Source: Nitrospira sp. (GTDB taxonomy: Bacteria > Nitrospirota > Nitrospiria > Nitrospirales > Nitrospiraceae). From it: a stretch of 51,524 nucleotides of DNA. Below are positions 1-51,524 of this stretch, piece after piece. The translations under genes were made by a program, and so were the position numbers. The stretch covers positions 1-51,524 of the forward strand of contig JACOEH010000037.1 in assembly GCA_024998685.1 (NCBI GenBank). The letters run 5' to 3'. Below the pieces are notes generated by a model. The model was given only the letters and a program-made list of their open reading frames with translations. It searched no databases and was not told the DNA's origin. The first letter of the stretch is position 1. The number at the start of each line of letters is the position of its first letter.

Positions 1-116
1 ACGCTCTTGTAAACCCAGAAAATTATCCCGCCGCTAACTGATGACACGCCCTAGTTCTTGGTGCAACTTCTGTATACAACTTCTGTTGATGACACATTGG
101 TTGGTCTTGGCGAGGG

Positions 117-647
117 CTACCGTGGGGCGGCAAACTCGATGTTGATGTCCTTTCCAAGGTAATTCACCTGAAAACCTTGTCTGTCGTACGCCATGACGGC
201 ACCCATGACGTTTTCGTCGCCATACTCCTCTTGGCCTAATAACTTTCGGATGTCCTCTGGACTCTCACTATTAAGCACGTTACGAAAGATACCTCTAGTC
301 TTATACGCGAACCGGTTATTAATGAAAAGGAGGTCGACCTTACCATCCTGAATACGCACCCCGGCCATTGGACCTGTTGGTTTTCGTTGATCAAGCAGAA
401 AGATGAAAGCCGCTTCCTGCTCAGCTTTGACTCCGGAAATCTTTTCATTTACAAGCGTTTCTACGGCTTTGGACTCCGAGTCACCGAGTTTGACGCCGAA
501 CAGTGAAATCTCTCCGCTCGAAATTGCCTTTGGCTCCGTGACATCGCTCTTGCTTAATTCATACGGCTCGGCATGAGTCGAGCCAACCGTTGCTAGAATG
601 CTTGCCAGTAGAATAATTGCCATCCGTGCCATAGGCGCTTTCGTCAT
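117..647 (-). CDS. Exported hypothetical protein
   Basis: Reads 176 aa from the ATG at 647. This start is preferred over an in-frame start at 728 because it places a signal peptide right at the N-terminus: a short basic stretch (MTKAPMAR), a hydrophobic core (MAIILLASILATVG) and an AxA-like end (THA-EP). The mature part is soluble and charged, with no motif I recognise. An exported periplasmic protein is inferred; function is unknown. It stands alone, separated from the next minus-strand gene by about 170 nt. Confidence 0.65.
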   Translation of the reverse strand: MTKAPMARMAIILLASILATVGSTHAEPYELSKSDVTEPKAISSGEISLFGVKLGDSESKAVETLVNEKISGVKAEQEAAFIFLLDQRKPTGPMAGVRIQDGKVDLLFINNRFAYKTRGIFRNVLNSESPEDIRKLLGQEEYGDENVMGAVMAYDRQGFQVNYLGKDINIEFAAPR

Positions 648-820
648 GATATTTAGCGTTTCTTTCGTAAGGGCTCGTGACTTGATCAGAATAGATGAAT
701 CGATAGAATCATAACCAGCATATGACACATTGTAGCCAAGAGCTACTAGACGTGCAAGGAACGGGATGCGAGAGCGGCTGCTGGACAGACGGCTCGTCGG
801 GGCGACCGGATGTTCTCACA

Positions 821-1114
821 TCATGATTGAGGCTCATTGCCCAGCAACATCACCCCGAGTTCACGAAGCCGGTAGAAGTAGGCTTGGGGCTCTGTGTCCA
901 ATGCTTTAGTAAGTTCATCGAGATCTCCCAAACAGTCTTTCACGATGGCAACCCGTTGGTCGTCGAGACCCTCGGAACTATCGAGAAAATAGACCACACA
1001 ACCGCTAATGACTGTGTCGATCGTCATCAATTGTCCTTGATGTGGGCTCGAAAACTGAGGCCAACCATCGGCACAATGCTGTTCCCACGCTGTTGCAATC
1101 ATGCTTCGATCCAT
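821..1114 (-). CDS. Small hypothetical protein, 97 aa
   Basis: The start at 1114 (MDRSMIATAW) was chosen because AAAGGAG lies just upstream on the minus strand; a longer in-frame start at 1147 would put that site inside the gene. The protein is acidic and probably helical in its second half (DDQRVAIVKDCLGDLDELTKAL). No signal peptide, membrane segment or known motif is seen. It follows the glutamate dehydrogenase gene on the same strand after about 95 nt and could share its transcript. Function unknown. Confidence 0.55.
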   Translation of the reverse strand: MDRSMIATAWEQHCADGWPQFSSPHQGQLMTIDTVISGCVVYFLDSSEGLDDQRVAIVKDCLGDLDELTKALDTEPQAYFYRLRELGVMLLGNEPQS

Positions 1115-1208
1115 GAGGTGCTCCTTTCCCTCTCCGCCATGTGACAAGCCAGCTCCTTAGGGAAGGTGGTCGTAGGGAACAAGTATCAAACCAGGAGGAA
1201 TCGCAGGA

Positions 1209-2459
1209 TCAGGGATACAATCCACGCTGGAGATGTGCTTGAGCAACTTGATCAATTCCGTTCATGAGAGCTGCCATGCGCATCGACACGCGGCGCTCGG
1301 TCGAAAAATGAAGTGTTCGCCGAAAAGCGGACGTGATGATGTCTTGCAGTCGATTCCGGATGTCTGAGGCGCTCCAGAAAAATCGCTGCAGGTCCTGCAC
1401 CCATTCAAAGTAAGAGACAATGACGCCGCCGGAGTTAGCGAGAATATCGGGGATGACGAAGATGTCTTTATCTGCAAGGATGCAGTCGGCCTCCAAAGTC
1501 GTCGGACCGTTCGCTCCTTCAGATAGAATTCGGCACCTCAAAGAATTCGCATTTTTGCTTGTGATCTGTTCCGAAAGGGCGGCGGGTACGAGAACGGTAC
1601 ACTCTAATCGCAGGAGTTCCTCGTTTGTGATCGCATCCCCGAGCTTGGTGTCATGCAACGGTTGGCTAGGATCGCGACGAAGCAACTCCATGACATTCAA
1701 CCCCTTGGAGTTATAAATTCCACCGTGTACATCGCTGACGGCAATGACGCGTGCACCTTGTTGCTGCATGATGCGGGCGGTGTGTGAACCGACATTTCCG
1801 AATCCTTGAATCGCCACCGTGGCATTTTCAATCGGCAACTTGAGGTGACGGAGCACCTCTTGGGTCACATAGACGACTCCACGCCCCGTCGCTTCTTCAC
1901 GGCCCAAGCTGCCTCCGATCGAGAGCGGTTTACCGGTCACCACGCCAGGAACGGCGTACCCGACTTGCTGGCTGTAAGTATCCATCATCCATGCCATGAC
2001 CTGAGCGTCGGTCCCCACATCTGGGGCCGGTACATCCTTGTCGGGACCGATCAGGGGAAAAATCTCTGCGGCATATCGCCGTGTCAGCCGCTGTAACTCG
2101 GCGGGAGACAATTGCTTTGGCACAACGGCGACTCCACCTTTCGCTCCGCCGTACGGTAAGCCGGCCAATGCGCATTTCCATGTCATCCACATTGCAAGAG
2201 CGGCCACCTCACCGAGATTCACGTCGGGATGGTAACGCACGCCCCCCTTGGACGGACCACGTGATGAATCATGTTGTACGCGGTAGCCCGTAAAAACCTC
2301 CACGTGTCCGTCGTCCATCCGAACTGGAAGGCTGACGACGAGAGAACGCTGTGGAAGTTTCAGACGTTCGCGGAGATTTGGATCAAGTCCCATCGCTTCT
2401 GCGGCCTGATCGAACTGCGCGATGGCCAGGCGAAACGTCGGTGTATCAAGTTCCTGCAT
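1209..2459 (-). CDS. gdhA: Glu/Leu/Phe/Val dehydrogenase (glutamate dehydrogenase)
   Basis: 416 aa, the usual length for the hexameric Glu/Leu/Phe/Val dehydrogenase family, which catalyses reversible NAD(P)-linked oxidative deamination, for glutamate to 2-oxoglutarate and ammonia. Seen: substrate-binding segment SRGPSKGGVRYHP (residues 66-78), the catalytic-lysine motif LPYGGAKGG (about 101-109), PAPDVGTD near 145-151, and a Rossmann motif GFGNVG at 219-224. The C-terminal NSGGVIVSYFEW motif is intact. Cytoplasmic. It links nitrogen assimilation to the TCA cycle. Coenzyme preference and a leucine or phenylalanine substrate cannot be settled by eye, but glutamate is most likely. lipB lies 45 nt upstream on the same strand. 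Confidence 0.9.
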   Translation of the reverse strand: MQELDTPTFRLAIAQFDQAAEAMGLDPNLRERLKLPQRSLVVSLPVRMDDGHVEVFTGYRVQHDSSRGPSKGGVRYHPDVNLGEVAALAMWMTWKCALAGLPYGGAKGGVAVVPKQLSPAELQRLTRRYAAEIFPLIGPDKDVPAPDVGTDAQVMAWMMDTYSQQVGYAVPGVVTGKPLSIGGSLGREEATGRGVVYVTQEVLRHLKLPIENATVAIQGFGNVGSHTARIMQQQGARVIAVSDVHGGIYNSKGLNVMELLRRDPSQPLHDTKLGDAITNEELLRLECTVLVPAALSEQITSKNANSLRCRILSEGANGPTTLEADCILADKDIFVIPDILANSGGVIVSYFEWVQDLQRFFWSASDIRNRLQDIITSAFRRTLHFSTERRVSMRMAALMNGIDQVAQAHLQRGLYP

Positions 2460-2504
2460 AGGACTTCTCTACGGCAACACCAGTCAGTTTTGTACGTCGG
2501 CGTG

Positions 2505-3254
2505 TCATGCGACAACAGTCGACCAGTTGAAGGCAAACACCGCCGCAAAGGTCTGAGCGAGTTCCTGCTTGACGATGTCAACTGGGACAGCTGCTTGACG
2601 TATGGCAGACATGGAGGTCACCCGGCAATCAGGAAATCCGCAGGGATGGATCCGCTGGAACGGCGTCAGATCCAAATCAACATTCAGAGCGAACCCATGC
2701 AATGTCACGCCGTGCTCAATTCGTATGCCCAAAAATGCGATTTTCTGTGGCTCAGGAGTCATGATCCACACACCTGGTTTGCCAACGACACGAGAGCCGG
2801 TAATGTTCCAGCGTTCGAGTACCTGAATAATCACTTCTTCTAGCAACCAGACCAATTGCCTGGGCCCCGCCGCATGCCGATCAAGCGTGAGCACCGGGTA
2901 GACGACAATCTGTCCGGGGCCGTGAAACGTCACAGATCCTCCACGATTGACGTGGTGCAGTTCCACCCCATCAGTGCATAACGCTGATTCACTGCCTCCC
3001 CAATGCGACGGTCTGGTCCTACGTCCGAGCGTATAGACCGGAGAATGTTCAAGAATCAGAACAGTATCCGGTTGGAGACCGAGGAGACGTTCCTCATGCA
3101 AGCGAGACTGTATTTCCCACGCGATAAGATAGGGAACCGGTTCTGGAAAGATACGAACCGCGCCCATATGAATGTAAGGAGACCTCAAATGCGGAAATAT
3201 CACGGTGTTCGCGTCGATCATGATGATTACACGATCAAGGGGGACCGATACCAT
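2505..3254 (-). CDS. lipB: Octanoyl-[acyl-carrier-protein] transferase LipB
   Basis: LipB moves octanoyl groups from acyl-carrier protein to apo-domains of lipoate-dependent enzymes, the first step of endogenous lipoylation in the cytoplasm. Seen: the family signature RGGSVTFHGPGQIVVYP, the lysine motif KIAFLGIR and the catalytic-cysteine region HPCGFPDCRVTSM. The core domain starts around MGAVRIFPEP (ATG at 3167); the 3254 and 3221 starts add an N-terminal extension and neither has a convincing ribosome-binding site, so the true start is uncertain. It shares strand and spacing with gdhA downstream. lipA is not in the window. Confidence 0.9.
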   Translation of the reverse strand: MVSVPLDRVIIMIDANTVIFPHLRSPYIHMGAVRIFPEPVPYLIAWEIQSRLHEERLLGLQPDTVLILEHSPVYTLGRRTRPSHWGGSESALCTDGVELHHVNRGGSVTFHGPGQIVVYPVLTLDRHAAGPRQLVWLLEEVIIQVLERWNITGSRVVGKPGVWIMTPEPQKIAFLGIRIEHGVTLHGFALNVDLDLTPFQRIHPCGFPDCRVTSMSAIRQAAVPVDIVKQELAQTFAAVFAFNWSTVVA

Positions 3255-3372
3255 CTATGAGGATGGTAAAACATCCACCCGAAGTCAGCACCAAGGATTA
3301 CGGTTGTGAAGAGAAAGAACGGGTTCAGCATGGTTGGAATATTGTTGCATAACTCACTATGTAGAGGGAAGT

Positions 3373-3408
3373 CGGGTTGCGAAGTGCCGAGACTGCCCTC
3401 GCAACCCG
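3373..3408. repeat. 10-bp inverted repeat downstream of the sigma factor gene
   Basis: CGGGTTGCGA at 3373-3382 is perfectly complementary to TCGCAACCCG at 3399-3408, leaving a 16-nt loop. It lies just past the stop codon of the sigma factor gene, where a transcript end would be expected. No U-run follows on either strand, so a classical intrinsic terminator is not supported; a 3'-end stabilising hairpin is possible. Confidence 0.45.
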
Positions 3409-3421
3409 TGAATCGAAGAGG

Positions 3422-4678
3422 CTACTTGATGGCTGCGAAGAGCTCCTTGATCTGAGGGGTCTTCAGTTTCTTAAGTGCTTTCGCCTCAATTTGGCGGATA
3501 CGCTCTCGCGTCACGGACAAGCTTTGGCCGACTTGCTCCAAGGTGCTGGCTTCATCGTAGCCGATCCCGAAGCGGAGCCTGATGACGGTTTGCTCGCGAG
3601 GTGTGAGGATGCTTAAGATACGGTCCAGTTGTTCCGTCAGTTCACTTCGGTGGACATGAGCGTCGGGCGGAACTGCCTGCTGGTCCGGAATCATATCCCC
3701 GAACTGTGTATCTCCATCACCGATCGGAGTTTCCAGAGCCACTGGCTCCTGAAAGGCCAGCACAGTCTCGCGGAGCCGCTCAGGTCTCATATGCAGCACA
3801 TGGGCAATCTCTTCCAAGCGGGCGGGACGCCCAAACTGTTGTCCAAGTCTCCGCATTACACGCAGGATTCGATGCGAGGCTTCGGTTTGGTGGACCGGTA
3901 TGCGGATCGTTCTTGATTGATCCGCAAGCGCCCGAGTGATGCCCTGCCGAATCCACCACGTTGCATAGGTGCTGAATTTGAATCCCTTTCGATACTGATA
4001 TCGCTCGGCCGCTTTCATCAGACCGATGTTGCCTTCTTGTACGAGATCAAGCAAGCCCAATCCTCGCCCCGTGTAATGTTTGGCAACATCCACAACCAAA
4101 CGAAGATTACACCGTACGAGCTCATCTTTGCCTTGCTCCAGGATCACCCTGGCGGAATGAATTTCATCGAGTAACGCTTTCAGTGCCTTTGCTGTAGCTG
4201 GAGTAAGTTTTAAGTCTGGGTCCGACGGATTAAGGGCGGTGTTTAAGGCCTTTTCGGCATTGTCCAACGCCGTAGCCGAAAGCCCGCTCAACCGTCTGAC
4301 CATCTGGAGTACTTTAATGCTGTCGGCAAGAACGGGTGACCGTTTGGATTTGAACAAGGCTCTTATGGCCTGGCGCAGAGCGACACGAATGCGCCGTGTC
4401 CCATGGTCCACCCGCTTGGCGATCGCGGTTTCTTCTTCTCGAGTCAAAAGCCCCCGATCGCCGAACGATCGGAAGTATAAGGCTTCCAAGAGAAACGGGC
4501 TGGCGCCGCGGCTTGTACGCATGACCGGCTGGGTCTTCTCATCCGATCCGGACTCCTCAGCCTCACGGCTGATCATTCCCAGCATGCCGCTAGCCTTGGC
4601 GTCATCGGCATCGACGTCTGGAACGAATGTTTTCTGTATCTCCATCTCGTCAGAGACTCGCAGTCCTTCTTTCATCAT
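3422..4678 (-). CDS. RNA polymerase sigma factor, sigma-70 family (RpoD/RpoS-like)
   Basis: 418 aa. Region 1.2/2 begins at LTREEETAIAKRV; region 2 holds the hallmark DLVQEGNIGLMKAAERYQYRKG followed by FSTYATWWIRQGITRAL (-10 recognition and melting). Region 3 covers RIPVHQTE to LEEIAHVL, and region 4 holds LTPREQTVIRLRFG and the helix-turn-helix TLEQVGQSLSVTRERIRQIE. The acidic N-terminus is short and lacks the long region 1.1 and the large non-conserved insert of housekeeping RpoD, so a group 2 factor (stationary-phase or stress type) is more likely than the primary one. The start is the MM pair at 4678. It is monocistronic, with about 165 nt before lipB. Confidence 0.88.
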   Translation of the reverse strand: MMKEGLRVSDEMEIQKTFVPDVDADDAKASGMLGMISREAEESGSDEKTQPVMRTSRGASPFLLEALYFRSFGDRGLLTREEETAIAKRVDHGTRRIRVALRQAIRALFKSKRSPVLADSIKVLQMVRRLSGLSATALDNAEKALNTALNPSDPDLKLTPATAKALKALLDEIHSARVILEQGKDELVRCNLRLVVDVAKHYTGRGLGLLDLVQEGNIGLMKAAERYQYRKGFKFSTYATWWIRQGITRALADQSRTIRIPVHQTEASHRILRVMRRLGQQFGRPARLEEIAHVLHMRPERLRETVLAFQEPVALETPIGDGDTQFGDMIPDQQAVPPDAHVHRSELTEQLDRILSILTPREQTVIRLRFGIGYDEASTLEQVGQSLSVTRERIRQIEAKALKKLKTPQIKELFAAIK

Positions 4679-4934
4679 GTCACCTTTTGCTCTGGTTGAA
4701 CGTCATCTACACGTATTGGAGCCGTATTCAGCGGAAAAGATTCAAACGAGTCCTTGCGTGTATTGCTTATACGAAGCAAAAGGGATGCTGGATTGAAGAT
4801 GAGAAACGGCGGGTGCGATCAGCTGGAAAAAGCACAAAGATTAGACCGAGCTAATGAGGAAAGGAAGGACGGACTGTCCCACTTATGCGGCATCTATGTA
4901 AAATCAGCATCAAGGATCGGGCAGAAATGACACG

Positions 4935-5681
4935 TTATTTCTGTAACAGCCCTTTTATGAAGGGGGCAAGAGTGTCGATTGGAATCGGGAAGATGGTCGT
5001 CGAATTCTTCTCCGCCGCGATCTCGACGAGTGTCTGAAGATAGCGCAGCTGAAGAGCCGCGGGGTTCTGGCTGATGACATTGGCGGCTTCAGCGAGTTTC
5101 TGCGCCGCTTGAAATTCGCCCTCAGCATGAATAATTTTGGCCCGTCGTTCCCGCTCGGCCTCAGCTTGTCGGGCGATCGCGCGTTGCATATCTTGAGGAA
5201 TATCCACGTTCTTCACTTCGACGGCAGTAACTTTGACTCCCCATGGCTCAGTCTGTTGATCGATAATCCGCTGCAGTTCGGCATTGATATCATCGCGCTT
5301 CGCTAACAAGTCGTCGAGCTGGCTCTGGCCAAGCACGCTGCGCAGGGTGGTTTGGGCTACTTGCGACGTGGAATATAGATAATCCTGGACTGCAAGCACG
5401 GCCGGTTGAGGGTCAACTACCCTGAGGAAGATGACGGCGTTCACTTTCACGGAAATATTGTCCCGCGTGATGACATCTTGGGATGGGACTTCCATTGTCA
5501 CAGTTTGGAGGTTGACGCGCACCATCTGTTGAAGGACCGGGATCACCAACCGAATGCCGGGTCCTTTCACAGTCTGAAACTTGCCCAGCACGAACACCAC
5601 GATCCGTTCGTACTCCATAACGCGCTTAAAACTGGCATAGAGCACGAGGCCCAGGAGGACTAACGGTACGAGCAATGACAT
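4935..5681 (-). CDS. Slipin / stomatin-like SPFH-domain membrane protein
   Basis: 248 aa. An N-terminal hydrophobic hairpin or anchor (residues 1-17) is followed by the SPFH/Band-7 domain ([18 protein letters not shown], then [34 protein letters not shown]) and an Ala/Glu-rich coiled coil ([29 protein letters not shown]). Slipins form membrane microdomain oligomers. The gene starts 24 nt after the NfeD gene, and nfeD-slipin pairs are a recognised conserved arrangement in which the NfeD protease is thought to act on the slipin C-terminus. Its final residues ([16 protein letters not shown]) resemble the hydrophobic cleavage region described for archaeal partners; that last point is inference. 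Confidence 0.88.
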
Positions 5682-5705
5682 AAAGGCTCCTTGTCTTGGA
5701 ACGGT

Positions 5706-7031
5706 TTATCTGTGAGTGGGGGCCACCTTCACGGTCAGTCCCTCGACCGACATCACCTCAGCGGCCTCACCCTGCCGAATCGGGGTTTGGCTGACCGCCT
5801 CCCAGATCTCTCCCTGGACTGTAATCTGACCGCGTGGGTTGAGATCCGTCCTGGCGATCCCGATCGAGCCGATCATCCCTTCAGCCCCCGTGACTGGCCT
5901 GCCACGGGTGCTCTTGACGGCCGTCCATGCAATGATTCCGATCAGGGCGCCGATCGCCATGACAGTCGGCAATAAAAAGAATAGCGAAACTTGCAGAAAA
6001 GGCGCGTCACTCTTGATGAGGAACAGACCACCCAATATCATGGCTGCCAAACCGCCGAGCGCCAGTAATCCATAGCTGGTGACCGAAATTTCGAGTAGGA
6101 GGAAGACCGCGCCGAGTATGACTAGAAATGCCCCTGCGTAGTTTACGGGGAGCGACTGAAGGGAATAGAAAGCCAAGATCAAGCTGATGGCTCCGATGAT
6201 ACCGGGCAAGATGGCGCCGGGGCTGTAGAGTTCGGCCATAATTCCAATCGTTCCGATGGACATCAGCAGATAGGCGATGTTGGGGTCGCTCAAGATTTTG
6301 AGCAATTCCAGCCGAGTTCCCATCGGGAATTCGCGGAGCGTTACAGTCTCGCTTGAGAACGTGATTGATCCATTGGGAAGGGCTATCTTCCTCCCATGCA
6401 GGCGTTTCAACAGTGTAGGGATGTCTTCGGCGATCATATCGATGATTTTGAGCTTCAAGGCTTCCTGCTCTGTCGCCGAGACGCTCTTTCGAACTGCATC
6501 TTCCGCCCATGACACATTACGTCCATGCTGTTCGGCGATGCTTTTGATATAAGCAACCGCGTCATTCTCCACTTTCTCTTTCATCGTATTATCCATCTCA
6601 CCGCCCATCGAGACTGGATGTGCTGCGCCGATGTTGGTGCCCGGCGCCATGGCGGCAACATGGGCAGCCATCGTGATGAAGACTCCTGCAGAGGCAGCAC
6701 GGCCTCCCGAGGGGGCGACGAACACGATCACCGGGACGGGCGAGCCGATAATATCTTTGATCATCAGGCGCATGGAGGTATCCAATCCCCCAGGAGTATC
6801 CAGCTTGAAGATAAGAGCCTGCGCGCTCGATGACTGAGCAAACGTGAGGGCGTCGTGAAGATATTCAGCTGCAACGGGGTTGATGACACCCTCATAGGTT
6901 GCGACGATGATTTCTTCGGCGTGAGCGGGATCGGTTGGGAGAATCAAACCGAGTACTAACCCCGGTCCTACAATCGCTGCTGTGAGAAAACGGCCAAGCA
7001 CAGCTCTCGTTTTTCTACCACCTCTAAGCAT
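5706..7031 (-). CDS. NfeD family protein with ClpP-like serine protease domain (long form)
   Basis: 441 aa, the full-length (NfeD1b) architecture. Signal peptide or anchor at residues 1-38, then a ClpP/crotonase-fold protease domain: KLDTPGGLDTSMRLMIKDI, the serine motif GGRAASAGVFI, then GTNIGAAHPV with the expected downstream lysine region KEKVENDAVAYIKSIAE. Four to five membrane helices follow (about 250-375), with a C-terminal OB-fold soluble domain (GMIGSIGIARTDLNPRGQITVQGEIWEA). Such proteins cleave partner slipins and associate with membrane quality control. The slipin gene follows after 24 nt, consistent with co-transcription. Confidence 0.9.
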   Translation of the reverse strand: MLRGGRKTRAVLGRFLTAAIVGPGLVLGLILPTDPAHAEEIIVATYEGVINPVAAEYLHDALTFAQSSSAQALIFKLDTPGGLDTSMRLMIKDIIGSPVPVIVFVAPSGGRAASAGVFITMAAHVAAMAPGTNIGAAHPVSMGGEMDNTMKEKVENDAVAYIKSIAEQHGRNVSWAEDAVRKSVSATEQEALKLKIIDMIAEDIPTLLKRLHGRKIALPNGSITFSSETVTLREFPMGTRLELLKILSDPNIAYLLMSIGTIGIMAELYSPGAILPGIIGAISLILAFYSLQSLPVNYAGAFLVILGAVFLLLEISVTSYGLLALGGLAAMILGGLFLIKSDAPFLQVSLFFLLPTVMAIGALIGIIAWTAVKSTRGRPVTGAEGMIGSIGIARTDLNPRGQITVQGEIWEAVSQTPIRQGEAAEVMSVEGLTVKVAPTHR

Positions 7032-7126
7032 CGTAAGATATTGAATGATGAGAGGATCTTACAACCTACTTGTTACCCTATCAAGGAAGGGCGCTTGGTT
7101 GCAAACCATGAAGCGAACCTCCTAGA

Positions 7127-8002
7127 ATGCGCCGCATGTCTCGCTTTTGTAATGGTGAACGCATCCATCTTGTCGATCACAAACGGCGACAGTATGCTCT
7201 GACGTTGAAAGCGGGGGAGACGTACCAATTCAGTGGGCAGAAAATCGCACACGATGTGCTGATCGGCCGTCTCGACGGGTCCATCGTCACACTGTCGGGT
7301 GGTAAGAGGATGGTGGCGCTCCGGCCGACCTTCGGTGACTATGTGCTCAAGATGCCCCGAGGGGCGCAAGTCCTGTATCCCAAGGATCTCGCGATTATAC
7401 CTATGTGGGCTGATATCTACCCAGGTGCTCGAGTATTTGAGGCCGGAACCGGTTCAGGAGCCCTGACCATGGCCTTATTACGCGCAGTGGGGCCGGACGG
7501 CTTGGTGGTGACGTATGAGATCCGGGAAGATTTTGCACAGACGGCAAAGACGAACATTGCTCGTTCTCTGAATCCGATTAATTTGATGTGCGCCAAGAAA
7601 AATGCCTATGAGGGCATCGATTTACTGGATGATCAGGTGCCTTTCGATCGCGTCGTGCTGGACCTCCCTGAACCCTGGCAGGTCGTACCGCATGCCATTC
7701 ACGCCCTTCGATCCGGCGGGATCTATCTGAGTTTTGTTCCCACCGTACCTCAAGTCATGCGAACGGTTGAGGCGCTTGAACGCACCGCCGAGTTTGGAAT
7801 GATTGAAACGTTTGAGACGTTGCTGAGAACGTGGTCCGTGCGGGGCAGGAGCGTGCGGCCTGATCATCGCATGGTGGCTCATTCTGGGTTCATCACGGTG
7901 GCTCGTAAGGTCGAACCGGGCCTCCTTGGACCCATGCCTGACATAGGAACTCCCGCAGAAGAAGACACACAGGATGAAGCAGAAGAGGGACTCAACGTAT
8001 GA
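7127..8002 (+). CDS. trmI: tRNA (adenine-58-N1)-methyltransferase TrmI
   Basis: 291 aa. TrmI methylates N1 of A58 in the T-loop of tRNAs using S-adenosylmethionine. Seen: N-terminal beta domain (RRQYALTLKAGETYQF), the linker RPTFGDYVLKMPRGAQVLYPKD, the Rossmann SAM motif VFEAGTGSGALTMALLRAVGP, the acidic loop VVTYEIREDF and the catalytic-site motif DRVVLDLPEPW. The C-terminal tail is acidic (EEDTQDEAEEG). It overlaps the next gene by four bases (ATGA), so translational coupling is likely, and it leads a compact plus-strand run with the SDR, aroE and aroK. Confidence 0.9.
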   Translation: MRRMSRFCNGERIHLVDHKRRQYALTLKAGETYQFSGQKIAHDVLIGRLDGSIVTLSGGKRMVALRPTFGDYVLKMPRGAQVLYPKDLAIIPMWADIYPGARVFEAGTGSGALTMALLRAVGPDGLVVTYEIREDFAQTAKTNIARSLNPINLMCAKKNAYEGIDLLDDQVPFDRVVLDLPEPWQVVPHAIHALRSGGIYLSFVPTVPQVMRTVEALERTAEFGMIETFETLLRTWSVRGRSVRPDHRMVAHSGFITVARKVEPGLLGPMPDIGTPAEEDTQDEAEEGLNV

Positions 8003-8760
8003 ATAGATTAGAAGGCAAGGTCACTGTGGTGACGGGAGGCAATGCTGGGATCGGCGAAGCGATTGCGAAACGTTTTGTCGAGGAGGGAGCATCGGTTGTC
8101 ATCACGGGACGTCGACAACAGGAATTGGATCGTGTGGCCGGTGTCATCCGACTCAACAAAGGAAAGGTACTCGGAATTGCTGGTTCAGTGACGGATGAAA
8201 CCCATGTGCAGGATATTGTCCGTCGAACTCTCGATAGTTTTGGGCGGATCGACGCTCTGGTCAACAATGCGGGAATCGGTGAATTTGGAAAGCGGCTCCA
8301 CGAAACCGATGATGCTATCTGGGCGCATGTGTTCGACATCAACGTGACCGGAGTATTTCGCATAACACGAGCCGTCATCCCCCACATGTTGAAGCAAGGA
8401 CGAGGCTCGATCATCAATATCTCGTCAATCGCCAGTTTAGTAGGTCTCTCCGGTTCAGCCGCATATGCGGCATCCAAAGGTGCGCTCGACGCCTTGACAC
8501 GTGCGCTGGCGGTCGAATATGCGAAGGACGGGATTCGCTGCAATGTGGTGAATCCTGGCCTGATCGATACGCCTATGGCAGCTCCCCTGATGGCCAATCC
8601 CGACATGCTTCAGCCCATTCTTGCCCAATATGCGATCCCTCGGCCAGGGGCGCCGGAAGAAGTGGCAAATATGGTTTTGTATCTGGCCTCGGATGAATCG
8701 GCCTGGGTTACTGGGGCGACCTTCCCGATTGACGGAGGCATGACCGTTTATAAAGGATAA
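7999..8760 (+). CDS. Short-chain dehydrogenase/reductase (FabG-like)
   Basis: 253 aa, classical SDR length. Seen: NAD(P)-binding TGGNAGIGEAIA (TGxxxGIG), NNAG at about residue 88, the active-site serine in NISSIASL and YAASKGALDALTRALA (YxxxK), then the PG motif in VNPGLIDTPMA and C-terminal DGGMTVYKG. Substrate is not evident; FabG-type 3-oxoacyl-ACP reductase or a related alcohol dehydrogenase is likely. The Gly-Arg-Arg after beta-2 (ITGRRQQEL) favours NADP(H). Start overlaps trmI by 4 nt; aroE begins 45 nt downstream. Confidence 0.85.
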   Translation: MNRLEGKVTVVTGGNAGIGEAIAKRFVEEGASVVITGRRQQELDRVAGVIRLNKGKVLGIAGSVTDETHVQDIVRRTLDSFGRIDALVNNAGIGEFGKRLHETDDAIWAHVFDINVTGVFRITRAVIPHMLKQGRGSIINISSIASLVGLSGSAAYAASKGALDALTRALAVEYAKDGIRCNVVNPGLIDTPMAAPLMANPDMLQPILAQYAIPRPGAPEEVANMVLYLASDESAWVTGATFPIDGGMTVYKG

Positions 8761-8805
8761 TGGTTGCTTCAGACGAGCAGTAACAATCTCCGTTCCAGGT
8801 GAAGA

Positions 8806-9660
8806 ATGGACATTAATGCACGAACACAGTTTTGCGGAGTGATCGGCAATCCGGTTGGCCATTCATTGTCACCTGCCATTCACAATGCTGCATTCCACAA
8901 ATTGGGGCTCAACTTCGTCTATCTCGCCTGGAAAGTAGAGACGATCGGCGATGCCATCAAAGGGCTTTGCGCACTCGGAAACTTTCGTGGAGCGAGCGTG
9001 ACGATTCCTCACAAGGTGGCTGTCATACCATTTCTCGATCATGTGGAGATGACGGCTCAACGGATCGGCGCGATCAACACGATCGTTGCTGAAAATGGCG
9101 AGCTCACTGGGTACAACACGGACGCTACAGGTGCTCTAAGGGCGTTGAGGGAGGGGGAGGCTGAGCTCAAGGGCCGACACATTGTCGTCCTCGGCTCTGG
9201 GGGTGCCGCGAGAGCGATCGCCTTCGCACTGGCGGGTGAATCTGGTGTGGGAAAATTGACGTTGCTGGGGATTGACGACTCCGAACGGGTTGGGTTAGCT
9301 CAGGATATTCGTTCTCACGCGACGTTGAAAGTTGAGGAGCGTCATCTTGATGAATCCGCTCTTCGTCGAGTTCTTCCCGACGCGCAGGTGTTAATTCATT
9401 GCACCCCGGTCGGTATGGCTCCGAAAGCTGATATTACCTGTGTCCCCGCCTCGCTCCTACACGCGGACCTCTCTGTCATGGATATCGTCTATAATCCACT
9501 GGAAACCAGATTGCTGAAAGATGCGAAGCGTGCAGGGTGTAGGACGATTCCAGGGTTGGAAATGTTTCTCAACCAAGCCGTCACTCAATTTGAGCTCTGG
9601 ACGAATCAGTCTGCTCCAGTTGATGTGATGCGCATGGTCTTGGAATCTCATGCCCGATGA
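8806..9660 (+). CDS. aroE: Shikimate dehydrogenase AroE
   Basis: 284 aa. AroE reduces 3-dehydroshikimate to shikimate with NADPH in aromatic amino-acid synthesis. Seen: substrate-binding GNPVGHSLSPAIHNAAF near the N-terminus, the catalytic lysine motif ASVTIPHKVAVIPFLD, AINTIV, YNTDATGALRAL, the nucleotide-binding loop VLGSGGAARAIAFAL, and the C-terminal PGLEMFLNQAVTQFELWT. Length and motif order are normal. Its stop overlaps the aroK start by four bases (ATGA), so two consecutive shikimate-pathway enzymes are translationally coupled. Confidence 0.95.
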   Translation: MDINARTQFCGVIGNPVGHSLSPAIHNAAFHKLGLNFVYLAWKVETIGDAIKGLCALGNFRGASVTIPHKVAVIPFLDHVEMTAQRIGAINTIVAENGELTGYNTDATGALRALREGEAELKGRHIVVLGSGGAARAIAFALAGESGVGKLTLLGIDDSERVGLAQDIRSHATLKVEERHLDESALRRVLPDAQVLIHCTPVGMAPKADITCVPASLLHADLSVMDIVYNPLETRLLKDAKRAGCRTIPGLEMFLNQAVTQFELWTNQSAPVDVMRMVLESHAR

Positions 9661-10157
9661 ATGTGGTACTTATCGGCTATCGTGGGACGGGAAAAAGCAC
9701 TGTCGGGAAGATAGTGGCGGCTCGGCTTGGACGTGTCTTTGTGTCGACGGACGCGGAGATCGTGAAATTGGTCGGTCAAAGTATTCCGGAGATCGTTGAA
9801 ACAAATGGGTGGGAATACTTCCGTGATCTCGAAACCAAAGTTTGCCAAGAACTGGCTGGCCGGACAGGGTTAGTCGTTGATACGGGTGGGGGAGCCATCC
9901 TCCGACCACGAAATGTCGAGGTATTAAAAGAAACAGGAAGGTTGTTCTGGCTGATCGCCTCAGTGAGCACGATTGCCCAGCGTATCAGTCAGGATTCACA
10001 ACGTCCTTCCCTTACGGGAGTCAAATCATTCGTGGATGAGATCCAAGATGTCCTTCGTGAACGCATACCAAAGTATCAATCGGCTGCCGATTATATCATT
10101 GAGACTGACGGAAGATCTGTCACGCAAGTTGCCGATGAGATTCTGGCACGATTGTAG
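9657..10157 (+). CDS. aroK: Shikimate kinase AroK
   Basis: 166 aa. Phosphorylates shikimate at the 3-hydroxyl with ATP, the step after AroE. Seen: Walker A GYRGTGKSTVG at residues 6-16, the shikimate-binding DAEI (normally DxD/E), WEYFRDLE, the Gly-rich VVDTGGGAIL substrate loop, and the lid region RISQDSQRPSL with its arginine. Overlaps aroE by 4 nt. Ends 54 nt before tRNA-Arg, the last backbone gene before the integrated element. Confidence 0.95.
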   Translation: MNVVLIGYRGTGKSTVGKIVAARLGRVFVSTDAEIVKLVGQSIPEIVETNGWEYFRDLETKVCQELAGRTGLVVDTGGGAILRPRNVEVLKETGRLFWLIASVSTIAQRISQDSQRPSLTGVKSFVDEIQDVLRERIPKYQSAADYIIETDGRSVTQVADEILARL

Positions 10158-10211
10158 CTCGTCTCTCAGCCTTGACAAGCCGCGCCCTAACATGCTTGAT
10201 GTATTCCCGCT

Positions 10212-10266
<55 letters not shown>

Positions 10267-10288
<22 letters not shown>

Positions 10289-11948
10289 TAGAGTTTACCC
10301 TGCCATTTTCCCCTGTGAAATCCGACGAGTCCGGTCAGCATTCGACCGAGCGCGACCGTTCCGCTGAATCGGTAGGTCCCATCGGATTCGCGTGACAACT
10401 TGATGCGGCTGGGGAGCAACTTTCGCAAAACCTGCCGCGTGGCGGACGAGTTCCGGCTTGCCAAGTGCCCCCAGTCGCTCAAGTAGCCTTTCAGCTCCTG
10501 TTCGGTGTCGGCCAGGTCGAACCGCTTGCCTGGTCCGCTGTCCAGCAGACTCAGCTCTGCCAAGACCTTCACACGCCGGGCCTCCCGCTCCTGGATGGCC
10601 GACATGATCGTCGGTAACGAGCCTCCGGTCGCGATGGCCTGGGTGAACCGGGCCAGCTCGGTCTCCAGGTGGCGCAGTTCCTTCGTGAGGACCTCACGCC
10701 GCTGATCCGGATCGTCGCGGTCGCGCTGCAGTTGGTCGATGGCTTTCTCGATGGCCCTGGCGACGACAGCAGGGTTCAGGACGTCCTGCTCAAGGGCCGT
10801 CAGGATCGCGCGGTCGACCTCCTCGACGGGCAAGCGCAAGCGTTCGCTGCAGACCGCGTGGCCTCGGAGGTAGAAGCCCGAGCAGCTGTAAAAACACTTC
10901 CGCGCCTGCTGGCCGTTGGCATGGCTCCGCACGTAAATCGAGGAGCCGCAATGGGCGCAGGTCGTGAAGCCGCACAGCAGATAGCGGCTCTCGTAGCTGG
11001 CGGCCGGTTTGCCGTAGAGGCGGCCGTCGGTGGCGCGCAAATACAGTGCACGTACGTTCTTGAGCCGGGCTTGGGCCTCCCCCCAGGTCGTGTCGTCGAT
11101 GATCTTCAAATCCGGCACGTCGGTCGTGATCCAGTTCGTCTTGGGTTGCTTGCGCACCTTCCTCGCGCCCCAGCGATCTTTTTTCTTCGTGGCGCCCCAG
11201 ACCAGTCGGCCGTTGTACAGCTCGCGGTACAGGATCGTCCGGACGGCGGACTCGCCCCAGTCGCTCGACTTGCGCGCGCCAGCGGGCCGTGCACCCGCTC
11301 GGCGTTCAGTGTTCTGGCAATACTCATAAAGCCGTGGCCGGCGATGTAGAGGCTGAAAATCGTCTTGATCGTCTCCGCCTCGGTCGGATCGATCGTGCAG
11401 GTGACGTGGCTCCTCCGCCCGCTGGCGTCGAGGACCTCAACGTTGCGATAGCCGTAACACGATCCGCCACAGATGTGCCCCTGCTTGGCCTTGCGGACCA
11501 TCGCGTCGTAGGTGCGTTGCCGGCCGCGTTTTCGTTCCATCTCGTCGGCGAAACTCTGGAGCTGCAGCATGATCTTTTCGATCGGGCTGTCGAGGGTGCG
11601 CTCGCGATCTTCCAAGTAAAAAAACAACCGGACGCTCGCCCCGATCAGTTGCTTGATGCAGTAGCCGACCTCGATGCTCTCGCGACCCAGTCGCGATTCT
11701 TCCGACATGACCAGGACCTGGAATGCGGGCTTGGGCTTGAGGCTACCCAGGAGCTGCATCAAGCCTTTCCGCCTCGCGAACTCCGCACCTGAAATGCCGT
11801 CGTCGCTGAAGATGAACCGCTCGTCCACCGTCCAGCCTTTCTTGGAGGCATAGGCTCGCGCATGCTCAATCTGGCGGACCACGCTCTTGGCTTCGTCGGA
11901 GATGCCATTTTCCTCGGTGGATTTTCGTGCATAAATGGCGGCGATCAT
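10267..11948 (-). pseudogene. Large serine recombinase, split by one frameshift
   Basis: Two reading frames together make a roughly 560-residue large serine integrase. The N-terminal resolvase domain starts at MIAAIYARKSTEEN with the nucleophile serine (Ser10), SDDGISGAEF and SRLGRE. Recombinase-domain sequence runs to NAERVHGP at about 11290, where the frame shifts by one base; continuity resumes as GARKSSDWGES then RELYNGRLVWGATKKK. The second part holds the zinc ribbon (CGFTTCAHCG, then CFYSC, VCSERLRLP) and a coiled coil. The stop codon (10267-10269) lies inside the antisense of the tRNA-Arg T-loop, so the last seven or so residues are encoded by tRNA sequence. This is the element's presumed integrase. 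The frameshift is either real inactivation or an assembly error in a C-run. Confidence 0.85.
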
Positions 11949-12091
11949 GATTGAGCCTCCTCGGCCACGCGGGCCTTCAGTTGCGCTCCTACCCAGTGCA
12001 ATGTCTCTTCAGCATCCCGGAGAGCGTCTTGGGTGTTCCGCAGGAGACGCCGAAGCCGGCGGTTCTCGTGCTCGAGCCGTGCCATCGTCAT
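11945..12091 (-). CDS. Small coiled-coil protein upstream of the recombinase
   Basis: 48 aa starting MTMARLEHEN at 12091. Composition is strongly helical with heptad-like leucines (RLEHENRRLRRLLRNTQDAL). Its TGA overlaps the recombinase ATG (ATGA arrangement), and it begins 4 nt after the upstream small gene, so the three form a translationally coupled series. No family is recognised. Its position suggests an integrase accessory or recombination-directionality role, but that is only inference. Confidence 0.55.
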   Translation of the reverse strand: MTMARLEHENRRLRRLLRNTQDALRDAEETLHWVGAQLKARVAEEAQS

Positions 12092-12095
12092 GATG

Positions 12096-12274
12096 TCACC
12101 GTGCCTTTCTGGCTGTCTTGGCAGCCGGTTGTTGTGGGTGTGCCAACTCTCGTTCGATCAAATGCACGACATAGCCGTTGATCGTGTAGCCGCGGGCTCG
12201 TAAGGCGTCGAGCTGCTGTTTCAGCTCGAGGGGCAATCGCACACCACCAATGCTCGCAATGCGCGTTTCGCCAT
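12096..12274 (-). pseudogene. Small ribbon-helix-helix-like protein, frameshifted near its start
   Basis: The downstream frame reads RIASIGGVRLPLELKQQLDA then LRARGYTINGYVVHLIEREL, a compact basic protein with the look of a ribbon-helix-helix DNA-binding domain (VRLPLELKQQL strand-helix, helix-rich end). The natural start, ATG at 12274, has a strong GAAGGAGGG site but is out of frame; one extra A in the AAA run a few codons in would give MAKTRIAS and join them. The total of 179 nt is 2 mod 3, consistent with one missing base. It would be about 59 aa. It lies 4 nt before the coiled-coil gene. Confidence 0.5.
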
Positions 12275-12319
12275 GTCGTTCCCTCCTTCGATTGTGACGT
12301 TCTGACCATGAGAGCGGCG

Positions 12320-12493
12320 CTACTCCGCTGTGGACGCGCACAGCCCTGTGCTCGGTCGGACTGGCCCCACCTTGGCTGAATGGTACCAGCGGTTCTGCCG
12401 CGCCGATTCGACCGTCACGATGCCGTGCGGGGCCACGTACAAGACCGTCTCGATGGTCCCATAACACGTCCTCACTCGGTCTCCGCGTGTCAT
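12320..12493 (-). CDS. Small hypothetical protein, possible SH3/KOW-like fold
   Basis: 57 aa from ATG 12493, chosen because AGGAGG sits 5 nt upstream; an in-frame start at 12541 would place that site inside the gene. The sequence (MTRGDRVRTCYGTIETVL, then HGIVTVESARQNRWYHSAKV) has the small beta-barrel pattern of GDxVRT...G...V...WYxxxKV proteins such as KOW or SH3-like modules. No specific function. It is in the same minus-strand series as the integrase genes. Confidence 0.55.
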   Translation of the reverse strand: MTRGDRVRTCYGTIETVLYVAPHGIVTVESARQNRWYHSAKVGPVRPSTGLCASTAE

Positions 12494-12568
12494 GTCCGCC
12501 TCCTGGGTGATGGGGGCTGCTGTCGGCCACACACATGGCACATGGCGGATGCGAGTAGCTAGCGCTAC

Positions 12569-12742
12569 TTAGGACGGGGTACCGCTCACCCCGAAGACCC
12601 GCCCGACCTGATCGCGGGCATCGCCGGCTTTAAGGTCCGGTAAATTTGCCGGACCTTTTTTCCCGCGGCCTTCACTCAATCTCTGCCGCTCCTTCGCCTG
12701 TTGGTTGCCGGGATGGTCGGGTCCCCAGGGGGACGCCACCAT
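12569..12742 (-). pseudogene. Fragment resembling a ParB/partition-type DNA-binding protein
   Basis: 57 codons, MVASPWGPDH to GVSGTPS. The segment RLSEGRGKKG, then LPDLKAGDARDQVGRVFGVSG, resembles the region around the helix-turn-helix of phage and plasmid ParB-like proteins, in which GDARDQVA.AFGVSGRTV is typical; here the frame stops right after GVSG. There is no good ribosome-binding site and the fragment lacks both ends expected of a full gene, so it is read as a relic. The hairpin at 12632-12655 lies within this coding frame. Confidence 0.4.
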
Positions 12743-12797
12743 ACGCCGCGTAACCTATTGATGCCGGCGCTCCACGGCCGCCTCGAAGGCGCGCCCG

Positions 12798-13379
12798 CTA
12801 CCCAGACCACCCCAGTACGCGGGCATTTGGACAACCGGGATAATCACCCGGCACGAGTGACGTTTGGACCAGCAGCCCGGTTCCGGTGGGTGCTCCGTCG
12901 GGCGCCCACAGCACGGGGCAACAATGCGAGAGGATCTTGCGCCGCACGCCTTCCTGCGCTTTCTCGGCTAGGGCGCTATCAACAAAGGACGCCTCAGCAA
13001 TGATGAAATCGCCGTCCACGTCCAAGGGAGCCTTGAGGCCGAGTCGCGAGGGAATCACACTGCGCAGGTCGTCGATGCCGATGGAATACTGGTATACCGT
13101 GCCGATGAGAAACCCCTCATGCGCCAACTCCAGGGCACATATAGTCGGCAAGGCGATCTGCTTCGGGCGCAGACGTGGCTTTCCAGCCAACCGTGTTTCT
13201 GACTCATCACAGACAATGAACCTCACGCGACCTTGGAGCCGGTCGCTCCGAATCCGCGCCATGGCTTCCCATTCCTCGTAATACGTCGGCAAGCCGAGTT
13301 CCTTCGCCCAATCGCGGGCCGTCACGCTGCCTTGCTGTTCAACGGTCAGTGTGCGACCCCGGAAGCTCTTCATCCGCAT
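12798..13379 (-). CDS. Phage-like protein of unknown function
   Basis: 193 aa as open from 13379. Coding probably starts upstream at the ATG at 13429 (MTQPP), which has GGAG ahead of it but is out of frame because of a seven-base C tract (13414-13420 on the plus strand); one more C would give MTQPPPLSDPVEASPDG joined to MRMKSFRGRTLTVEQQG. The body is soluble alpha/beta; GFLIGTVYQYSI and DGDFIIAEASFVDSALAEKA give a faint prohead-protease-like impression that I cannot confirm. It sits downstream of a tail-protein relic, so a phage structural or morphogenetic role is plausible. Confidence 0.5.
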   Translation of the reverse strand: MRMKSFRGRTLTVEQQGSVTARDWAKELGLPTYYEEWEAMARIRSDRLQGRVRFIVCDESETRLAGKPRLRPKQIALPTICALELAHEGFLIGTVYQYSIGIDDLRSVIPSRLGLKAPLDVDGDFIIAEASFVDSALAEKAQEGVRRKILSHCCPVLWAPDGAPTGTGLLVQTSLVPGDYPGCPNARVLGWSG

Positions 13380-13439
13380 CCCATCGGGGCTCGCCTCAAC
13401 TGGATCGGAGAGAGGGGGGGTTGTGTCATGCGGCCTCCG

Positions 13440-13937
13440 TCAACGCCCGCCTGGGAGCGGCGGTGGAATACGTGCATTTATCGCGAGCGAGCCGCCGATC
13501 AACAATCCACCAGCCAGAGCATTCGCGCCGAACAGTCCCTTGCCAAACGAGGCCCCTAGAAGGCTTTCGACGCCTCCGCCAGCGAGATAGATCGAGGCCA
13601 CCGTCAACGCGAGCATGGCAGCGATCTGCACGGCTTGTTTCCCGCCCTGGCCGTTCCCGCCACCCTGTGGGATGGCGCGCACCACGACGGCTTACCCGGC
13701 CTGCGGCACCACCGTTTCCCATTCCGCCTCCGGCACGAGCGCCCCGTCGATTGTCACGCGCGCGGACATCCGCTCTGGCTGCCAGCCCAGCTCGCGCACA
13801 TAGTCGCCGACCGCGCGCCCTGCGTCACAGTAGCGGTCCGTCCGCCGTTCATGGGAGAGCGACGGACAGGCGATCATCCGAAATTGCCCGTCTGTCGCGG
13901 GCCCCAACAGCTCGGTGGAGTCTGCCATCGTGCTCAT
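13440..13937 (-). pseudogene. N-terminal part of a TipJ/lambda J-like phage tail protein, with in-frame stop
   Basis: Two open segments lie in one frame, separated only by a TAA at 13692-13694. Segment one ends GRAVGDYVRELGWQPERM, then VTIDGALVPEAEWETVVPQAG; segment two reads AVVVRAIPQGGGNGQGG followed by a hydrophobic stretch (IAAMLALTVASIYLAG) and GGLLIGGSLAINARIPPP. This order (beta-grasp-like start, VPxAGD-VVVRAxPxGGG, hydrophobic stretch, NALIPPP) is characteristic of the N-terminus of TipJ-type host-specificity tail-tip proteins. The original protein would run to 1000 or more residues; everything past IPPP is gone. The start overlaps the preceding gene by 4 nt. Confidence 0.6.
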
Positions 13938-14392
13938 CGCAGCAAGTCCCCTTGCTCGGTCATCCTCAAACAGGTCCAGTCGATTGCCCGCAGCGCGGTC
14001 GTCGGATGGCTTTGTAGCTTGGTCGTGATCGCGTGCGCCAAATCATGACGGATTGCGTCTGGATTCCGGTCTGCGCCGAGGCACACATTCGCCAGAATCT
14101 CCTGCTGCCGATGGGCTAGCTTTTCCTTTTCGCTAATTGAGTTCGCGATCAACTCGACCGCTTCCGTGATGGTCCGGAGGAGGGCGGCCTGTTCGATCTG
14201 GATTGTGTTCCAATGCTCGGCCTGAACCGCGCGTTCGGACATCACCATCTCGCCCGTGGCCAGTTCCATCTCGCGATCGAGCCCGGGTAACGCGCGCTCA
14301 AGATCCTGCACGGATTCCTCGGCCTCTCGGCGGTTGGCCTGCAGGCTGGTCAGGGTGTCAGCGGTCATGCAATAATCCCCAGGTGTGGTCAT
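13934..14392 (-). CDS. Coiled-coil protein of the phage-like element
   Basis: 152 aa from ATG 14392, preceded by GGGGAGA at good spacing; the larger open frame upstream looks non-coding. Helical throughout: LTSLQANRREAEESVQDLE and MELATGEMVMSERAVQAEH suggest a long coiled coil, with a more compact C-terminus (CLGADRNPDAIRHDLA). No recognised domain. The stop overlaps the tail-protein relic start (ATGA), so it belongs to the same operon. Function unknown. Confidence 0.55.
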   Translation of the reverse strand: MTTPGDYCMTADTLTSLQANRREAEESVQDLERALPGLDREMELATGEMVMSERAVQAEHWNTIQIEQAALLRTITEAVELIANSISEKEKLAHRQQEILANVCLGADRNPDAIRHDLAHAITTKLQSHPTTALRAIDWTCLRMTEQGDLLR

Positions 14393-14430
14393 TGAATTCT
14401 CCCCACCCTCCTCACCGAAGGAGGAGAAAG

Positions 14431-14709
14431 ATGGGACTTGACGAGACGAGAGCATCGACGATCCTGCGCGCCCAGGTAGACCAATCTGGGGAGGTGTGCA
14501 TGGTGAATCAGGAACGGTGGGCAGAGATCCGACGGTTGTTTCAGGAGGAACGGATATCCATTTCAGAGATCGGGCGGCGGTTGGACCTGGATCGGAAGAC
14601 CGTGCGTCGCAGTGTACGACAAACGCCGTGGCAGCCCGATCATCGATCGCAATACACCTGCAGACCTTGCAACGTACTCCAGGCTTCCGGGTGTTGTGTC
14701 TCTGCGTAG
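14431..14709 (+). pseudogene. istA: IS21-family transposase IstA, 5' fragment
   Basis: The plus-strand frame starts at ATG 14431 behind a near-perfect AGGAGG. MVNQERWAEIRRLFQEE, then ISISEIGRRLDLDRKTVRRS and RQTPWQP match the N-terminal helix-turn-helix of IstA-type transposases of IS21 elements. Similarity ends near 14640, where the frame runs into antisense of the neighbouring phage gene and stops at 14709. The DDE catalytic domain and istB are missing, so this is a dead remnant, inserted opposite to the surrounding minus-strand genes. Confidence 0.7.
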
Positions 14710-15203
14710 AGTGCTTCGGCGCGCGCGACGAGTTCGCTGCTGACCAGCGGGAGGCCAGGTCCGTTGGTAAACGCTCGCATGAATTCAGCGTCACCACGCG
14801 TGGCGGCCGCCGTGAAGGCCGCCTGGCGCTCGGGCTCCGACTTGGCCCGGTAATCCATCCGGATTTCCATCTCACGCCAGTATTGGAGCTGTTTGTCCAC
14901 ACCATGGGGGACCGTGAGATAATCGAGTGCAACGGCGCGCACGCGGGTCAGCGCCTCGCGGGTTGTGTAGATTTCCTTGCCTAGATACCCGACATCGTCG
15001 GTGGTCGCGGTCCCCAGTTTCTGCAATTCCGCATCGATGCCGACCGGGCTCAGCTTGGGGTTTTTTCGAATGGCCGCGGCGTTCGCCACGACGGTCTGAA
15101 CCAACTTGGTCGTCATGGCGAGAAAGTTTTCGAACCGTTCGAGATGAGCCTCTGCCTGCCGGTTCCCATGTCGGCCGAATCCACGGCCCCGCTGGGCCTC
15201 CAA
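14640..15203 (-). CDS. Phage-like hypothetical protein, probably 3'-truncated by the IS21 remnant
   Basis: 187 aa from a TTG at 15203; the open frame continues upstream to an AGGAGG near 15247 without a standard start codon, so the 5' end is uncertain. Mostly helical and charged (RVRAVALDYLTVPHGVDKQ, RMDYRAKSEPERQAAFTAAA). No motif recognised. Its stop codon lies at the inner edge of the istA fragment, suggesting the original C-terminus was replaced when the insertion sequence arrived. Confidence 0.45.
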   Translation of the reverse strand: MEAQRGRGFGRHGNRQAEAHLERFENFLAMTTKLVQTVVANAAAIRKNPKLSPVGIDAELQKLGTATTDDVGYLGKEIYTTREALTRVRAVALDYLTVPHGVDKQLQYWREMEIRMDYRAKSEPERQAAFTAAATRGDAEFMRAFTNGPGLPLVSSELVARAEALYAETQHPEAWSTLQGLQVYCDR

Positions 15204-15270
15204 CGATCGAAGTAAGGTGCCAACATCAAATGCTACGGTAAACCTCCTTGTGGGTAGGGGTGATGGGTTG

Positions 15271-15521
15271 TTAAGACACTCGTCGCTTCTCCGCCTCCGC
15301 CAGCATTCGTTGCCAAGCCGGCGGGCTCATGATTGGTGTCGGCTGGCTTACGTCGTCGATCTTGAAAACGTACAGGCGGCATTGCAGCGTGACGGCCTCC
15401 ATGGCCACGCCGTACTGCTTCATCTCCATGGCCTTCCGGAAGATCAGTTCGTAGCGCGCGCGCAGGCGAGTCCTCGAAGGTAGGTCCGGCTCGCTCGTTT
15501 GAGCCGACGGATCTTGCCCAT
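15271..15521 (-). pseudogene. Small phage-like protein, frameshifted in a GC repeat
   Basis: ATG 15521 starts MGKIRRLKRASRTYLRGLACAR about 10 nt after the preceding stop. After a (GC) repeat near 15458 the frame is off by two bases, and the meaningful sequence continues as YELIFRKAMEMKQYGVAME, then FKIDDVSQPTPIMSPPAWQ to a TAA at 15271. Removing one GC unit restores a protein of about 82 aa. Function unknown; position next to the terminase-like gene suggests a packaging-module partner. Confidence 0.45.
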
Positions 15522-15522
15522 G

Positions 15523-16042
15523 CTATGGCTCTCCCGAGGGCGTCGAGGCGGTAGCGGCTTGCCGGGCGGCCAGTTCCTGTCGGCACTGTTGCGACCATGT
15601 CTCGTTGTCCTTTGCGGGCTCCGGCATGACGGCGATGAAGTGTTGCGGCTTCCCCTCGAGGTCGGTCAGGGCGACCTGCTTGGGGGCGTAGAGGCCCATG
15701 ATGGCGTTGAGTTCTCGCTGAGCCGCGAGGCATGTCTTGTAATCCTGGATCCGGTAGCTCCGGCTTAGGATGTCGGAGGTCGTGGCGATCGCCCGCCCCA
15801 GCTCCACTTCCCGCCGACGCTTGGATTCTGTGGCAAAGCGAGCCGTGGCGCTCGCGATCAGATAGTCGATGGCCCTTTCCTTCAGGCCCCAGGCGGTTTT
15901 TTGCAACAAACTGCATGATGTCGTGCCGAGGGACCCGCATCACCAGGAGTTTGTAAATCTCGGTAATGCGGGCCTCCCGTTCAAATCTCGTGATGCGCGG
16001 GGCCTTCGTGCAGCCACCGCTATGATCACCCGTACCGGTCAT
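15523..16042 (-). pseudogene. Terminase small subunit-like protein, frameshifted
   Basis: The start ATG 16042 reads MTGTGDHSGG then FEREARITEIYKLLVMRVPR and DIMQFV; at an A6 run near 15898 the frame shifts and resumes LQKTAWGLKERAIDYLIASA, ELGRAIATTSDILSRSYRIQ and QRELNAIMGLYAP. The pattern (N-terminal helix-turn-helix, then RELNxLxGLYAP) is common in putative phage terminase small subunits, which bind viral DNA for packaging. The ATG overlaps the preceding stop. The large terminase subunit is not present, supporting a decayed prophage. Confidence 0.5.
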
Positions 16043-16243
16043 CGGTCTGGTCCTCCGGTCGCCTGGTTGGCCGGCTGGGCTCGTTGGACTTTCCGGCGAT
16101 CAAGCTGGTGTTTCGCCGTGAGGTAGGCGTCGACCTCCGTGGCCCAGTCCTGCATGGTCGATCGGGCGGGCAGCAGGCGGACCCAGATCGGCGCGAGGTC
16201 CTCGTGCCGCTTCGTGGTCCTGCTGCGTGCGCTCGCTCGCCAT
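16039..16243 (-). pseudogene. Small phage-like protein, frameshifted
   Basis: Starts MASERTQQDHE at ATG 16243; after a one-base slip near 16210 it continues KRHEDLAPIWVRLLPAR, then MQDWATEVDAYLTAKHQLDRR to a TGA that overlaps the terminase-like gene start. 205 nt (1 mod 3) fits a single indel. Function unknown; tight coupling points to the same phage operon. Confidence 0.4.
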
Positions 16244-16280
16244 GGCTATCGCGCCGCCGGCTCCCCTTCGGTGTTCGTGC

Positions 16281-16514
16281 TCATCGGGCCAGTGCTCCCG
16301 CCATGCGACTAAGACGCTTCTTCTTCCTGGCGGCCCGCAACGCCTCGACTTCAGCGCGCGAGAAAATTCTGATCCGGCCAGGCGTCCGGATGGGATGCAG
16401 CAGCCCCTGAATCACGAAGGCATTGATCCGCGCAGTGGAGACGTCGAGGGTTCGGATCACATCGCCTATCAGGATGGGGTCGGATATTGTCGGGGCGTCG
16501 GTCGTCTCGTCCAT
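16281..16514 (-). CDS. MerR/AlpA-like helix-turn-helix DNA-binding protein
   Basis: 77 aa from ATG 16514, preceded by AAGGAGG at 7 nt; the in-frame start at 16619 lacks such a site. The sequence (LIGDVIRTLDVSTARINAFV, then GLLHPIRTPGRIRIFSRAEV) is a winged helix-turn-helix of the excisionase/MerR type: helix, turn, recognition helix, basic wing with FSRAEVEAL. The C-terminus is strongly basic (RAARKKKRL). It may be an excisionase or module regulator for the element. Its stop overlaps a 12-codon ORF on the same strand. Confidence 0.65.
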   Translation of the reverse strand: MDETTDAPTISDPILIGDVIRTLDVSTARINAFVIQGLLHPIRTPGRIRIFSRAEVEALRAARKKKRLSRMAGALAR

Positions 16515-16689
16515 AGTGTTCCTCCTTGGTTGAGTGACGCGCATTAGAACGCATACGGCACCAAGTCTTAATACAGCGGCGCGAGGCATCTCAACGGAAT
16601 GGGAGTTCCGGTAAGTCAAAAAATCATGGGCCGATAGGCCCAGCGCGGAGGCGTTACGGCTTGGGGGTGGAGCGTGTCGTGCGCGGGGA

Positions 16690-17418
16690 TCAGGTTGTTC
16701 GAGAGGATTGTTTCAGTCGAGAGAATGTGGTCGTGGTCGGCTTCTTCTTTGGCGGCTTCGCCTTCCAAAGTTTGCACGGCTGGCCGTCCCATGGCCGCGG
16801 TTGGCCCTGTAGCTTCAAAAACGCGTCGTAGGCCTGCTCCACGCGGTTGATGGGGATCGGCGGCAGATAATACTTCCCGCTGAAGGACTCAATGTCCGGG
16901 GGTTCGAGCTCCCACGAGCCCGTCATCTCCAGGCCGAGCTTGAGAGGATCACGGGTCCATTCCGGGATGCCTTCGGCCACCCGGGCGATCGCGTGCCGGA
17001 GTTTCATTCGGTATGTGTGCTTGCTCTCATACAGGCTGGGACAGCAGTCGCGATAACGGCAGGCCTCCTTGAGGTCTATGCTGCCGATGAGGTTCCGCAC
17101 CCACATCCCGATCTCCATGATCTCGTTGTGGGTCAGCGGTGTGGGCTTCGGGCGGTGCTTCGGCCGCTTGATCTTGCCGGTCAGGAGGTCGATGCAGAGC
17201 TGGGAGAGGTGGGGCGACGGGGCGATCTCGGAAGAGGAAAATCGCGTGTGCCGGAGCGCGAGGAGCGGGGCGAGATTGCCGTCCAGGAAGGCCTGTCTGG
17301 CTCGTTGGACCCAGCGTGCCGTGACGATGTGCCGGCCATCGTCGATGCACTCGTATTCAATAACCTCTGCTGCTGTCCGGGTGGCCGATGTCCACTCATG
17401 GACTTCGAGTTTCGCCAT
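16690..17418 (-). CDS. Hypothetical protein of the integrated element
   Basis: 242 aa from ATG 17418, chosen for the AGGGAGAGG just upstream. The same frame stays open and protein-like further up (EATRRLILDVATETLAVEP) to about 17566 without a clear start, so the original gene may have been longer and lost its 5' end. The middle has a basic segment (GKIKRPKHRPKPTPLTH) and a cysteine-containing stretch (CRYRDCCPSLYESK); the C-terminus is basic (KPPKKKPTTTTFS). No domain recognised. Confidence 0.5.
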   Translation of the reverse strand: MAKLEVHEWTSATRTAAEVIEYECIDDGRHIVTARWVQRARQAFLDGNLAPLLALRHTRFSSSEIAPSPHLSQLCIDLLTGKIKRPKHRPKPTPLTHNEIMEIGMWVRNLIGSIDLKEACRYRDCCPSLYESKHTYRMKLRHAIARVAEGIPEWTRDPLKLGLEMTGSWELEPPDIESFSGKYYLPPIPINRVEQAYDAFLKLQGQPRPWDGQPCKLWKAKPPKKKPTTTTFSRLKQSSRTT

Positions 17419-17648
17419 GTCCCTCTCCCTTTGAGGGTTCCTGGTCCGGAAGGGGGGAGGCTCGACGGCCAGGGTTTCCGTCGCCACGTCGAGGATCAGT
17501 CGACGTGTTGCCTCCCGGTGGGTGCACGATGCCTCGCAGCCGGGCTCGCTGTCGAGCTCGATCGGTTAGCCGCGGTGGCCGCCATAGTGTGGATTATCCA
17601 ATGAGCAAGCGTCCCCTGGGTGCTTAGGCCATCACGACAGGTCCATCG

Positions 17649-17960
17649 TCATGCGGCGTTCCGTCCTCGGCGTGAGCGGACGCGGGGCTTCGGGGCACGG
17701 GATCGCGTCTGATGCTCCATCGCCGCACGGAGGATGAAGTTCAGGCGCGTCTGATAACCCTTGCCGGACGCTTTCAGCCAATCAAGCACATCCGCATCCA
17801 GGCGCACGGTCACTTGTTGCTTGCCAGGCGGCCACGCGACCATCGTGGCCTTCCTGAAAAACGCATCGTCCAGCGGCGGGATATCGGAGTAGTCGATATC
17901 CTTGTCTGCCATGCGGTCCAGTCGCTTCAGGTCGCTCTTGATCGTAGGTTTTTTGCTCAC
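17649..17960 (-). CDS. brnA: BrnA-family antitoxin
   Basis: 103 aa from a GTG at 17960 inside the toxin gene. BrnA antitoxins bind BrnT and repress the operon through a ribbon-helix-helix. Seen: DLKRLDRMADKDIDYSDIPP (the typical BrnA lead-in), LDDAFFRKATMV, then the ribbon-helix-helix KQQVTVRLDADVLDWLKASG, and GYQTRLNFILRAAME. The basic tail (PRVRSRRGRN) is longer than usual. The paired brnT lies immediately upstream and overlaps it by 179 nt. Confidence 0.85.
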   Translation of the reverse strand: MSKKPTIKSDLKRLDRMADKDIDYSDIPPLDDAFFRKATMVAWPPGKQQVTVRLDADVLDWLKASGKGYQTRLNFILRAAMEHQTRSRAPKPRVRSRRGRNAA

Positions 17961-18201
17961 GGTGGTTCGCCTTTCTCATGGAGATGATGCGCGTCACGTC
18001 CAGCCCGCGCGGCGTGTGGGTGATCACCACCACCCGCCCGGCGAGCGTACCGAGACTGACGAGCCGTGTCTCTCCATACTCGACACGGTCGTCTACGAAG
18101 GTGACGCAGCGCCCGTTCAACACCAGGGGCGCATCGGCGAAATCTAAGCCGTGTTTAGCCAGATTGCGGCGGTTCTTCGTCTCGTCCCATTCGTAACGCA
18201 T
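17782..18201 (-). CDS. brnT: BrnT-family toxin with a C-terminal extension
   Basis: BrnT toxins are RelE-fold ribonucleases of about 90 aa. Seen: MRYEWDETKNRRNLAKHGLD, FVDDRVEYGETRLVSLG, VVITHTPRGLDVTRIISMRKA with the conserved RxxSxRxA-like end, and NHREQKTYDQER, where normal family members stop. Here the frame continues for about 48 more codons through brnA in another frame, giving 139 aa of low-complexity tail. Either the stop codon was lost or a small indel removed it. Toxin core residues appear intact. Confidence 0.8.
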   Translation of the reverse strand: MRYEWDETKNRRNLAKHGLDFADAPLVLNGRCVTFVDDRVEYGETRLVSLGTLAGRVVVITHTPRGLDVTRIISMRKANHREQKTYDQERPEATGPHGRQGYRLLRYPAAGRCVFQEGHDGRVAAWQATSDRAPGCGCA

Positions 18202-18206
18202 ACCGG

Positions 18207-18236
18207 AATGTAGTTACTGTTGTAGTGACATGTCAA
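18207..18236 (-). promoter_or_regulatory. Possible brnTA promoter
   Basis: On the minus strand TTGACA (18236-18231) is followed after 18 nt by TACATT (18212-18207), four of six matches to the -10 consensus. Two copies of GTAGT(T/G)AC lie in opposite sense between them and could be an operator for the BrnA repressor. The predicted start of transcription falls almost on the toxin ATG at 18201, which would mean a very short or absent leader. Confidence 0.35.
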
Positions 18237-18299
18237 GCTCCCCGGCAAGGTCAGCGGAGCACATGACACAGGATCGCGGGAGCGTGGCTCGCCAGGCCC

Positions 18300-18530
18300 T
18301 TACGCGACGGCACCGGGCGGGAGGTCGAGCGTGATCGGCACGCCGGTCTTGATGGCCTCCTCGACGTGCTGGAGAAAGGCGGGCCGCTCGGCATCCAGCA
18401 GACCGAACATCGGCGGATAGCTCTTGAAACGCCGGTAGTATTGCTCGTAGAGCTGCTCTTCGCGCCGTTGAGCGGCCGAGACCGGCTCCCGGTCGGGGTC
18501 CTGTGAGGGATCGAGGTAGGGATCAGACAT
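18300..18530 (-). CDS. Small hypothetical protein, 76 aa
   Basis: Begins MSDPYLDPSQDPDREPVSAA; an acidic, proline-rich start and a helical middle (QLYEQYYRRFKSYPPMFGLL), ending GVPITLDLPPGAVA. A second protein-like frame (TELYERFFLDLTRLITEAL) ends at its start codon, so a decayed gene probably lay upstream. No ribosome-binding site is obvious and translation may have been coupled to that upstream frame. Function unknown; part of the element. Confidence 0.45.
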   Translation of the reverse strand: MSDPYLDPSQDPDREPVSAAQRREEQLYEQYYRRFKSYPPMFGLLDAERPAFLQHVEEAIKTGVPITLDLPPGAVA

Positions 18531-18644
18531 GGTGCAATGCTTCGGTGATCAAGCGCGTGAGATCCAAGAAAAAGCGTTCATACAGTTCCGTGGTGCGGGG
18601 AACTGCTGCGGGCGATTCAGCCGGCGAAGAATCAGCATCGAGAT

Positions 18645-18668
18645 GCTTGTAGGGGCACCCCTACAAGC
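18645..18668. repeat. Perfect 11-bp inverted repeat with a 2-nt centre
   Basis: GCTTGTAGGGG (18645-18655) and CCCCTACAAGC (18658-18668) are perfect complements around CA. It sits in a gene-poor stretch at the far end of the integrated element. It could be an operator or a recombination or termination structure; no U-run follows. Confidence 0.6.
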
Positions 18669-18706
18669 AGATCTCAAGCTGCGAGGGATGCTGGGCTCTC
18701 CGATGA

Positions 18707-18807
18707 TCAGCGGAAGTTGCCCTGCAGATCGTCCAGATCGCCTCCCTGGGCCGCGATCGCCGATAACCCTAAGCCCCCCCCCACAAACCGAGAAGACAAG
18801 TCTTCAT
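18707..18807 (-). pseudogene. Tiny ORF interrupted at a G9 tract
   Basis: ATG 18807 follows a strong AGGAGG with 7-nt spacing and starts MKTCLLGLWGG, a short hydrophobic leader-like sequence. A run of nine G (18774-18782, C on the plus strand) then sends it to an early stop; with ten G it would read on as LGLSAIAAQGGDLDDLQGNF R and end at 18707 with 33 codons. It is either a homopolymer error, a decayed gene, or a phase-variable peptide. Confidence 0.3.
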
Positions 18808-18907
18808 GGTGCGCCTCCTGGTTCGTTTCTCGTGGCTTCAAGCCAATCTCCCTTCGAACGGAACAGTCCAGTTTTCGAGGTCCGGTAACATCGTTCGGGC
18901 CCGCCCT

Positions 18908-18918
18908 GGCGCACCATA
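18908..18918 (+). repeat. Possible distal attachment site: tRNA-Arg 3'-terminal match (scar A)
   Basis: GGCGCACCATA repeats the last bases of tRNA-Arg plus its first downstream bases (10280-10290). It is followed by AATTCAAC, similar to AGTTCAAC after scar B at 20343. Serine integrases need only short identity, so this may be the right end of the 10.29-18.9 kb element, giving a size near 8.6 kb. An 11-nt match alone could be chance. Confidence 0.4.
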
Positions 18919-19300
18919 AATTCAACGAGTTAGAAGAATCCCCCATCCCGATCTGCCTTCCTGGTTGCGCGGGGGTTGCAGGTCTCACTTTTCCTAGCGC
19001 AGAGCCACCGGTTTTTACTGCCTGTCGATTCCCACCAGGGATTAAATGCCCGTATGAGTGGTAAGCGACTCAAGCGGGTAACGATGTCCATGGAAGCGGC
19101 CACGAGGCCACACATGCTTCTTGTGCCTCACCTACCCAGAGTCTTAAAATAGCCTGTTCTCAAAACAGTAGACCGGAGCCCATGTCGTTTGTTATCCGTC
19201 CCTATTGTGTCATTCCCCGTGACGGCCTGGTCTTTTATTCTCCGGACCATTCCACGATGGTGGGATAGTATTGAAACTCTCATTCCCATAGGAGAGACTG
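18919..19300. other. Non-coding stretch after the element
   Basis: About 380 nt without a credible gene on either strand. It contains the first copy of a diverged 29-nt sequence (19020-19048) that recurs at 20421-20449, and the leader of the cytochrome c lipoprotein gene with its AGGAGA site. Nothing else recognisable. Confidence 0.5.
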
Positions 19301-20074
19301 ATGCTCTTCTTCAAACAACTACGGGCTCCGGTATTCATGACCATGTTGGGCATGCTCTTAGTCGGATGTGTGGCTCATCATGCAGACGAACCCGATCGAC
19401 AGGAACAGGAGCGAGCAAGCAAACATGATCCTGCGACACCAACCATTGAGGCAACCAACGACGATGAAGACCAGCGATCTATCCAGCAAGGGAAAGCGCT
19501 CTTTCATGGGAAGGCCGCTTGTTCCGAATGTCATGGAGAAGATGGGAATATCAACCGTGTATCCCATTCACAGCTCGCGCGGTTAAACCCACCCCCAACC
19601 GATCTCCGCACACCGAATGATAAGTCCCCGCGTCAACTCTATCTGATCATCAAGTATGGCATTTCAGCGACGGGAATGATCCCGATCCAGGAAGCCGCTG
19701 AACTCAACGATGAAGAAATCCTCCATGTCATTTCCTATCTCTCACATTTACAGGGACATTCACCTTCGTTCGATCTGATATCAAGTCAGAGTTTTCTTCC
19801 GCATACCGACACTGATGTAGCGATTTCACTAATATGCGAGCAGGAAGCCCTTGCTGATGTCGACAAGGAAGAACGCTGTGAGGACCGCTATGCCAAACGA
19901 TATCGTGATCTCATTATTGGGCGTCCTCCAGATATTTCCATTGACCGATATGCGGAGATCGAAGCAGGTTGTAAGCGGCAAGCCGTCAAGGATCTGGATA
20001 CGTTGGCGCTCTGTTACCGAACGGAATATTTGGCATCGAGACCGGCAACACATAAGGTGGGAAACGATCAATAG
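19301..20074 (+). CDS. Lipoprotein c-type cytochrome
   Basis: 257 aa. ATG 19301 follows AGGAGA. The N-terminus (MLFFKQLRAPVFMTMLGMLLVGCVAHH) is a signal peptide with lipobox LVGC, so the protein should be membrane-anchored in the periplasm. One haem c site, CSECH, lies in GKAACSECHGEDGNINR; a distal methionine ligand is available in ISATGMIPIQEA, the normal arrangement of a class I cytochrome domain (about residues 65-150). The last 100 residues are a Cys-containing helical tail (CEQEALADVDKEERCEDRYA) with no known fold. It lies between two tRNA-derived scars, so it may be horizontally acquired. Electron partner unknown. Confidence 0.75.
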   Translation: MLFFKQLRAPVFMTMLGMLLVGCVAHHADEPDRQEQERASKHDPATPTIEATNDDEDQRSIQQGKALFHGKAACSECHGEDGNINRVSHSQLARLNPPPTDLRTPNDKSPRQLYLIIKYGISATGMIPIQEAAELNDEEILHVISYLSHLQGHSPSFDLISSQSFLPHTDTDVAISLICEQEALADVDKEERCEDRYAKRYRDLIIGRPPDISIDRYAEIEAGCKRQAVKDLDTLALCYRTEYLASRPATHKVGNDQ

Positions 20075-20133
20075 CCCGACCGGGCGATGTAGACCAATGT
20101 CAGAGCCGCGTCCCAAACGCCAAAGCCTGTGCC

Positions 20134-20298
20134 ATGGGAAAAGCCATCATCTCTAACATGCGGGAGATTGCGGCATTAGTCGAAGCGTTTGAACGAAGGG
20201 ACCTATGCACGAAGCAAGATCTTGTGAATACGGTGATCGAACTACGAAAAAAGAATCCGCGGCGCGCATCCCTGAAGCCGTCTTTCCGTCAGGGGTGA
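20134..20298 (+). pseudogene. Relic of a small helical protein, cut at the tRNA scar
   Basis: 54 codons from ATG 20134: MGKAIISNMREIAALVEAFE, then DLCTKQDLVNTVIELRKKNP. After KKNPR the alternative frame reads ARIPEAVFPSG, so a single-base slip near 20265 is likely. An upstream ATG at 20098 in another frame (MSEPRPKRQSL) looks like the true start, again displaced. The frame ends exactly where the tRNA-Arg 3'-end copy begins (20299), suggesting truncation by an integration or excision event. Confidence 0.45.
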
Positions 20299-20342
20299 CT
20301 TCGAACCCCTAGGTCGCAGGCGCATTCCTGCCGGGTGCACCA
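20299..20342 (+). repeat. Degenerate copy of the tRNA-Arg 3' half (scar B)
   Basis: This 44-nt sequence runs from the anticodon loop (CTTCGAACCC) through TAGGTCGCAGG and ATTCCTGCCGGG to GCACCA. It matches 10244-10288 of tRNA-Arg with a few substitutions and one gap. It does not fold into a full tRNA because the 5' half is absent. This is the typical residue left where a tyrosine-integrase element used the anticodon loop as its crossover and restored the tRNA. Confidence 0.8.
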
Positions 20343-20359
20343 AGTTCAACAAAGCTACC

Positions 20360-20379
20360 GGATCTTCACGTGAAGATCC
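20360..20379. repeat. 20-bp perfect palindrome
   Basis: GGATCTTCAC followed directly by GTGAAGATCC, with no spacer. It lies 18 nt after scar B. No poly-U follows, so not an intrinsic terminator as seen; a dimeric-protein operator or an attachment-related site is possible. Confidence 0.55.
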
Positions 20380-20511
20380 TATTCCCGCGTGAGGCACCTG
20401 ACTTGTCGAGTCAATCTATCGCCTGCCGATTACCACGAGGGAGTAATGGTCGGGCAAGCCGACGGCTATCACGATCGAACGTATATTGCAGCACGCTAAA
20501 TGTGAGGCAAC

Positions 20512-21195
20512 ATGATGACGAAGCGGCAAGTAGGGAGACTGGTCATGTGCCTCCTTATCCTCATGACGAGTCTGTCGAGCGCATGGGCAACACCAGACGA
20601 CACGCCTGACAATGACGGACCGTCGCTGGAAGAGACGGTGGCATTCATCAAAGATACGTGGGACGCATGTGCAACGATGCACAGTGGTTTGCAGCTTATG
20701 GTCGCTAAGGACGGATCCCGCTGGCATATGGATAGAATGGCGAAGGTTGACGTGATTATCATGTCTCCGTCATCTCTCAAAATTGTCACACGCCTGAATG
20801 AACGGAGGAAGTTGAGCGGAATATTCGCACTCCAATCGCCGTCAGAAATAATTCAGGAGTTCGACTTGAGCGCTCTGTCTCCTAGCGTGAGTCCGGATCG
20901 GGAAGGTGAGAATATTTTTGGAGTTCGGTTACGCTGTGCACGCGGCGCGTGTGTAACGGAATGGCTAGCGTCTCTCGCAATACCTGGCAAACCTATGCAC
21001 GAACTAAAAACCGGCAAAGTGGCCGTCACGAGCCTTGAGGAGCTTGTGTACGAAGACCGCGCCCCAAAAGACAAACCGGGAGAAAAAAAAGGGGAGGTGT
21101 ATATTCCCGTCTGTGACATGGCAACCTTAGAAAGCCTTTCGAAAGCCTTTAACCATGCCATCATCAAAGCTGGCGGAAAGAAGCCGCTGTTTTAG
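20512..21195 (+). CDS. Exported hypothetical protein
   Basis: 227 aa with signal peptide (MMTKRQVGRLVMCLLILMTS, cleavage after SAWA-TP). The mature part contains repeated short beta-strand motifs (WHMDRMAKVDVIIMSPSSLK) and VEDR-like regions ending VYIPVCDMATLESLSKAFNH, with AFNHAIIKAGG at the end. Two pairs of cysteines (CATMHS; LRCARGAC) may form disulfides in the periplasm. No family recognised. GAGG lies ahead of the tandem ATGATG start. It stands between scars B and C with no operon partners. Confidence 0.65.
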   Translation: MMTKRQVGRLVMCLLILMTSLSSAWATPDDTPDNDGPSLEETVAFIKDTWDACATMHSGLQLMVAKDGSRWHMDRMAKVDVIIMSPSSLKIVTRLNERRKLSGIFALQSPSEIIQEFDLSALSPSVSPDREGENIFGVRLRCARGACVTEWLASLAIPGKPMHELKTGKVAVTSLEELVYEDRAPKDKPGEKKGEVYIPVCDMATLESLSKAFNHAIIKAGGKKPLF

Positions 21196-21669
21196 TGCGT
21201 GGTATGAATCAGACTTGAGAAGACAGCGGAGCGGATTTCTCGGTTCACAGCTCTTAAGCAGTGTGCCATCGACTGAAACTCCTGCCAACACCGATTCGCT
21301 TGATGTCTCGGGATCTTATCTATTATCTCGACCTGGGCTCCTGAACTCTGAGTGATCCGGACGGGCGCGGCTGCTTAGTTCCTTCCCGACAGCATCGTTA
21401 CCGATGGTTGCAGCATTGAGCAATTCCTGCCTTGATTTTCATTCATCTGCCTGTGTAGTCTCCCCACATGTTGCGATTCCAGTGTTCGAATCACATGGAT
21501 ATGGTTTCAATTTCTGCCGGGCACAGTAGACAAGTGCTGCTATCTCCATATATTTCTACTGGGTTAGGAGTTGTGCGGATTCCAGCAACCATTCCGCTAA
21601 AGCTGGATAGATCTGTGATGGAGTATTATCTACTATAACTCTAACTCTACGCGTGAAAGAGGTTATGCC
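21196..21669. other. Gene-free stretch with scar C
   Basis: About 470 nt with no credible ORF. The only recognisable content is the degenerate tRNA-Arg 3'-half copy at 21483-21525. Confidence 0.5.
21483..21525 (+). repeat. Strongly degenerate copy of the tRNA-Arg 3' half (scar C)
   Basis: GTTCGAA at the start matches the anticodon-loop segment, and GGTTTCAATTTCTGCCGGGC ACA at the end matches the T-arm and acceptor strand (tRNA: GGTTCAATTCCTGCCGGGCGCA). The middle is poorly conserved. Same orientation as the tRNA and scars A and B. Confidence 0.55.
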
Positions 21670-21837
21670 GTGCAGTGGTTGTGCCGATATAGAAAACAAG
21701 CGACGAGTGGAGCGGTATACTTTGAACAGAAGAAGCGGTTTGCCTGGATGAGACAATGTCCCTGTTGTGGAAGACCACTTGAGAAGACGGACCCAATGAG
21801 TCCGTGGATCTGTGTATGTGGATGGCGCAGTCAATGA
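21670..21837 (+). CDS. Small zinc-ribbon-like protein
   Basis: 55 codons from a GTG at 21670, with GAGG 8 nt upstream. A basic aromatic start (MQWLCRYRKQATSGAVYFEQ) leads to CPCCGRPLEK and CVCG: a CxxC plus CxCG pair that could bind one zinc. Ends WRSQ. The next small gene starts 24 nt downstream with its own site, so they may be co-transcribed. Function unknown. Confidence 0.45.
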   Translation: MQWLCRYRKQATSGAVYFEQKKRFAWMRQCPCCGRPLEKTDPMSPWICVCGWRSQ

Positions 21838-21861
21838 ATCGAGCAAGAAGAGGGAGGTACC

Positions 21862-22002
21862 ATGATCCCCGTTTTGCACGACGTGAGGGCAGCATTTTTT
21901 CTGGTAATCGCACTCGCCATGCTGTTGTTTATCTGTGCGTTGGCCGGCATGGGAGCAGTGCTGCAACCAGTCCGTTGGTCTGACCGAAAAGGGTATCGAT
22001 AA
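21862..22002 (+). CDS. Single-pass small membrane protein, 46 aa
   Basis: ATG 21862 has GGGAGG at 5 nt. MIPVLHDVRAA precedes one long hydrophobic helix (FFLVIALAMLLFICALAGMG) and a short basic tail (RWSDRKGYR), predicting an inner-membrane protein with cytoplasmic C-terminus. No family recognised. Confidence 0.5.
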   Translation: MIPVLHDVRAAFFLVIALAMLLFICALAGMGAVLQPVRWSDRKGYR

Positions 22003-22318
22003 GCAAGAGGAATGTCTGGTCAGTTTGAGCCAGCAGCATTGCTTGATTGGCCTCTTTCTCTCTTCGTAGTGTTTCTCCTTCCTTGCTGATCCGATTTCAG
22101 TTTCCTATCGAGCCTAAGACCCCCGTTCGTTCTGACAAATATTTGAATTTATTAGCCATCCTGTCATTCATCAGCTAGCCTCTTGCTAAAGCATCCCTTT
22201 TCCATAGCGGTGCTATATTTGTTGGAAAGGGAACCGGCGAGCATCGCAGACGATCGTCCATGCACAATCGTCTATGAGCTAATTGAGTCGCTGGAATATC
22301 ATATGGAGGAGCAGGAGC
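22003..22318. other. Intergenic leader of the Pal-like gene
   Basis: About 315 nt. AT-rich in the middle (near 22135-22165), compatible with a promoter region, but I cannot assign -35/-10 boxes with a proper spacing. The ribosome-binding site GGAGGAGCAGGAG precedes the ATG at 22319. Confidence 0.4.
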
Positions 22319-22954
22319 ATGAATCGACTGATTATGAAGTCCGGAGCTGTGATGGTGATGGGGTTAGCCTTGTTGTCGAACCAAGGTTGTAATACGAAGT
22401 GGCTCCAATCCGATGGTGAAGGAAAAGCCGGGAGTGGAAGTTCGAAGCTTCCCAATATGTCGGGAGGAGGCTCACGTGGTGAATTGAGCGGTTTCTCTCG
22501 TAATGCGCCGGAGGAACGACTTGCGCAAAGCGGATATTCGACGGCGCTGAACCCATCAGGGTTCAGTGCACGTCAGCGTGCCGAACTGACAAAAGAAGAG
22601 ACGGCTGCAGTAGAGGCGGGTTTGCAGGATGTTTTCTTTGGTTATGATCAATGGACACTGTCGGATGCCGGCGCGGAAATACTCAATCAAGACGCTGTTT
22701 ATCTCAAGGATCATCCAGGCGCTCTGTTGAAAATTGAAGGGCATTGTGACGAGCGAGGCACTGCCGACTACAACATGGTTTTAGGCGACAAGCGCGCCAA
22801 GGCTGCTCGGAGCTATCTTACGGAAGTCGGAGTGAATCCCAAGCAGGTAGCGATCGTGTCATATGGCAAAGAGCGTCCCTTTTGCTTTGATCGGGATGAA
22901 GCCTGCTACCAACAGAATCGCCGCGGCCACATGCTTCTGACGAACAAGAAATAA
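22319..22954 (+). CDS. pal: Pal/OmpA-family peptidoglycan-associated lipoprotein
   Basis: 211 aa. ATG 22319 is chosen over an upstream in-frame 22283 start because of the strong GGAGGAGCAGGAG just before it. Signal peptide with lipobox-like NQGC (residue about 25). The C-terminal OmpA domain is clear: VFFGYDQWTLSDAGAEILNQ, KIEGHCDERGTADYNMVLGD, KRAKAARSYL, VSYGKERP; the GHxDxRG and NxxLGxRRA-type positions that bind diaminopimelate are largely kept. The protein tethers the outer membrane to peptidoglycan, usually with TolB. The linker is Gly/Ser-rich. No tol genes nearby. Confidence 0.85.
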   Translation: MNRLIMKSGAVMVMGLALLSNQGCNTKWLQSDGEGKAGSGSSKLPNMSGGGSRGELSGFSRNAPEERLAQSGYSTALNPSGFSARQRAELTKEETAAVEAGLQDVFFGYDQWTLSDAGAEILNQDAVYLKDHPGALLKIEGHCDERGTADYNMVLGDKRAKAARSYLTEVGVNPKQVAIVSYGKERPFCFDRDEACYQQNRRGHMLLTNKK

Positions 22955-23051
22955 GGCGTTTCACGGTCAGCCGTCATCCGCATGGAGCACAGGGGCCTTC
23001 GAAAGATCTGTCGCATCAGATCAGATCCTAAACTTTTGAGGAAGATCTTCG

Positions 23052-23432
23052 TTGAAAAAGCTCGGTTCTTTCTTCAAAACAGAAACCGTCGATCGAGCTC
23101 CGTCAAAACCTGGACCACAGGACCGACGTGTCAAACCTAGATTCACCGCGCAATTTCGCAGCACCTTTTCTGGGCAGAGGCAGGAAGGGCAGGGGCGAAC
23201 TTTGGATGTATCTGCCGGCGGTTGTAAAATCGAAAGCGACATGAAAGTGGAGCAAGGTGCGAAGTTCGAATGCCGACTCCACATTCCAGGCCTTAATTGG
23301 CCGTTGCGGATCGATGAAGCCACTGTGCGTTGGATTGATGACAAGAGTTTTGGAGTGGCGTTTTCGCGTGTCACTCCAGAAGAGTTTGCGAAGCTCAAGA
23401 CGGTACTCGCTGAACTTGAACAGGACGAGTAG
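23052..23432 (+). CDS. PilZ domain protein
   Basis: 126 aa from a TTG at 23052 with GAGGA upstream. PilZ domains bind cyclic-di-GMP. The two binding motifs are present in order: RRVKPR (RxxxR, residues about 25-30) and DVSAGGCKI (D/NxSxxG), followed by beta-barrel strands (FECRLHIPGLNWPLRIDEAT, VRWIDDKSFGVAF). The C-terminal helix holds TPEEFAKLKTVLAELE. A stand-alone PilZ adaptor; target unknown. Confidence 0.85.
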   Translation: MKKLGSFFKTETVDRAPSKPGPQDRRVKPRFTAQFRSTFSGQRQEGQGRTLDVSAGGCKIESDMKVEQGAKFECRLHIPGLNWPLRIDEATVRWIDDKSFGVAFSRVTPEEFAKLKTVLAELEQDE

Positions 23433-23660
23433 ATTCCTCCCCCCTGGTCTACAGTACACACACTTCCATCCTCGTAAGCATTTTTTGAAGAGTTGCTCGG
23501 GCGGGATCGTGTCGATCTCGAGTCCCATCTGTGTGCCTAAGCGATTTTCACAGATGCTATCCTGAACATGGTTGACATGGCTATCGTAACTGTCAGAAAG
23601 TACGGAATAGTTGATATCTGAATCTAAAACTCGGCATGAGGAGAGAGAAAGGAGTCGGGA

Positions 23661-23822
23661 GTGGAACAGAGGTATGCAATTACCGTGAAGTTTTTGGTCG
23701 ATGCCGATTCAGCGGAAGATGCTGAAGAAATGGTCGAAACCGCCTGTGAAAAAGCGTCGGCCTCATTCCCGGAAATGAGTTACGAGGGGATTGAGGATAT
23801 TGAGGAAGAAGAAGAGGAGTAG
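23661..23822 (+). CDS. Small acidic hypothetical protein, 53 aa
   Basis: GTG 23661 follows AAAGGAG at 8 nt. MEQRYAITVKFLVDADSAED reads as a beta strand followed by a helix (AEEMVETACEKASASF) and a tail of glutamates. The ferredoxin-like strand-helix pattern hints at a small alpha/beta fold. It precedes msrA by about 35 nt on the same strand. Function unknown. Confidence 0.55.
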   Translation: MEQRYAITVKFLVDADSAEDAEEMVETACEKASASFPEMSYEGIEDIEEEEEE

Positions 23823-23858
23823 TCGGTCTTCGTCTACTGAAAGAATCCTATAATTCGC

Positions 23859-24435
23859 TTGACCAATCATGCAATGGGAGACGAACTACGAGCAACCTTA
23901 GCTGAGAAGGAAGTCGCCATTCTTGCAGGCGGCTGTTTTTTGTGTCTTGAGGCTGTGTATGATCAGGTAGAAGGCGTGGAGTCTGTTGAGTCTGGTTATA
24001 TCGGAGGTAACCTCGATCATCCTACGTACGAAGTTGTGTGTAGAGAACAGACCGGCCATGCCGAAGCCGTGCGGATCACCTTTGATTCTCGGGTGATCAC
24101 CTATAAAGAGTTACTTGAGATCTTTTTTGCCGTTCACGATCCAACGATCCCCAATCGGCAAGGAAACGATAAGGGAACCCAATACCGTTCGGCGATTTTC
24201 TTCTGTGGCGCAACACAGCTCCACACAGCCGAGACCTTGTCAAAACCCTAACCGAAGAGAAGCTGTACGGTGCTTCGATCGTCACCCAAGTCGTCCCGGC
24301 TGGGCAATGGTATGAGGCGGAGCCCTATCATCAGGAATATTTTGTTCGAAACCCTTCCAAGATTACTGTCAGTTTGTGGTGGGTCCAAAAGGCGCCAAGT
24401 TTAGAAAGCAGCTTGCTCATCGCCTAAAAACTTAA
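23859..24435 (+). pseudogene. msrA: Peptide methionine sulfoxide reductase MsrA, two frameshifts
   Basis: MsrA reduces methionine-S-sulfoxide. Seen: the catalytic motif GGCFLCLEAVYD (usual GGCFWxxE, so Trp is Leu), GVESVESGYIGG, HPTYEVVCREQTGHAEAV, FFAVHDPTIPNRQGND and GTQYRSAIFF. At about 24235 the frame shifts by one (AETLSKP then stop, real continuation VKTLTEEKLYG, EAEPYHQEYFVRNP), and at about 24360 it shifts again (DYCQFVVGPKGAKFRKQL, ending at TAA 24433-24435). All parts of the enzyme are present in order, so either the gene was recently inactivated or the consensus has two indels. Start is TTG 23859 or ATG 23874. Confidence 0.8.
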
Positions 24436-24446
24436 GCCGCGCCCAC

Positions 24447-24899
24447 TCATCGGCTGAACAATCCAACCAAGATCTCTCGTACCGTCCCAAAGACCGCCGG
24501 CTTCTGGAATACCTGATGTGTTTTCAGCAGCACCTCGGTATGCACGGGGCAAAAAGGCCATTCGGTGGCTGGGTTGCCCTGGACGTGGGCAATGATAGAG
24601 CCGTTTGTGTCGGGATTGAATGAGTGAACGACTATGAGAGGACTGTTCGGATCAAGCAAACAGGTATTGTCCGTAGCCTCCCGGCCTGTCTCTGTATGGC
24701 GAATCTGAACGTGCTGTTGCCCATCTGAAAACACAGTATCCCCCTCCCGTATAGGTCCGGTCGGCGCCCAGGAATACAGAACCAGCGGAGCAAGCAAAAT
24801 GATGATGACGGCAATGCCGATCGACCAGAGTGGAGGCTCAGCTCTATTATTCTCATCGTTTGTAGAGGCTGTAGTCATTTTCTGATCGACTCTTCTCAT
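24447..24899 (-). CDS. Hypothetical single-pass membrane protein
   Basis: 150 aa (a start at 24878, MTTASTNDEN, is equally possible). A cytoplasmic N-terminus, one membrane helix (WSIGIAVIIILLAPLVLYSW) and a periplasmic domain with two Cys (NTCLLDPNSPLIVV, EWPFCPVHTEVLLK), perhaps disulfide-linked. Convergent with msrA. No family recognised. Confidence 0.55.
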   Translation of the reverse strand: MRRVDQKMTTASTNDENNRAEPPLWSIGIAVIIILLAPLVLYSWAPTGPIREGDTVFSDGQQHVQIRHTETGREATDNTCLLDPNSPLIVVHSFNPDTNGSIIAHVQGNPATEWPFCPVHTEVLLKTHQVFQKPAVFGTVREILVGLFSR

Positions 24900-24989
24900 T
24901 GATTAGGACCGAGTGTAGCCGGTGCTATGGATTTTACGAGACGTGACGACCACCCTTTCGTTCTTGCCGCATCAGGTTATTAAGGAAAA

Positions 24990-25017
24990 GTTAACAGTCC
25001 TGTAATACTGCGGTTAC
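24990..25017 (+). promoter_or_regulatory. Pho-box-like array upstream of the first PstS gene
   Basis: Three hexamers spaced exactly 11 nt start to start: GTTAAC (24990), TGTAAT (25001), GGTTAC (25012). Eleven-base direct repeats are the signature of PhoB/PhoP binding sites. It ends 68 nt before the start codon. The same spacing and similar hexamers occur before the second pstS. Confidence 0.65.
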
Positions 25018-25085
25018 CCTCTCGCAATCCTGCGCGATTACAACAAAGCCGACAGCAATGGTTACCTTAAACAGGGAGGAACCCG

Positions 25086-26165
25086 ATGATACGGCCATTT
25101 TGGAAAACGATCGCGCTTGGATTTGTTGTGCAGTTCGCTCTTCATCTTATCTGCTTTGCTGAGCCATCGTCGGCTGAGCTGAGCGATCCATTGGCCGTTG
25201 GAGGTACGAATTCAGAATTGGCTCATTATAGCTCGAAGAAGCAGGTCGCAGGTGCGTTCAAAGTTCAAAGCTCGGAAGCGCTGTATCCATTGCTCACCCG
25301 CCTTAGTGCCGACTTCCAGCGATTTCAGCCGAAGGTGAACATCGATGTGAAAAAAGGAAGCCCGAAAGCGGTTTCCGAGTTTCTGCAGCCTCCGCTCAAC
25401 AAGACCGGAAAGATCATGATGATAGACGATCGGGGATCCAGCTTCCAACTGCTGGCTACAACGCATCAGCTCTCTGACGCCGAAGTGAAAGAATTCGTCG
25501 CTCAACATGACTATGAACCGACTGCCGTGCCTGTAGCCGTCGATGCCGTCGCGCTGTATGTACACAAGGAGAACCCGCTGCCTGGTCTGACTCTGGACCA
25601 AGTTGATGCCATGTTCTCATCCACGCGGAAACGAGGATTCAAGACAGCCATCTCCCAGTGGGGACAACTCGGATTGGCTGACGGCTGGAAAGAGGCGTCA
25701 ATCCAGCTTCATGGCCGTGATAGACGGTCGGAAGCCTGGGCAACTTTTCAGGAACATGGGCTCATCGGCGGTGAATTCAAATCAGGCATCCAAGAACATC
25801 CCGGCGCGGCGACAGTCGTCTTCAATATCGATCGTGACCCAACGGGGATTGGCTATAGCGGACTGGGCTTGCATGCGTCAAATGTACGAGCCGTCCCAAT
25901 TGCGGAGAAGGAAGGGATGCCGTTTGTATCACCGTCTCGGGAGACGGTCATTGATCAGACCTATCCGTTGCGACATGGGCTATATCTGCATTTCGACAAG
26001 TCGCCCAAGATGTCTTTGCCTGAGGCAGTCCAGGAATTCTTAACCTTCATCATGAGTCGAGAGGGGGAAGAGACCATGATGAAGGCAGGATTGTTCCCCT
26101 TACCTCCCACCCAAGCTGAGCGCAGGGCAGTTGCCTTCGGCCTTCCTACCGGACTGCGTCAATGA
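25086..26165 (+). CDS. PstS-like phosphate-binding protein (first copy)
   Basis: 359 aa, signal peptide (IALGFVVQFALHLICFAEPSSA). PstS-family features: FKVQSSEALYPLLTRLSADF, FQPKVNIDVKKGSPKAVSEF, AVPVAVDAVALYVHKENPLP, LTLDQVDAMFSSTRKRG, IGYSGLGLHASNVRAVPIAE, and EFLTFIMSREGEETMMKAGL. Relative to the second PstS the phosphate-binding SxT/G region is altered (LHGRDRRSEAWATFQE replaces the usual YGRNSASGTYGFF), so affinity or ligand may differ. AGGGAGG precedes the ATG. It is followed after 76 nt by the porin gene. Confidence 0.8.
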   Translation: MIRPFWKTIALGFVVQFALHLICFAEPSSAELSDPLAVGGTNSELAHYSSKKQVAGAFKVQSSEALYPLLTRLSADFQRFQPKVNIDVKKGSPKAVSEFLQPPLNKTGKIMMIDDRGSSFQLLATTHQLSDAEVKEFVAQHDYEPTAVPVAVDAVALYVHKENPLPGLTLDQVDAMFSSTRKRGFKTAISQWGQLGLADGWKEASIQLHGRDRRSEAWATFQEHGLIGGEFKSGIQEHPGAATVVFNIDRDPTGIGYSGLGLHASNVRAVPIAEKEGMPFVSPSRETVIDQTYPLRHGLYLHFDKSPKMSLPEAVQEFLTFIMSREGEETMMKAGLFPLPPTQAERRAVAFGLPTGLRQ

Positions 26166-26241
26166 ATCAGTAGAAATCCGGTGAGAACAACGCAATTCGA
26201 GTTTCGACGCGCTCCGCAATTTTTACCCAGGAGGATTTCGC

Positions 26242-27822
26242 ATGAGAGGATTGTACAGGGCGACGGATACTGCCCGAGTGATGCTTGTTACCGCACTCAC
26301 CGCCGCAACCGTCGCGTTATTCCAGCAACCTATATCGGCCCAGGAGCTTTCAACAAGTACGAAACCGTTGTCGTCTCCAGTACGAATGGCTCAACAGGTC
26401 GAATCAGGACCGGAAAAACAAGGAGCACCGCCGACAGGCCAGGCCACACAGGGCGGAATATCGCTGGAAGATCTTCTCCTCCAAAAAGGAACCATTACCA
26501 AGGATGAGTGGCTCAGAACTCGCGCAGAACAAGAATACAGGGCCATAGACCAAACAAGGAGGTTGGAAACCCTGGAGGATTGGAAAAGCAAAACCGAAGT
26601 ACTTCCGATCCTCAGAGACAAGATCAATTTCGGCCTGAACTCGCTGCAATTTCTGTATGGGCACGTCAACGCCAATGTTCCCGAAGGGAGAAGCCAAGAT
26701 AGCTTCTCTGTTCGTCGAGCAGAGCTGGTTTTCTGGGGAAAACTGAGCGACTATCTTCCCCGGTGGCATATGTTGATGGAGTTCCAAAGTACCGGTCTGA
26801 TCAACAATACTCCGACTGGTAATAGTGGTAGTTCAAGCGGAACTCCCAGCGTGGCCAGCTTCTTTCGCGAGGCCTATATTGATGTTCGGCCGGTCCAATC
26901 ATGGGCGCCCAACCTCAATATCATCAGGATGGGGATTTTCCGGATGCCCTTCGGCATCTTCACTGAGACGTCCGGCGGTCTGCGCGATATCATCAGCTCT
27001 CCGTACTTGAATGGTGTGGGAGGCGGCGGTGGACCAGGACAGAATAGGAACGGTACGGGTGGGACCATTGAGTTTCTTCAAGAACGCGACTATTTTGTCG
27101 ATGTGAGGGGGAAACTCTTCAATCGGCTGGAATACGTTGTCGGTATCATGAACAACAATAACTTTGCGGCGAACGGCATCGTCAGCAACACGTCGGGGAT
27201 CGGTGGAGCGAACCAACCTAAGGCGGTGTATACCCGCATTCGACTTTTCGGCGATGATGTCTCGTTTATTAGTTTCAACATGATTCAGGGGACATCAAAC
27301 AACGCCGGCACGTTCATTAATGGTCGTGGTAAAGGCCACTTTGACCGCTATGGCGTAGATTTTCGTTACAACCCGAAGTTCTTGCCCGGTTTCATGGCCT
27401 ACGGAGAATACTGGCAAGGCCATGACGGCTCGAATGCGACTACGGTGGGGACTCCGGCCAATGGAGCTTGTCTTGATACTGCGGTTTGCGGCGGCTCCGG
27501 TGCACCAGGGGTGCAGCGACGCACATGGTACGTCCTGGCAAAGTATCTCTTTACAGAAGGGCCGCTCGAAAACTTTGAACCGGTCTACATGTATGAGGAA
27601 TTTGATCCCAACACCAGACTGTCGAATGATCTCTATACCAGGCATATTGTCGGGTTAACCTACTATTTTGAAAACTTCCCGCCGAAAATGCAGTCCAAGA
27701 TCCAGTTCAACTATGAGTTCCGACACCATTCAGGGCTAGGCCCCGGCATTCCGCTTAATGCCGCGACGGATCCCTTCGCGCAGAATGCCTTCTTCTTACA
27801 ATGGCAGCTGCGGTACATGTAG
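26242..27822 (+). CDS. Phosphate-selective porin O/P-like outer-membrane protein
   Basis: 526 aa. AGGAGG precedes ATG 26242. A signal peptide ends near ISAQE, followed by a low-complexity region and a short coiled coil (EDLLLQKGTITKDEWLRTRA), as in OprO/OprP-type porins. The rest shows alternating beta strands (DKINFGLNSLQFLYG, DSFSVRRAELVFWGKLSDYL, FREAYIDVRP, RMGIFRMPFGIFTETSGG) and ends on an aromatic beta strand LQWQLRYM. It very likely forms an outer-membrane channel for phosphate or other anions and pairs with the adjacent PstS; the substrate is inferred from context. Confidence 0.8.
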   Translation: MRGLYRATDTARVMLVTALTAATVALFQQPISAQELSTSTKPLSSPVRMAQQVESGPEKQGAPPTGQATQGGISLEDLLLQKGTITKDEWLRTRAEQEYRAIDQTRRLETLEDWKSKTEVLPILRDKINFGLNSLQFLYGHVNANVPEGRSQDSFSVRRAELVFWGKLSDYLPRWHMLMEFQSTGLINNTPTGNSGSSSGTPSVASFFREAYIDVRPVQSWAPNLNIIRMGIFRMPFGIFTETSGGLRDIISSPYLNGVGGGGGPGQNRNGTGGTIEFLQERDYFVDVRGKLFNRLEYVVGIMNNNNFAANGIVSNTSGIGGANQPKAVYTRIRLFGDDVSFISFNMIQGTSNNAGTFINGRGKGHFDRYGVDFRYNPKFLPGFMAYGEYWQGHDGSNATTVGTPANGACLDTAVCGGSGAPGVQRRTWYVLAKYLFTEGPLENFEPVYMYEEFDPNTRLSNDLYTRHIVGLTYYFENFPPKMQSKIQFNYEFRHHSGLGPGIPLNAATDPFAQNAFFLQWQLRYM

Positions 27823-27891
27823 TTGGTATTGCGGTTCCTTGCTTCACCATCAGTTTGACACAGAGTAATGGAAGGATGTAAGGAGGTGCGT

Positions 27892-28428
27892 GTGAGAATT
27901 ATTGTCAGTCTTCTCGTCATATCATTGTCGATGGCGAGCGCCTGTGCTTCCACAGGCAAGGTATTTCCCTCCAAGGTTATGGAGGGTGTCGACCGCAATT
28001 TTGATTTTTCCCGCTGGCGTATGATGACCGATGGGGCTGAATCGAAAAAGGTTCAGCTCGGTGGGCGGATCGTGCAGTCGCAGGTATCCGGCGACACAAT
28101 AACCATCGTCGTCGGTCAGTTGCCCATCGTCGACTACCCGGCTTACGGACCAAAGGATAACAGGAAGAATAACGGAGATTTTGCCATCATCTATCAGGGA
28201 CAAATCGAGAAATCGGATCTCCAGCGCGGCAATCGAGTGATGGTTGTCGGGATGACTCATCCGCCGAAAGTCATCACTGTCGACGATTTTTCACGAAGCT
28301 TTCCGATCGTGGAGGCCCAATGTCTCCATTTCTGGAACACGCAGGGGCGTGACATCGAAGATTTTCCCTTCTATGAGGCTGGATACGTGACCCTTAGGCA
28401 AGAGACGGTTTGTGCGAAGAATCCATAG
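27892..28428 (+). CDS. Slp-family outer-membrane lipoprotein
   Basis: 178 aa from GTG 27892, which sits 6 nt after AGGAGG; earlier in-frame starts would include that site. The leader (MRIIVSLLVISLSMASACAS) ends at a lipobox-like Cys. The body follows the Slp (starvation-inducible lipoprotein) pattern: VQLGGRIVQSQVSGDTITIV, VGQLPIVDYPAYG, DFAIIYQGQIEKSDLQRGNR, VMVVGMTHP. It lies downstream of the porin and overlaps the open frame of the next gene. Role in envelope adaptation is inferred. Confidence 0.75.
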   Translation: MRIIVSLLVISLSMASACASTGKVFPSKVMEGVDRNFDFSRWRMMTDGAESKKVQLGGRIVQSQVSGDTITIVVGQLPIVDYPAYGPKDNRKNNGDFAIIYQGQIEKSDLQRGNRVMVVGMTHPPKVITVDDFSRSFPIVEAQCLHFWNTQGRDIEDFPFYEAGYVTLRQETVCAKNP

Positions 28429-28451
28429 TTGTGGCACTCAATAGAAGGCTC

Positions 28452-29432
28452 ATGAATATTGCCGATGGTTTTAAAGGTTCACAGTGTGTCAGGTTTCATT
28501 CAATCATCACGTCGACCCCTTTCTGCTTCTTGTCTCTGATCCTCACAATCGGAAATCTATCCGGCTGTGCCCTCTTTGACCATGGACGATCGGTGTATGA
28601 CCGAGAGGGCATCAGGATCGGTATTGAAGCTGATCCCTCAGTTCGCCCCTCCAGCCAGGGGGGGGTGAACAATCACCCGATGGATCTAACTCCCACAGAA
28701 CTCGAATTGTTACTTCAGGTCATTCAGGTCAGTGGCTATAGTGGGACCATGGTTGGACTGATCACAAAGCCCGAACCGGTACCACTCTTCACGCCCAAGG
28801 AGTTATCGGTAATTACGGGACATCTCGCCACGGCCTTCCGTGAGGCGAAGCCCACGGAGCGAGTGTCTTTCTCGTTGCCGAAGCCGGACGTGACCTATAG
28901 TGAAGATCGAACGGTCGGCTTCCTGTTTTTTCGTGGGCGCTATCTCCACGTGGTTCTGACCGACCATTCTTCCTTTATCCGTACCGACACCGGCGGCGGT
29001 GAGTATAAAGACATTCGGGATACCAAAGGCATGAAACTGTGGGTGGCTGGTCCAGCTCGCGCGGCAACCGTTCCGGATCTCGAAGAGCCACAATGGGCGC
29101 ACTTCGAGAAGGTTCATATTTCTCTCGATGTCAAACGAGTTCTGGCCCGGAAAGAACACGTTCCAGCTGCGTCTCTGGATCAGACTGACGCGGGGACGCC
29201 AGTCCCCCTGCCTGCCGCAGTGTCACCAGAAAGTCGTCAGGGTGGTGCTTCGCCTGAGGATCAACAACTGCAAATTCGAGAACTCTCCGACGCTAATCAA
29301 GAGCTCAAAATTCGACTGGATGAGCAGAATAAGCGTACGCAGCAGTTGCAAGATCAGATAGAACAGTTGCGCCGAGAACTTCCTCAGTTGGCGCCCAAGA
29401 GAAAGTCTCACAAAACTATTCCTGCTCAATAA
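28452..29432 (+). CDS. Hypothetical lipoprotein with C-terminal coiled coil
   Basis: 326 aa from ATG 28452 (AGAAGG just before it); the frame is open further upstream but overlaps the slp-like gene. A hydrophobic leader ends in a clear lipobox LSGC followed by ALFDHG. The middle domain (MDLTPTELELLLQVIQVSGY, TVGFLFFRGRYLHVVLTDHS) is unassigned. The end is a coiled coil, LQIRELSDANQELKIRLDEQ, then KRTQQLQDQIEQLRREL. No family recognised; an envelope lipoprotein possibly co-expressed with the Slp-like gene. Confidence 0.6.
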   Translation: MNIADGFKGSQCVRFHSIITSTPFCFLSLILTIGNLSGCALFDHGRSVYDREGIRIGIEADPSVRPSSQGGVNNHPMDLTPTELELLLQVIQVSGYSGTMVGLITKPEPVPLFTPKELSVITGHLATAFREAKPTERVSFSLPKPDVTYSEDRTVGFLFFRGRYLHVVLTDHSSFIRTDTGGGEYKDIRDTKGMKLWVAGPARAATVPDLEEPQWAHFEKVHISLDVKRVLARKEHVPAASLDQTDAGTPVPLPAAVSPESRQGGASPEDQQLQIRELSDANQELKIRLDEQNKRTQQLQDQIEQLRRELPQLAPKRKSHKTIPAQ

Positions 29433-29822
29433 TTCCTTCCGGCTCCTCTGTTCATAGAAATTGTTGCCATACGTACCAGCCCTTCCCCTTTTTGTTTGTC
29501 ATAATGAATCGCTGAGCGAAATTAGGCGTCGGAGTCTACAACGCCAGACCATCAATGTCTTGGAACGCAATGACAACAAAGCATATGGTTCTGCACGCCA
29601 CCTACCACATGGAACTGCCCTATGTTCGTACCCAGTTGCAGTGGAACTTATAATGCTGAAGGCATTTTTATGAGAGGGGCGGACAATGATTCCGTGCTGA
29701 AAGCCTTAGGGCGAACAAGGTAAAGCCTGCCACATATGTAACATTCTTGTAACGCTCATGTAATGTGACGGCAATAAGACAGGGTTATGATGAACTGGTA
29801 ATTATGAAAGGACTAACTCATT
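29433..29822. other. Regulatory spacer before the pst operon
   Basis: About 390 nt with no convincing gene (a 70-codon frame at 29461 lacks a ribosome-binding site and protein-like composition). The 3' part carries the Pho-box-like array at 29738-29765. Confidence 0.5.
29738..29765 (+). promoter_or_regulatory. Pho-box-like array upstream of pstS
   Basis: TGTAAC (29738), TGTAAC (29749) and TGTAAT (29760): three nearly identical hexamers at exact 11-nt spacing, one per helical turn on one face, as in PhoB operators. It ends 57 nt before the pstS ATG. Strong evidence from symmetry and context; binding itself is inferred. Confidence 0.75.
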
Positions 29823-30815
29823 ATGAAAATAGCGACTGCCAAGCCTGGTCTGTCCTGGTTCGCCCTCCTGTGGGCTCTTCTTTCGACGATTCCTTCGGTC
29901 TATGCCGATGACGCCATCGTGCTGGATCCGGCGTTAAAAGGTTACGTTAAAATCACCGGGGTATCCGGCAATGTCAACAGCATCGGTTCCGACACGCTCA
30001 ACAATCTGATGACGCTTTGGGCCGAGGGGTTTCGCAAGCAATATCCGAACGTCAAGATCCAAATCGAAGGCAAAGGATCGAGCACCGCGCCTCCGGCCTT
30101 GATCGAAGGCACAGCGCAATTGGGGCCGATGTCGCGAGCGATGAAGAATACCGAGATCGATTCCTTCGAAAAAAAATTTCGGTATAAACCCACGTCATTT
30201 CCTGTCGCCATTGACGCGCTTGCAGTCTATGTCAATAAAGATAACTCGATTCAGGGACTCACCATGACGCAGCTCGATGCGATCTTTTCCAAGACTCGTC
30301 GACGTGGTGCTTCAGAAAACCTGGACCGATGGGCTCAGCTCGGTGTTACAGGCGAAGTGGCGGCTTCTCCAGTCAGTATCTATGGCCGCAACTCAGCATC
30401 CGGCACCTATGGATTTTTCAAGGAATATGCGTTGAAAAACGGAGACTACAAGGATGAGGTCAAAGAGCAGCCGGGCTCTGCATCCGTCGTGCAGGGAATC
30501 ACAGAGGATCAAGCGGGCATCGGCTACAGCGGGATCGGCTATTTGACATCCGGGGTGCGAGCCCTTCCATTGGCGGAAAAAGAGGGCGGAGCTTTCGTTG
30601 CTCCCACGCAAGAAAATGCCATGAACGGGTCGTACCCCATCTGGCGCCATTTGCTGATCTATGTCAATAAGGCGCCGAACAAGCCTTTTGATCCGCTCGT
30701 GAAGGAGTTCATCAAGTTTATTTATAGCAAAGAGGGACAAGCTATCGTGATCAAGGACGGCTTCTTCCCTCTCCCGCAGCCTGCGATTGAGAAGGAATTA
30801 CCAAAACTCGAATAG
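29823..30815 (+). CDS. pstS: Phosphate ABC transporter substrate-binding protein PstS
   Basis: 330 aa, signal peptide ending YADDA. Family hallmarks: GVSGNVNSIGSDTLNNLMTL, VKIQIEGKGSSTAPPALIEG, LGPMSRAMKN, FPVAIDALAVYVNKDN, LTMTQLDAIFSKTRRRG, and the phosphate site SIYGRNSASGTYGFF. Binds phosphate in the periplasm and delivers it to PstCA. First gene of pstSCAB-phoU. Confidence 0.93.
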   Translation: MKIATAKPGLSWFALLWALLSTIPSVYADDAIVLDPALKGYVKITGVSGNVNSIGSDTLNNLMTLWAEGFRKQYPNVKIQIEGKGSSTAPPALIEGTAQLGPMSRAMKNTEIDSFEKKFRYKPTSFPVAIDALAVYVNKDNSIQGLTMTQLDAIFSKTRRRGASENLDRWAQLGVTGEVAASPVSIYGRNSASGTYGFFKEYALKNGDYKDEVKEQPGSASVVQGITEDQAGIGYSGIGYLTSGVRALPLAEKEGGAFVAPTQENAMNGSYPIWRHLLIYVNKAPNKPFDPLVKEFIKFIYSKEGQAIVIKDGFFPLPQPAIEKELPKLE

Positions 30816-30887
30816 GTTCAAGCCAGATGTCTGGTCTGCATCGATGGATGCGATGTGGGAACGTCGGGGAGAAGCCTCAGGTAGAGT

Positions 30888-33209
30888 ATGAACGTACCGC
30901 CATTCACTCCGACACCTGCTCTTCAGGGAGAGCCTCCATCCGGCAGGGGGGCATTTCCCAGCTCGACCCTTGTGGGCGGACTGTTCAGTCGACGCCAAAT
31001 CAGATCCATCACCGATGGGTTCACAAGTTTCATCATCAAGACGGGCGGGATCGGCATCATCCTCTGCATTCTCGGGATGTGCATCTTTCTGGTCAAAGAG
31101 GTCATCCCGCTCTTTCAGCCGACACAGGCGACTTTCACAAAACCGATTTTGCTTTCAGCTCCTGAGACTTCATCTCCTGCGGCGATTATTGGAATCGACG
31201 AACAGCAAGAACTCGCTTATGTGCTACGTGGTGGTTCTCTTGAGTTTGTTTTTTTAGCAGGAGCGACTCCGGCGACACCGGAAATCCCTTCACGTACGCT
31301 GGTAACTGATGAATCGGTGACGGCCGTAACGCGTGCCCTGGGCAAAGGGCACTATTTGGCCGTGGGTACCGAGGACGGGCGTGTGATTCCGGTGGCGATC
31401 GAATTTACCCACGAGTTCAAAGGCAACGATCGTTCGATCTCTCCGTCCGTCACGGTCGGGACCCCGATCATGGCCGCACCGAGTCCGCAACCGATTACAA
31501 AGATGGCGTATCAGAGCACGGAATCCGATGTTCGGATCGCGGCGCTGCTACAAGACCAGCATCTTTGGCTGACCACGAGCCGAACAACATCGCGCCCGGA
31601 TGGCACGGCCGCTGCCTCTATCACGCAAGTCGACCTCACGCCCATTATCCCAGGCCGGGTCATGGCGCTCACGCTCGGGAGTCGGGCGGAGATCCTTGCG
31701 GTGGGAACGGCAGAGGGCAATCTGCATCACCTGGACGTAGCAGAACCGGCGAGCCCAGTTCTTGTTGAGACGACTCGGGCTTCTGAGCAAGGCAAAGCCA
31801 TTACCGCGCTTGCGTATCTCATGGGTGATCGGAGTCTTATCGTTGGCCATGCGTCAGGTGAGGTTTCAGTGTGGACGCCAGTGAGGGAATATCCTGGAAC
31901 CAATAAGACCCATATGACGCCCATCCATCGGTTTGCCGCTCACCAGAGCGCTGTGACCGACATCACGATCTCCCAACGTGACAAAGGGTTTATCACCACC
32001 GATACGGGAGGAGAAATCCGGCTACACCATTCGACGTCTGAACAAACGTTGCTTACTCTCACTCCACAGCAGGGGGCGCTCCGCAACACCTATTTTTCTC
32101 CGAAAGCCGACGGCTTGGTGAGCGTGACCGAGGATAATCGGCTGATCCACTACCACATTGCGAATCCTTATCCGGAAATTACATGGGCGACCTTGTTCTC
32201 ACCGATCTGGTACGAGGGGTATGAGCAACCGAAACTTGTCTGGCAATCCTCGAGCGGGTCGGACGACTTTGAGCCCAAGTTGAGCCTGACTCCGCTAATC
32301 TTTGGAACCATTAAAGGCACGGTCTATGCCGTGTTACTCGCAGTCCCATTGGCAGTATTAGCAGCGATCTACACCGCAATGTTTATGCATCCGAATCTCC
32401 GGGCAAAGATTAAGCCCACGATTGAAATCATGGCGGCGCTCCCCACTGTGGTCCTTGGATTTCTGGCCGGACTCTGGTTTGCGCCGATTCTCGAGAGGAA
32501 CTTTCCGGCGATGACGGCGATGATGTTGGTTCTTCCCTTGGCCATTGCCGTTTCTGCCGGATTCTTTCTCATCCTCCCGGCCTCTCTTCGGCGTCGTATT
32601 CGGCCTGGCGTCGAGGCCTTGCTCATGATGCCGATCATCGTCGCCGTTGTCTGGGGCTGCCTTGAGACCAACGCATGGTGGGAATCGTTCTTATTCGATG
32701 GCCATTATAAGCCCTGGCTCGAATCACATCTCGGTCTGACTTATGACCAGCGCAACGCCGTCGTAGTCGGCGTGGCCATGGGGTTTGCCATCATTCCCAT
32801 CATCTACAGTATTTCGGAGGAAGCCCTCTCAAACGTTCCCAAGAACCTGATCGCCGGCTCCTTGGCCCTTGGTGCGACTCGGTGGCAAACGCTCGCCCAT
32901 CTCGTCCTGATCTCAGCCAGTCCAGGCATTTTCTCGGCGTTGATGATTGGGTTCGGCCGGGCAGTGGGGGAGACCATGATCGTCCTCATGGCGACCGGCA
33001 ATACACCGATCATGGACTGGAGCCTAGTGAACGGATTCCGAACGCTCTCCGCGAATATCGCGGTCGAAATTCCTGAAGCCCCGCAGGGTGGGACCTTGTA
33101 TCGTACACTTTTCTTAGCGGGGCTGCTTCTTTTTATGGCGACCTTTGCCCTCAACACAGCGGCGGAATTGATTCGTCAGAGACTCAGGTCGAAATACAGT
33201 CAATTCTAG
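30888..33209 (+). CDS. pstC: Phosphate ABC transporter permease PstC with a large periplasmic WD40-like domain
   Basis: 773 aa, far longer than the roughly 300-aa enterobacterial PstC. One membrane helix (about 48-70, GIGIILCILGMCIFLVKEVI) is followed by about 370 residues of beta-propeller-like repeats: YLAVGTEDGRVIPV, ILAVGTAEGNLHHLDV, SLIVGHASGEVSVW, AHQSAVTDITISQRDKGFIT. The transmembrane permease domain begins near residue 465 (LSLTPLIFGTIKGTVYAVLL) and holds the coupling motif EALSNVPKNLIAGSLALGAT. Such long PstC forms exist in several proteobacteria; the role of the domain is unknown. The start codon has only a weak site. Confidence 0.9.
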   Translation: MNVPPFTPTPALQGEPPSGRGAFPSSTLVGGLFSRRQIRSITDGFTSFIIKTGGIGIILCILGMCIFLVKEVIPLFQPTQATFTKPILLSAPETSSPAAIIGIDEQQELAYVLRGGSLEFVFLAGATPATPEIPSRTLVTDESVTAVTRALGKGHYLAVGTEDGRVIPVAIEFTHEFKGNDRSISPSVTVGTPIMAAPSPQPITKMAYQSTESDVRIAALLQDQHLWLTTSRTTSRPDGTAAASITQVDLTPIIPGRVMALTLGSRAEILAVGTAEGNLHHLDVAEPASPVLVETTRASEQGKAITALAYLMGDRSLIVGHASGEVSVWTPVREYPGTNKTHMTPIHRFAAHQSAVTDITISQRDKGFITTDTGGEIRLHHSTSEQTLLTLTPQQGALRNTYFSPKADGLVSVTEDNRLIHYHIANPYPEITWATLFSPIWYEGYEQPKLVWQSSSGSDDFEPKLSLTPLIFGTIKGTVYAVLLAVPLAVLAAIYTAMFMHPNLRAKIKPTIEIMAALPTVVLGFLAGLWFAPILERNFPAMTAMMLVLPLAIAVSAGFFLILPASLRRRIRPGVEALLMMPIIVAVVWGCLETNAWWESFLFDGHYKPWLESHLGLTYDQRNAVVVGVAMGFAIIPIIYSISEEALSNVPKNLIAGSLALGATRWQTLAHLVLISASPGIFSALMIGFGRAVGETMIVLMATGNTPIMDWSLVNGFRTLSANIAVEIPEAPQGGTLYRTLFLAGLLLFMATFALNTAAELIRQRLRSKYSQF

Positions 33210-33261
33210 TCGACACCAAATGGGCGAGGACGATTCTTACAGAACGGCATGAGAGTATTTT

Positions 33262-34677
33262 ATGAAACTGTGGGTGAAGCACTTCTTCGGCAGCGGCGAA
33301 CTCTTCGTCTGGGGCTGTGGGGCCGGACTTTCCCTGTCGCTTCTCATGATCGGGGGACTCCTCGCGCTCATCCTCCTCAACGGCTTCGGCTATTTCTGGC
33401 CCGCTGACCTCCTCGAATTGACACTGAAGGACGGAAAACATGTGATCGGTCAGTTGGCCGGCGAGGAAGTGAGTCCCAAAGGGATCCCACGAATAAGGAT
33501 GAAGGTCGGCAATCGTGACCTGTACGGGCTGGATTATCGGTGGATCAACACCGATCAGATCATCGAACGGGTCAAGCCGTCTGATCTCGTGATGGTGGAA
33601 CGGCGCGAATGGGGGAACTTCTACGGGCGTCTCGGGACGCTCCATAAGGAAGACCACATTGTGGCCGAAGGGTCGGATGCCGTATGGCGGTCTTTGCCGC
33701 CCCTTCTTCGGCATGCGGAATCGAGTGAGACCGAAAGTGTGTACACATTGCGTCTCATCGATGCCAATGGCAAGGAAAAATCCGTATCGCTTAGCCAAGT
33801 GATGCGGGTCTTGCGACCCAACGATCTTTCGACCTTGGAAAAGCTCCGGGTCTATGTCGGCAATGTGTGGACGGTTCTGACCACGGAACCTCGAGAAGCC
33901 AATACCGAGGGAGGAATCTTTCCGGCCATCTTCGGCACGGTCATGATGGTGATCATCATGAGCTTCGTCGTGGCCCCCTTCGGTGTCATCAGCGCGCTGT
34001 ATCTCAGGGAATATGCCCGCCAGGGAGTGATCGTGCGTACCGTCCGCATTGCCGTCAACAATCTCGCCGGGGTTCCTTCGATCGTTTTCGGGGTGTTCGG
34101 TTTGGGGTTTTTTGTGTATGGGGTCGGCGGTACGATCGATGCGCTGTGGTTTTCCGAACGACTGCCGACTCCTACCTTCGGTACGGGCGGTATTCTGTGG
34201 GCCTCATTGACATTGGCGCTCCTGACGGTCCCTGTTGTGATCGTCGCAACCGAGGAGGGACTTGCTGCAGTGCCGCGAGAGTACCGCGAAGGATCCATTG
34301 GTTTGGGCGCCACCAAATGGGAAACGATTTGGCAAGTCGTGCTTCCCACTGCGCTCCCCGGCATTCTGACCGGTCTGATGCTTGCCATGGCTCGTGCTGC
34401 CGGCGAGGTCGCTCCGTTGATGTTGACAGGCGTGGTGAAACTCGCACCTGCCATGCCGATCGATGGGACCTGGCCATTCCTGCACCTAGACCGAAAGTTT
34501 ATGCATTTGGGCTTTCATATCTATGATGTGGGGTTTCAATCGCCGAACGTTGAAGCCGCCAAGCCCATGGTGTATGTAACCACGTTGGTATTAATTCTTG
34601 TCGTCGTGACGCTTAATCTGACGGGTATCGTCTTGCGAAATCGGATAAGGAGGAAATATGCTGGATCAACAGTCTGA
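33262..34677 (+). CDS. pstA: Phosphate ABC transporter permease PstA, long form
   Basis: 471 aa. An N-terminal helix ([20 protein letters not shown]) is followed by a soluble region of about 170 residues ([34 protein letters not shown]) before the permease core ([40 protein letters not shown]) with coupling motif [20 protein letters not shown]. As with PstC, this inserts an extra periplasmic domain. It overlaps the pstB start by 20 nt. Confidence 0.92.
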
Positions 34678-35536
34678 ACTGAGGTCCGGTCTCTCTCACT
34701 ATCCACCCACTTCTTCCTTGCTGGAGATGGAGCGTATGGATTCTCGCGATTCCAAGGTGTCGGACCAACGCAGTCCCCAAGGAAAGCCCAAGCTTCGGGT
34801 GCAGGGCTTCAACTTTTTCTATGGGCTTGTCCAGTCGCTCTTCAAGATCGACCTGGAGATTCCGGAACATCAAGTGACCGCATTTATCGGACCGTCCGGT
34901 TGCGGAAAATCCACGTTGCTCCGATGCATGAACCGCTTGAATGACCTCATCGAAGGCGCGAGGCATGAAGGGAATATCCTCCTTGACGATGTCGATATCT
35001 TTAACTCGAAGGTCGATATCACCGATCTGCGCAAACGTGTGGGAATGGTATTCCAAAAGTCCAACCCCTTCCCCAAATCGATCCATGAAAATGTTGCGTA
35101 CGGCCCGCGTCTGCAAGGGCTGAAGAATCGGGCGGTGTTGGAAGATATTGTGGAAGGAAGTCTTCGGGGGGCCGGGCTCTGGGAGGAAGTGAAGGACCGG
35201 CTCCACAAGAGCGCACTCGGTTTGTCGGGCGGTCAGCAGCAGCGACTCTGCATTGCGCGTGCCCTTGCCGTCAAACCGGACGTCCTCCTCATGGACGAAC
35301 CTTGTTCCGCGCTCGACCCCATTGCCACGGGGATCATCGAAGAGTTGCTGTTTTCACTGAAAAAGGAGTTGACTGTCGTCATCGTGACGCACAACATGCA
35401 GCAAGCGGCACGAGTCTCCGATAGCACCGCGTTCATGTATCTCGGCCAATTGGTAGAGTTCGGGCTTACGAAGCAATTGTTCACCAACCCGTCGAACAAG
35501 CAGACGGAAGACTATATCACCGGACGATTCGGGTGA
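34658..35536 (+). CDS. pstB: Phosphate ABC transporter ATPase PstB
   Basis: 292 aa. ATG 34658 follows TAAGGAGG within the end of pstA. Walker [10 protein letters not shown] (about residue 78), Q-loop region [14 protein letters not shown], signature LSGGQQQR, Walker [15 protein letters not shown]-switch [10 protein letters not shown]. The N-terminal 45 residues are an extension beyond typical PstB. ATP hydrolysis drives phosphate import through PstCA. Confidence 0.95.
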
Positions 35537-35540
35537 CCTG

Positions 35541-36215
35541 ATGGTTCAACAACGACACTTCGACGAAGAACTTGCGGAATTAAAGGCGAAGCTGGTGCAG
35601 ATGGCCGGTCTTGCTGAAGATCAGATCGACAAGGCATTGACCGCCCTGGTCACGCGGGACGCGGCGCTGGCCTGCCGTGTCATCGAACGAGATCACAAGG
35701 TGAACGCGCTGGATGTGGAGATCGACGAAGCCTGCATCGAGCTGTTGGCTCTTCATCAGCCGGCTGCGCATGACCTGAGGCTTGTCACAACGGCGATGAA
35801 ACTTTCCACTGAACTCGAGCGCATCAGCGACCTTGCGGAGAGTATCTGTGAGCGAGCGATCGAACTGAACGAAGAGCCTCAACTCAAGCCCTATATCGAC
35901 ATCCCGCGGATGGGGAGTCTCGCGCGGGTGATGGTGAAAGAAAGCATCGATGCCTTCGTCAAGGAGGATGCCGCGCTGGCCAGGAAAGTGATCGTGAACG
36001 ATGACTTCGTCGATGATCTCATGGAACAATTGTTTCGCGAGCTGCTTTCCTTCATGGTGGAAAACCCACATACCATTTCACGCGCGATTCGTCTCAGCTT
36101 CATCGCCAAGTCTCTCGAGCGGATGGCTGATCATGCGACCAATATCGCCGAGTTGGTCGTCTATCTCGTGGAAGGCAAGATCATTCGACACACATCGCCA
36201 CCGGTTTCGCTGTAA
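35541..36215 (+). CDS. phoU: Phosphate-signalling regulator PhoU
   Basis: 224 aa. Two helical PhoU repeats: HFDEELAELKAKLVQMAGLA, KVNALDVEIDEACIELLALH, DLRLVTTAMKLSTELERISD, then FVDDLMEQLFRELLSFMVEN and KSLERMADHATNIAELVVYL. The conserved ExxxD metal-binding positions are visible in both repeats. PhoU links Pst transport to the PhoR/PhoB two-component system, which is not in the window. It starts 4 nt after pstB. Confidence 0.95.
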   Translation: MVQQRHFDEELAELKAKLVQMAGLAEDQIDKALTALVTRDAALACRVIERDHKVNALDVEIDEACIELLALHQPAAHDLRLVTTAMKLSTELERISDLAESICERAIELNEEPQLKPYIDIPRMGSLARVMVKESIDAFVKEDAALARKVIVNDDFVDDLMEQLFRELLSFMVENPHTISRAIRLSFIAKSLERMADHATNIAELVVYLVEGKIIRHTSPPVSL

Positions 36216-36310
36216 CGCCCCGAATGCATTCCCGTTTGGAACGCATGTGATCAGATGCATGAATGCCCGATTGTTTGAAATGACCCTCCCCCTGTGCTAG
36301 CATCCACCGC

Positions 36311-38731
36311 ATGGGTGCCACCACCTCGGCTAGGCGGAGAGAAACCCGCCGCGCACCATCTCCCCCTTCTCATATTCAGCGCGAAGTGATCGGCGTCATG
36401 TTGATCGCGTTGAGCTTGCTCATGCTCTTGAGCCTGCTGTCATTTGTGCCCGGGGAGGCCAAGAATGTGGCATCCGGTGTCCCGACGGCCGACCCGCCTC
36501 GCAATCTCATTGGTTCATTCGGTGCCCTGCTAGCCGGTGGATTCTTTTATGGTATCGGTGGAGCCGCCTATCTTTTTCCTGTGCTGTTGGGGCGGTTGGG
36601 ATTTCGCTGCTTCTCCCAGGTGCCGGTGAGTCTCAGGCTGCGGACGGCCGCCAGTTCCCTCGCCGCCGTTTTCTTCTTAAGTGCGTTTCTGCACCTTGAG
36701 ACGACGGGGGTTCCGACGCTGACCAGCGGGATGATTTCCCGTGGGATGGCCGGTGGTGTCGTCGGCCAGACAATCGCCGAGGGGCTTCGTGCCGTCTTTG
36801 CCGGAACCGGGGCTCATATTCTGGTCATTACGGGATTCCTTGTCTCTCTTCTGCTGACCACTCCACTATCATTGGCTGAAGCCGTGCGTCGCATGCCGGA
36901 ACGTTGGGCCACTCTCCTTGAAGGAGTGTCCGCAGTGATGCCTGAGCGATCGATTGAAGTCCAGAAGGAGGTCGGCAATCGACGGTCGCGGAGTAAGCCT
37001 TCCAGGTCAATCGCCGTCCCCCTGGAAGAGTCGGATGTTGAAAGAATCGAGGAGGCGGAACCAATTCCAGCCTCGACTCCGCTGATTCCGATCATTCAGC
37101 CATTCCCCGTCACAACTCCGACACTGGAAGCGCAAACAACCGAGCCGGAAGTGATTGCTCCACCGGCTGAGCCTGCAGATTATCAGCTGCCTGACCCGGA
37201 GATTTTGTTAAGCGATCCTTCCGGACCGATGGATCGGATGTCGGATGAAGAATTACGAGCGCAGTCCGAGGTCTTGTCACGAGCATTGATGAGTTTCGGC
37301 ATCGAAGGCATCGTGACGGAAGTGAGGCCCGGCCCCGTCGTCACGATGTATGAATTTGAGCCGTCGCCCGGCACGAAAGTGGCCCGCATTGTGAACCTGA
37401 CTGATGACCTTGCGTTGGCTCTCAAGGCGACGAGTTTACGAATCGTGGCGCCGTTGCCGGGGAAATCGGTGGTCGGGATCGAGGTGCCGAACCGGTCGCG
37501 GGAGACGGTGTCGCTCAAGGAAGTCGTCATGAGCGATGCCTTTCGTCGGGCAAGATCCAGATTGACGCTGGCGTTGGGCAAGGATATTTTCGGCGCTCCG
37601 ATGACCGCCGATCTGAAAACGATGCCGCATCTCTTGGTAGCCGGCGCGACCGGTGCCGGGAAGAGTGTCAGTTTGAATACGATGTTGCTCAGCATCCTCT
37701 TTTCCGCCAAGCCCAGTGAAGTAAAGCTTCTGCTCATTGACCCAAAGATGCTCGAATTTCAATCGTACGAGGGCATTCCTCATCTGTTGCGGCCGGTGAT
37801 TACGGAGCCCAAATCAGCCGCGAGAGGGCTGGGCTGGGTCGTCGCTGAAATGGAACGACGGTACAAACTGCTGGCTGAGGCCGGTGTACGGAATATCGAT
37901 GCGTACAATCGAAAGGTTGCCGGTTTGCAAGAGGTGTTTACTGAAAATAATCCGGCGGGCATCGAGCAGCTTCCGATGCGGTTTCTTTCCGAAGAAGAAC
38001 GCCTTTCTGCCGGTGAAACATCGATCGCCGAGGGTGAACGGGGTTGCATGCAGCCAAAACCGACGCCGCCGGAACCGCTGCCTTTTATCATCGTCATGAT
38101 CGATGAGCTGGCGGATCTGATGATGGTGGCTCCCAAGGATGTGGAAGACAAGATCGCCCGACTCGCGCAGATGGCGCGGGCTTCGGGCATTCATCTGGTG
38201 CTGGCCACTCAACGCCCATCCGTCGATGTGCTGACCGGCTTGATCAAAGCGAATTTCCCGGCACGGATCGCGTTTCAAGTTTCTTCGAAGACCGACTCAC
38301 GAACCATTCTCGATGCGAACGGAGCGGAAGCTCTGCTCGGCCGGGGCGATATGCTGTACCTGGCCTCCGGCACCGGACGTCTTGCGCGTCTGCATGGGTC
38401 TTTTGTATCGGACGACGATGTCCGTTCAGTTGTCGAGTTTGTGAAGAAACAAGCGCTCCCGATCTACAATCAGGAGTTGCAGTCGCTCAAGTCGGAGGCG
38501 GCGGCGGAGGAAGAGGCAAAAGACGAAGTGTACGAACAGGCTAAAGAATTGGTACTGTCGACCGGACAGGCGTCGGCCTCGTTGATTCAGCGCCGACTGC
38601 GGGTCGGCTATCCTCGGGCGGCGCGCATGATCGAACAGATGGAATCGGAAGGCATTGTGGGGGCGGCGGGTCGTGATGGGCGTCGGGAGGTGCTTGGCCG
38701 TCGCGGCCCGGTCGGTGCGGCGGAAGCATGA
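36311..38731 (+). CDS. ftsK: DNA translocase FtsK/SpoIIIE
   Basis: 806 aa. Four or so N-terminal membrane helices (about 30-190, e.g. VIGVMLIALSLLMLLSLLSF), a short Pro/Glu-rich linker (about 220-300), then the motor: alpha domain EVRPGPVVTMYEFEPSPGTK, Walker A GATGAGKSVSLNTML (about 446), Walker B PFIIVMIDELADLMM, LATQRPSVDVLTGLIKANFP. The C-terminal gamma winged helix (SASLIQRRLRVGYPRAARMI) should read KOPS sequences. Segregates chromosome termini at division. Overlaps lolA by 4 nt. Confidence 0.95.
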   Translation: MGATTSARRRETRRAPSPPSHIQREVIGVMLIALSLLMLLSLLSFVPGEAKNVASGVPTADPPRNLIGSFGALLAGGFFYGIGGAAYLFPVLLGRLGFRCFSQVPVSLRLRTAASSLAAVFFLSAFLHLETTGVPTLTSGMISRGMAGGVVGQTIAEGLRAVFAGTGAHILVITGFLVSLLLTTPLSLAEAVRRMPERWATLLEGVSAVMPERSIEVQKEVGNRRSRSKPSRSIAVPLEESDVERIEEAEPIPASTPLIPIIQPFPVTTPTLEAQTTEPEVIAPPAEPADYQLPDPEILLSDPSGPMDRMSDEELRAQSEVLSRALMSFGIEGIVTEVRPGPVVTMYEFEPSPGTKVARIVNLTDDLALALKATSLRIVAPLPGKSVVGIEVPNRSRETVSLKEVVMSDAFRRARSRLTLALGKDIFGAPMTADLKTMPHLLVAGATGAGKSVSLNTMLLSILFSAKPSEVKLLLIDPKMLEFQSYEGIPHLLRPVITEPKSAARGLGWVVAEMERRYKLLAEAGVRNIDAYNRKVAGLQEVFTENNPAGIEQLPMRFLSEEERLSAGETSIAEGERGCMQPKPTPPEPLPFIIVMIDELADLMMVAPKDVEDKIARLAQMARASGIHLVLATQRPSVDVLTGLIKANFPARIAFQVSSKTDSRTILDANGAEALLGRGDMLYLASGTGRLARLHGSFVSDDDVRSVVEFVKKQALPIYNQELQSLKSEAAAEEEAKDEVYEQAKELVLSTGQASASLIQRRLRVGYPRAARMIEQMESEGIVGAAGRDGRREVLGRRGPVGAAEA

Positions 38732-39432
38732 TGCGCTGGTGGCTGGCAGTCCCATTGAGTGTCATGGTTGCCTTGTCGGCTTGGGCGGAGGGGCCGACCG
38801 ATGAAAAGGCGTGGCAGGAAGTTCGTGAAGTCGTCAAACACTTGCAGGCACGATACGAGAAAACGAAGGATCTGCAGGCGGACTTTTCTCAGAAAACCAA
38901 GATCGAAGGGTTTGAGCGACCGGTGACGTCGTCCGGCAAGGTGTATATCAAAAAGCCCGGCCGCTTACGGTGGGACTATGTGGATCCGGCAACCGAGCAA
39001 ATTTATGTGAACCAGGATGATGTGAAAGTGTATGTTCCCGAGCATAAGCAGGTCCTGGTCGGCAAACTCACACAGATGGCTGCTTCCAAAGCGCCGTTGG
39101 AATTGTTGCAGGGAGCGGCCAAATTGGATGAGTCGTTTGAGATTGAGCCCACCACGGGAAAAGACCGGGGAGTCGGTGGCACGCCGCTTATCACGCTGAT
39201 TCCAAAAGCCAAGGAACAGGAATCCACTCAGAATCTTCAAAAGATCATCGTCGAGGTCTTTCCTAAGACCTATTTTATCCACACGGTGTCACTCTATGAG
39301 ATCAGCGGCAACGTCGCTGTCTTTGAATTTTCGAACTTGAAACCAAACCTGGGATTGGGTAATGAGGTGTTCGACTTTAAAACACCGTCCGATGCGGAAG
39401 TCGTCAGGGCCCCCGTGTTGAATGGGCCGTGA
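38728..39432 (+). CDS. lolA: Outer-membrane lipoprotein carrier LolA
   Basis: 234 aa with signal peptide ending SAWAEG. LolA ferries lipoproteins across the periplasm to LolB. Seen: LQARYEKTKDLQADFSQKTK, SSGKVYIKKPGRLRWDYVDP, VYVPEHKQVLVGKLTQM, and the late NLGLGNEVFDFKTPSDAEVV. The first strand and the R-W-Y hydrophobic lining match the family. Coupled to ftsK, a commonly seen ftsK-lolA arrangement. Confidence 0.9.
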   Translation: MMRWWLAVPLSVMVALSAWAEGPTDEKAWQEVREVVKHLQARYEKTKDLQADFSQKTKIEGFERPVTSSGKVYIKKPGRLRWDYVDPATEQIYVNQDDVKVYVPEHKQVLVGKLTQMAASKAPLELLQGAAKLDESFEIEPTTGKDRGVGGTPLITLIPKAKEQESTQNLQKIIVEVFPKTYFIHTVSLYEISGNVAVFEFSNLKPNLGLGNEVFDFKTPSDAEVVRAPVLNGP

Positions 39433-39433
39433 G

Positions 39434-39525
39434 TGGCCACTGGTCGATAGTCATGTATCATTGGTGAGAAGGGCCGGTCCGGGTGAGTTGTTGCCAATGA
39501 CCAGTGACCCATGACTGTTGACTGC
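39434..39525. repeat. Inverted array of degenerate heptanucleotides (ftsK-lolA / oxygenase spacer)
   Basis: The right arm reads in steps of seven: CAATGAC, CAGTGAC, CCATGAC, TGTTGAC. The left arm, on the complement, reads CAATGAT, ACATGAC, TATCGAC, CAGTGGC. The arms pair imperfectly (TCATTGG 39458 with CCAATGA 39494; CACTGGTC 39438 with GACCAGTG 39499). Confidence 0.65.
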
Positions 39526-39552
39526 ATTCAACCATCAAAAGGATTGGATTAG

Positions 39553-40311
39553 GTGCAAAGTCTCATGAGCAACGTGACGGAGGCTGTCGACCAGGCGGTC
39601 GCCGCATTGGATTTCGACCGTCTTCATCAAGAGTATTGGGAGCAAAATGAGTTCTTAGTTATCAAGCAATTCCTGCCTCGTACCTTCGTCGAAGACGTGT
39701 TCGTTCCCCAGGCACAAGGCATGAAAGCGGAGCTCAATCGAAACTACATTCCAGGCCACAAGAAAGGAGGCAGTGTCAGCTACTACACGGTGCAGGAAAA
39801 AGCTCCCCGCTTTCTCGACCTCTACCGGTCTGAGTCGTTCCGCACATTCCTGAATCGCCTCGTTGAGGCGAAGTTGATGTACTGTCCGGACAACGATCCC
39901 CATTCCTGCGCCCTCTACTACTACACTGAACCGGGCGACCACATTGGGTTCCACTACGATACGTCGTACTATAAGGGCGCACGGTACACGATCTTGATGG
40001 GGCTGGTTGATCGATCAACCCAGTGCAAGTTGGTGTGCGAACTCTTTAAAGACCACCCGACCAAACAGCCACGCCATCTTGAGCTGATCACTGAACCCGG
40101 CGACATGGTGATTTTCAACGGGGACAAGCTCTGGCATGCGGTCACGCCTCTTGGAGAAGGTGAGGAGCGGATCGCACTCACGATGGAATACGTCACCAAT
40201 CCGGAGATGGGGGTGGTCAAGCGGTTGTATTCGAACCTCAAAGATTCCTTCGGCTATTTCGGCTTCGCAAACGTCTTCAAGCGGGCTTTGGGTTTGAACC
40301 GGCCCAAGTGA
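39553..40311 (+). CDS. 2-oxoglutarate/Fe(II)-dependent oxygenase (phytanoyl/prolyl hydroxylase-like)
   Basis: 252 aa from GTG 39553, 9 nt after AAAGGA. The double-stranded beta-helix metal site is visible: HYDTSYYKGARYTILMG supplies HxD, and the distal His lies in FNGDKLWHAVTPLGEGEERI, with the Arg of ERIALTMEY as the 2-oxoglutarate partner. CALYYYTEPGDHIGFHYD precedes it. Substrate unknown; HalD-like, prolyl 4-hydroxylase-like and PhyH-type families share this pattern. Monocistronic, flanked by a heptamer array. Confidence 0.75.
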   Translation: MQSLMSNVTEAVDQAVAALDFDRLHQEYWEQNEFLVIKQFLPRTFVEDVFVPQAQGMKAELNRNYIPGHKKGGSVSYYTVQEKAPRFLDLYRSESFRTFLNRLVEAKLMYCPDNDPHSCALYYYTEPGDHIGFHYDTSYYKGARYTILMGLVDRSTQCKLVCELFKDHPTKQPRHLELITEPGDMVIFNGDKLWHAVTPLGEGEERIALTMEYVTNPEMGVVKRLYSNLKDSFGYFGFANVFKRALGLNRPK

Positions 40312-40351
40312 TGAAACTTGCTCTGGGCTTGATTGCCGTTCCTGATCCAAC

Positions 40352-41026
40352 TCACCGGTGAGACGTCGACGTCCCGACGGCCCGGTGAAGTATCCCGCAT
40401 AACTCTCTTCTCTTCCACGGTTTAGCCAAGCGAGCATACGGGCGCAGAAGCCCCAGATTCCTATTTGAAGCCGATAAGATGATCACGGGGAGTGAAGGAT
40501 GAGAGACTTGGAGCTTCTCCAAAATCGAACAGCCATCTCCGTCCGGTAATTCGAGATCAAGGAGGACTGCATTGTAAATATTCTGTTCTATGGATGAGAA
40601 AGCCTGGCGACAGGTCTGTACACAGTCCACTTGGAATCCTTCGAATTCGAGGAGGTCTTGCAACGCCATCGCGATATCCGGCTCATCTTCGACAACCAAC
40701 AGGGAACGCAACGTGTTCAGTTCGACCCTGGCGTCCGTATGTGGATTCTGCTCTTGAGCCGGCTGTAACACCCGCTGCGGAGAACTCGTCTTACCTTCCA
40801 GAGAGAAAAGAGCTGCCTGAATCGGCCCGCTCGATTTTGCACCAATGGCATGAGCATCATCAGGCCGGGCTGTACCTCTTCCAAAGCGAGGCACAGCCTC
40901 GGTGGCAATGATGGATTGTAACTGTGCTGCTCTGGACGGACATGATCCAAAGGGGATATCAAATGATGAGGAAGAGGGACTCCTCCTTACCATATGAGTG
41001 ACTGCCGGCTTCATATCGTGCTCCAT
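40352..41026 (-). CDS. Response regulator receiver protein
   Basis: 224 aa from ATG 41026. Earlier in-frame starts (GTG 41071, TTG 41086) lie at or before the predicted sigma-54 start of transcription, so 41026 is chosen. The first 100 residues are low-complexity and unassigned. The C-terminal REC domain is complete: LLVVEDEPDIAMAL (acidic pair), the phospho-acceptor in YNAVLLDLELPDGDG, ILSAS (Thr/Ser), and AKPWKR (Lys). There is no output domain, so it may act as a phosphorelay or protein-protein switch. No histidine kinase in the window. Confidence 0.8.
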   Translation of the reverse strand: MEHDMKPAVTHMVRRSPSSSSFDIPFGSCPSRAAQLQSIIATEAVPRFGRGTARPDDAHAIGAKSSGPIQAALFSLEGKTSSPQRVLQPAQEQNPHTDARVELNTLRSLLVVEDEPDIAMALQDLLEFEGFQVDCVQTCRQAFSSIEQNIYNAVLLDLELPDGDGCSILEKLQVSHPSLPVIILSASNRNLGLLRPYARLAKPWKRRELCGILHRAVGTSTSHR

Positions 41027-41080
41027 TTTGTCCGGTAGTTTCGAGATAGACCAATGTTTTGTGGCTTTCACCAGTAGATG

Positions 41081-41099
41081 AAGCAACCTTCATTCCAGG
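41081..41099 (-). promoter_or_regulatory. Sigma-54-like promoter for the response regulator gene
   Basis: On the minus strand CTGGAATGAAGGTTGCTT has GG and GC exactly 10 nt apart, matching the -24/-12 form (TGGCAC-N5-TTGCW) with an intact TGG and TTGCT. It would start transcription near 41071, 45 nt ahead of the ATG at 41026. Two palindromes about 90-130 nt upstream fit enhancer-binding sites. Confidence 0.5.
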
Positions 41100-41181
41100 A
41101 TGGCGGACAAATAAATATGCGTCGATGTCGTTGATTCTTCGGAGTATGTATGGAAACCAGCTGTTGTCTGTGGTGTAGGAC

Positions 41182-41222
41182 TGTATCGAACTGATACAAT
41201 GACTGTCTCGTTTGAGACAGTC
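41182..41222. promoter_or_regulatory. Two adjacent palindromes, candidate enhancer-binding sites
   Basis: TGTATC-GAACT-GATACA (within 41182-41198) and TGTCTC-GTTT-GAGACA (within 41201-41222, with flanking GAC/GTC extending the stem to 9 bp). They share the form TGT(A/C)TC ... GA(T/G)ACA, as expected for two sites of one dimeric activator of the NtrC type. Spacing to the -24/-12 promoter is appropriate for looping activation. Confidence 0.55.
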
Positions 41223-41255
41223 TGTCCTGAAGCCTGTCCCAAGATGTGACCAGGA

Positions 41256-41765
41256 CTATTGATGCAGGTGCTTCATCGCGGCGGCGCAGAGGACGATGAA
41301 GAAACCCATCCAGAGGGCGGCGCGCTGGAAGGGGATGGCTTCATAGGACTCTCCCTCATCGGCCTCATCGTCTGACTTGAAAATAACTGTGTAGAGGAAC
41401 AGCGTGAGGAGGCCCAGCACGAGAAGAAGTTTGATCATGAAGACCATGAGATACTTGGAGTGGTGTTGCACTCCGCTGCCGGTTTGCGAGACCAAGACTT
41501 GATTGACGTAATGAAGGTTCACACCGCCGGTAAATAGTAGGACGATCAGTAGAATGCCGGCGACCTTTTTATAGTACCGATAAAAAATGTCCGTGATGGG
41601 TTTGATCTGATCCCTTGGAACGGCTTTTTGCAGTCCGGGTGTCACTGCCATGACGAGAAATGCCAAGCCGCCGATCCAAATGATCGCCGAGAGCAGATGA
41701 AACCAGTGGTTGACGATCGGAATGAGGATATTGAGATCAGTAGTGATACTTTGGAGAGTATCCAT
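41256..41765 (-). CDS. CopD-like four-helix membrane protein
   Basis: 169 aa from ATG 41765 (MDTLQSITTDL); the longer frame to 41822 runs into repeat sequence. Four hydrophobic helices: WFHLLSAIIWIGGLAFLVMA, VAGILLIVLLFTGGVNL, LMVFMIKLLLVLGLLTLFLY, ALWMGFFIVLCAAAMKH. The histidines near helix 1 (NHWFHLLSAIIWIGG) and helix 4 (MKHLHQ) resemble CopD-type or haem-binding membrane proteins. Last gene of the radical-SAM/Usp minus-strand run. Confidence 0.6.
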   Translation of the reverse strand: MDTLQSITTDLNILIPIVNHWFHLLSAIIWIGGLAFLVMAVTPGLQKAVPRDQIKPITDIFYRYYKKVAGILLIVLLFTGGVNLHYVNQVLVSQTGSGVQHHSKYLMVFMIKLLLVLGLLTLFLYTVIFKSDDEADEGESYEAIPFQRAALWMGFFIVLCAAAMKHLHQ

Positions 41766-41775
41766 GTGAGAGTTA

Positions 41776-41856
41776 TTCGTGAAGCGTGAAGCGTGAAGCG
41801 CGCCAGTCTTGAGTCTGAGCATTCATAATTTCGTCTCTACGAGTACGCTTCACGAA
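41776..41856. repeat. Inverted heptamer array (GTGAAGC type)
   Basis: Three perfect tandem GTGAAGC units (41779-41799) and, 58 nt away, the complementary arm; TTCGTGAAGCGT (41776-41787) pairs perfectly with ACGCTTCACGAA (41845-41856). Seven-base period as in the other arrays, with a different heptamer. Confidence 0.75.
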
Positions 41857-41871
41857 CAACGAGACGCGGCG

Positions 41872-43251
41872 TCAAAATTTAAATACAGGCGCATCATTGC
41901 CGAATCGCTTCTTCCGCAGCTCCTCCATCAATTCGACGGTGATGAGCTGCACATTGTTTTCTCGGGCGTGCTTCTCCACACCTTTTTTGACCATGGCGCG
42001 TAAGAAGTAGGGGATACGGCTCAATCTGAGCATGGATGCTTCGTCCCATGTGACGTCGGTTTCTTCCAAGACATTGAACGCGACTTTGATTTTCTCGCCG
42101 CCTTTCGGGGTGTAGAGACACCACTGATCTTCATCCAGCCAGTCGCCATGATCAACATAGGGACGGGCACGGCAACCACCGCAGATGTCACTATATTCAC
42201 AGTCGCCACACTTCCCCTTGAGCTGAGGATAGCGGAATGAATTGAAGACATCCGATCGTTCCCAGAGATCGACGAAGCTCTGTTGGCGGAGGTTCCCCGC
42301 CGACAGCGGCATATAGGGACAAGGAGTCAACTCGCCGTTCGGCGTCACCCGGGCGTAGTTGGTGCCCGCGAGACACCCACCCCCCATGTATCCGGTAGCT
42401 TTGGTGATCGGCGAGTTAGGATCTTTCTCGTAAGCCAACCGTTTGAAGTGCGGAGCGCAGCGGGCCCTGACCAGCATGCCTTTGTAATTATCCTGGCATT
42501 CAACCAGGTATCCCAGCACCTCTTCATACTGAGCGGGGGTGATATCCGTCAACTCCTCGCCTCTTCCCGTACAAACCATAAAAAACACATTCAATACGCG
42601 GGCTCCGAGTCGGTGTGCCCAGTCGATGACCTCAGGCAGTTCGGTATAGTTCATCGGCTGAGCGCTGAAATGCACTTGGAATTGGAGTCCATTCCGCTTG
42701 CTGGCTTCTATGCCGGCGACCGCCGCTTCCCAGGCTCCCGGCACGCCACGAAAGGCGTCATGCTTGGCGGCCTCCAGAGAATCAATACTGATGCCCACAC
42801 CCATCACGCCGATCTCGACAAGGGTCTTGGCCAGGTGGTCGTTGATCAGCATCCCGTTTGTCCCGAAGACGACCATAAAACCGAGTTTGACTGCGTAACG
42901 AGCAATGTCGAGGATGTCGGGCCGCACGAGTGGTTCGCCGCCCGTGATGACAAGGAGACAGCCCTTATTCACTTCCGCGATCTGCGCGATGAGCCGATAG
43001 CATTCTTCGGTACTGAGCTCGTCGTCTCCACCGGCGGCTTTGGTCGTTGCATCGAGATAACAGTGATCACATTTGAGATTGCAACGCTTGGTCAGGTTCA
43101 GCGCAACGAGGTAGGGCTTGAAGTCATCAACCGTCCGACCGTCGAACGGTCCGTTTCCCTTTGGAGTGGGGGAGAAGAACTGAGCAACCTGTTGCTGCAA
43201 AGAGCCCAAAGTGCCGGAAGGGCCGTTGAAGATGGGAAGAGATTTGCCCAT
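41872..43251 (-). CDS. Radical SAM/SPASM protein with C-terminal PCP_red domain (AhbD/NirJ-like)
   Basis: 459 aa. Radical SAM motif CX3CX2C in NLTKRCNLKCDHCYLD (about residue 55-70), then TGGEPL and FGTNGM. The SPASM domain adds CLAGTNYARVTPNGELTPCP, then CGDCEYSDICGGCRARPY, for auxiliary Fe-S clusters, as in haem-modifying enzymes of the NirJ/AhbC/AhbD group. The last 60 residues (VTWDEASMLRLSRIPYFLRA, ARENNVQLITVELM) match the PCP_red domain known from protochlorophyllide reductase BchB. The partner gene upstream encodes three more copies. Likely a tetrapyrrole or peptide modification; substrate not determined. Confidence 0.8.
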   Translation of the reverse strand: MGKSLPIFNGPSGTLGSLQQQVAQFFSPTPKGNGPFDGRTVDDFKPYLVALNLTKRCNLKCDHCYLDATTKAAGGDDELSTEECYRLIAQIAEVNKGCLLVITGGEPLVRPDILDIARYAVKLGFMVVFGTNGMLINDHLAKTLVEIGVMGVGISIDSLEAAKHDAFRGVPGAWEAAVAGIEASKRNGLQFQVHFSAQPMNYTELPEVIDWAHRLGARVLNVFFMVCTGRGEELTDITPAQYEEVLGYLVECQDNYKGMLVRARCAPHFKRLAYEKDPNSPITKATGYMGGGCLAGTNYARVTPNGELTPCPYMPLSAGNLRQQSFVDLWERSDVFNSFRYPQLKGKCGDCEYSDICGGCRARPYVDHGDWLDEDQWCLYTPKGGEKIKVAFNVLEETDVTWDEASMLRLSRIPYFLRAMVKKGVEKHARENNVQLITVELMEELRKKRFGNDAPVFKF

Positions 43252-43257
43252 GGATGA

Positions 43258-43334
43258 GTCCTGAGTGCTGAGAGTCGAGTGCTGAGTCGGTAGGCTTTCG
43301 CCCGTGCCTCCATGCTCAGCACTCAGCGCTCAGA
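43258..43334. repeat. Inverted heptamer array (CTGAGTG / CTCAGCA type)
   Basis: CTGAGTGCTGAG (43261-43272) and its exact complement CTCAGCACTCAG (43315-43326), extended by further seven-base steps (CTGAGAG, TCGAGTG, CTGAGTC; CTCAGCA, CTCAGCG, CTCAGAA). Fills the spacer between the Usp-PCP_red and radical-SAM genes. A short copy, AGTGCTGAGTCG, lies at 47188-47199 between the ubiE and B12-radical-SAM genes. Confidence 0.75.
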
Positions 43335-43335
43335 A

Positions 43336-45402
43336 CTATGTACTGGTTTTACCGGTGAGGTCGGCGATCATGTCCTTGAGATTGCCGGTCTTCATAGCTT
43401 CCGCCATGTACCCCTTCGCCTGTTCGATGCCTTCATTCGCGACGTCCAGGGTGATCATGGTCGCTCCGATTTTTGCAGCGTGCTTGAGAATGAGCGCTCT
43501 GGTGCAATCGCGCATGAAACCTTCCGGCGCTCGATCCAATCTGGTTTGTGCTTCCTCAGTCCAGGTGTAGGGTGACGTGGCTTCGACATGACCGCTCGAA
43601 CCATTCTCATCCGTGGCTGCCGGCGTGGATTCCGCCACCGGCGATGTGCCGGTGCCCTTGTTGGAAAAAATGGGAGTGTAGTCCTCTGCCGCGGCTTCCT
43701 TGATCATCGGCGCTGCATATTCAAGCGTGATGGTCGTCATTCCCAACTTACGCGCGCTCTTTTCAATCCTGGCCTTCGCACGCCTGCGCTGGAATCCGGC
43801 CGGTACGGCGCGGATCGCCTCTTTCGCATCCTTGGTCCATTGCATCGGCACGTCGTCATAGGCAACGTCCGTTTCCAACTCACCTTCCGACGTCGCAGCC
43901 ACTTCGAAAATCTTTTTATCGACCTGCTTGAACTTTGTCCCGTCCACACCGCACACCGGGCATTTGACAGGAGTCTCTCCCTTTCCGATGTAGCCACATC
44001 CATCACAGACGAAATAGGTTTGATCCATACGGTCCAGGTAGGCCTGCGTGGAGGCAGTGATCTCTTTCGGTTTCTCTTCAACGATCTGGGTCATGATTCC
44101 GCTCAATGTCGGACCCATGAGATCTTTCGTGACGGCCTGGTCGGCCTGCATCTTGTCGCGGTCGATACCTGCCGCGTCCAGGCTGCCGCCGAGCGCCCGC
44201 ATGGCGTCCATGGCTCCTTTAGGCAAAATATGTCCTACCGCGGCATCCACGACGGTGTTGCTGATGATCGTATGGCCTTTTTCGATGGCATATCGATGAA
44301 TGGCCGTTTTCGCCACGCCTCGTGCAAAGACCGGAATCTTTTCCATCCGCCGCAAGGCCTCTTCCGTCCAGGCGATCGTATACTCGGCCTGGGTGTCGAT
44401 CGGAGGCACGTACTTGCGGTTGGAAACCAACACATTACAGGGGGCGCTCCGGAGCAGGTTTTCGGTGTTGCTGCCGATGTCCATGTCGTCGTCGCTGTGG
44501 ACCCCGATGCGTCCGACGATGAGCAGGGCCGGGACGTCTTTGCGGACATACTGAATGATTTTTTCAAAGGCTTTGCCGTCCAGCAACGTGGTTTTCAGGT
44601 CGGTCTGCTCGGCTTGGGCGATTTCGCGGGAAATGTCCAGATGAGATTGATAGATCTTTGCCAGGCCGCTGTCGATGATTTCTTCGTGCAGCTTTTCCTG
44701 CTCCTTGAAACGAAATACTTTGCCGGCTTCTTCGTTGAGGACTCCGGAAATACTGTGGAATGCCGCGTAGTGGAAATAGGGATCGAACGCCGAAATCGCC
44801 TCCACCGGCATGTTGAGCGCCTTGCCGAGCGCCAAGCCGGTCATCAGTCCGCCGAACGAATAGGGGCTACCGTCGACGGCAACGACGATCTTCCCGCCGG
44901 TCATCGGCTGAACGTTCTTGATGATCAGCATGTCGGAATTACGGACTCGGCGGATCACGCGCTCGGTGTTGCTCCCGATGACGCTGTCCTTGACCGCGCC
45001 GACTCCCAATGCTCCCATGATGACGAGGTCATACCCGTTGGTGTTGATGTCCTCGGCCAGTACCTTCCAATTGCGTCCTTCGAGCGATCGCCGTTCGACC
45101 GGAAGATTCGCTTCGTTGCATTTCTTGTCGACGTAGTCGAGGTAGGAATCGGTGATGATCTGGAGTCCGCGGGTGATCAGCGAGTCATGGATCTGCCGTT
45201 GCCGGTCGAGCTCTTTTTCATCGTGATATTCCTCCGGCAGGCCCGCTTCCATCTGCTTGAAGCGCTTGTCATGCATTTTCGCCGCATAGACATGGCTTCC
45301 CACGATCTTGGAACCGAACATCTTGGCCATCTGGACGCCGGCATCCACTGCAGTATTGGAATGGTCGGAATTATCGACCGGAATATAGATAGTCTTATAC
45401 AT
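43336..45402 (-). CDS. Tandem universal stress protein fused to rubredoxin and three PCP_red domains
   Basis: 688 aa. Two Usp domains, each with the ATP loop G2xG9xGS: GALGVGAVKDSVIGSN in the first (about 1-165) and GRIGVHSDDDMDIGSN in the second (about 170-330). Then a PCP_red copy (YTIAWTEEALRRMEKIPVFA, about 340-392), a rubredoxin-like zinc or iron knuckle (FVCDGCGYIGKG with CPVCGVDG, about 462-495), and two further PCP_red copies (MQWTKDAKEAIRAVPAGFQR near 520; YTWTEEAQTRLDRAPEGFMR near 612). This fusion joins a stress or nucleotide sensor to redox or tetrapyrrole-linked modules. Its neighbour shares the PCP_red domain, implying a joint function. Confidence 0.85.
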   Translation of the reverse strand: MYKTIYIPVDNSDHSNTAVDAGVQMAKMFGSKIVGSHVYAAKMHDKRFKQMEAGLPEEYHDEKELDRQRQIHDSLITRGLQIITDSYLDYVDKKCNEANLPVERRSLEGRNWKVLAEDINTNGYDLVIMGALGVGAVKDSVIGSNTERVIRRVRNSDMLIIKNVQPMTGGKIVVAVDGSPYSFGGLMTGLALGKALNMPVEAISAFDPYFHYAAFHSISGVLNEEAGKVFRFKEQEKLHEEIIDSGLAKIYQSHLDISREIAQAEQTDLKTTLLDGKAFEKIIQYVRKDVPALLIVGRIGVHSDDDMDIGSNTENLLRSAPCNVLVSNRKYVPPIDTQAEYTIAWTEEALRRMEKIPVFARGVAKTAIHRYAIEKGHTIISNTVVDAAVGHILPKGAMDAMRALGGSLDAAGIDRDKMQADQAVTKDLMGPTLSGIMTQIVEEKPKEITASTQAYLDRMDQTYFVCDGCGYIGKGETPVKCPVCGVDGTKFKQVDKKIFEVAATSEGELETDVAYDDVPMQWTKDAKEAIRAVPAGFQRRRAKARIEKSARKLGMTTITLEYAAPMIKEAAAEDYTPIFSNKGTGTSPVAESTPAATDENGSSGHVEATSPYTWTEEAQTRLDRAPEGFMRDCTRALILKHAAKIGATMITLDVANEGIEQAKGYMAEAMKTGNLKDMIADLTGKTST

Positions 45403-45566
45403 TGAGGCGCCTCCTTAAGGCGCGAGTTACCTATAAGATGAAAGGGATTGTAATTATCTGAAAAACCAAATGGTTGACGTACTGTCCCCCTTCACTAACA
45501 GAAGCAAATGTTAGCACCGGCTTAAATCGGAATGCAAGGTGTCGCAGAAGCGGGAGACACCGGAAA

Positions 45567-47186
45567 TCACCCGGCTGAAGTTCTTGGTTCAGGTGTCTGC
45601 GAAGGAGATGGAACCGGCCGGCGCGAGCGAAGGATTTCTTCGAGTGAGAGGAGCGCGTCCCGTCCCGAATTGCCCTCAATGCCTCGGCTGAGGTTCTGGT
45701 CGGCATAGGTAGGTGACTCTGAAGTTTGGGACAGAGATCCGGTCCATCGACGAGGATCACGGCTCCCTTGCTTCCGTTCCCAAGCCCTGAGACAGGCCTT
45801 GGCGATGAACTTGTTGAGGGGAGCAGGGTTATAGAGCAATTTTCTGATACTCGTCGGCGTCAGCATCAAGGGATTGTAGCCGGCGGAGAGGTAGCCCTCC
45901 TCCAACAGTCGCTGCTCCAGATCGGTGTTCGGCTGGATGCCGAGGAAGAACATCAACGGGAACACACGCTCTTCTCCGATTATTGAGGCCACCTTCTTGT
46001 AGGACTCGACGCTCTGCAGGAGACTCTCTTCCGTTTCTTTGGGACTGTTCAGCGAGTAGTTCAGGATTACCTTGCCCTTGAAGCCGGCTTCCGCCAGATA
46101 ACGACAACCGTCATACAACCGTTCCAGCTTGAATCCCATATGGAGATTATTCAGAACTTCTTGCGAACCGGATGTAATGGCCACCTCCAGATCGCCCACG
46201 CCTGATCGGACCATCAGTTTCGCGAGTTCCGGGGTAATCAGCGAGGTTCTGATGTAGCCGGACCACTCGATATCGAGTTTCTCGGCCACGATCCGCTCAA
46301 GGATCTCCGTGCACTGAGGATAGGCCTCTTTCCCAGTGATGAATTGGGCGTCGGTAAACCAGAATCGACGGGCACCCCACTGATGATAGTGCTGAGCGAT
46401 ATCTTTGACGACCATGTCGGGCGGCCGATAGCGGACTCGTTTGCCTTCGATGTAGGGATAGAGGCAGAAGGCGCAATCGTATGGGCAGCCCCGTTTCGAC
46501 TGCACCCCGATTGACTCACCGATATACTCACCGTACTGGGGAAAGATCGACGTGAGATAGGGCAAATCGACTGTCAGCGCGTCGAGCAGCGCCGGCGAAC
46601 CCTGTCGGCCTTTCCGAACCTGAGTCCCTTCTTTGACGATGTACCGTTCATCCTCAATGGACCGGCCTTCAATGACCTTCAATATGGCGTCTTCCCCTTC
46701 ACCGAGGATGCCGATGGTTCCTTCCGGGAGCCTTTCGATCAATTGATCGGCGAAGGCCGTAAAAGCCCCCCCTCCGATCATGATCTGGGCTTTGGGGAAC
46801 TCTTTGCGGATCAACGCAGGGTACGACAGGATCGTATAGATGTGGTTGTAGTAGCGATAGAGCTGCTTGACACCCTCGACTGACGCCGCGATGCGCTTGA
46901 GCGGGTTACTGGCAAAGTAAAAATTGAAGGCATGCTCCAACGAGGTGTCGCCTTCATGGGGTGAAAAGATTTGAATATCGCGCCAAGAAAAGCAGACCAA
47001 GTCCGGCTTGAACTCCGTGGCCGCATCCCGGATGGCTTGGCTTCGCTGTGCGACAGGAAACAGAGACAGATCGAGAATGCGCTGGCGAACCTCCGGCTTT
47101 CGCCGATAGATAAAGTCCGCCAAGTAGGTGATCCCGACGGGATAGACCTTTTTGCAGGGGAGAAAAATATAGAGAATGGAATTCAT
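45567..47186 (-). CDS. B12-binding domain radical SAM protein
   Basis: 539 aa from ATG 47186 (MNSILYIFLPCKKVYPVGIT). The N-terminal cobalamin-type Rossmann domain reads PDLVCFSWRDIQIFS, MIGGGAFTAFADQLIERLP, GILGEGEDAI. The radical SAM cluster is CX3CX2C in RGCPYDCAFCLYPY, followed by FTDAQFITGKEAYP, and EVAITSGSQEVLNNLHMG. Such proteins methylate or rearrange unactivated carbons, often in lipids, hopanoids or natural products. The Pro-rich C-terminus (RSRRPVPSPSQTPEP) is probably disordered. It starts 17 nt after ubiE, suggesting a lipid or quinone substrate. Confidence 0.8.
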   Translation of the reverse strand: MNSILYIFLPCKKVYPVGITYLADFIYRRKPEVRQRILDLSLFPVAQRSQAIRDAATEFKPDLVCFSWRDIQIFSPHEGDTSLEHAFNFYFASNPLKRIAASVEGVKQLYRYYNHIYTILSYPALIRKEFPKAQIMIGGGAFTAFADQLIERLPEGTIGILGEGEDAILKVIEGRSIEDERYIVKEGTQVRKGRQGSPALLDALTVDLPYLTSIFPQYGEYIGESIGVQSKRGCPYDCAFCLYPYIEGKRVRYRPPDMVVKDIAQHYHQWGARRFWFTDAQFITGKEAYPQCTEILERIVAEKLDIEWSGYIRTSLITPELAKLMVRSGVGDLEVAITSGSQEVLNNLHMGFKLERLYDGCRYLAEAGFKGKVILNYSLNSPKETEESLLQSVESYKKVASIIGEERVFPLMFFLGIQPNTDLEQRLLEEGYLSAGYNPLMLTPTSIRKLLYNPAPLNKFIAKACLRAWERKQGSRDPRRWTGSLSQTSESPTYADQNLSRGIEGNSGRDALLSLEEILRSRRPVPSPSQTPEPRTSAG

Positions 47187-47202
47187 TAGTGCTGAGTCGT
47201 CA

Positions 47203-47979
47203 CTATTTCGTCGCGACATGAATGGCGACAATGCCGCCGCTGAGGTTCTTGTACGATACCTGACGAAACCCGGCTTCTCGTAGGATCTGACACAACCGTT
47301 CTTGATCGGGGAATGTCCGGATCGATGCCGGAAGATACTCGTAGACGCCAGTGCGATCACGGGCGACGACAGTGCCGATCCAGGGCAGCAGTTTGAACGA
47401 ATACCAATCGTAGCCCTTCCGTAGCCAACCGAATACCGGCCGTGAAAACTCCAGGCACACGAAGCGGCCGCCGGGCTTCATCACGCGGCGGATCTCCCGC
47501 ACCGCTTGTGGTAAGTCACCCACATTCCGCATGCAGAAACCGGTGGTGACCGCATCGAAGGTATTGTCTCCAAATCCCAGATGTTCCGCGCTTGCCTGGA
47601 GGCATGTGATCTTGTCGGTGAGGCCCTTACCTCCGATCTTCTTGAAGCCTTCGGCCAGCATCGCGTGGTTCAGGTCTGATGCGATCACGCGCCCCTTGGG
47701 TCCCATCCGAGACTCGACAAGGAGCGCGAGGTCGGCTGTGCCGGATCCGACATCGAGGGCCGTGCCCCGTCCGACAGGCGTAATGAAGGAAGCGGTAATC
47801 TTTTTCCAATGGTAGTGCAGACCGAAACTCAACAGCGTGTTGTTCAGGTCATAGACGCCTGCAATGGATGTGAACATCCGTTGCACGGCATCTTCGCGGG
47901 CCTGGCCGGACCAGGTCGAGACGATTTTAGCCGGGCTTTTGGAATCTTGTGTCAATGGACGATGCTCGGTTCCCACCAT
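47203..47979 (-). CDS. ubiE: Demethylmenaquinone methyltransferase UbiE/MenG
   Basis: 258 aa. SAM-dependent C-methylation of demethylmenaquinone. Seen: VQRMFTSIAGVYDLNNTLLS (the family N-terminus), SAM motif ALDVGSGTADLALLV, SDLNHAML, DAVTTGFCMRNVGDLPQAVR, the C-terminal EFSRPVFGWLRKGYDWYSFK and GGIVAIHVATK. Normal length. First gene of the minus-strand run that continues into the B12 radical SAM gene. Confidence 0.92.
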   Translation of the reverse strand: MVGTEHRPLTQDSKSPAKIVSTWSGQAREDAVQRMFTSIAGVYDLNNTLLSFGLHYHWKKITASFITPVGRGTALDVGSGTADLALLVESRMGPKGRVIASDLNHAMLAEGFKKIGGKGLTDKITCLQASAEHLGFGDNTFDAVTTGFCMRNVGDLPQAVREIRRVMKPGGRFVCLEFSRPVFGWLRKGYDWYSFKLLPWIGTVVARDRTGVYEYLPASIRTFPDQERLCQILREAGFRQVSYKNLSGGIVAIHVATK

Positions 47980-48101
47980 GCGACCGTGGTAGCACCCGGT
48001 TCAAGGCGGTGTCAAGCGGGTCCTCGCTCTACTGGTAGCGCAAGGACGCCAGGTATTCTCGTTGCCCAAGTTGGGTGAATTCGTTAGACTTCGCCGCCGG
48101 T

Positions 48102-51101
48102 ATGACCAAACTCACTCTTAGCCAGCTGTCGAGCCTCCTGTTCCGCGCGTGCGATGACCTGCGTGGGAACATGGATGCGTCCGAGTACAAGGAATACATC
48201 TTCGGCATGCTCTTTCTAAAACGGATGAGCGATCTGTTCGATCAGGAGCGCGAGCAGCTGGCCAAGAGCCTCCAGTCGCGAGGGATGTCTGAGAAGCAAA
48301 TTGCCGTACAACTCATCAACCCGGACAAATACACCTTCTTTGTTCCGGAGATCGCTCATTGGTCGAAGATTCGCCACCTCAAGACCAATGTCGGCACAGG
48401 ACTGAATAAGGCGCTTGAGGCTCTGGAAGACGCCAATATCGAACCGCTTCAAGACGTGCTCAAACACATCAATTTCAACCGCAAGATCGGGCAGCGGACG
48501 TTGGATGACGACACGCTCGCCAATTTCGTCCAGAACTTCGAGAAGATTCCGCTGCGCGATGAGAACTTCGAGTTTCCCGACCTGCTCGGCGCGGCGTATG
48601 AGTATCTGATCAAGTTTTTCGCCGACTCGGCGGGAAAGAAAGCGGGCGAGTTCTATACGCCTGCTGATGTCGTCCGCACTCTTGTCGAGATCGTTGATCC
48701 CAAGCCGGGCATGAGCGTGTACGACCCGACCTGCGGCTCCGGCGGGATGCTCATTCAAACGCGTGACTACGTCCGGGAGTGTGGCGGAGATCCGAGGGAT
48801 CTCTCGCTCTTCGGGCAGGAAAGCATCGGGACCACCTGGTCCATCTGTAAGATGAACATGCTCCTGCACGGCATCTCGCACGCCGATATCCGTCAAGAAG
48901 ACACGATCCGCCGTCCCCAACACAAGGCCGAGAATAACGAACTGAAGCGGTATGACCGCGTGCTCGCCAATCCGCCCTTCAGCCAGAACTACATCAAGAA
49001 GGACATCGAGTACCCTGGCCGCTTTGCCGTGTGGCTCCCGGAGAAGGGCAAGAAGGCCGATCTTATGTTCGTCCAGCACATGCTGGCCGTGCTCAAGGCG
49101 GACGGGAAGATGGCGACGATTATGCCGCATGGCGTGCTGTTCCGCGGTGGGGAAGAGAAGGAAGCACGCAAACATTTCATCGAGCGCGGCTGGCTTGAAG
49201 CCGTCATCGGTCTACCGGCTGGACTCTTCTACGGCACAGGCATTCCCGCCTGCGTGCTGGTGATGAACAAGCAAGGTGCGGCTGAGCGCAAGCAGGTCTT
49301 CTTCATCAATGCGGATCGGGAATATCGCGAGGGCAAGGCGCAGAACTTTCTCCGTCCCGAAGACATCTCGAAGATCGTTCATGTGTATCGTGAGCGGAAA
49401 GACGTCGAGGGCTACGCCAGGCTGGTATCAGTCAAAGAAATCGAAACCGAGGACTTCAACTGCAACATCCGCCGCTATGTGGATAACGCGCCACCGTCGG
49501 AACCGCACGACGTGCGTGCACACCTGCACGGCGGCGTGCCGGTCGTGGAGATCGATGCGCTCGACCGGTTCTGGAAGAACTATTCGGGGCTGCGCGAGCG
49601 GGTCTTCGTTCCTCGCCCAAGTAGCTCCCTCTCCCCTTGGGAGAGGGATGGGGTGAGGGCAGAAGACCCAGCATCCAGCAAGCATCCTAAAACATTGATG
49701 CCTCCTGAACTCTTACGGTTGGCTCGCAACCTCCGTCACAACGGCACGAATGCCGAGCAGCTCATCTGGCAATGCTTGCGTGATCGACAGATCGCCGGAG
49801 CCAAATTCCGCCGCCAGCATCCCCTCGATCCGTACGTGCTGGATTTCTATTGTCATGAATTGAAGCTTGCCGTTGAACTGGACGGCGGCCGGCATAACGA
49901 GCCTACGGGATGTGCGCATGATGCGCGAAGGGACGAGTTTCTCGCCGCGCAAGGAATTCGGACGCTTCGGTTCTGGAACAACCAAGTGCTGGCTGAAACC
50001 GAGGCCGTCTTGGAAGCGGTGTATCAGGCGGTGACAGAGATGCAGACAGAAAAGCCCTCACCCTCCCCTCTCCCGGCGGGAGAGGGTGGGGCTGGCAGTG
50101 GCCCTCTCCCTTTGGGAGAGGGAAAGGGTGAGGGGCGCTATGCCGATTTCGCCTCCGCCGTCACTGATCGACGTGCGATTGCGCAGTTGGTCAAGACCGA
50201 TCCCGGTGTTGCCAAGGCACATGCCCGCTTCCTGGATCAATTGGAGTTGTGGTGGAAGGAGTATTTGCCGTCCATCGAAGCGCTGGCGCCGATAAACGGC
50301 CAGAAAGGCAATGTCTATGAACTCCGCCGCCAACTATTGGTCAGCATCGCGCAGTGTTTCCCCTCTCCCGTTGGGAGAGGGCAGGGTGAGGATTCTCTTT
50401 CTATTCTGAATGAGCACCAGATTCGTGGTGCGTTGGCCAGCTACTTCGAGTTCTTCAAGCCGGAGTTCAAATCCATTGCCTTCAGCGGCTGGGGACCGGA
50501 GTTGATTCCCGACGACGACATCCTCCAAAGCCAGTTCCCCGAGATTCTCGCCGAGATGGAGCAGAAGCGGATCAGGCTGGCCGAACTTGCCGCGCTCTTT
50601 GCCGCCGCCGATGAAGAGGATTACGAAGACGCAGACGATACCGGCCTATTGCCGGACGATGAAGTGAAGGTCCTCAAGGCGGAGATCAAGGAAGCCAGGG
50701 CGCAGGCGAAGCTTGCGAAAAAAGAAAAGCAGGATCATTCGATATTTCTGGTCCGTGCTGAAGTAGCCGAGAAACGGCTGGCGCGGCATAAGGCTCTGGA
50801 GGATGAAGGCAAGCAGTTGAAAGCCGATCTGCGCGCGACGGAAAAGAAGGAAGAAGAATTGGTGGCCGCTGCGCGCCAAAAGATCGATCGCAATGAAGCC
50901 CGCCGTGTGATCCTCGACCGCCTCCATCGCATCCTCGTCCAAACCTACGAAGGCTATCTCCGCGCCGATCAACGAGCCTGTACTGCCGCGCTGGAAAACT
51001 TGCATGCGAAATATGCCGTGACCGCCAAAGCTATTGAGGCAAAGCGCGATGTAGAGGCCGCGAAACTGAAAAAGTTTCTGATGGAGTTGGGGTATGAGTG
51101 A
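48102..51101 (+). CDS. hsdM: Type I restriction-modification DNA methyltransferase HsdM with inserted DUF559 cassette
   Basis: 999 aa from ATG 48102 (MTKLTLSQ). HsdM methylates adenine N6 with HsdS as specificity partner. Core: HsdM N-terminal helices ([20 protein letters not shown]), [20 protein letters not shown], motif [16 protein letters not shown], motif [10 protein letters not shown]. Residues about 505-680 are foreign: a translated REP ([16 protein letters not shown]), a DUF559/Vsr-like nuclease domain ([56 protein letters not shown]), and two more translated REPs ([24 protein letters not shown]). A fourth REP lies near residue 755. The HsdM C-terminal region then resumes ([20 protein letters not shown]) and ends in a coiled coil. 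Overlaps hsdS by 8 nt. Confidence 0.9.
49625..49660 (+). repeat. REP-like palindrome 1, in frame inside hsdM
   Basis: CTCCCTCTCCCC-TTGG-GAGAGGGATGGGG-type sequence followed by GTGAGGGC; CTCTCCC/GGGAGAG form the stem. It matches the widespread GC-rich CCCTCTCCC...GGGAGAGGG...GGGTGAGGG repeat. Translated here as [14 protein letters not shown], immediately before the DUF559 segment. Confidence 0.75.
50055..50135. repeat. REP-like palindromes 2 and 3, an inverted pair in frame inside hsdM
   Basis: Copy 2 begins CCCTCACCCTCCCCTCTCCC and closes with GGGAGAGGG (50055-50091); copy 3 is CCCTCTCCCTTTGGGAGAGGG followed by AAAGGGTGAGGGG (50102-50135). The CCCTCACCC at the start of copy 2 mirrors GGGTGAGGG at the end of copy 3, so the pair has the head-to-head layout of REP doublets. 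Translated as [10 protein letters not shown] and [12 protein letters not shown]. Confidence 0.75.
50360..50392 (+). repeat. REP-like palindrome 4, separate in-frame insertion in hsdM
   Basis: CCCCTCTCCCGTTGGGAGAG followed by GGCAGGGTGAGGA; same family and orientation as copies 1 and 3. It interrupts the HsdM C-terminal segment between LLVSIAQC and [12 protein letters not shown] and is read as [12 protein letters not shown] without shifting the frame. Confidence 0.75.
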
Positions 51102-51486
51102 ACCGCTATTGCATGGCTGCGAAGTGGGGACTCGTCCCTTGGGTTCGATGGTGTCGATAGATCCAGAGTCATTACCTCTCGGAACCAATCCCAGATTCGA
51201 ATTTCACTACATTGACATCTCGTGCGCAACGAATGGTCGACTTCAAGTGCCAAGCACGTCCACATCGTACGCACAAGCGCCAAGCCGAGCCCGCCGAATT
51301 ATTAAAAACGGCGACGTGTTGATGTCTACAGTTCGGCCAAATCTGAAAGCATTTGCATACTGCAATATGCCAAAAGGTAACTACGTGGCATCGACCGGTT
51401 TCGCCGTACTTCGAGCGATCGAAGGGAACGACCCTCAATACATCCTGTATTCCATTCTTAGCGACGATGTCGCTAGGGCCTGTTGA
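51094..51486 (+). pseudogene. hsdS: Type I restriction specificity subunit HsdS, 5' part only
   Basis: 130 codons. The first target-recognition domain starts with the usual pattern: FEFHYIDISCATNGRLQV, KNGDVLMSTVRPNLKAFAYC, YVASTGFAVLRAIEGNDPQY, ILYSILSDDVA. The reading stops with TGA at 51484, right where the sequence changes to what appears to be an IS end preceded by CTAG. A full HsdS is about 400 aa with two domains, so methylation and restriction by this locus are probably disabled unless the remainder lies beyond the element. Confidence 0.75.
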
Positions 51487-51524
51487 CAATTAGGGTTCAC
51501 AGAATCTCCATTTTCTGATTCACT
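51473..51524. mobile_element. Putative left end of an IS5/IS427-type insertion sequence (window edge)
   Basis: After CTAG (51473-51476) the sequence reads GGCCTGTTGACAATTAGGGT, a GG-initiated terminus of the kind seen in IS427-group IS5 elements, which favour CTAG targets. No transposase is visible because the window ends. Identification rests on the abrupt end of hsdS plus this short motif. Confidence 0.4.

What the first reader, a model, noticed from the sequence alone, without database searches (positions are those of the whole stretch)
49613..50137. In-frame REP-flanked DUF559 endonuclease cassette inside hsdM
HsdM homology runs normally to about 49612 and resumes at 50138. Between lie a REP palindrome, a complete DUF559 (Vsr-like, PD-D/E-x-K-type) nuclease domain with LDFYC and VELDGGRHN motifs, then an inverted REP pair. 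No frame is lost. REP-flanked DUF559 genes are known as free-standing units; a copy translated inside a methyltransferase suggests an endonuclease-driven mobile cassette that splices itself into host ORFs, or a methylase-nuclease fusion.
Basis: partly seen in the sequence, partly recalled or inferred. Interest (0 to 1): 0.85.

Follow-up and report, generated by a model that had tools for sequence, protein, structure and literature searches.

The report
Nuclease cassette embedded inside host genes
A DNA-cutting enzyme flanked by hairpin repeats sits in frame in the middle of a bacterial methyltransferase gene, and relatives of the same cassette sit in frame inside quite different genes, including the methionyl-tRNA synthetase gene, which suggests a gene parasite that lives inside host proteins without being spliced out.

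Summary
An open hsdM (998 aa) holds REP1 (49627-49659), a complete DUF559 nuclease domain (49716-50033) and two more REPs (50056-50134); a fourth in-frame REP (50361) was missed. With the pattern used, these four are the only such palindromes in the 4.83 Mb genome, and this is its only DUF559. A second genome has the same arrangement beside the same upstream genes, so it is no assembly chimera.
Most HsdM relatives have an empty linker there; some have only a translated REP. REP-DUF559-REP units (REPs mostly inverted, tails inward) also lie in frame inside HsdS, other HsdM, MmeI, type ISP, MetRS, MnmG, AsnB, RecG, LipB and YgiQ. Six MetRS carriers are scattered on the MetRS tree, while one clade of their DUF559s is not rejected. 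Catalytic residues are kept, dN/dS is mostly near 0.1, 27 of 31 embedded copies lack an ATG of their own, and nine inserts scanned show no splicing domain.
Best reading: a homing-like endonuclease cassette bounded by REPs, tolerated in linkers and translated as part of the host protein. Nuclease-driven movement is inferred, not shown. In-frame REPs are published; I found no paper on this cassette.

The parts
48105..51101 (+). hsdM with in-frame insert (998 aa; frame open from 48075)
48126..48539 (+). HsdM_N domain (PF12161)
48579..49490 (+). N6_Mtase domain (PF02384)
49627..49659 (+). REP1, tail (GGGTGAGGG) pointing into the cassette; translated as [12 protein letters not shown]
49716..50033 (+). 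DUF559 nuclease domain (PF04480); conserved residues D 49842-49844, E 49875-49877, D 49881-49883, H 49893-49895
   Evidence: solved relative 3HRL at E 2.6e-20; that these residues are catalytic is inferred from the PD-(D/E)XK family
50056..50086 (-). REP2, inverted relative to REP1, tail pointing into the cassette
50102..50134 (+). REP3, direct relative to REP1 (91% identical); its translation [12 protein letters not shown] resembles the lone REP (GPLPQGEGKGEG) of the DUF559-less relative L117
50139..51101 (+). HsdM C-terminal part, resumes in frame
50361..50393 (+). REP4, a second, separate in-frame palindrome in hsdM; also in L120
51094..51486 (+). probable start of hsdS, cut off where the contig-end repeat begins
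   Evidence: identity inferred from position only, no family match; G144 has an HsdS-like frame next to hsdM (by eye)

Best explanation
The insert is a resident copy of a REP-bounded endonuclease cassette. Unit: inverted CCCTCTCCC-type REPs (tails inward) around a DUF559 (Vsr-like, PD-(D/E)XK) nuclease frame; embedded copies have no stop. Shown: the same kind of unit lies in frame inside many unrelated host ORFs and between intact genes; in each gene family compared in detail (HsdM of the window's kind, MetRS, MnmG) it uses one site, in a linker; the nuclease is under purifying selection with its conserved residues kept; carrier host genes are not clades, while the nuclease copies of one site fit one clade. 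Inferred: the nuclease recognises the empty linker allele or a lone REP at that site and cuts it, and repair from a carrier copy puts the cassette in (homing), by recombination after DNA transfer. Also inferred: the host protein keeps working with the nuclease as a permanent internal domain. The window's genome and G144 share the locus, so the cassette is probably old here, though the HsdM N-terminal tree sets the two apart, which points to recombination within the gene.
For: Unit: of 147 different DUF559 loci 63 have the REP on both sides within 130 bp; of the 47 pairs in which both REPs could be oriented, 42 point inward (many loci were chosen for long frames). Hosts with the unit inside: HsdM (three sites), HsdS, AsnB, YgiQ, RecG, LipB, MetRS, MnmG, MmeI, type ISP. 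In RecG about 150 extra residues fall between residues 415 and 418 of the solved RecG chain 9wm0, in MnmG between 545 and 555 of 9hip, in LipB between 138 and 143 of 1w66. Same-site states empty, REP only, and REP-DUF559-REP in HsdM, MetRS, MnmG. HsdM N-terminal tree: 5 carriers need 5 changes, one clade rejected (AU p 8e-52), yet their DUF559s are one clade (99*). MetRS tree: 6 carriers need 6 changes, supported branches force 5, one clade rejected (AU p 3e-41); one clade of their DUF559s is not rejected and fits better than the free tree (p 0.77). dN/dS 0.02-0.25 in 14 pairs; conserved D, E, D, H kept in 32 of 32. 27 of 31 embedded copies have no ATG between REP (or 30 residues upstream) and domain, 12 no ATG, GTG or TTG. 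No intein or Hint family in nine inserts, positive control found. Genomes with a strong DUF559 hold more of these REPs: 10 or more in 18 of 59 against 5 of 141 (p 3e-7), also where no Y1 transposase is found (3 or more in 5 of 10 against 3 of 67, p 6e-4). A DUF559 also sits inside an intein (L159), so the domain has served as an intein nuclease.
Against: No recent jump was caught: copies of one host site are 61-89% identical and two embedded copies of one genome (G270) are not sisters in the tree drawn, so movement is read from trees only. A very old insertion with repeated clean loss is not formally excluded. No target-site duplication and no exact pre-insertion site could be defined. Cleavage of empty alleles or of REPs is untested. 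Of 141 genomes without a strong DUF559 (some have weaker matches), 13 hold 3 or more REPs, one of them 84. 57 of 147 DUF559 loci have no such REP near. Embedded copies as a whole are not one clade. The MetRS row L267 has a very long branch. The structure model of the fusion was poor.
Confidence: 0.6

Rival explanations
1. Tolerated hitch-hiking: permissive linkers collect palindromic repeats of many kinds, DUF559 came in with them, and ordinary recombination of horizontally moving genes spread the result. The nuclease drives nothing.
For: The HsdM and MnmG linkers also hold other repeat families (by eye). Close HsdM relatives lie in several phyla. The C-terminal part of the window's HsdM is nearest to carrier L120 while its N-terminal part is nearest to non-carriers, as a recombinant would be.
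Against: Purifying selection on the nuclease with its conserved residues kept. Six scattered carriers in MetRS, a gene with one match in nearly all genomes searched. REP number goes with DUF559.
Confidence: 0.22
2. Useful domain fusion: the nuclease was recruited to give the type I methylase (or HsdS) its own cutting domain or a Vsr-like repair function next to the methylase.
For: The 13 embedded copies that I identified outside an intein in the Nitrospira class sample are all in HsdM or HsdS (L149, L153 and L155 partly by eye), and the intein copy L159 is in a DNA methylase too; MmeI and type ISP carriers are R-M enzymes. A DUF559 protein, VsrA of Caulobacter, is needed for the SOS response seen when a cytosine methylase is missing (PMC12907096, passages read).
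Against: The same kind of unit is in MetRS, MnmG, AsnB, RecG and LipB. G144 has an HsdR-like frame downstream anyway (by eye). Two DUF559 lineages with different flanking repeats entered the same HsdS site, three HsdM sites are used, and most HsdM relatives have none.
Confidence: 0.1
3. RAYT (TnpA-REP) moves the REPs and the REP pair with DUF559 is a passenger.
For: RAYTs are the published candidates for moving REPs (start of the abstract of PMC8266576 seen). Y1_Tnp genomes hold more REPs overall (3 or more in 34 of 123 against 8 of 77, p 0.004).
Against: Among DUF559 genomes Y1_Tnp makes no difference (24 of 49 against 5 of 10, p 1), while DUF559 matters with and without Y1_Tnp. Y1_Tnp was counted as any match, not as RAYT only.
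Confidence: 0.06
4. Decayed or undetected intein: the segment is removed by protein splicing.
For: DUF559 occurs in an intein in the same genus (L159).
Against: Nine REP-flanked inserts have no intein or Hint match up to E 1 in NCBIfam and Pfam; L159, scanned alongside, is found (E 9e-4 and 0.07). Pfam alone at E 0.001 missed the intein of L159, so earlier Pfam scans do not count here. The window segment ends in [12 protein letters not shown], without the Asn-Cys/Ser/Thr junction of inteins (junction rule recalled).
Confidence: 0.02

Closest known systems
Rickettsia palindromic elements and intragenic GTAG/CGTC REPs (PMC10969869 passages; PMC3733652 section 15 and passages)
   Same: Palindromic repeats inserted in frame in unrelated protein genes, tRNA synthetases and DNA repair genes among them, sometimes twice in one gene, sometimes at about one site in two species.
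   Different: The REP inserts described there encode 20-82 residues of repeat peptide and no enzyme is described in them; in the main text of PMC3733652 'DUF' does not occur and 'endonuclease' once, for insertion sequences.
Inteins with a Vsr-like homing endonuclease (paper recalled, not read; example L159 here)
   Same: In-frame nuclease inside host genes, host-site-specific lineages, empty alleles in relatives.
   Different: No splicing domain found, sits in linkers or loops, bounded by REPs.
REPINs and their RAYT transposases (listing and starts of abstracts; details recalled)
   Same: Two inverted REPs as one unit, lone REPs elsewhere, number of REPs linked to a partner enzyme gene.
   Different: The enzyme is a DUF559 nuclease between the REPs, not a Y1 transposase; Y1_Tnp does not explain REP number among DUF559 genomes.
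Free-standing DUF559 proteins (PRK09767; 3HRL; Caulobacter VsrA)
   Same: Same domain and conserved residues (VsrA by the paper's words).
   Different: Own start and stop; the embedded copies are read as part of a host protein.

Membership tests
DUF559 (PF04480) nuclease | Profile match over the curated cut-off | tested here: met
   119.8 bits against 20.6
DUF559 (PF04480) nuclease | Conserved D, E-x-D, H residues | tested here: met
   kept in the window and in 32 of 32 embedded copies
DUF559 (PF04480) nuclease | DNA cleavage | not testable with these tools
   needs protein
Intein | Hint/intein splicing domain | tested here: not met
   none up to E 1 in nine inserts; control L159 found
Homing endonuclease element | Carrier and empty alleles at one site | tested here: met
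   HsdM, MetRS, MnmG
Homing endonuclease element | Nuclease tree disagrees with host-gene tree | tested here: met
   repeated loss not formally excluded
Homing endonuclease element | Cuts the empty allele and not the occupied one | not testable with these tools
   needs an assay
REP/REPIN | Short palindromes as inverted pairs | tested here: met
   42 of 47 orientable pairs point inward
REP/REPIN | Dispersed in many copies in the genome | tested here: not met
   4 copies, all in hsdM, in this genome; up to 253 in the 200 genomes
REP/REPIN | Partner RAYT gene | tested here: inconclusive
   Y1_Tnp counted as a whole family; no added effect among DUF559 genomes; not searched in the window's genome
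IS-type transposon | Target-site duplication and transposase | tested here: inconclusive
   no duplication seen in the linker rows by eye, but no recent event to judge by
Type I HsdM | HsdM_N and N6_Mtase domains | tested here: met
   the whole chain stays below the TIGR00497 cut-off (219.9 of 242.75)

The most novel reading that the evidence does not exclude
A new class of mobile element: a REPIN that carries its own Vsr-like homing endonuclease, often with no start and no stop of its own and with no splicing domain, that invades linkers of essential proteins and persists as an expressed internal domain. Lone REPs at the same sites would be its landing pads or non-autonomous remnants, and the element's own nuclease, not a RAYT, would spread this REP family.
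Probability: 0.4. Interest if true: 0.92.

Novelty: new variant of a known kind. Interest (0 to 1): 0.78.

Why it matters
It joins two threads that are kept apart: palindromic repeats translated inside proteins, whose mover is unknown outside the RAYT group, and homing endonucleases, which are generally thought to need an intron or intein in order to live inside essential genes (both statements from general knowledge). If right, the open question 'what moves in-frame REPs?' gets a candidate enzyme that can be tested, and annotation that treats such ORFs as chimeric or as ordinary fusions needs a second look.

Tried and rejected
Tried and set aside. (1) AlphaFold2 of the whole HsdM fusion: mean pLDDT 65.8, DUF559 region mostly under 50, alignment too shallow for the insert; not used, and no fold search was run. 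(2) General inverted-repeat test of flanks: mismatched pairs passed in 32%, so it was not used as evidence. (3) One single origin of all embedded copies: rejected (AU p 7e-4). (4) Co-conversion around the insert: DNA identity along hsdM gave no clear tract. (5) Whether free-standing units break genes: of 26 candidates 21 have both flanking ORFs on one strand; 10 of these 21 were scanned. In 8 the two flanking ORFs carry different families or are two recognisable subunits (V-type ATPase in L207), in L223 one side had no match, and in L028 both sides are TonB receptors that I take, by their profile ranges, to be two genes. No split gene was seen; the other 16 were not scanned. (6) Agmatine deiminase and other N-terminal or tail fusions were left out of the embedded set because host homology lies on one side only. 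In the embedded set itself L040/L210 (contig end) and L240/L249 (contig start), L275, and by Pfam alone L149, L153 and L155, show host families on one side; they rest on motifs seen by eye or are partial. (7) Plasmids and phages: DUF559 matches in 31 of 72,556 plasmid and 2 of 50,697 phage records, all under 60% identity; not followed.

Errors of mine: window DUF559 and C-terminal queries were translated out of frame and the window row of the tree; corrected. The tree drawn row by row is that, with the bad window row; one search printed group tables only. Rows with domains shorter than about 86 residues were dropped, two more DUF559 rows (L278, L284) as very long branches; L118 was dropped from the HsdM trees as a copy of L036. 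The one-clade test for HsdS copies did not finish.
Full report
WHAT IS THERE. The frame 48075-51101 (+) is open and from 48105 encodes HsdM_N, N6_Mtase, DUF559 and an HsdM C-terminal part in one 998-residue chain. The insert is REP1 (49627-49659), DUF559 (49716-50033), REP2 (50056-50086, inverted) and REP3 (50102-50134). A fourth REP, 50361-50393, lies in frame about 220 bases further on and was not in the finding. With up to two mismatches and a spacer of three the palindrome occurs four times in the 4.83 Mb genome, all here, reversed control none; the genome has one DUF559 match. The organism is Nitrospira-like by the names of near HsdM records; kinship inside the class is given by the tool only as codes.

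NOT AN ARTEFACT. Genome G144 of the same genus (L120/L165) has hsdM with the same four REPs and DUF559; its contig aligns with the window over 46501-47186 and 47198-51107 at about 78%, and downstream of hsdM it has HsdS-like and HsdR-like frames (by eye). So both genomes hold the cassette at one locus. Against simple vertical descent, the N-terminal HsdM tree puts the window nearer to non-carriers than to L120, while the C-terminal part is nearest to L120: recombination inside the gene is likely.

THE HSDM SITE. Of the 80 HsdM loci of genome contigs 79 gave a row; one, L040, carries DUF559. In the class sample of 269 genomes nine genes match the whole query at 88-100% identity, the window included; three carry it (window, L120, L123). 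L263 came in through DUF559. Most others have a linker of a few residues. Eight have only a CCCTCTCCC-type REP or a variant, translated, at this same point: L117, L051, L056, L095 by pattern, L059, L065, L077, L107 by eye. L117, the HsdM with the highest N-terminal identity (94%), is one of these. Other repeat-like inserts sit there in L100, L110, L112, L076, L087 (by eye).

OTHER HOSTS. DUF559 was found in 104 of 269 genomes of the class and 141 of 349 genomes of the order of L040's genome. I fetched loci mainly for long open frames, so the share of embedded copies below is not a frequency. Pfam shows host families on both sides of, or split by, DUF559 in AsnB (2 genes), YgiQ (1), RecG (1), LipB (1), MnmG (2), MetRS (2), MmeI, type ISP, HsdS and HsdM. 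NCBIfam shows the same for one example each of MetRS, MnmG, AsnB, RecG, LipB and YgiQ. In all, six MetRS genes carry it between the anticodon part and the tRNA-binding domain. Against solved chains the insert falls between adjacent or near-adjacent residues: RecG 415/418, MnmG 545/555, LipB 138/143.

THE UNIT. 147 different DUF559 loci: 63 with a REP on both sides within 130 bp, 27 on one side, 57 on none. Of 47 pairs with both orientations callable, 42 point inward, 3 outward, 2 the same way; 16 pairs were not callable. The distance from REP to domain varies (15-109 bases upstream, 3-129 downstream). Some of the loci without this REP have other repeats on both sides, e.g. ITPPLRGSR in HsdS of G206 and G207 (by eye). 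HsdS copies of two DUF559 groups sit at one place, after FDPVR (by eye; HsdS needs 4 changes, 2 forced).

TREES. DUF559 tree (139 rows, 107 columns, many forks unresolved): the five HsdM copies are one clade (99*), AsnB and MnmG copies too (starred); embedded copies need 8 changes against 29 in shuffles, but one clade of all 32 is rejected (p 7e-4). HsdM N-terminal tree (50 rows): carriers need 5 changes for 5 rows (supported branches force 2), one clade rejected (p 8e-52); REP-only rows 7 changes for 8 rows. C-terminal tree: 3 changes for the 4 carriers in it. MetRS tree (33 rows): carriers 6 changes for 6 rows (5 forced), one clade rejected (p 3e-41); where the fork is resolved (L266, L270, L273) the nearest rows are empty or REP-only; L267 is a long branch. 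One clade of the six MetRS DUF559s is not rejected (p 0.77), which does not prove it. Spread between alleles is the short reading. Repeated loss from an old insertion would have to restore clean linkers many times, which recombination between inverted REPs would not do (inference).

SELECTION AND EXPRESSION. For 14 of 17 pairs dS could be computed (NG86); dN/dS is 0.02-0.25, window against L165 0.09; in three pairs dS was saturated, and one pair (L255/L258) is of tail copies. D46, E57, D59, H63 (numbered from 49707) are the same in 32 of 32 embedded copies. Of 31 embedded copies other than the window's, 27 have no ATG between REP (or 30 residues upstream) and domain, 12 no common start codon; the window has an ATG at 49698. 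So most of these nucleases are probably made only as part of the host protein. Nine REP-flanked inserts (window, MetRS L266, RecG L257, MnmG L271, AsnB L251, LipB L259, YgiQ L256, HsdS L148, MmeI L280) match no intein or Hint family up to E 1 in NCBIfam or Pfam; the control L159 does.

REP NUMBER. In 200 genomes of the order, those with a strong DUF559 (E up to 1e-20) have 10 or more REPs in 18 of 59, the rest in 5 of 141 (p 3e-7). With 3 or more the link holds with and without Y1_Tnp (24 of 49 against 10 of 74; 5 of 10 against 3 of 67), and among DUF559 genomes Y1_Tnp adds nothing. The genomes are related, cassettes themselves bring two or three REPs, and 13 genomes without a strong DUF559 have 3 or more, so this is an association only.

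LITERATURE. In-frame REPs are known: PMC3733652 (section 15 and passages read) lists REP-bearing proteins such as UvrA and tRNA synthetases; PMC10969869 (passages) sums up Rickettsia palindromic elements. Searches for DUF559 with REP, palindromic, type I restriction, for REP/REPIN/RAYT/Vsr terms, for in-frame palindromic repeats with endonuclease, and for DUF559/PF04480/COG2852 alone (19 papers) showed no title or start of abstract about such a cassette; the library holds only openly licensed papers and no bioRxiv collection. PMC12907096 (passages) reports a DUF559 protein on which the SOS response of Caulobacter lacking a cytosine methylase depends.

VERDICT. Observation right; interpretation right in its bolder half (mobile cassette in host ORFs), not supported if splicing is meant. 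Shown: recurrent in-frame units, same-site empties, tree conflict, conserved nuclease. Inferred: homing by cleavage, host protein function, REP as target.

Noticed in passing
window 50361-50393: A fourth REP, alone and in frame, in the C-terminal part of hsdM; shared with L120 (and a REP near the same place in L263).
   Followed up: partly
window 51476-51524: A 31-base stretch at the contig end is found in four contigs of the genome; the probable hsdS frame breaks at 51487, so hsdS may be cut by an insertion element, or the contig just ends in a repeat.
   Followed up: partly
L251 (G300) and L254 (G375), AsnB: Asparagine synthases with 13 in-frame REPs each in two arrays plus DUF559.
   Followed up: partly
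L159:1582-3921: A DNA methylase (N6_N4_Mtase) with an intein that holds DUF559, same genus as the window.
   Followed up: partly
L007, L010, L011, L023, L024, L027, L154, L161, L163, L175, L176, L178: DUF559, in some with REPs, in one open frame ahead of agmatine deiminase in one family of the same order (Pfam on L154 and L166 only; the others by frame and motif).
   Followed up: partly
L146, L147 (HsdS); L160, L162, L164 (methylpurine glycosylase); L264, L265, L277: DUF559 flanked by other translated repeats (ITPPLRGSR, SPTPLLTKEGK, PPFFKGG types), so other repeat families may have the same partner (by eye; glycosylase by Pfam on L160 only).
   Followed up: no
L110, L112, L100, L076, L087, L058, L061, L062, L320: HsdM and MnmG linkers also hold other repeat-like inserts (RHSGERRNPE, RPEPVEG, SPVGWVSPQGVTQ and others): these linkers look like hot spots (by eye).
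   Followed up: no
Free-standing REP-DUF559-REP units sit between neighbouring genes, e.g. V-type ATPase subunits, ABC transporter parts: 21 of 26 candidates have both flanking ORFs on one strand.
   Followed up: partly
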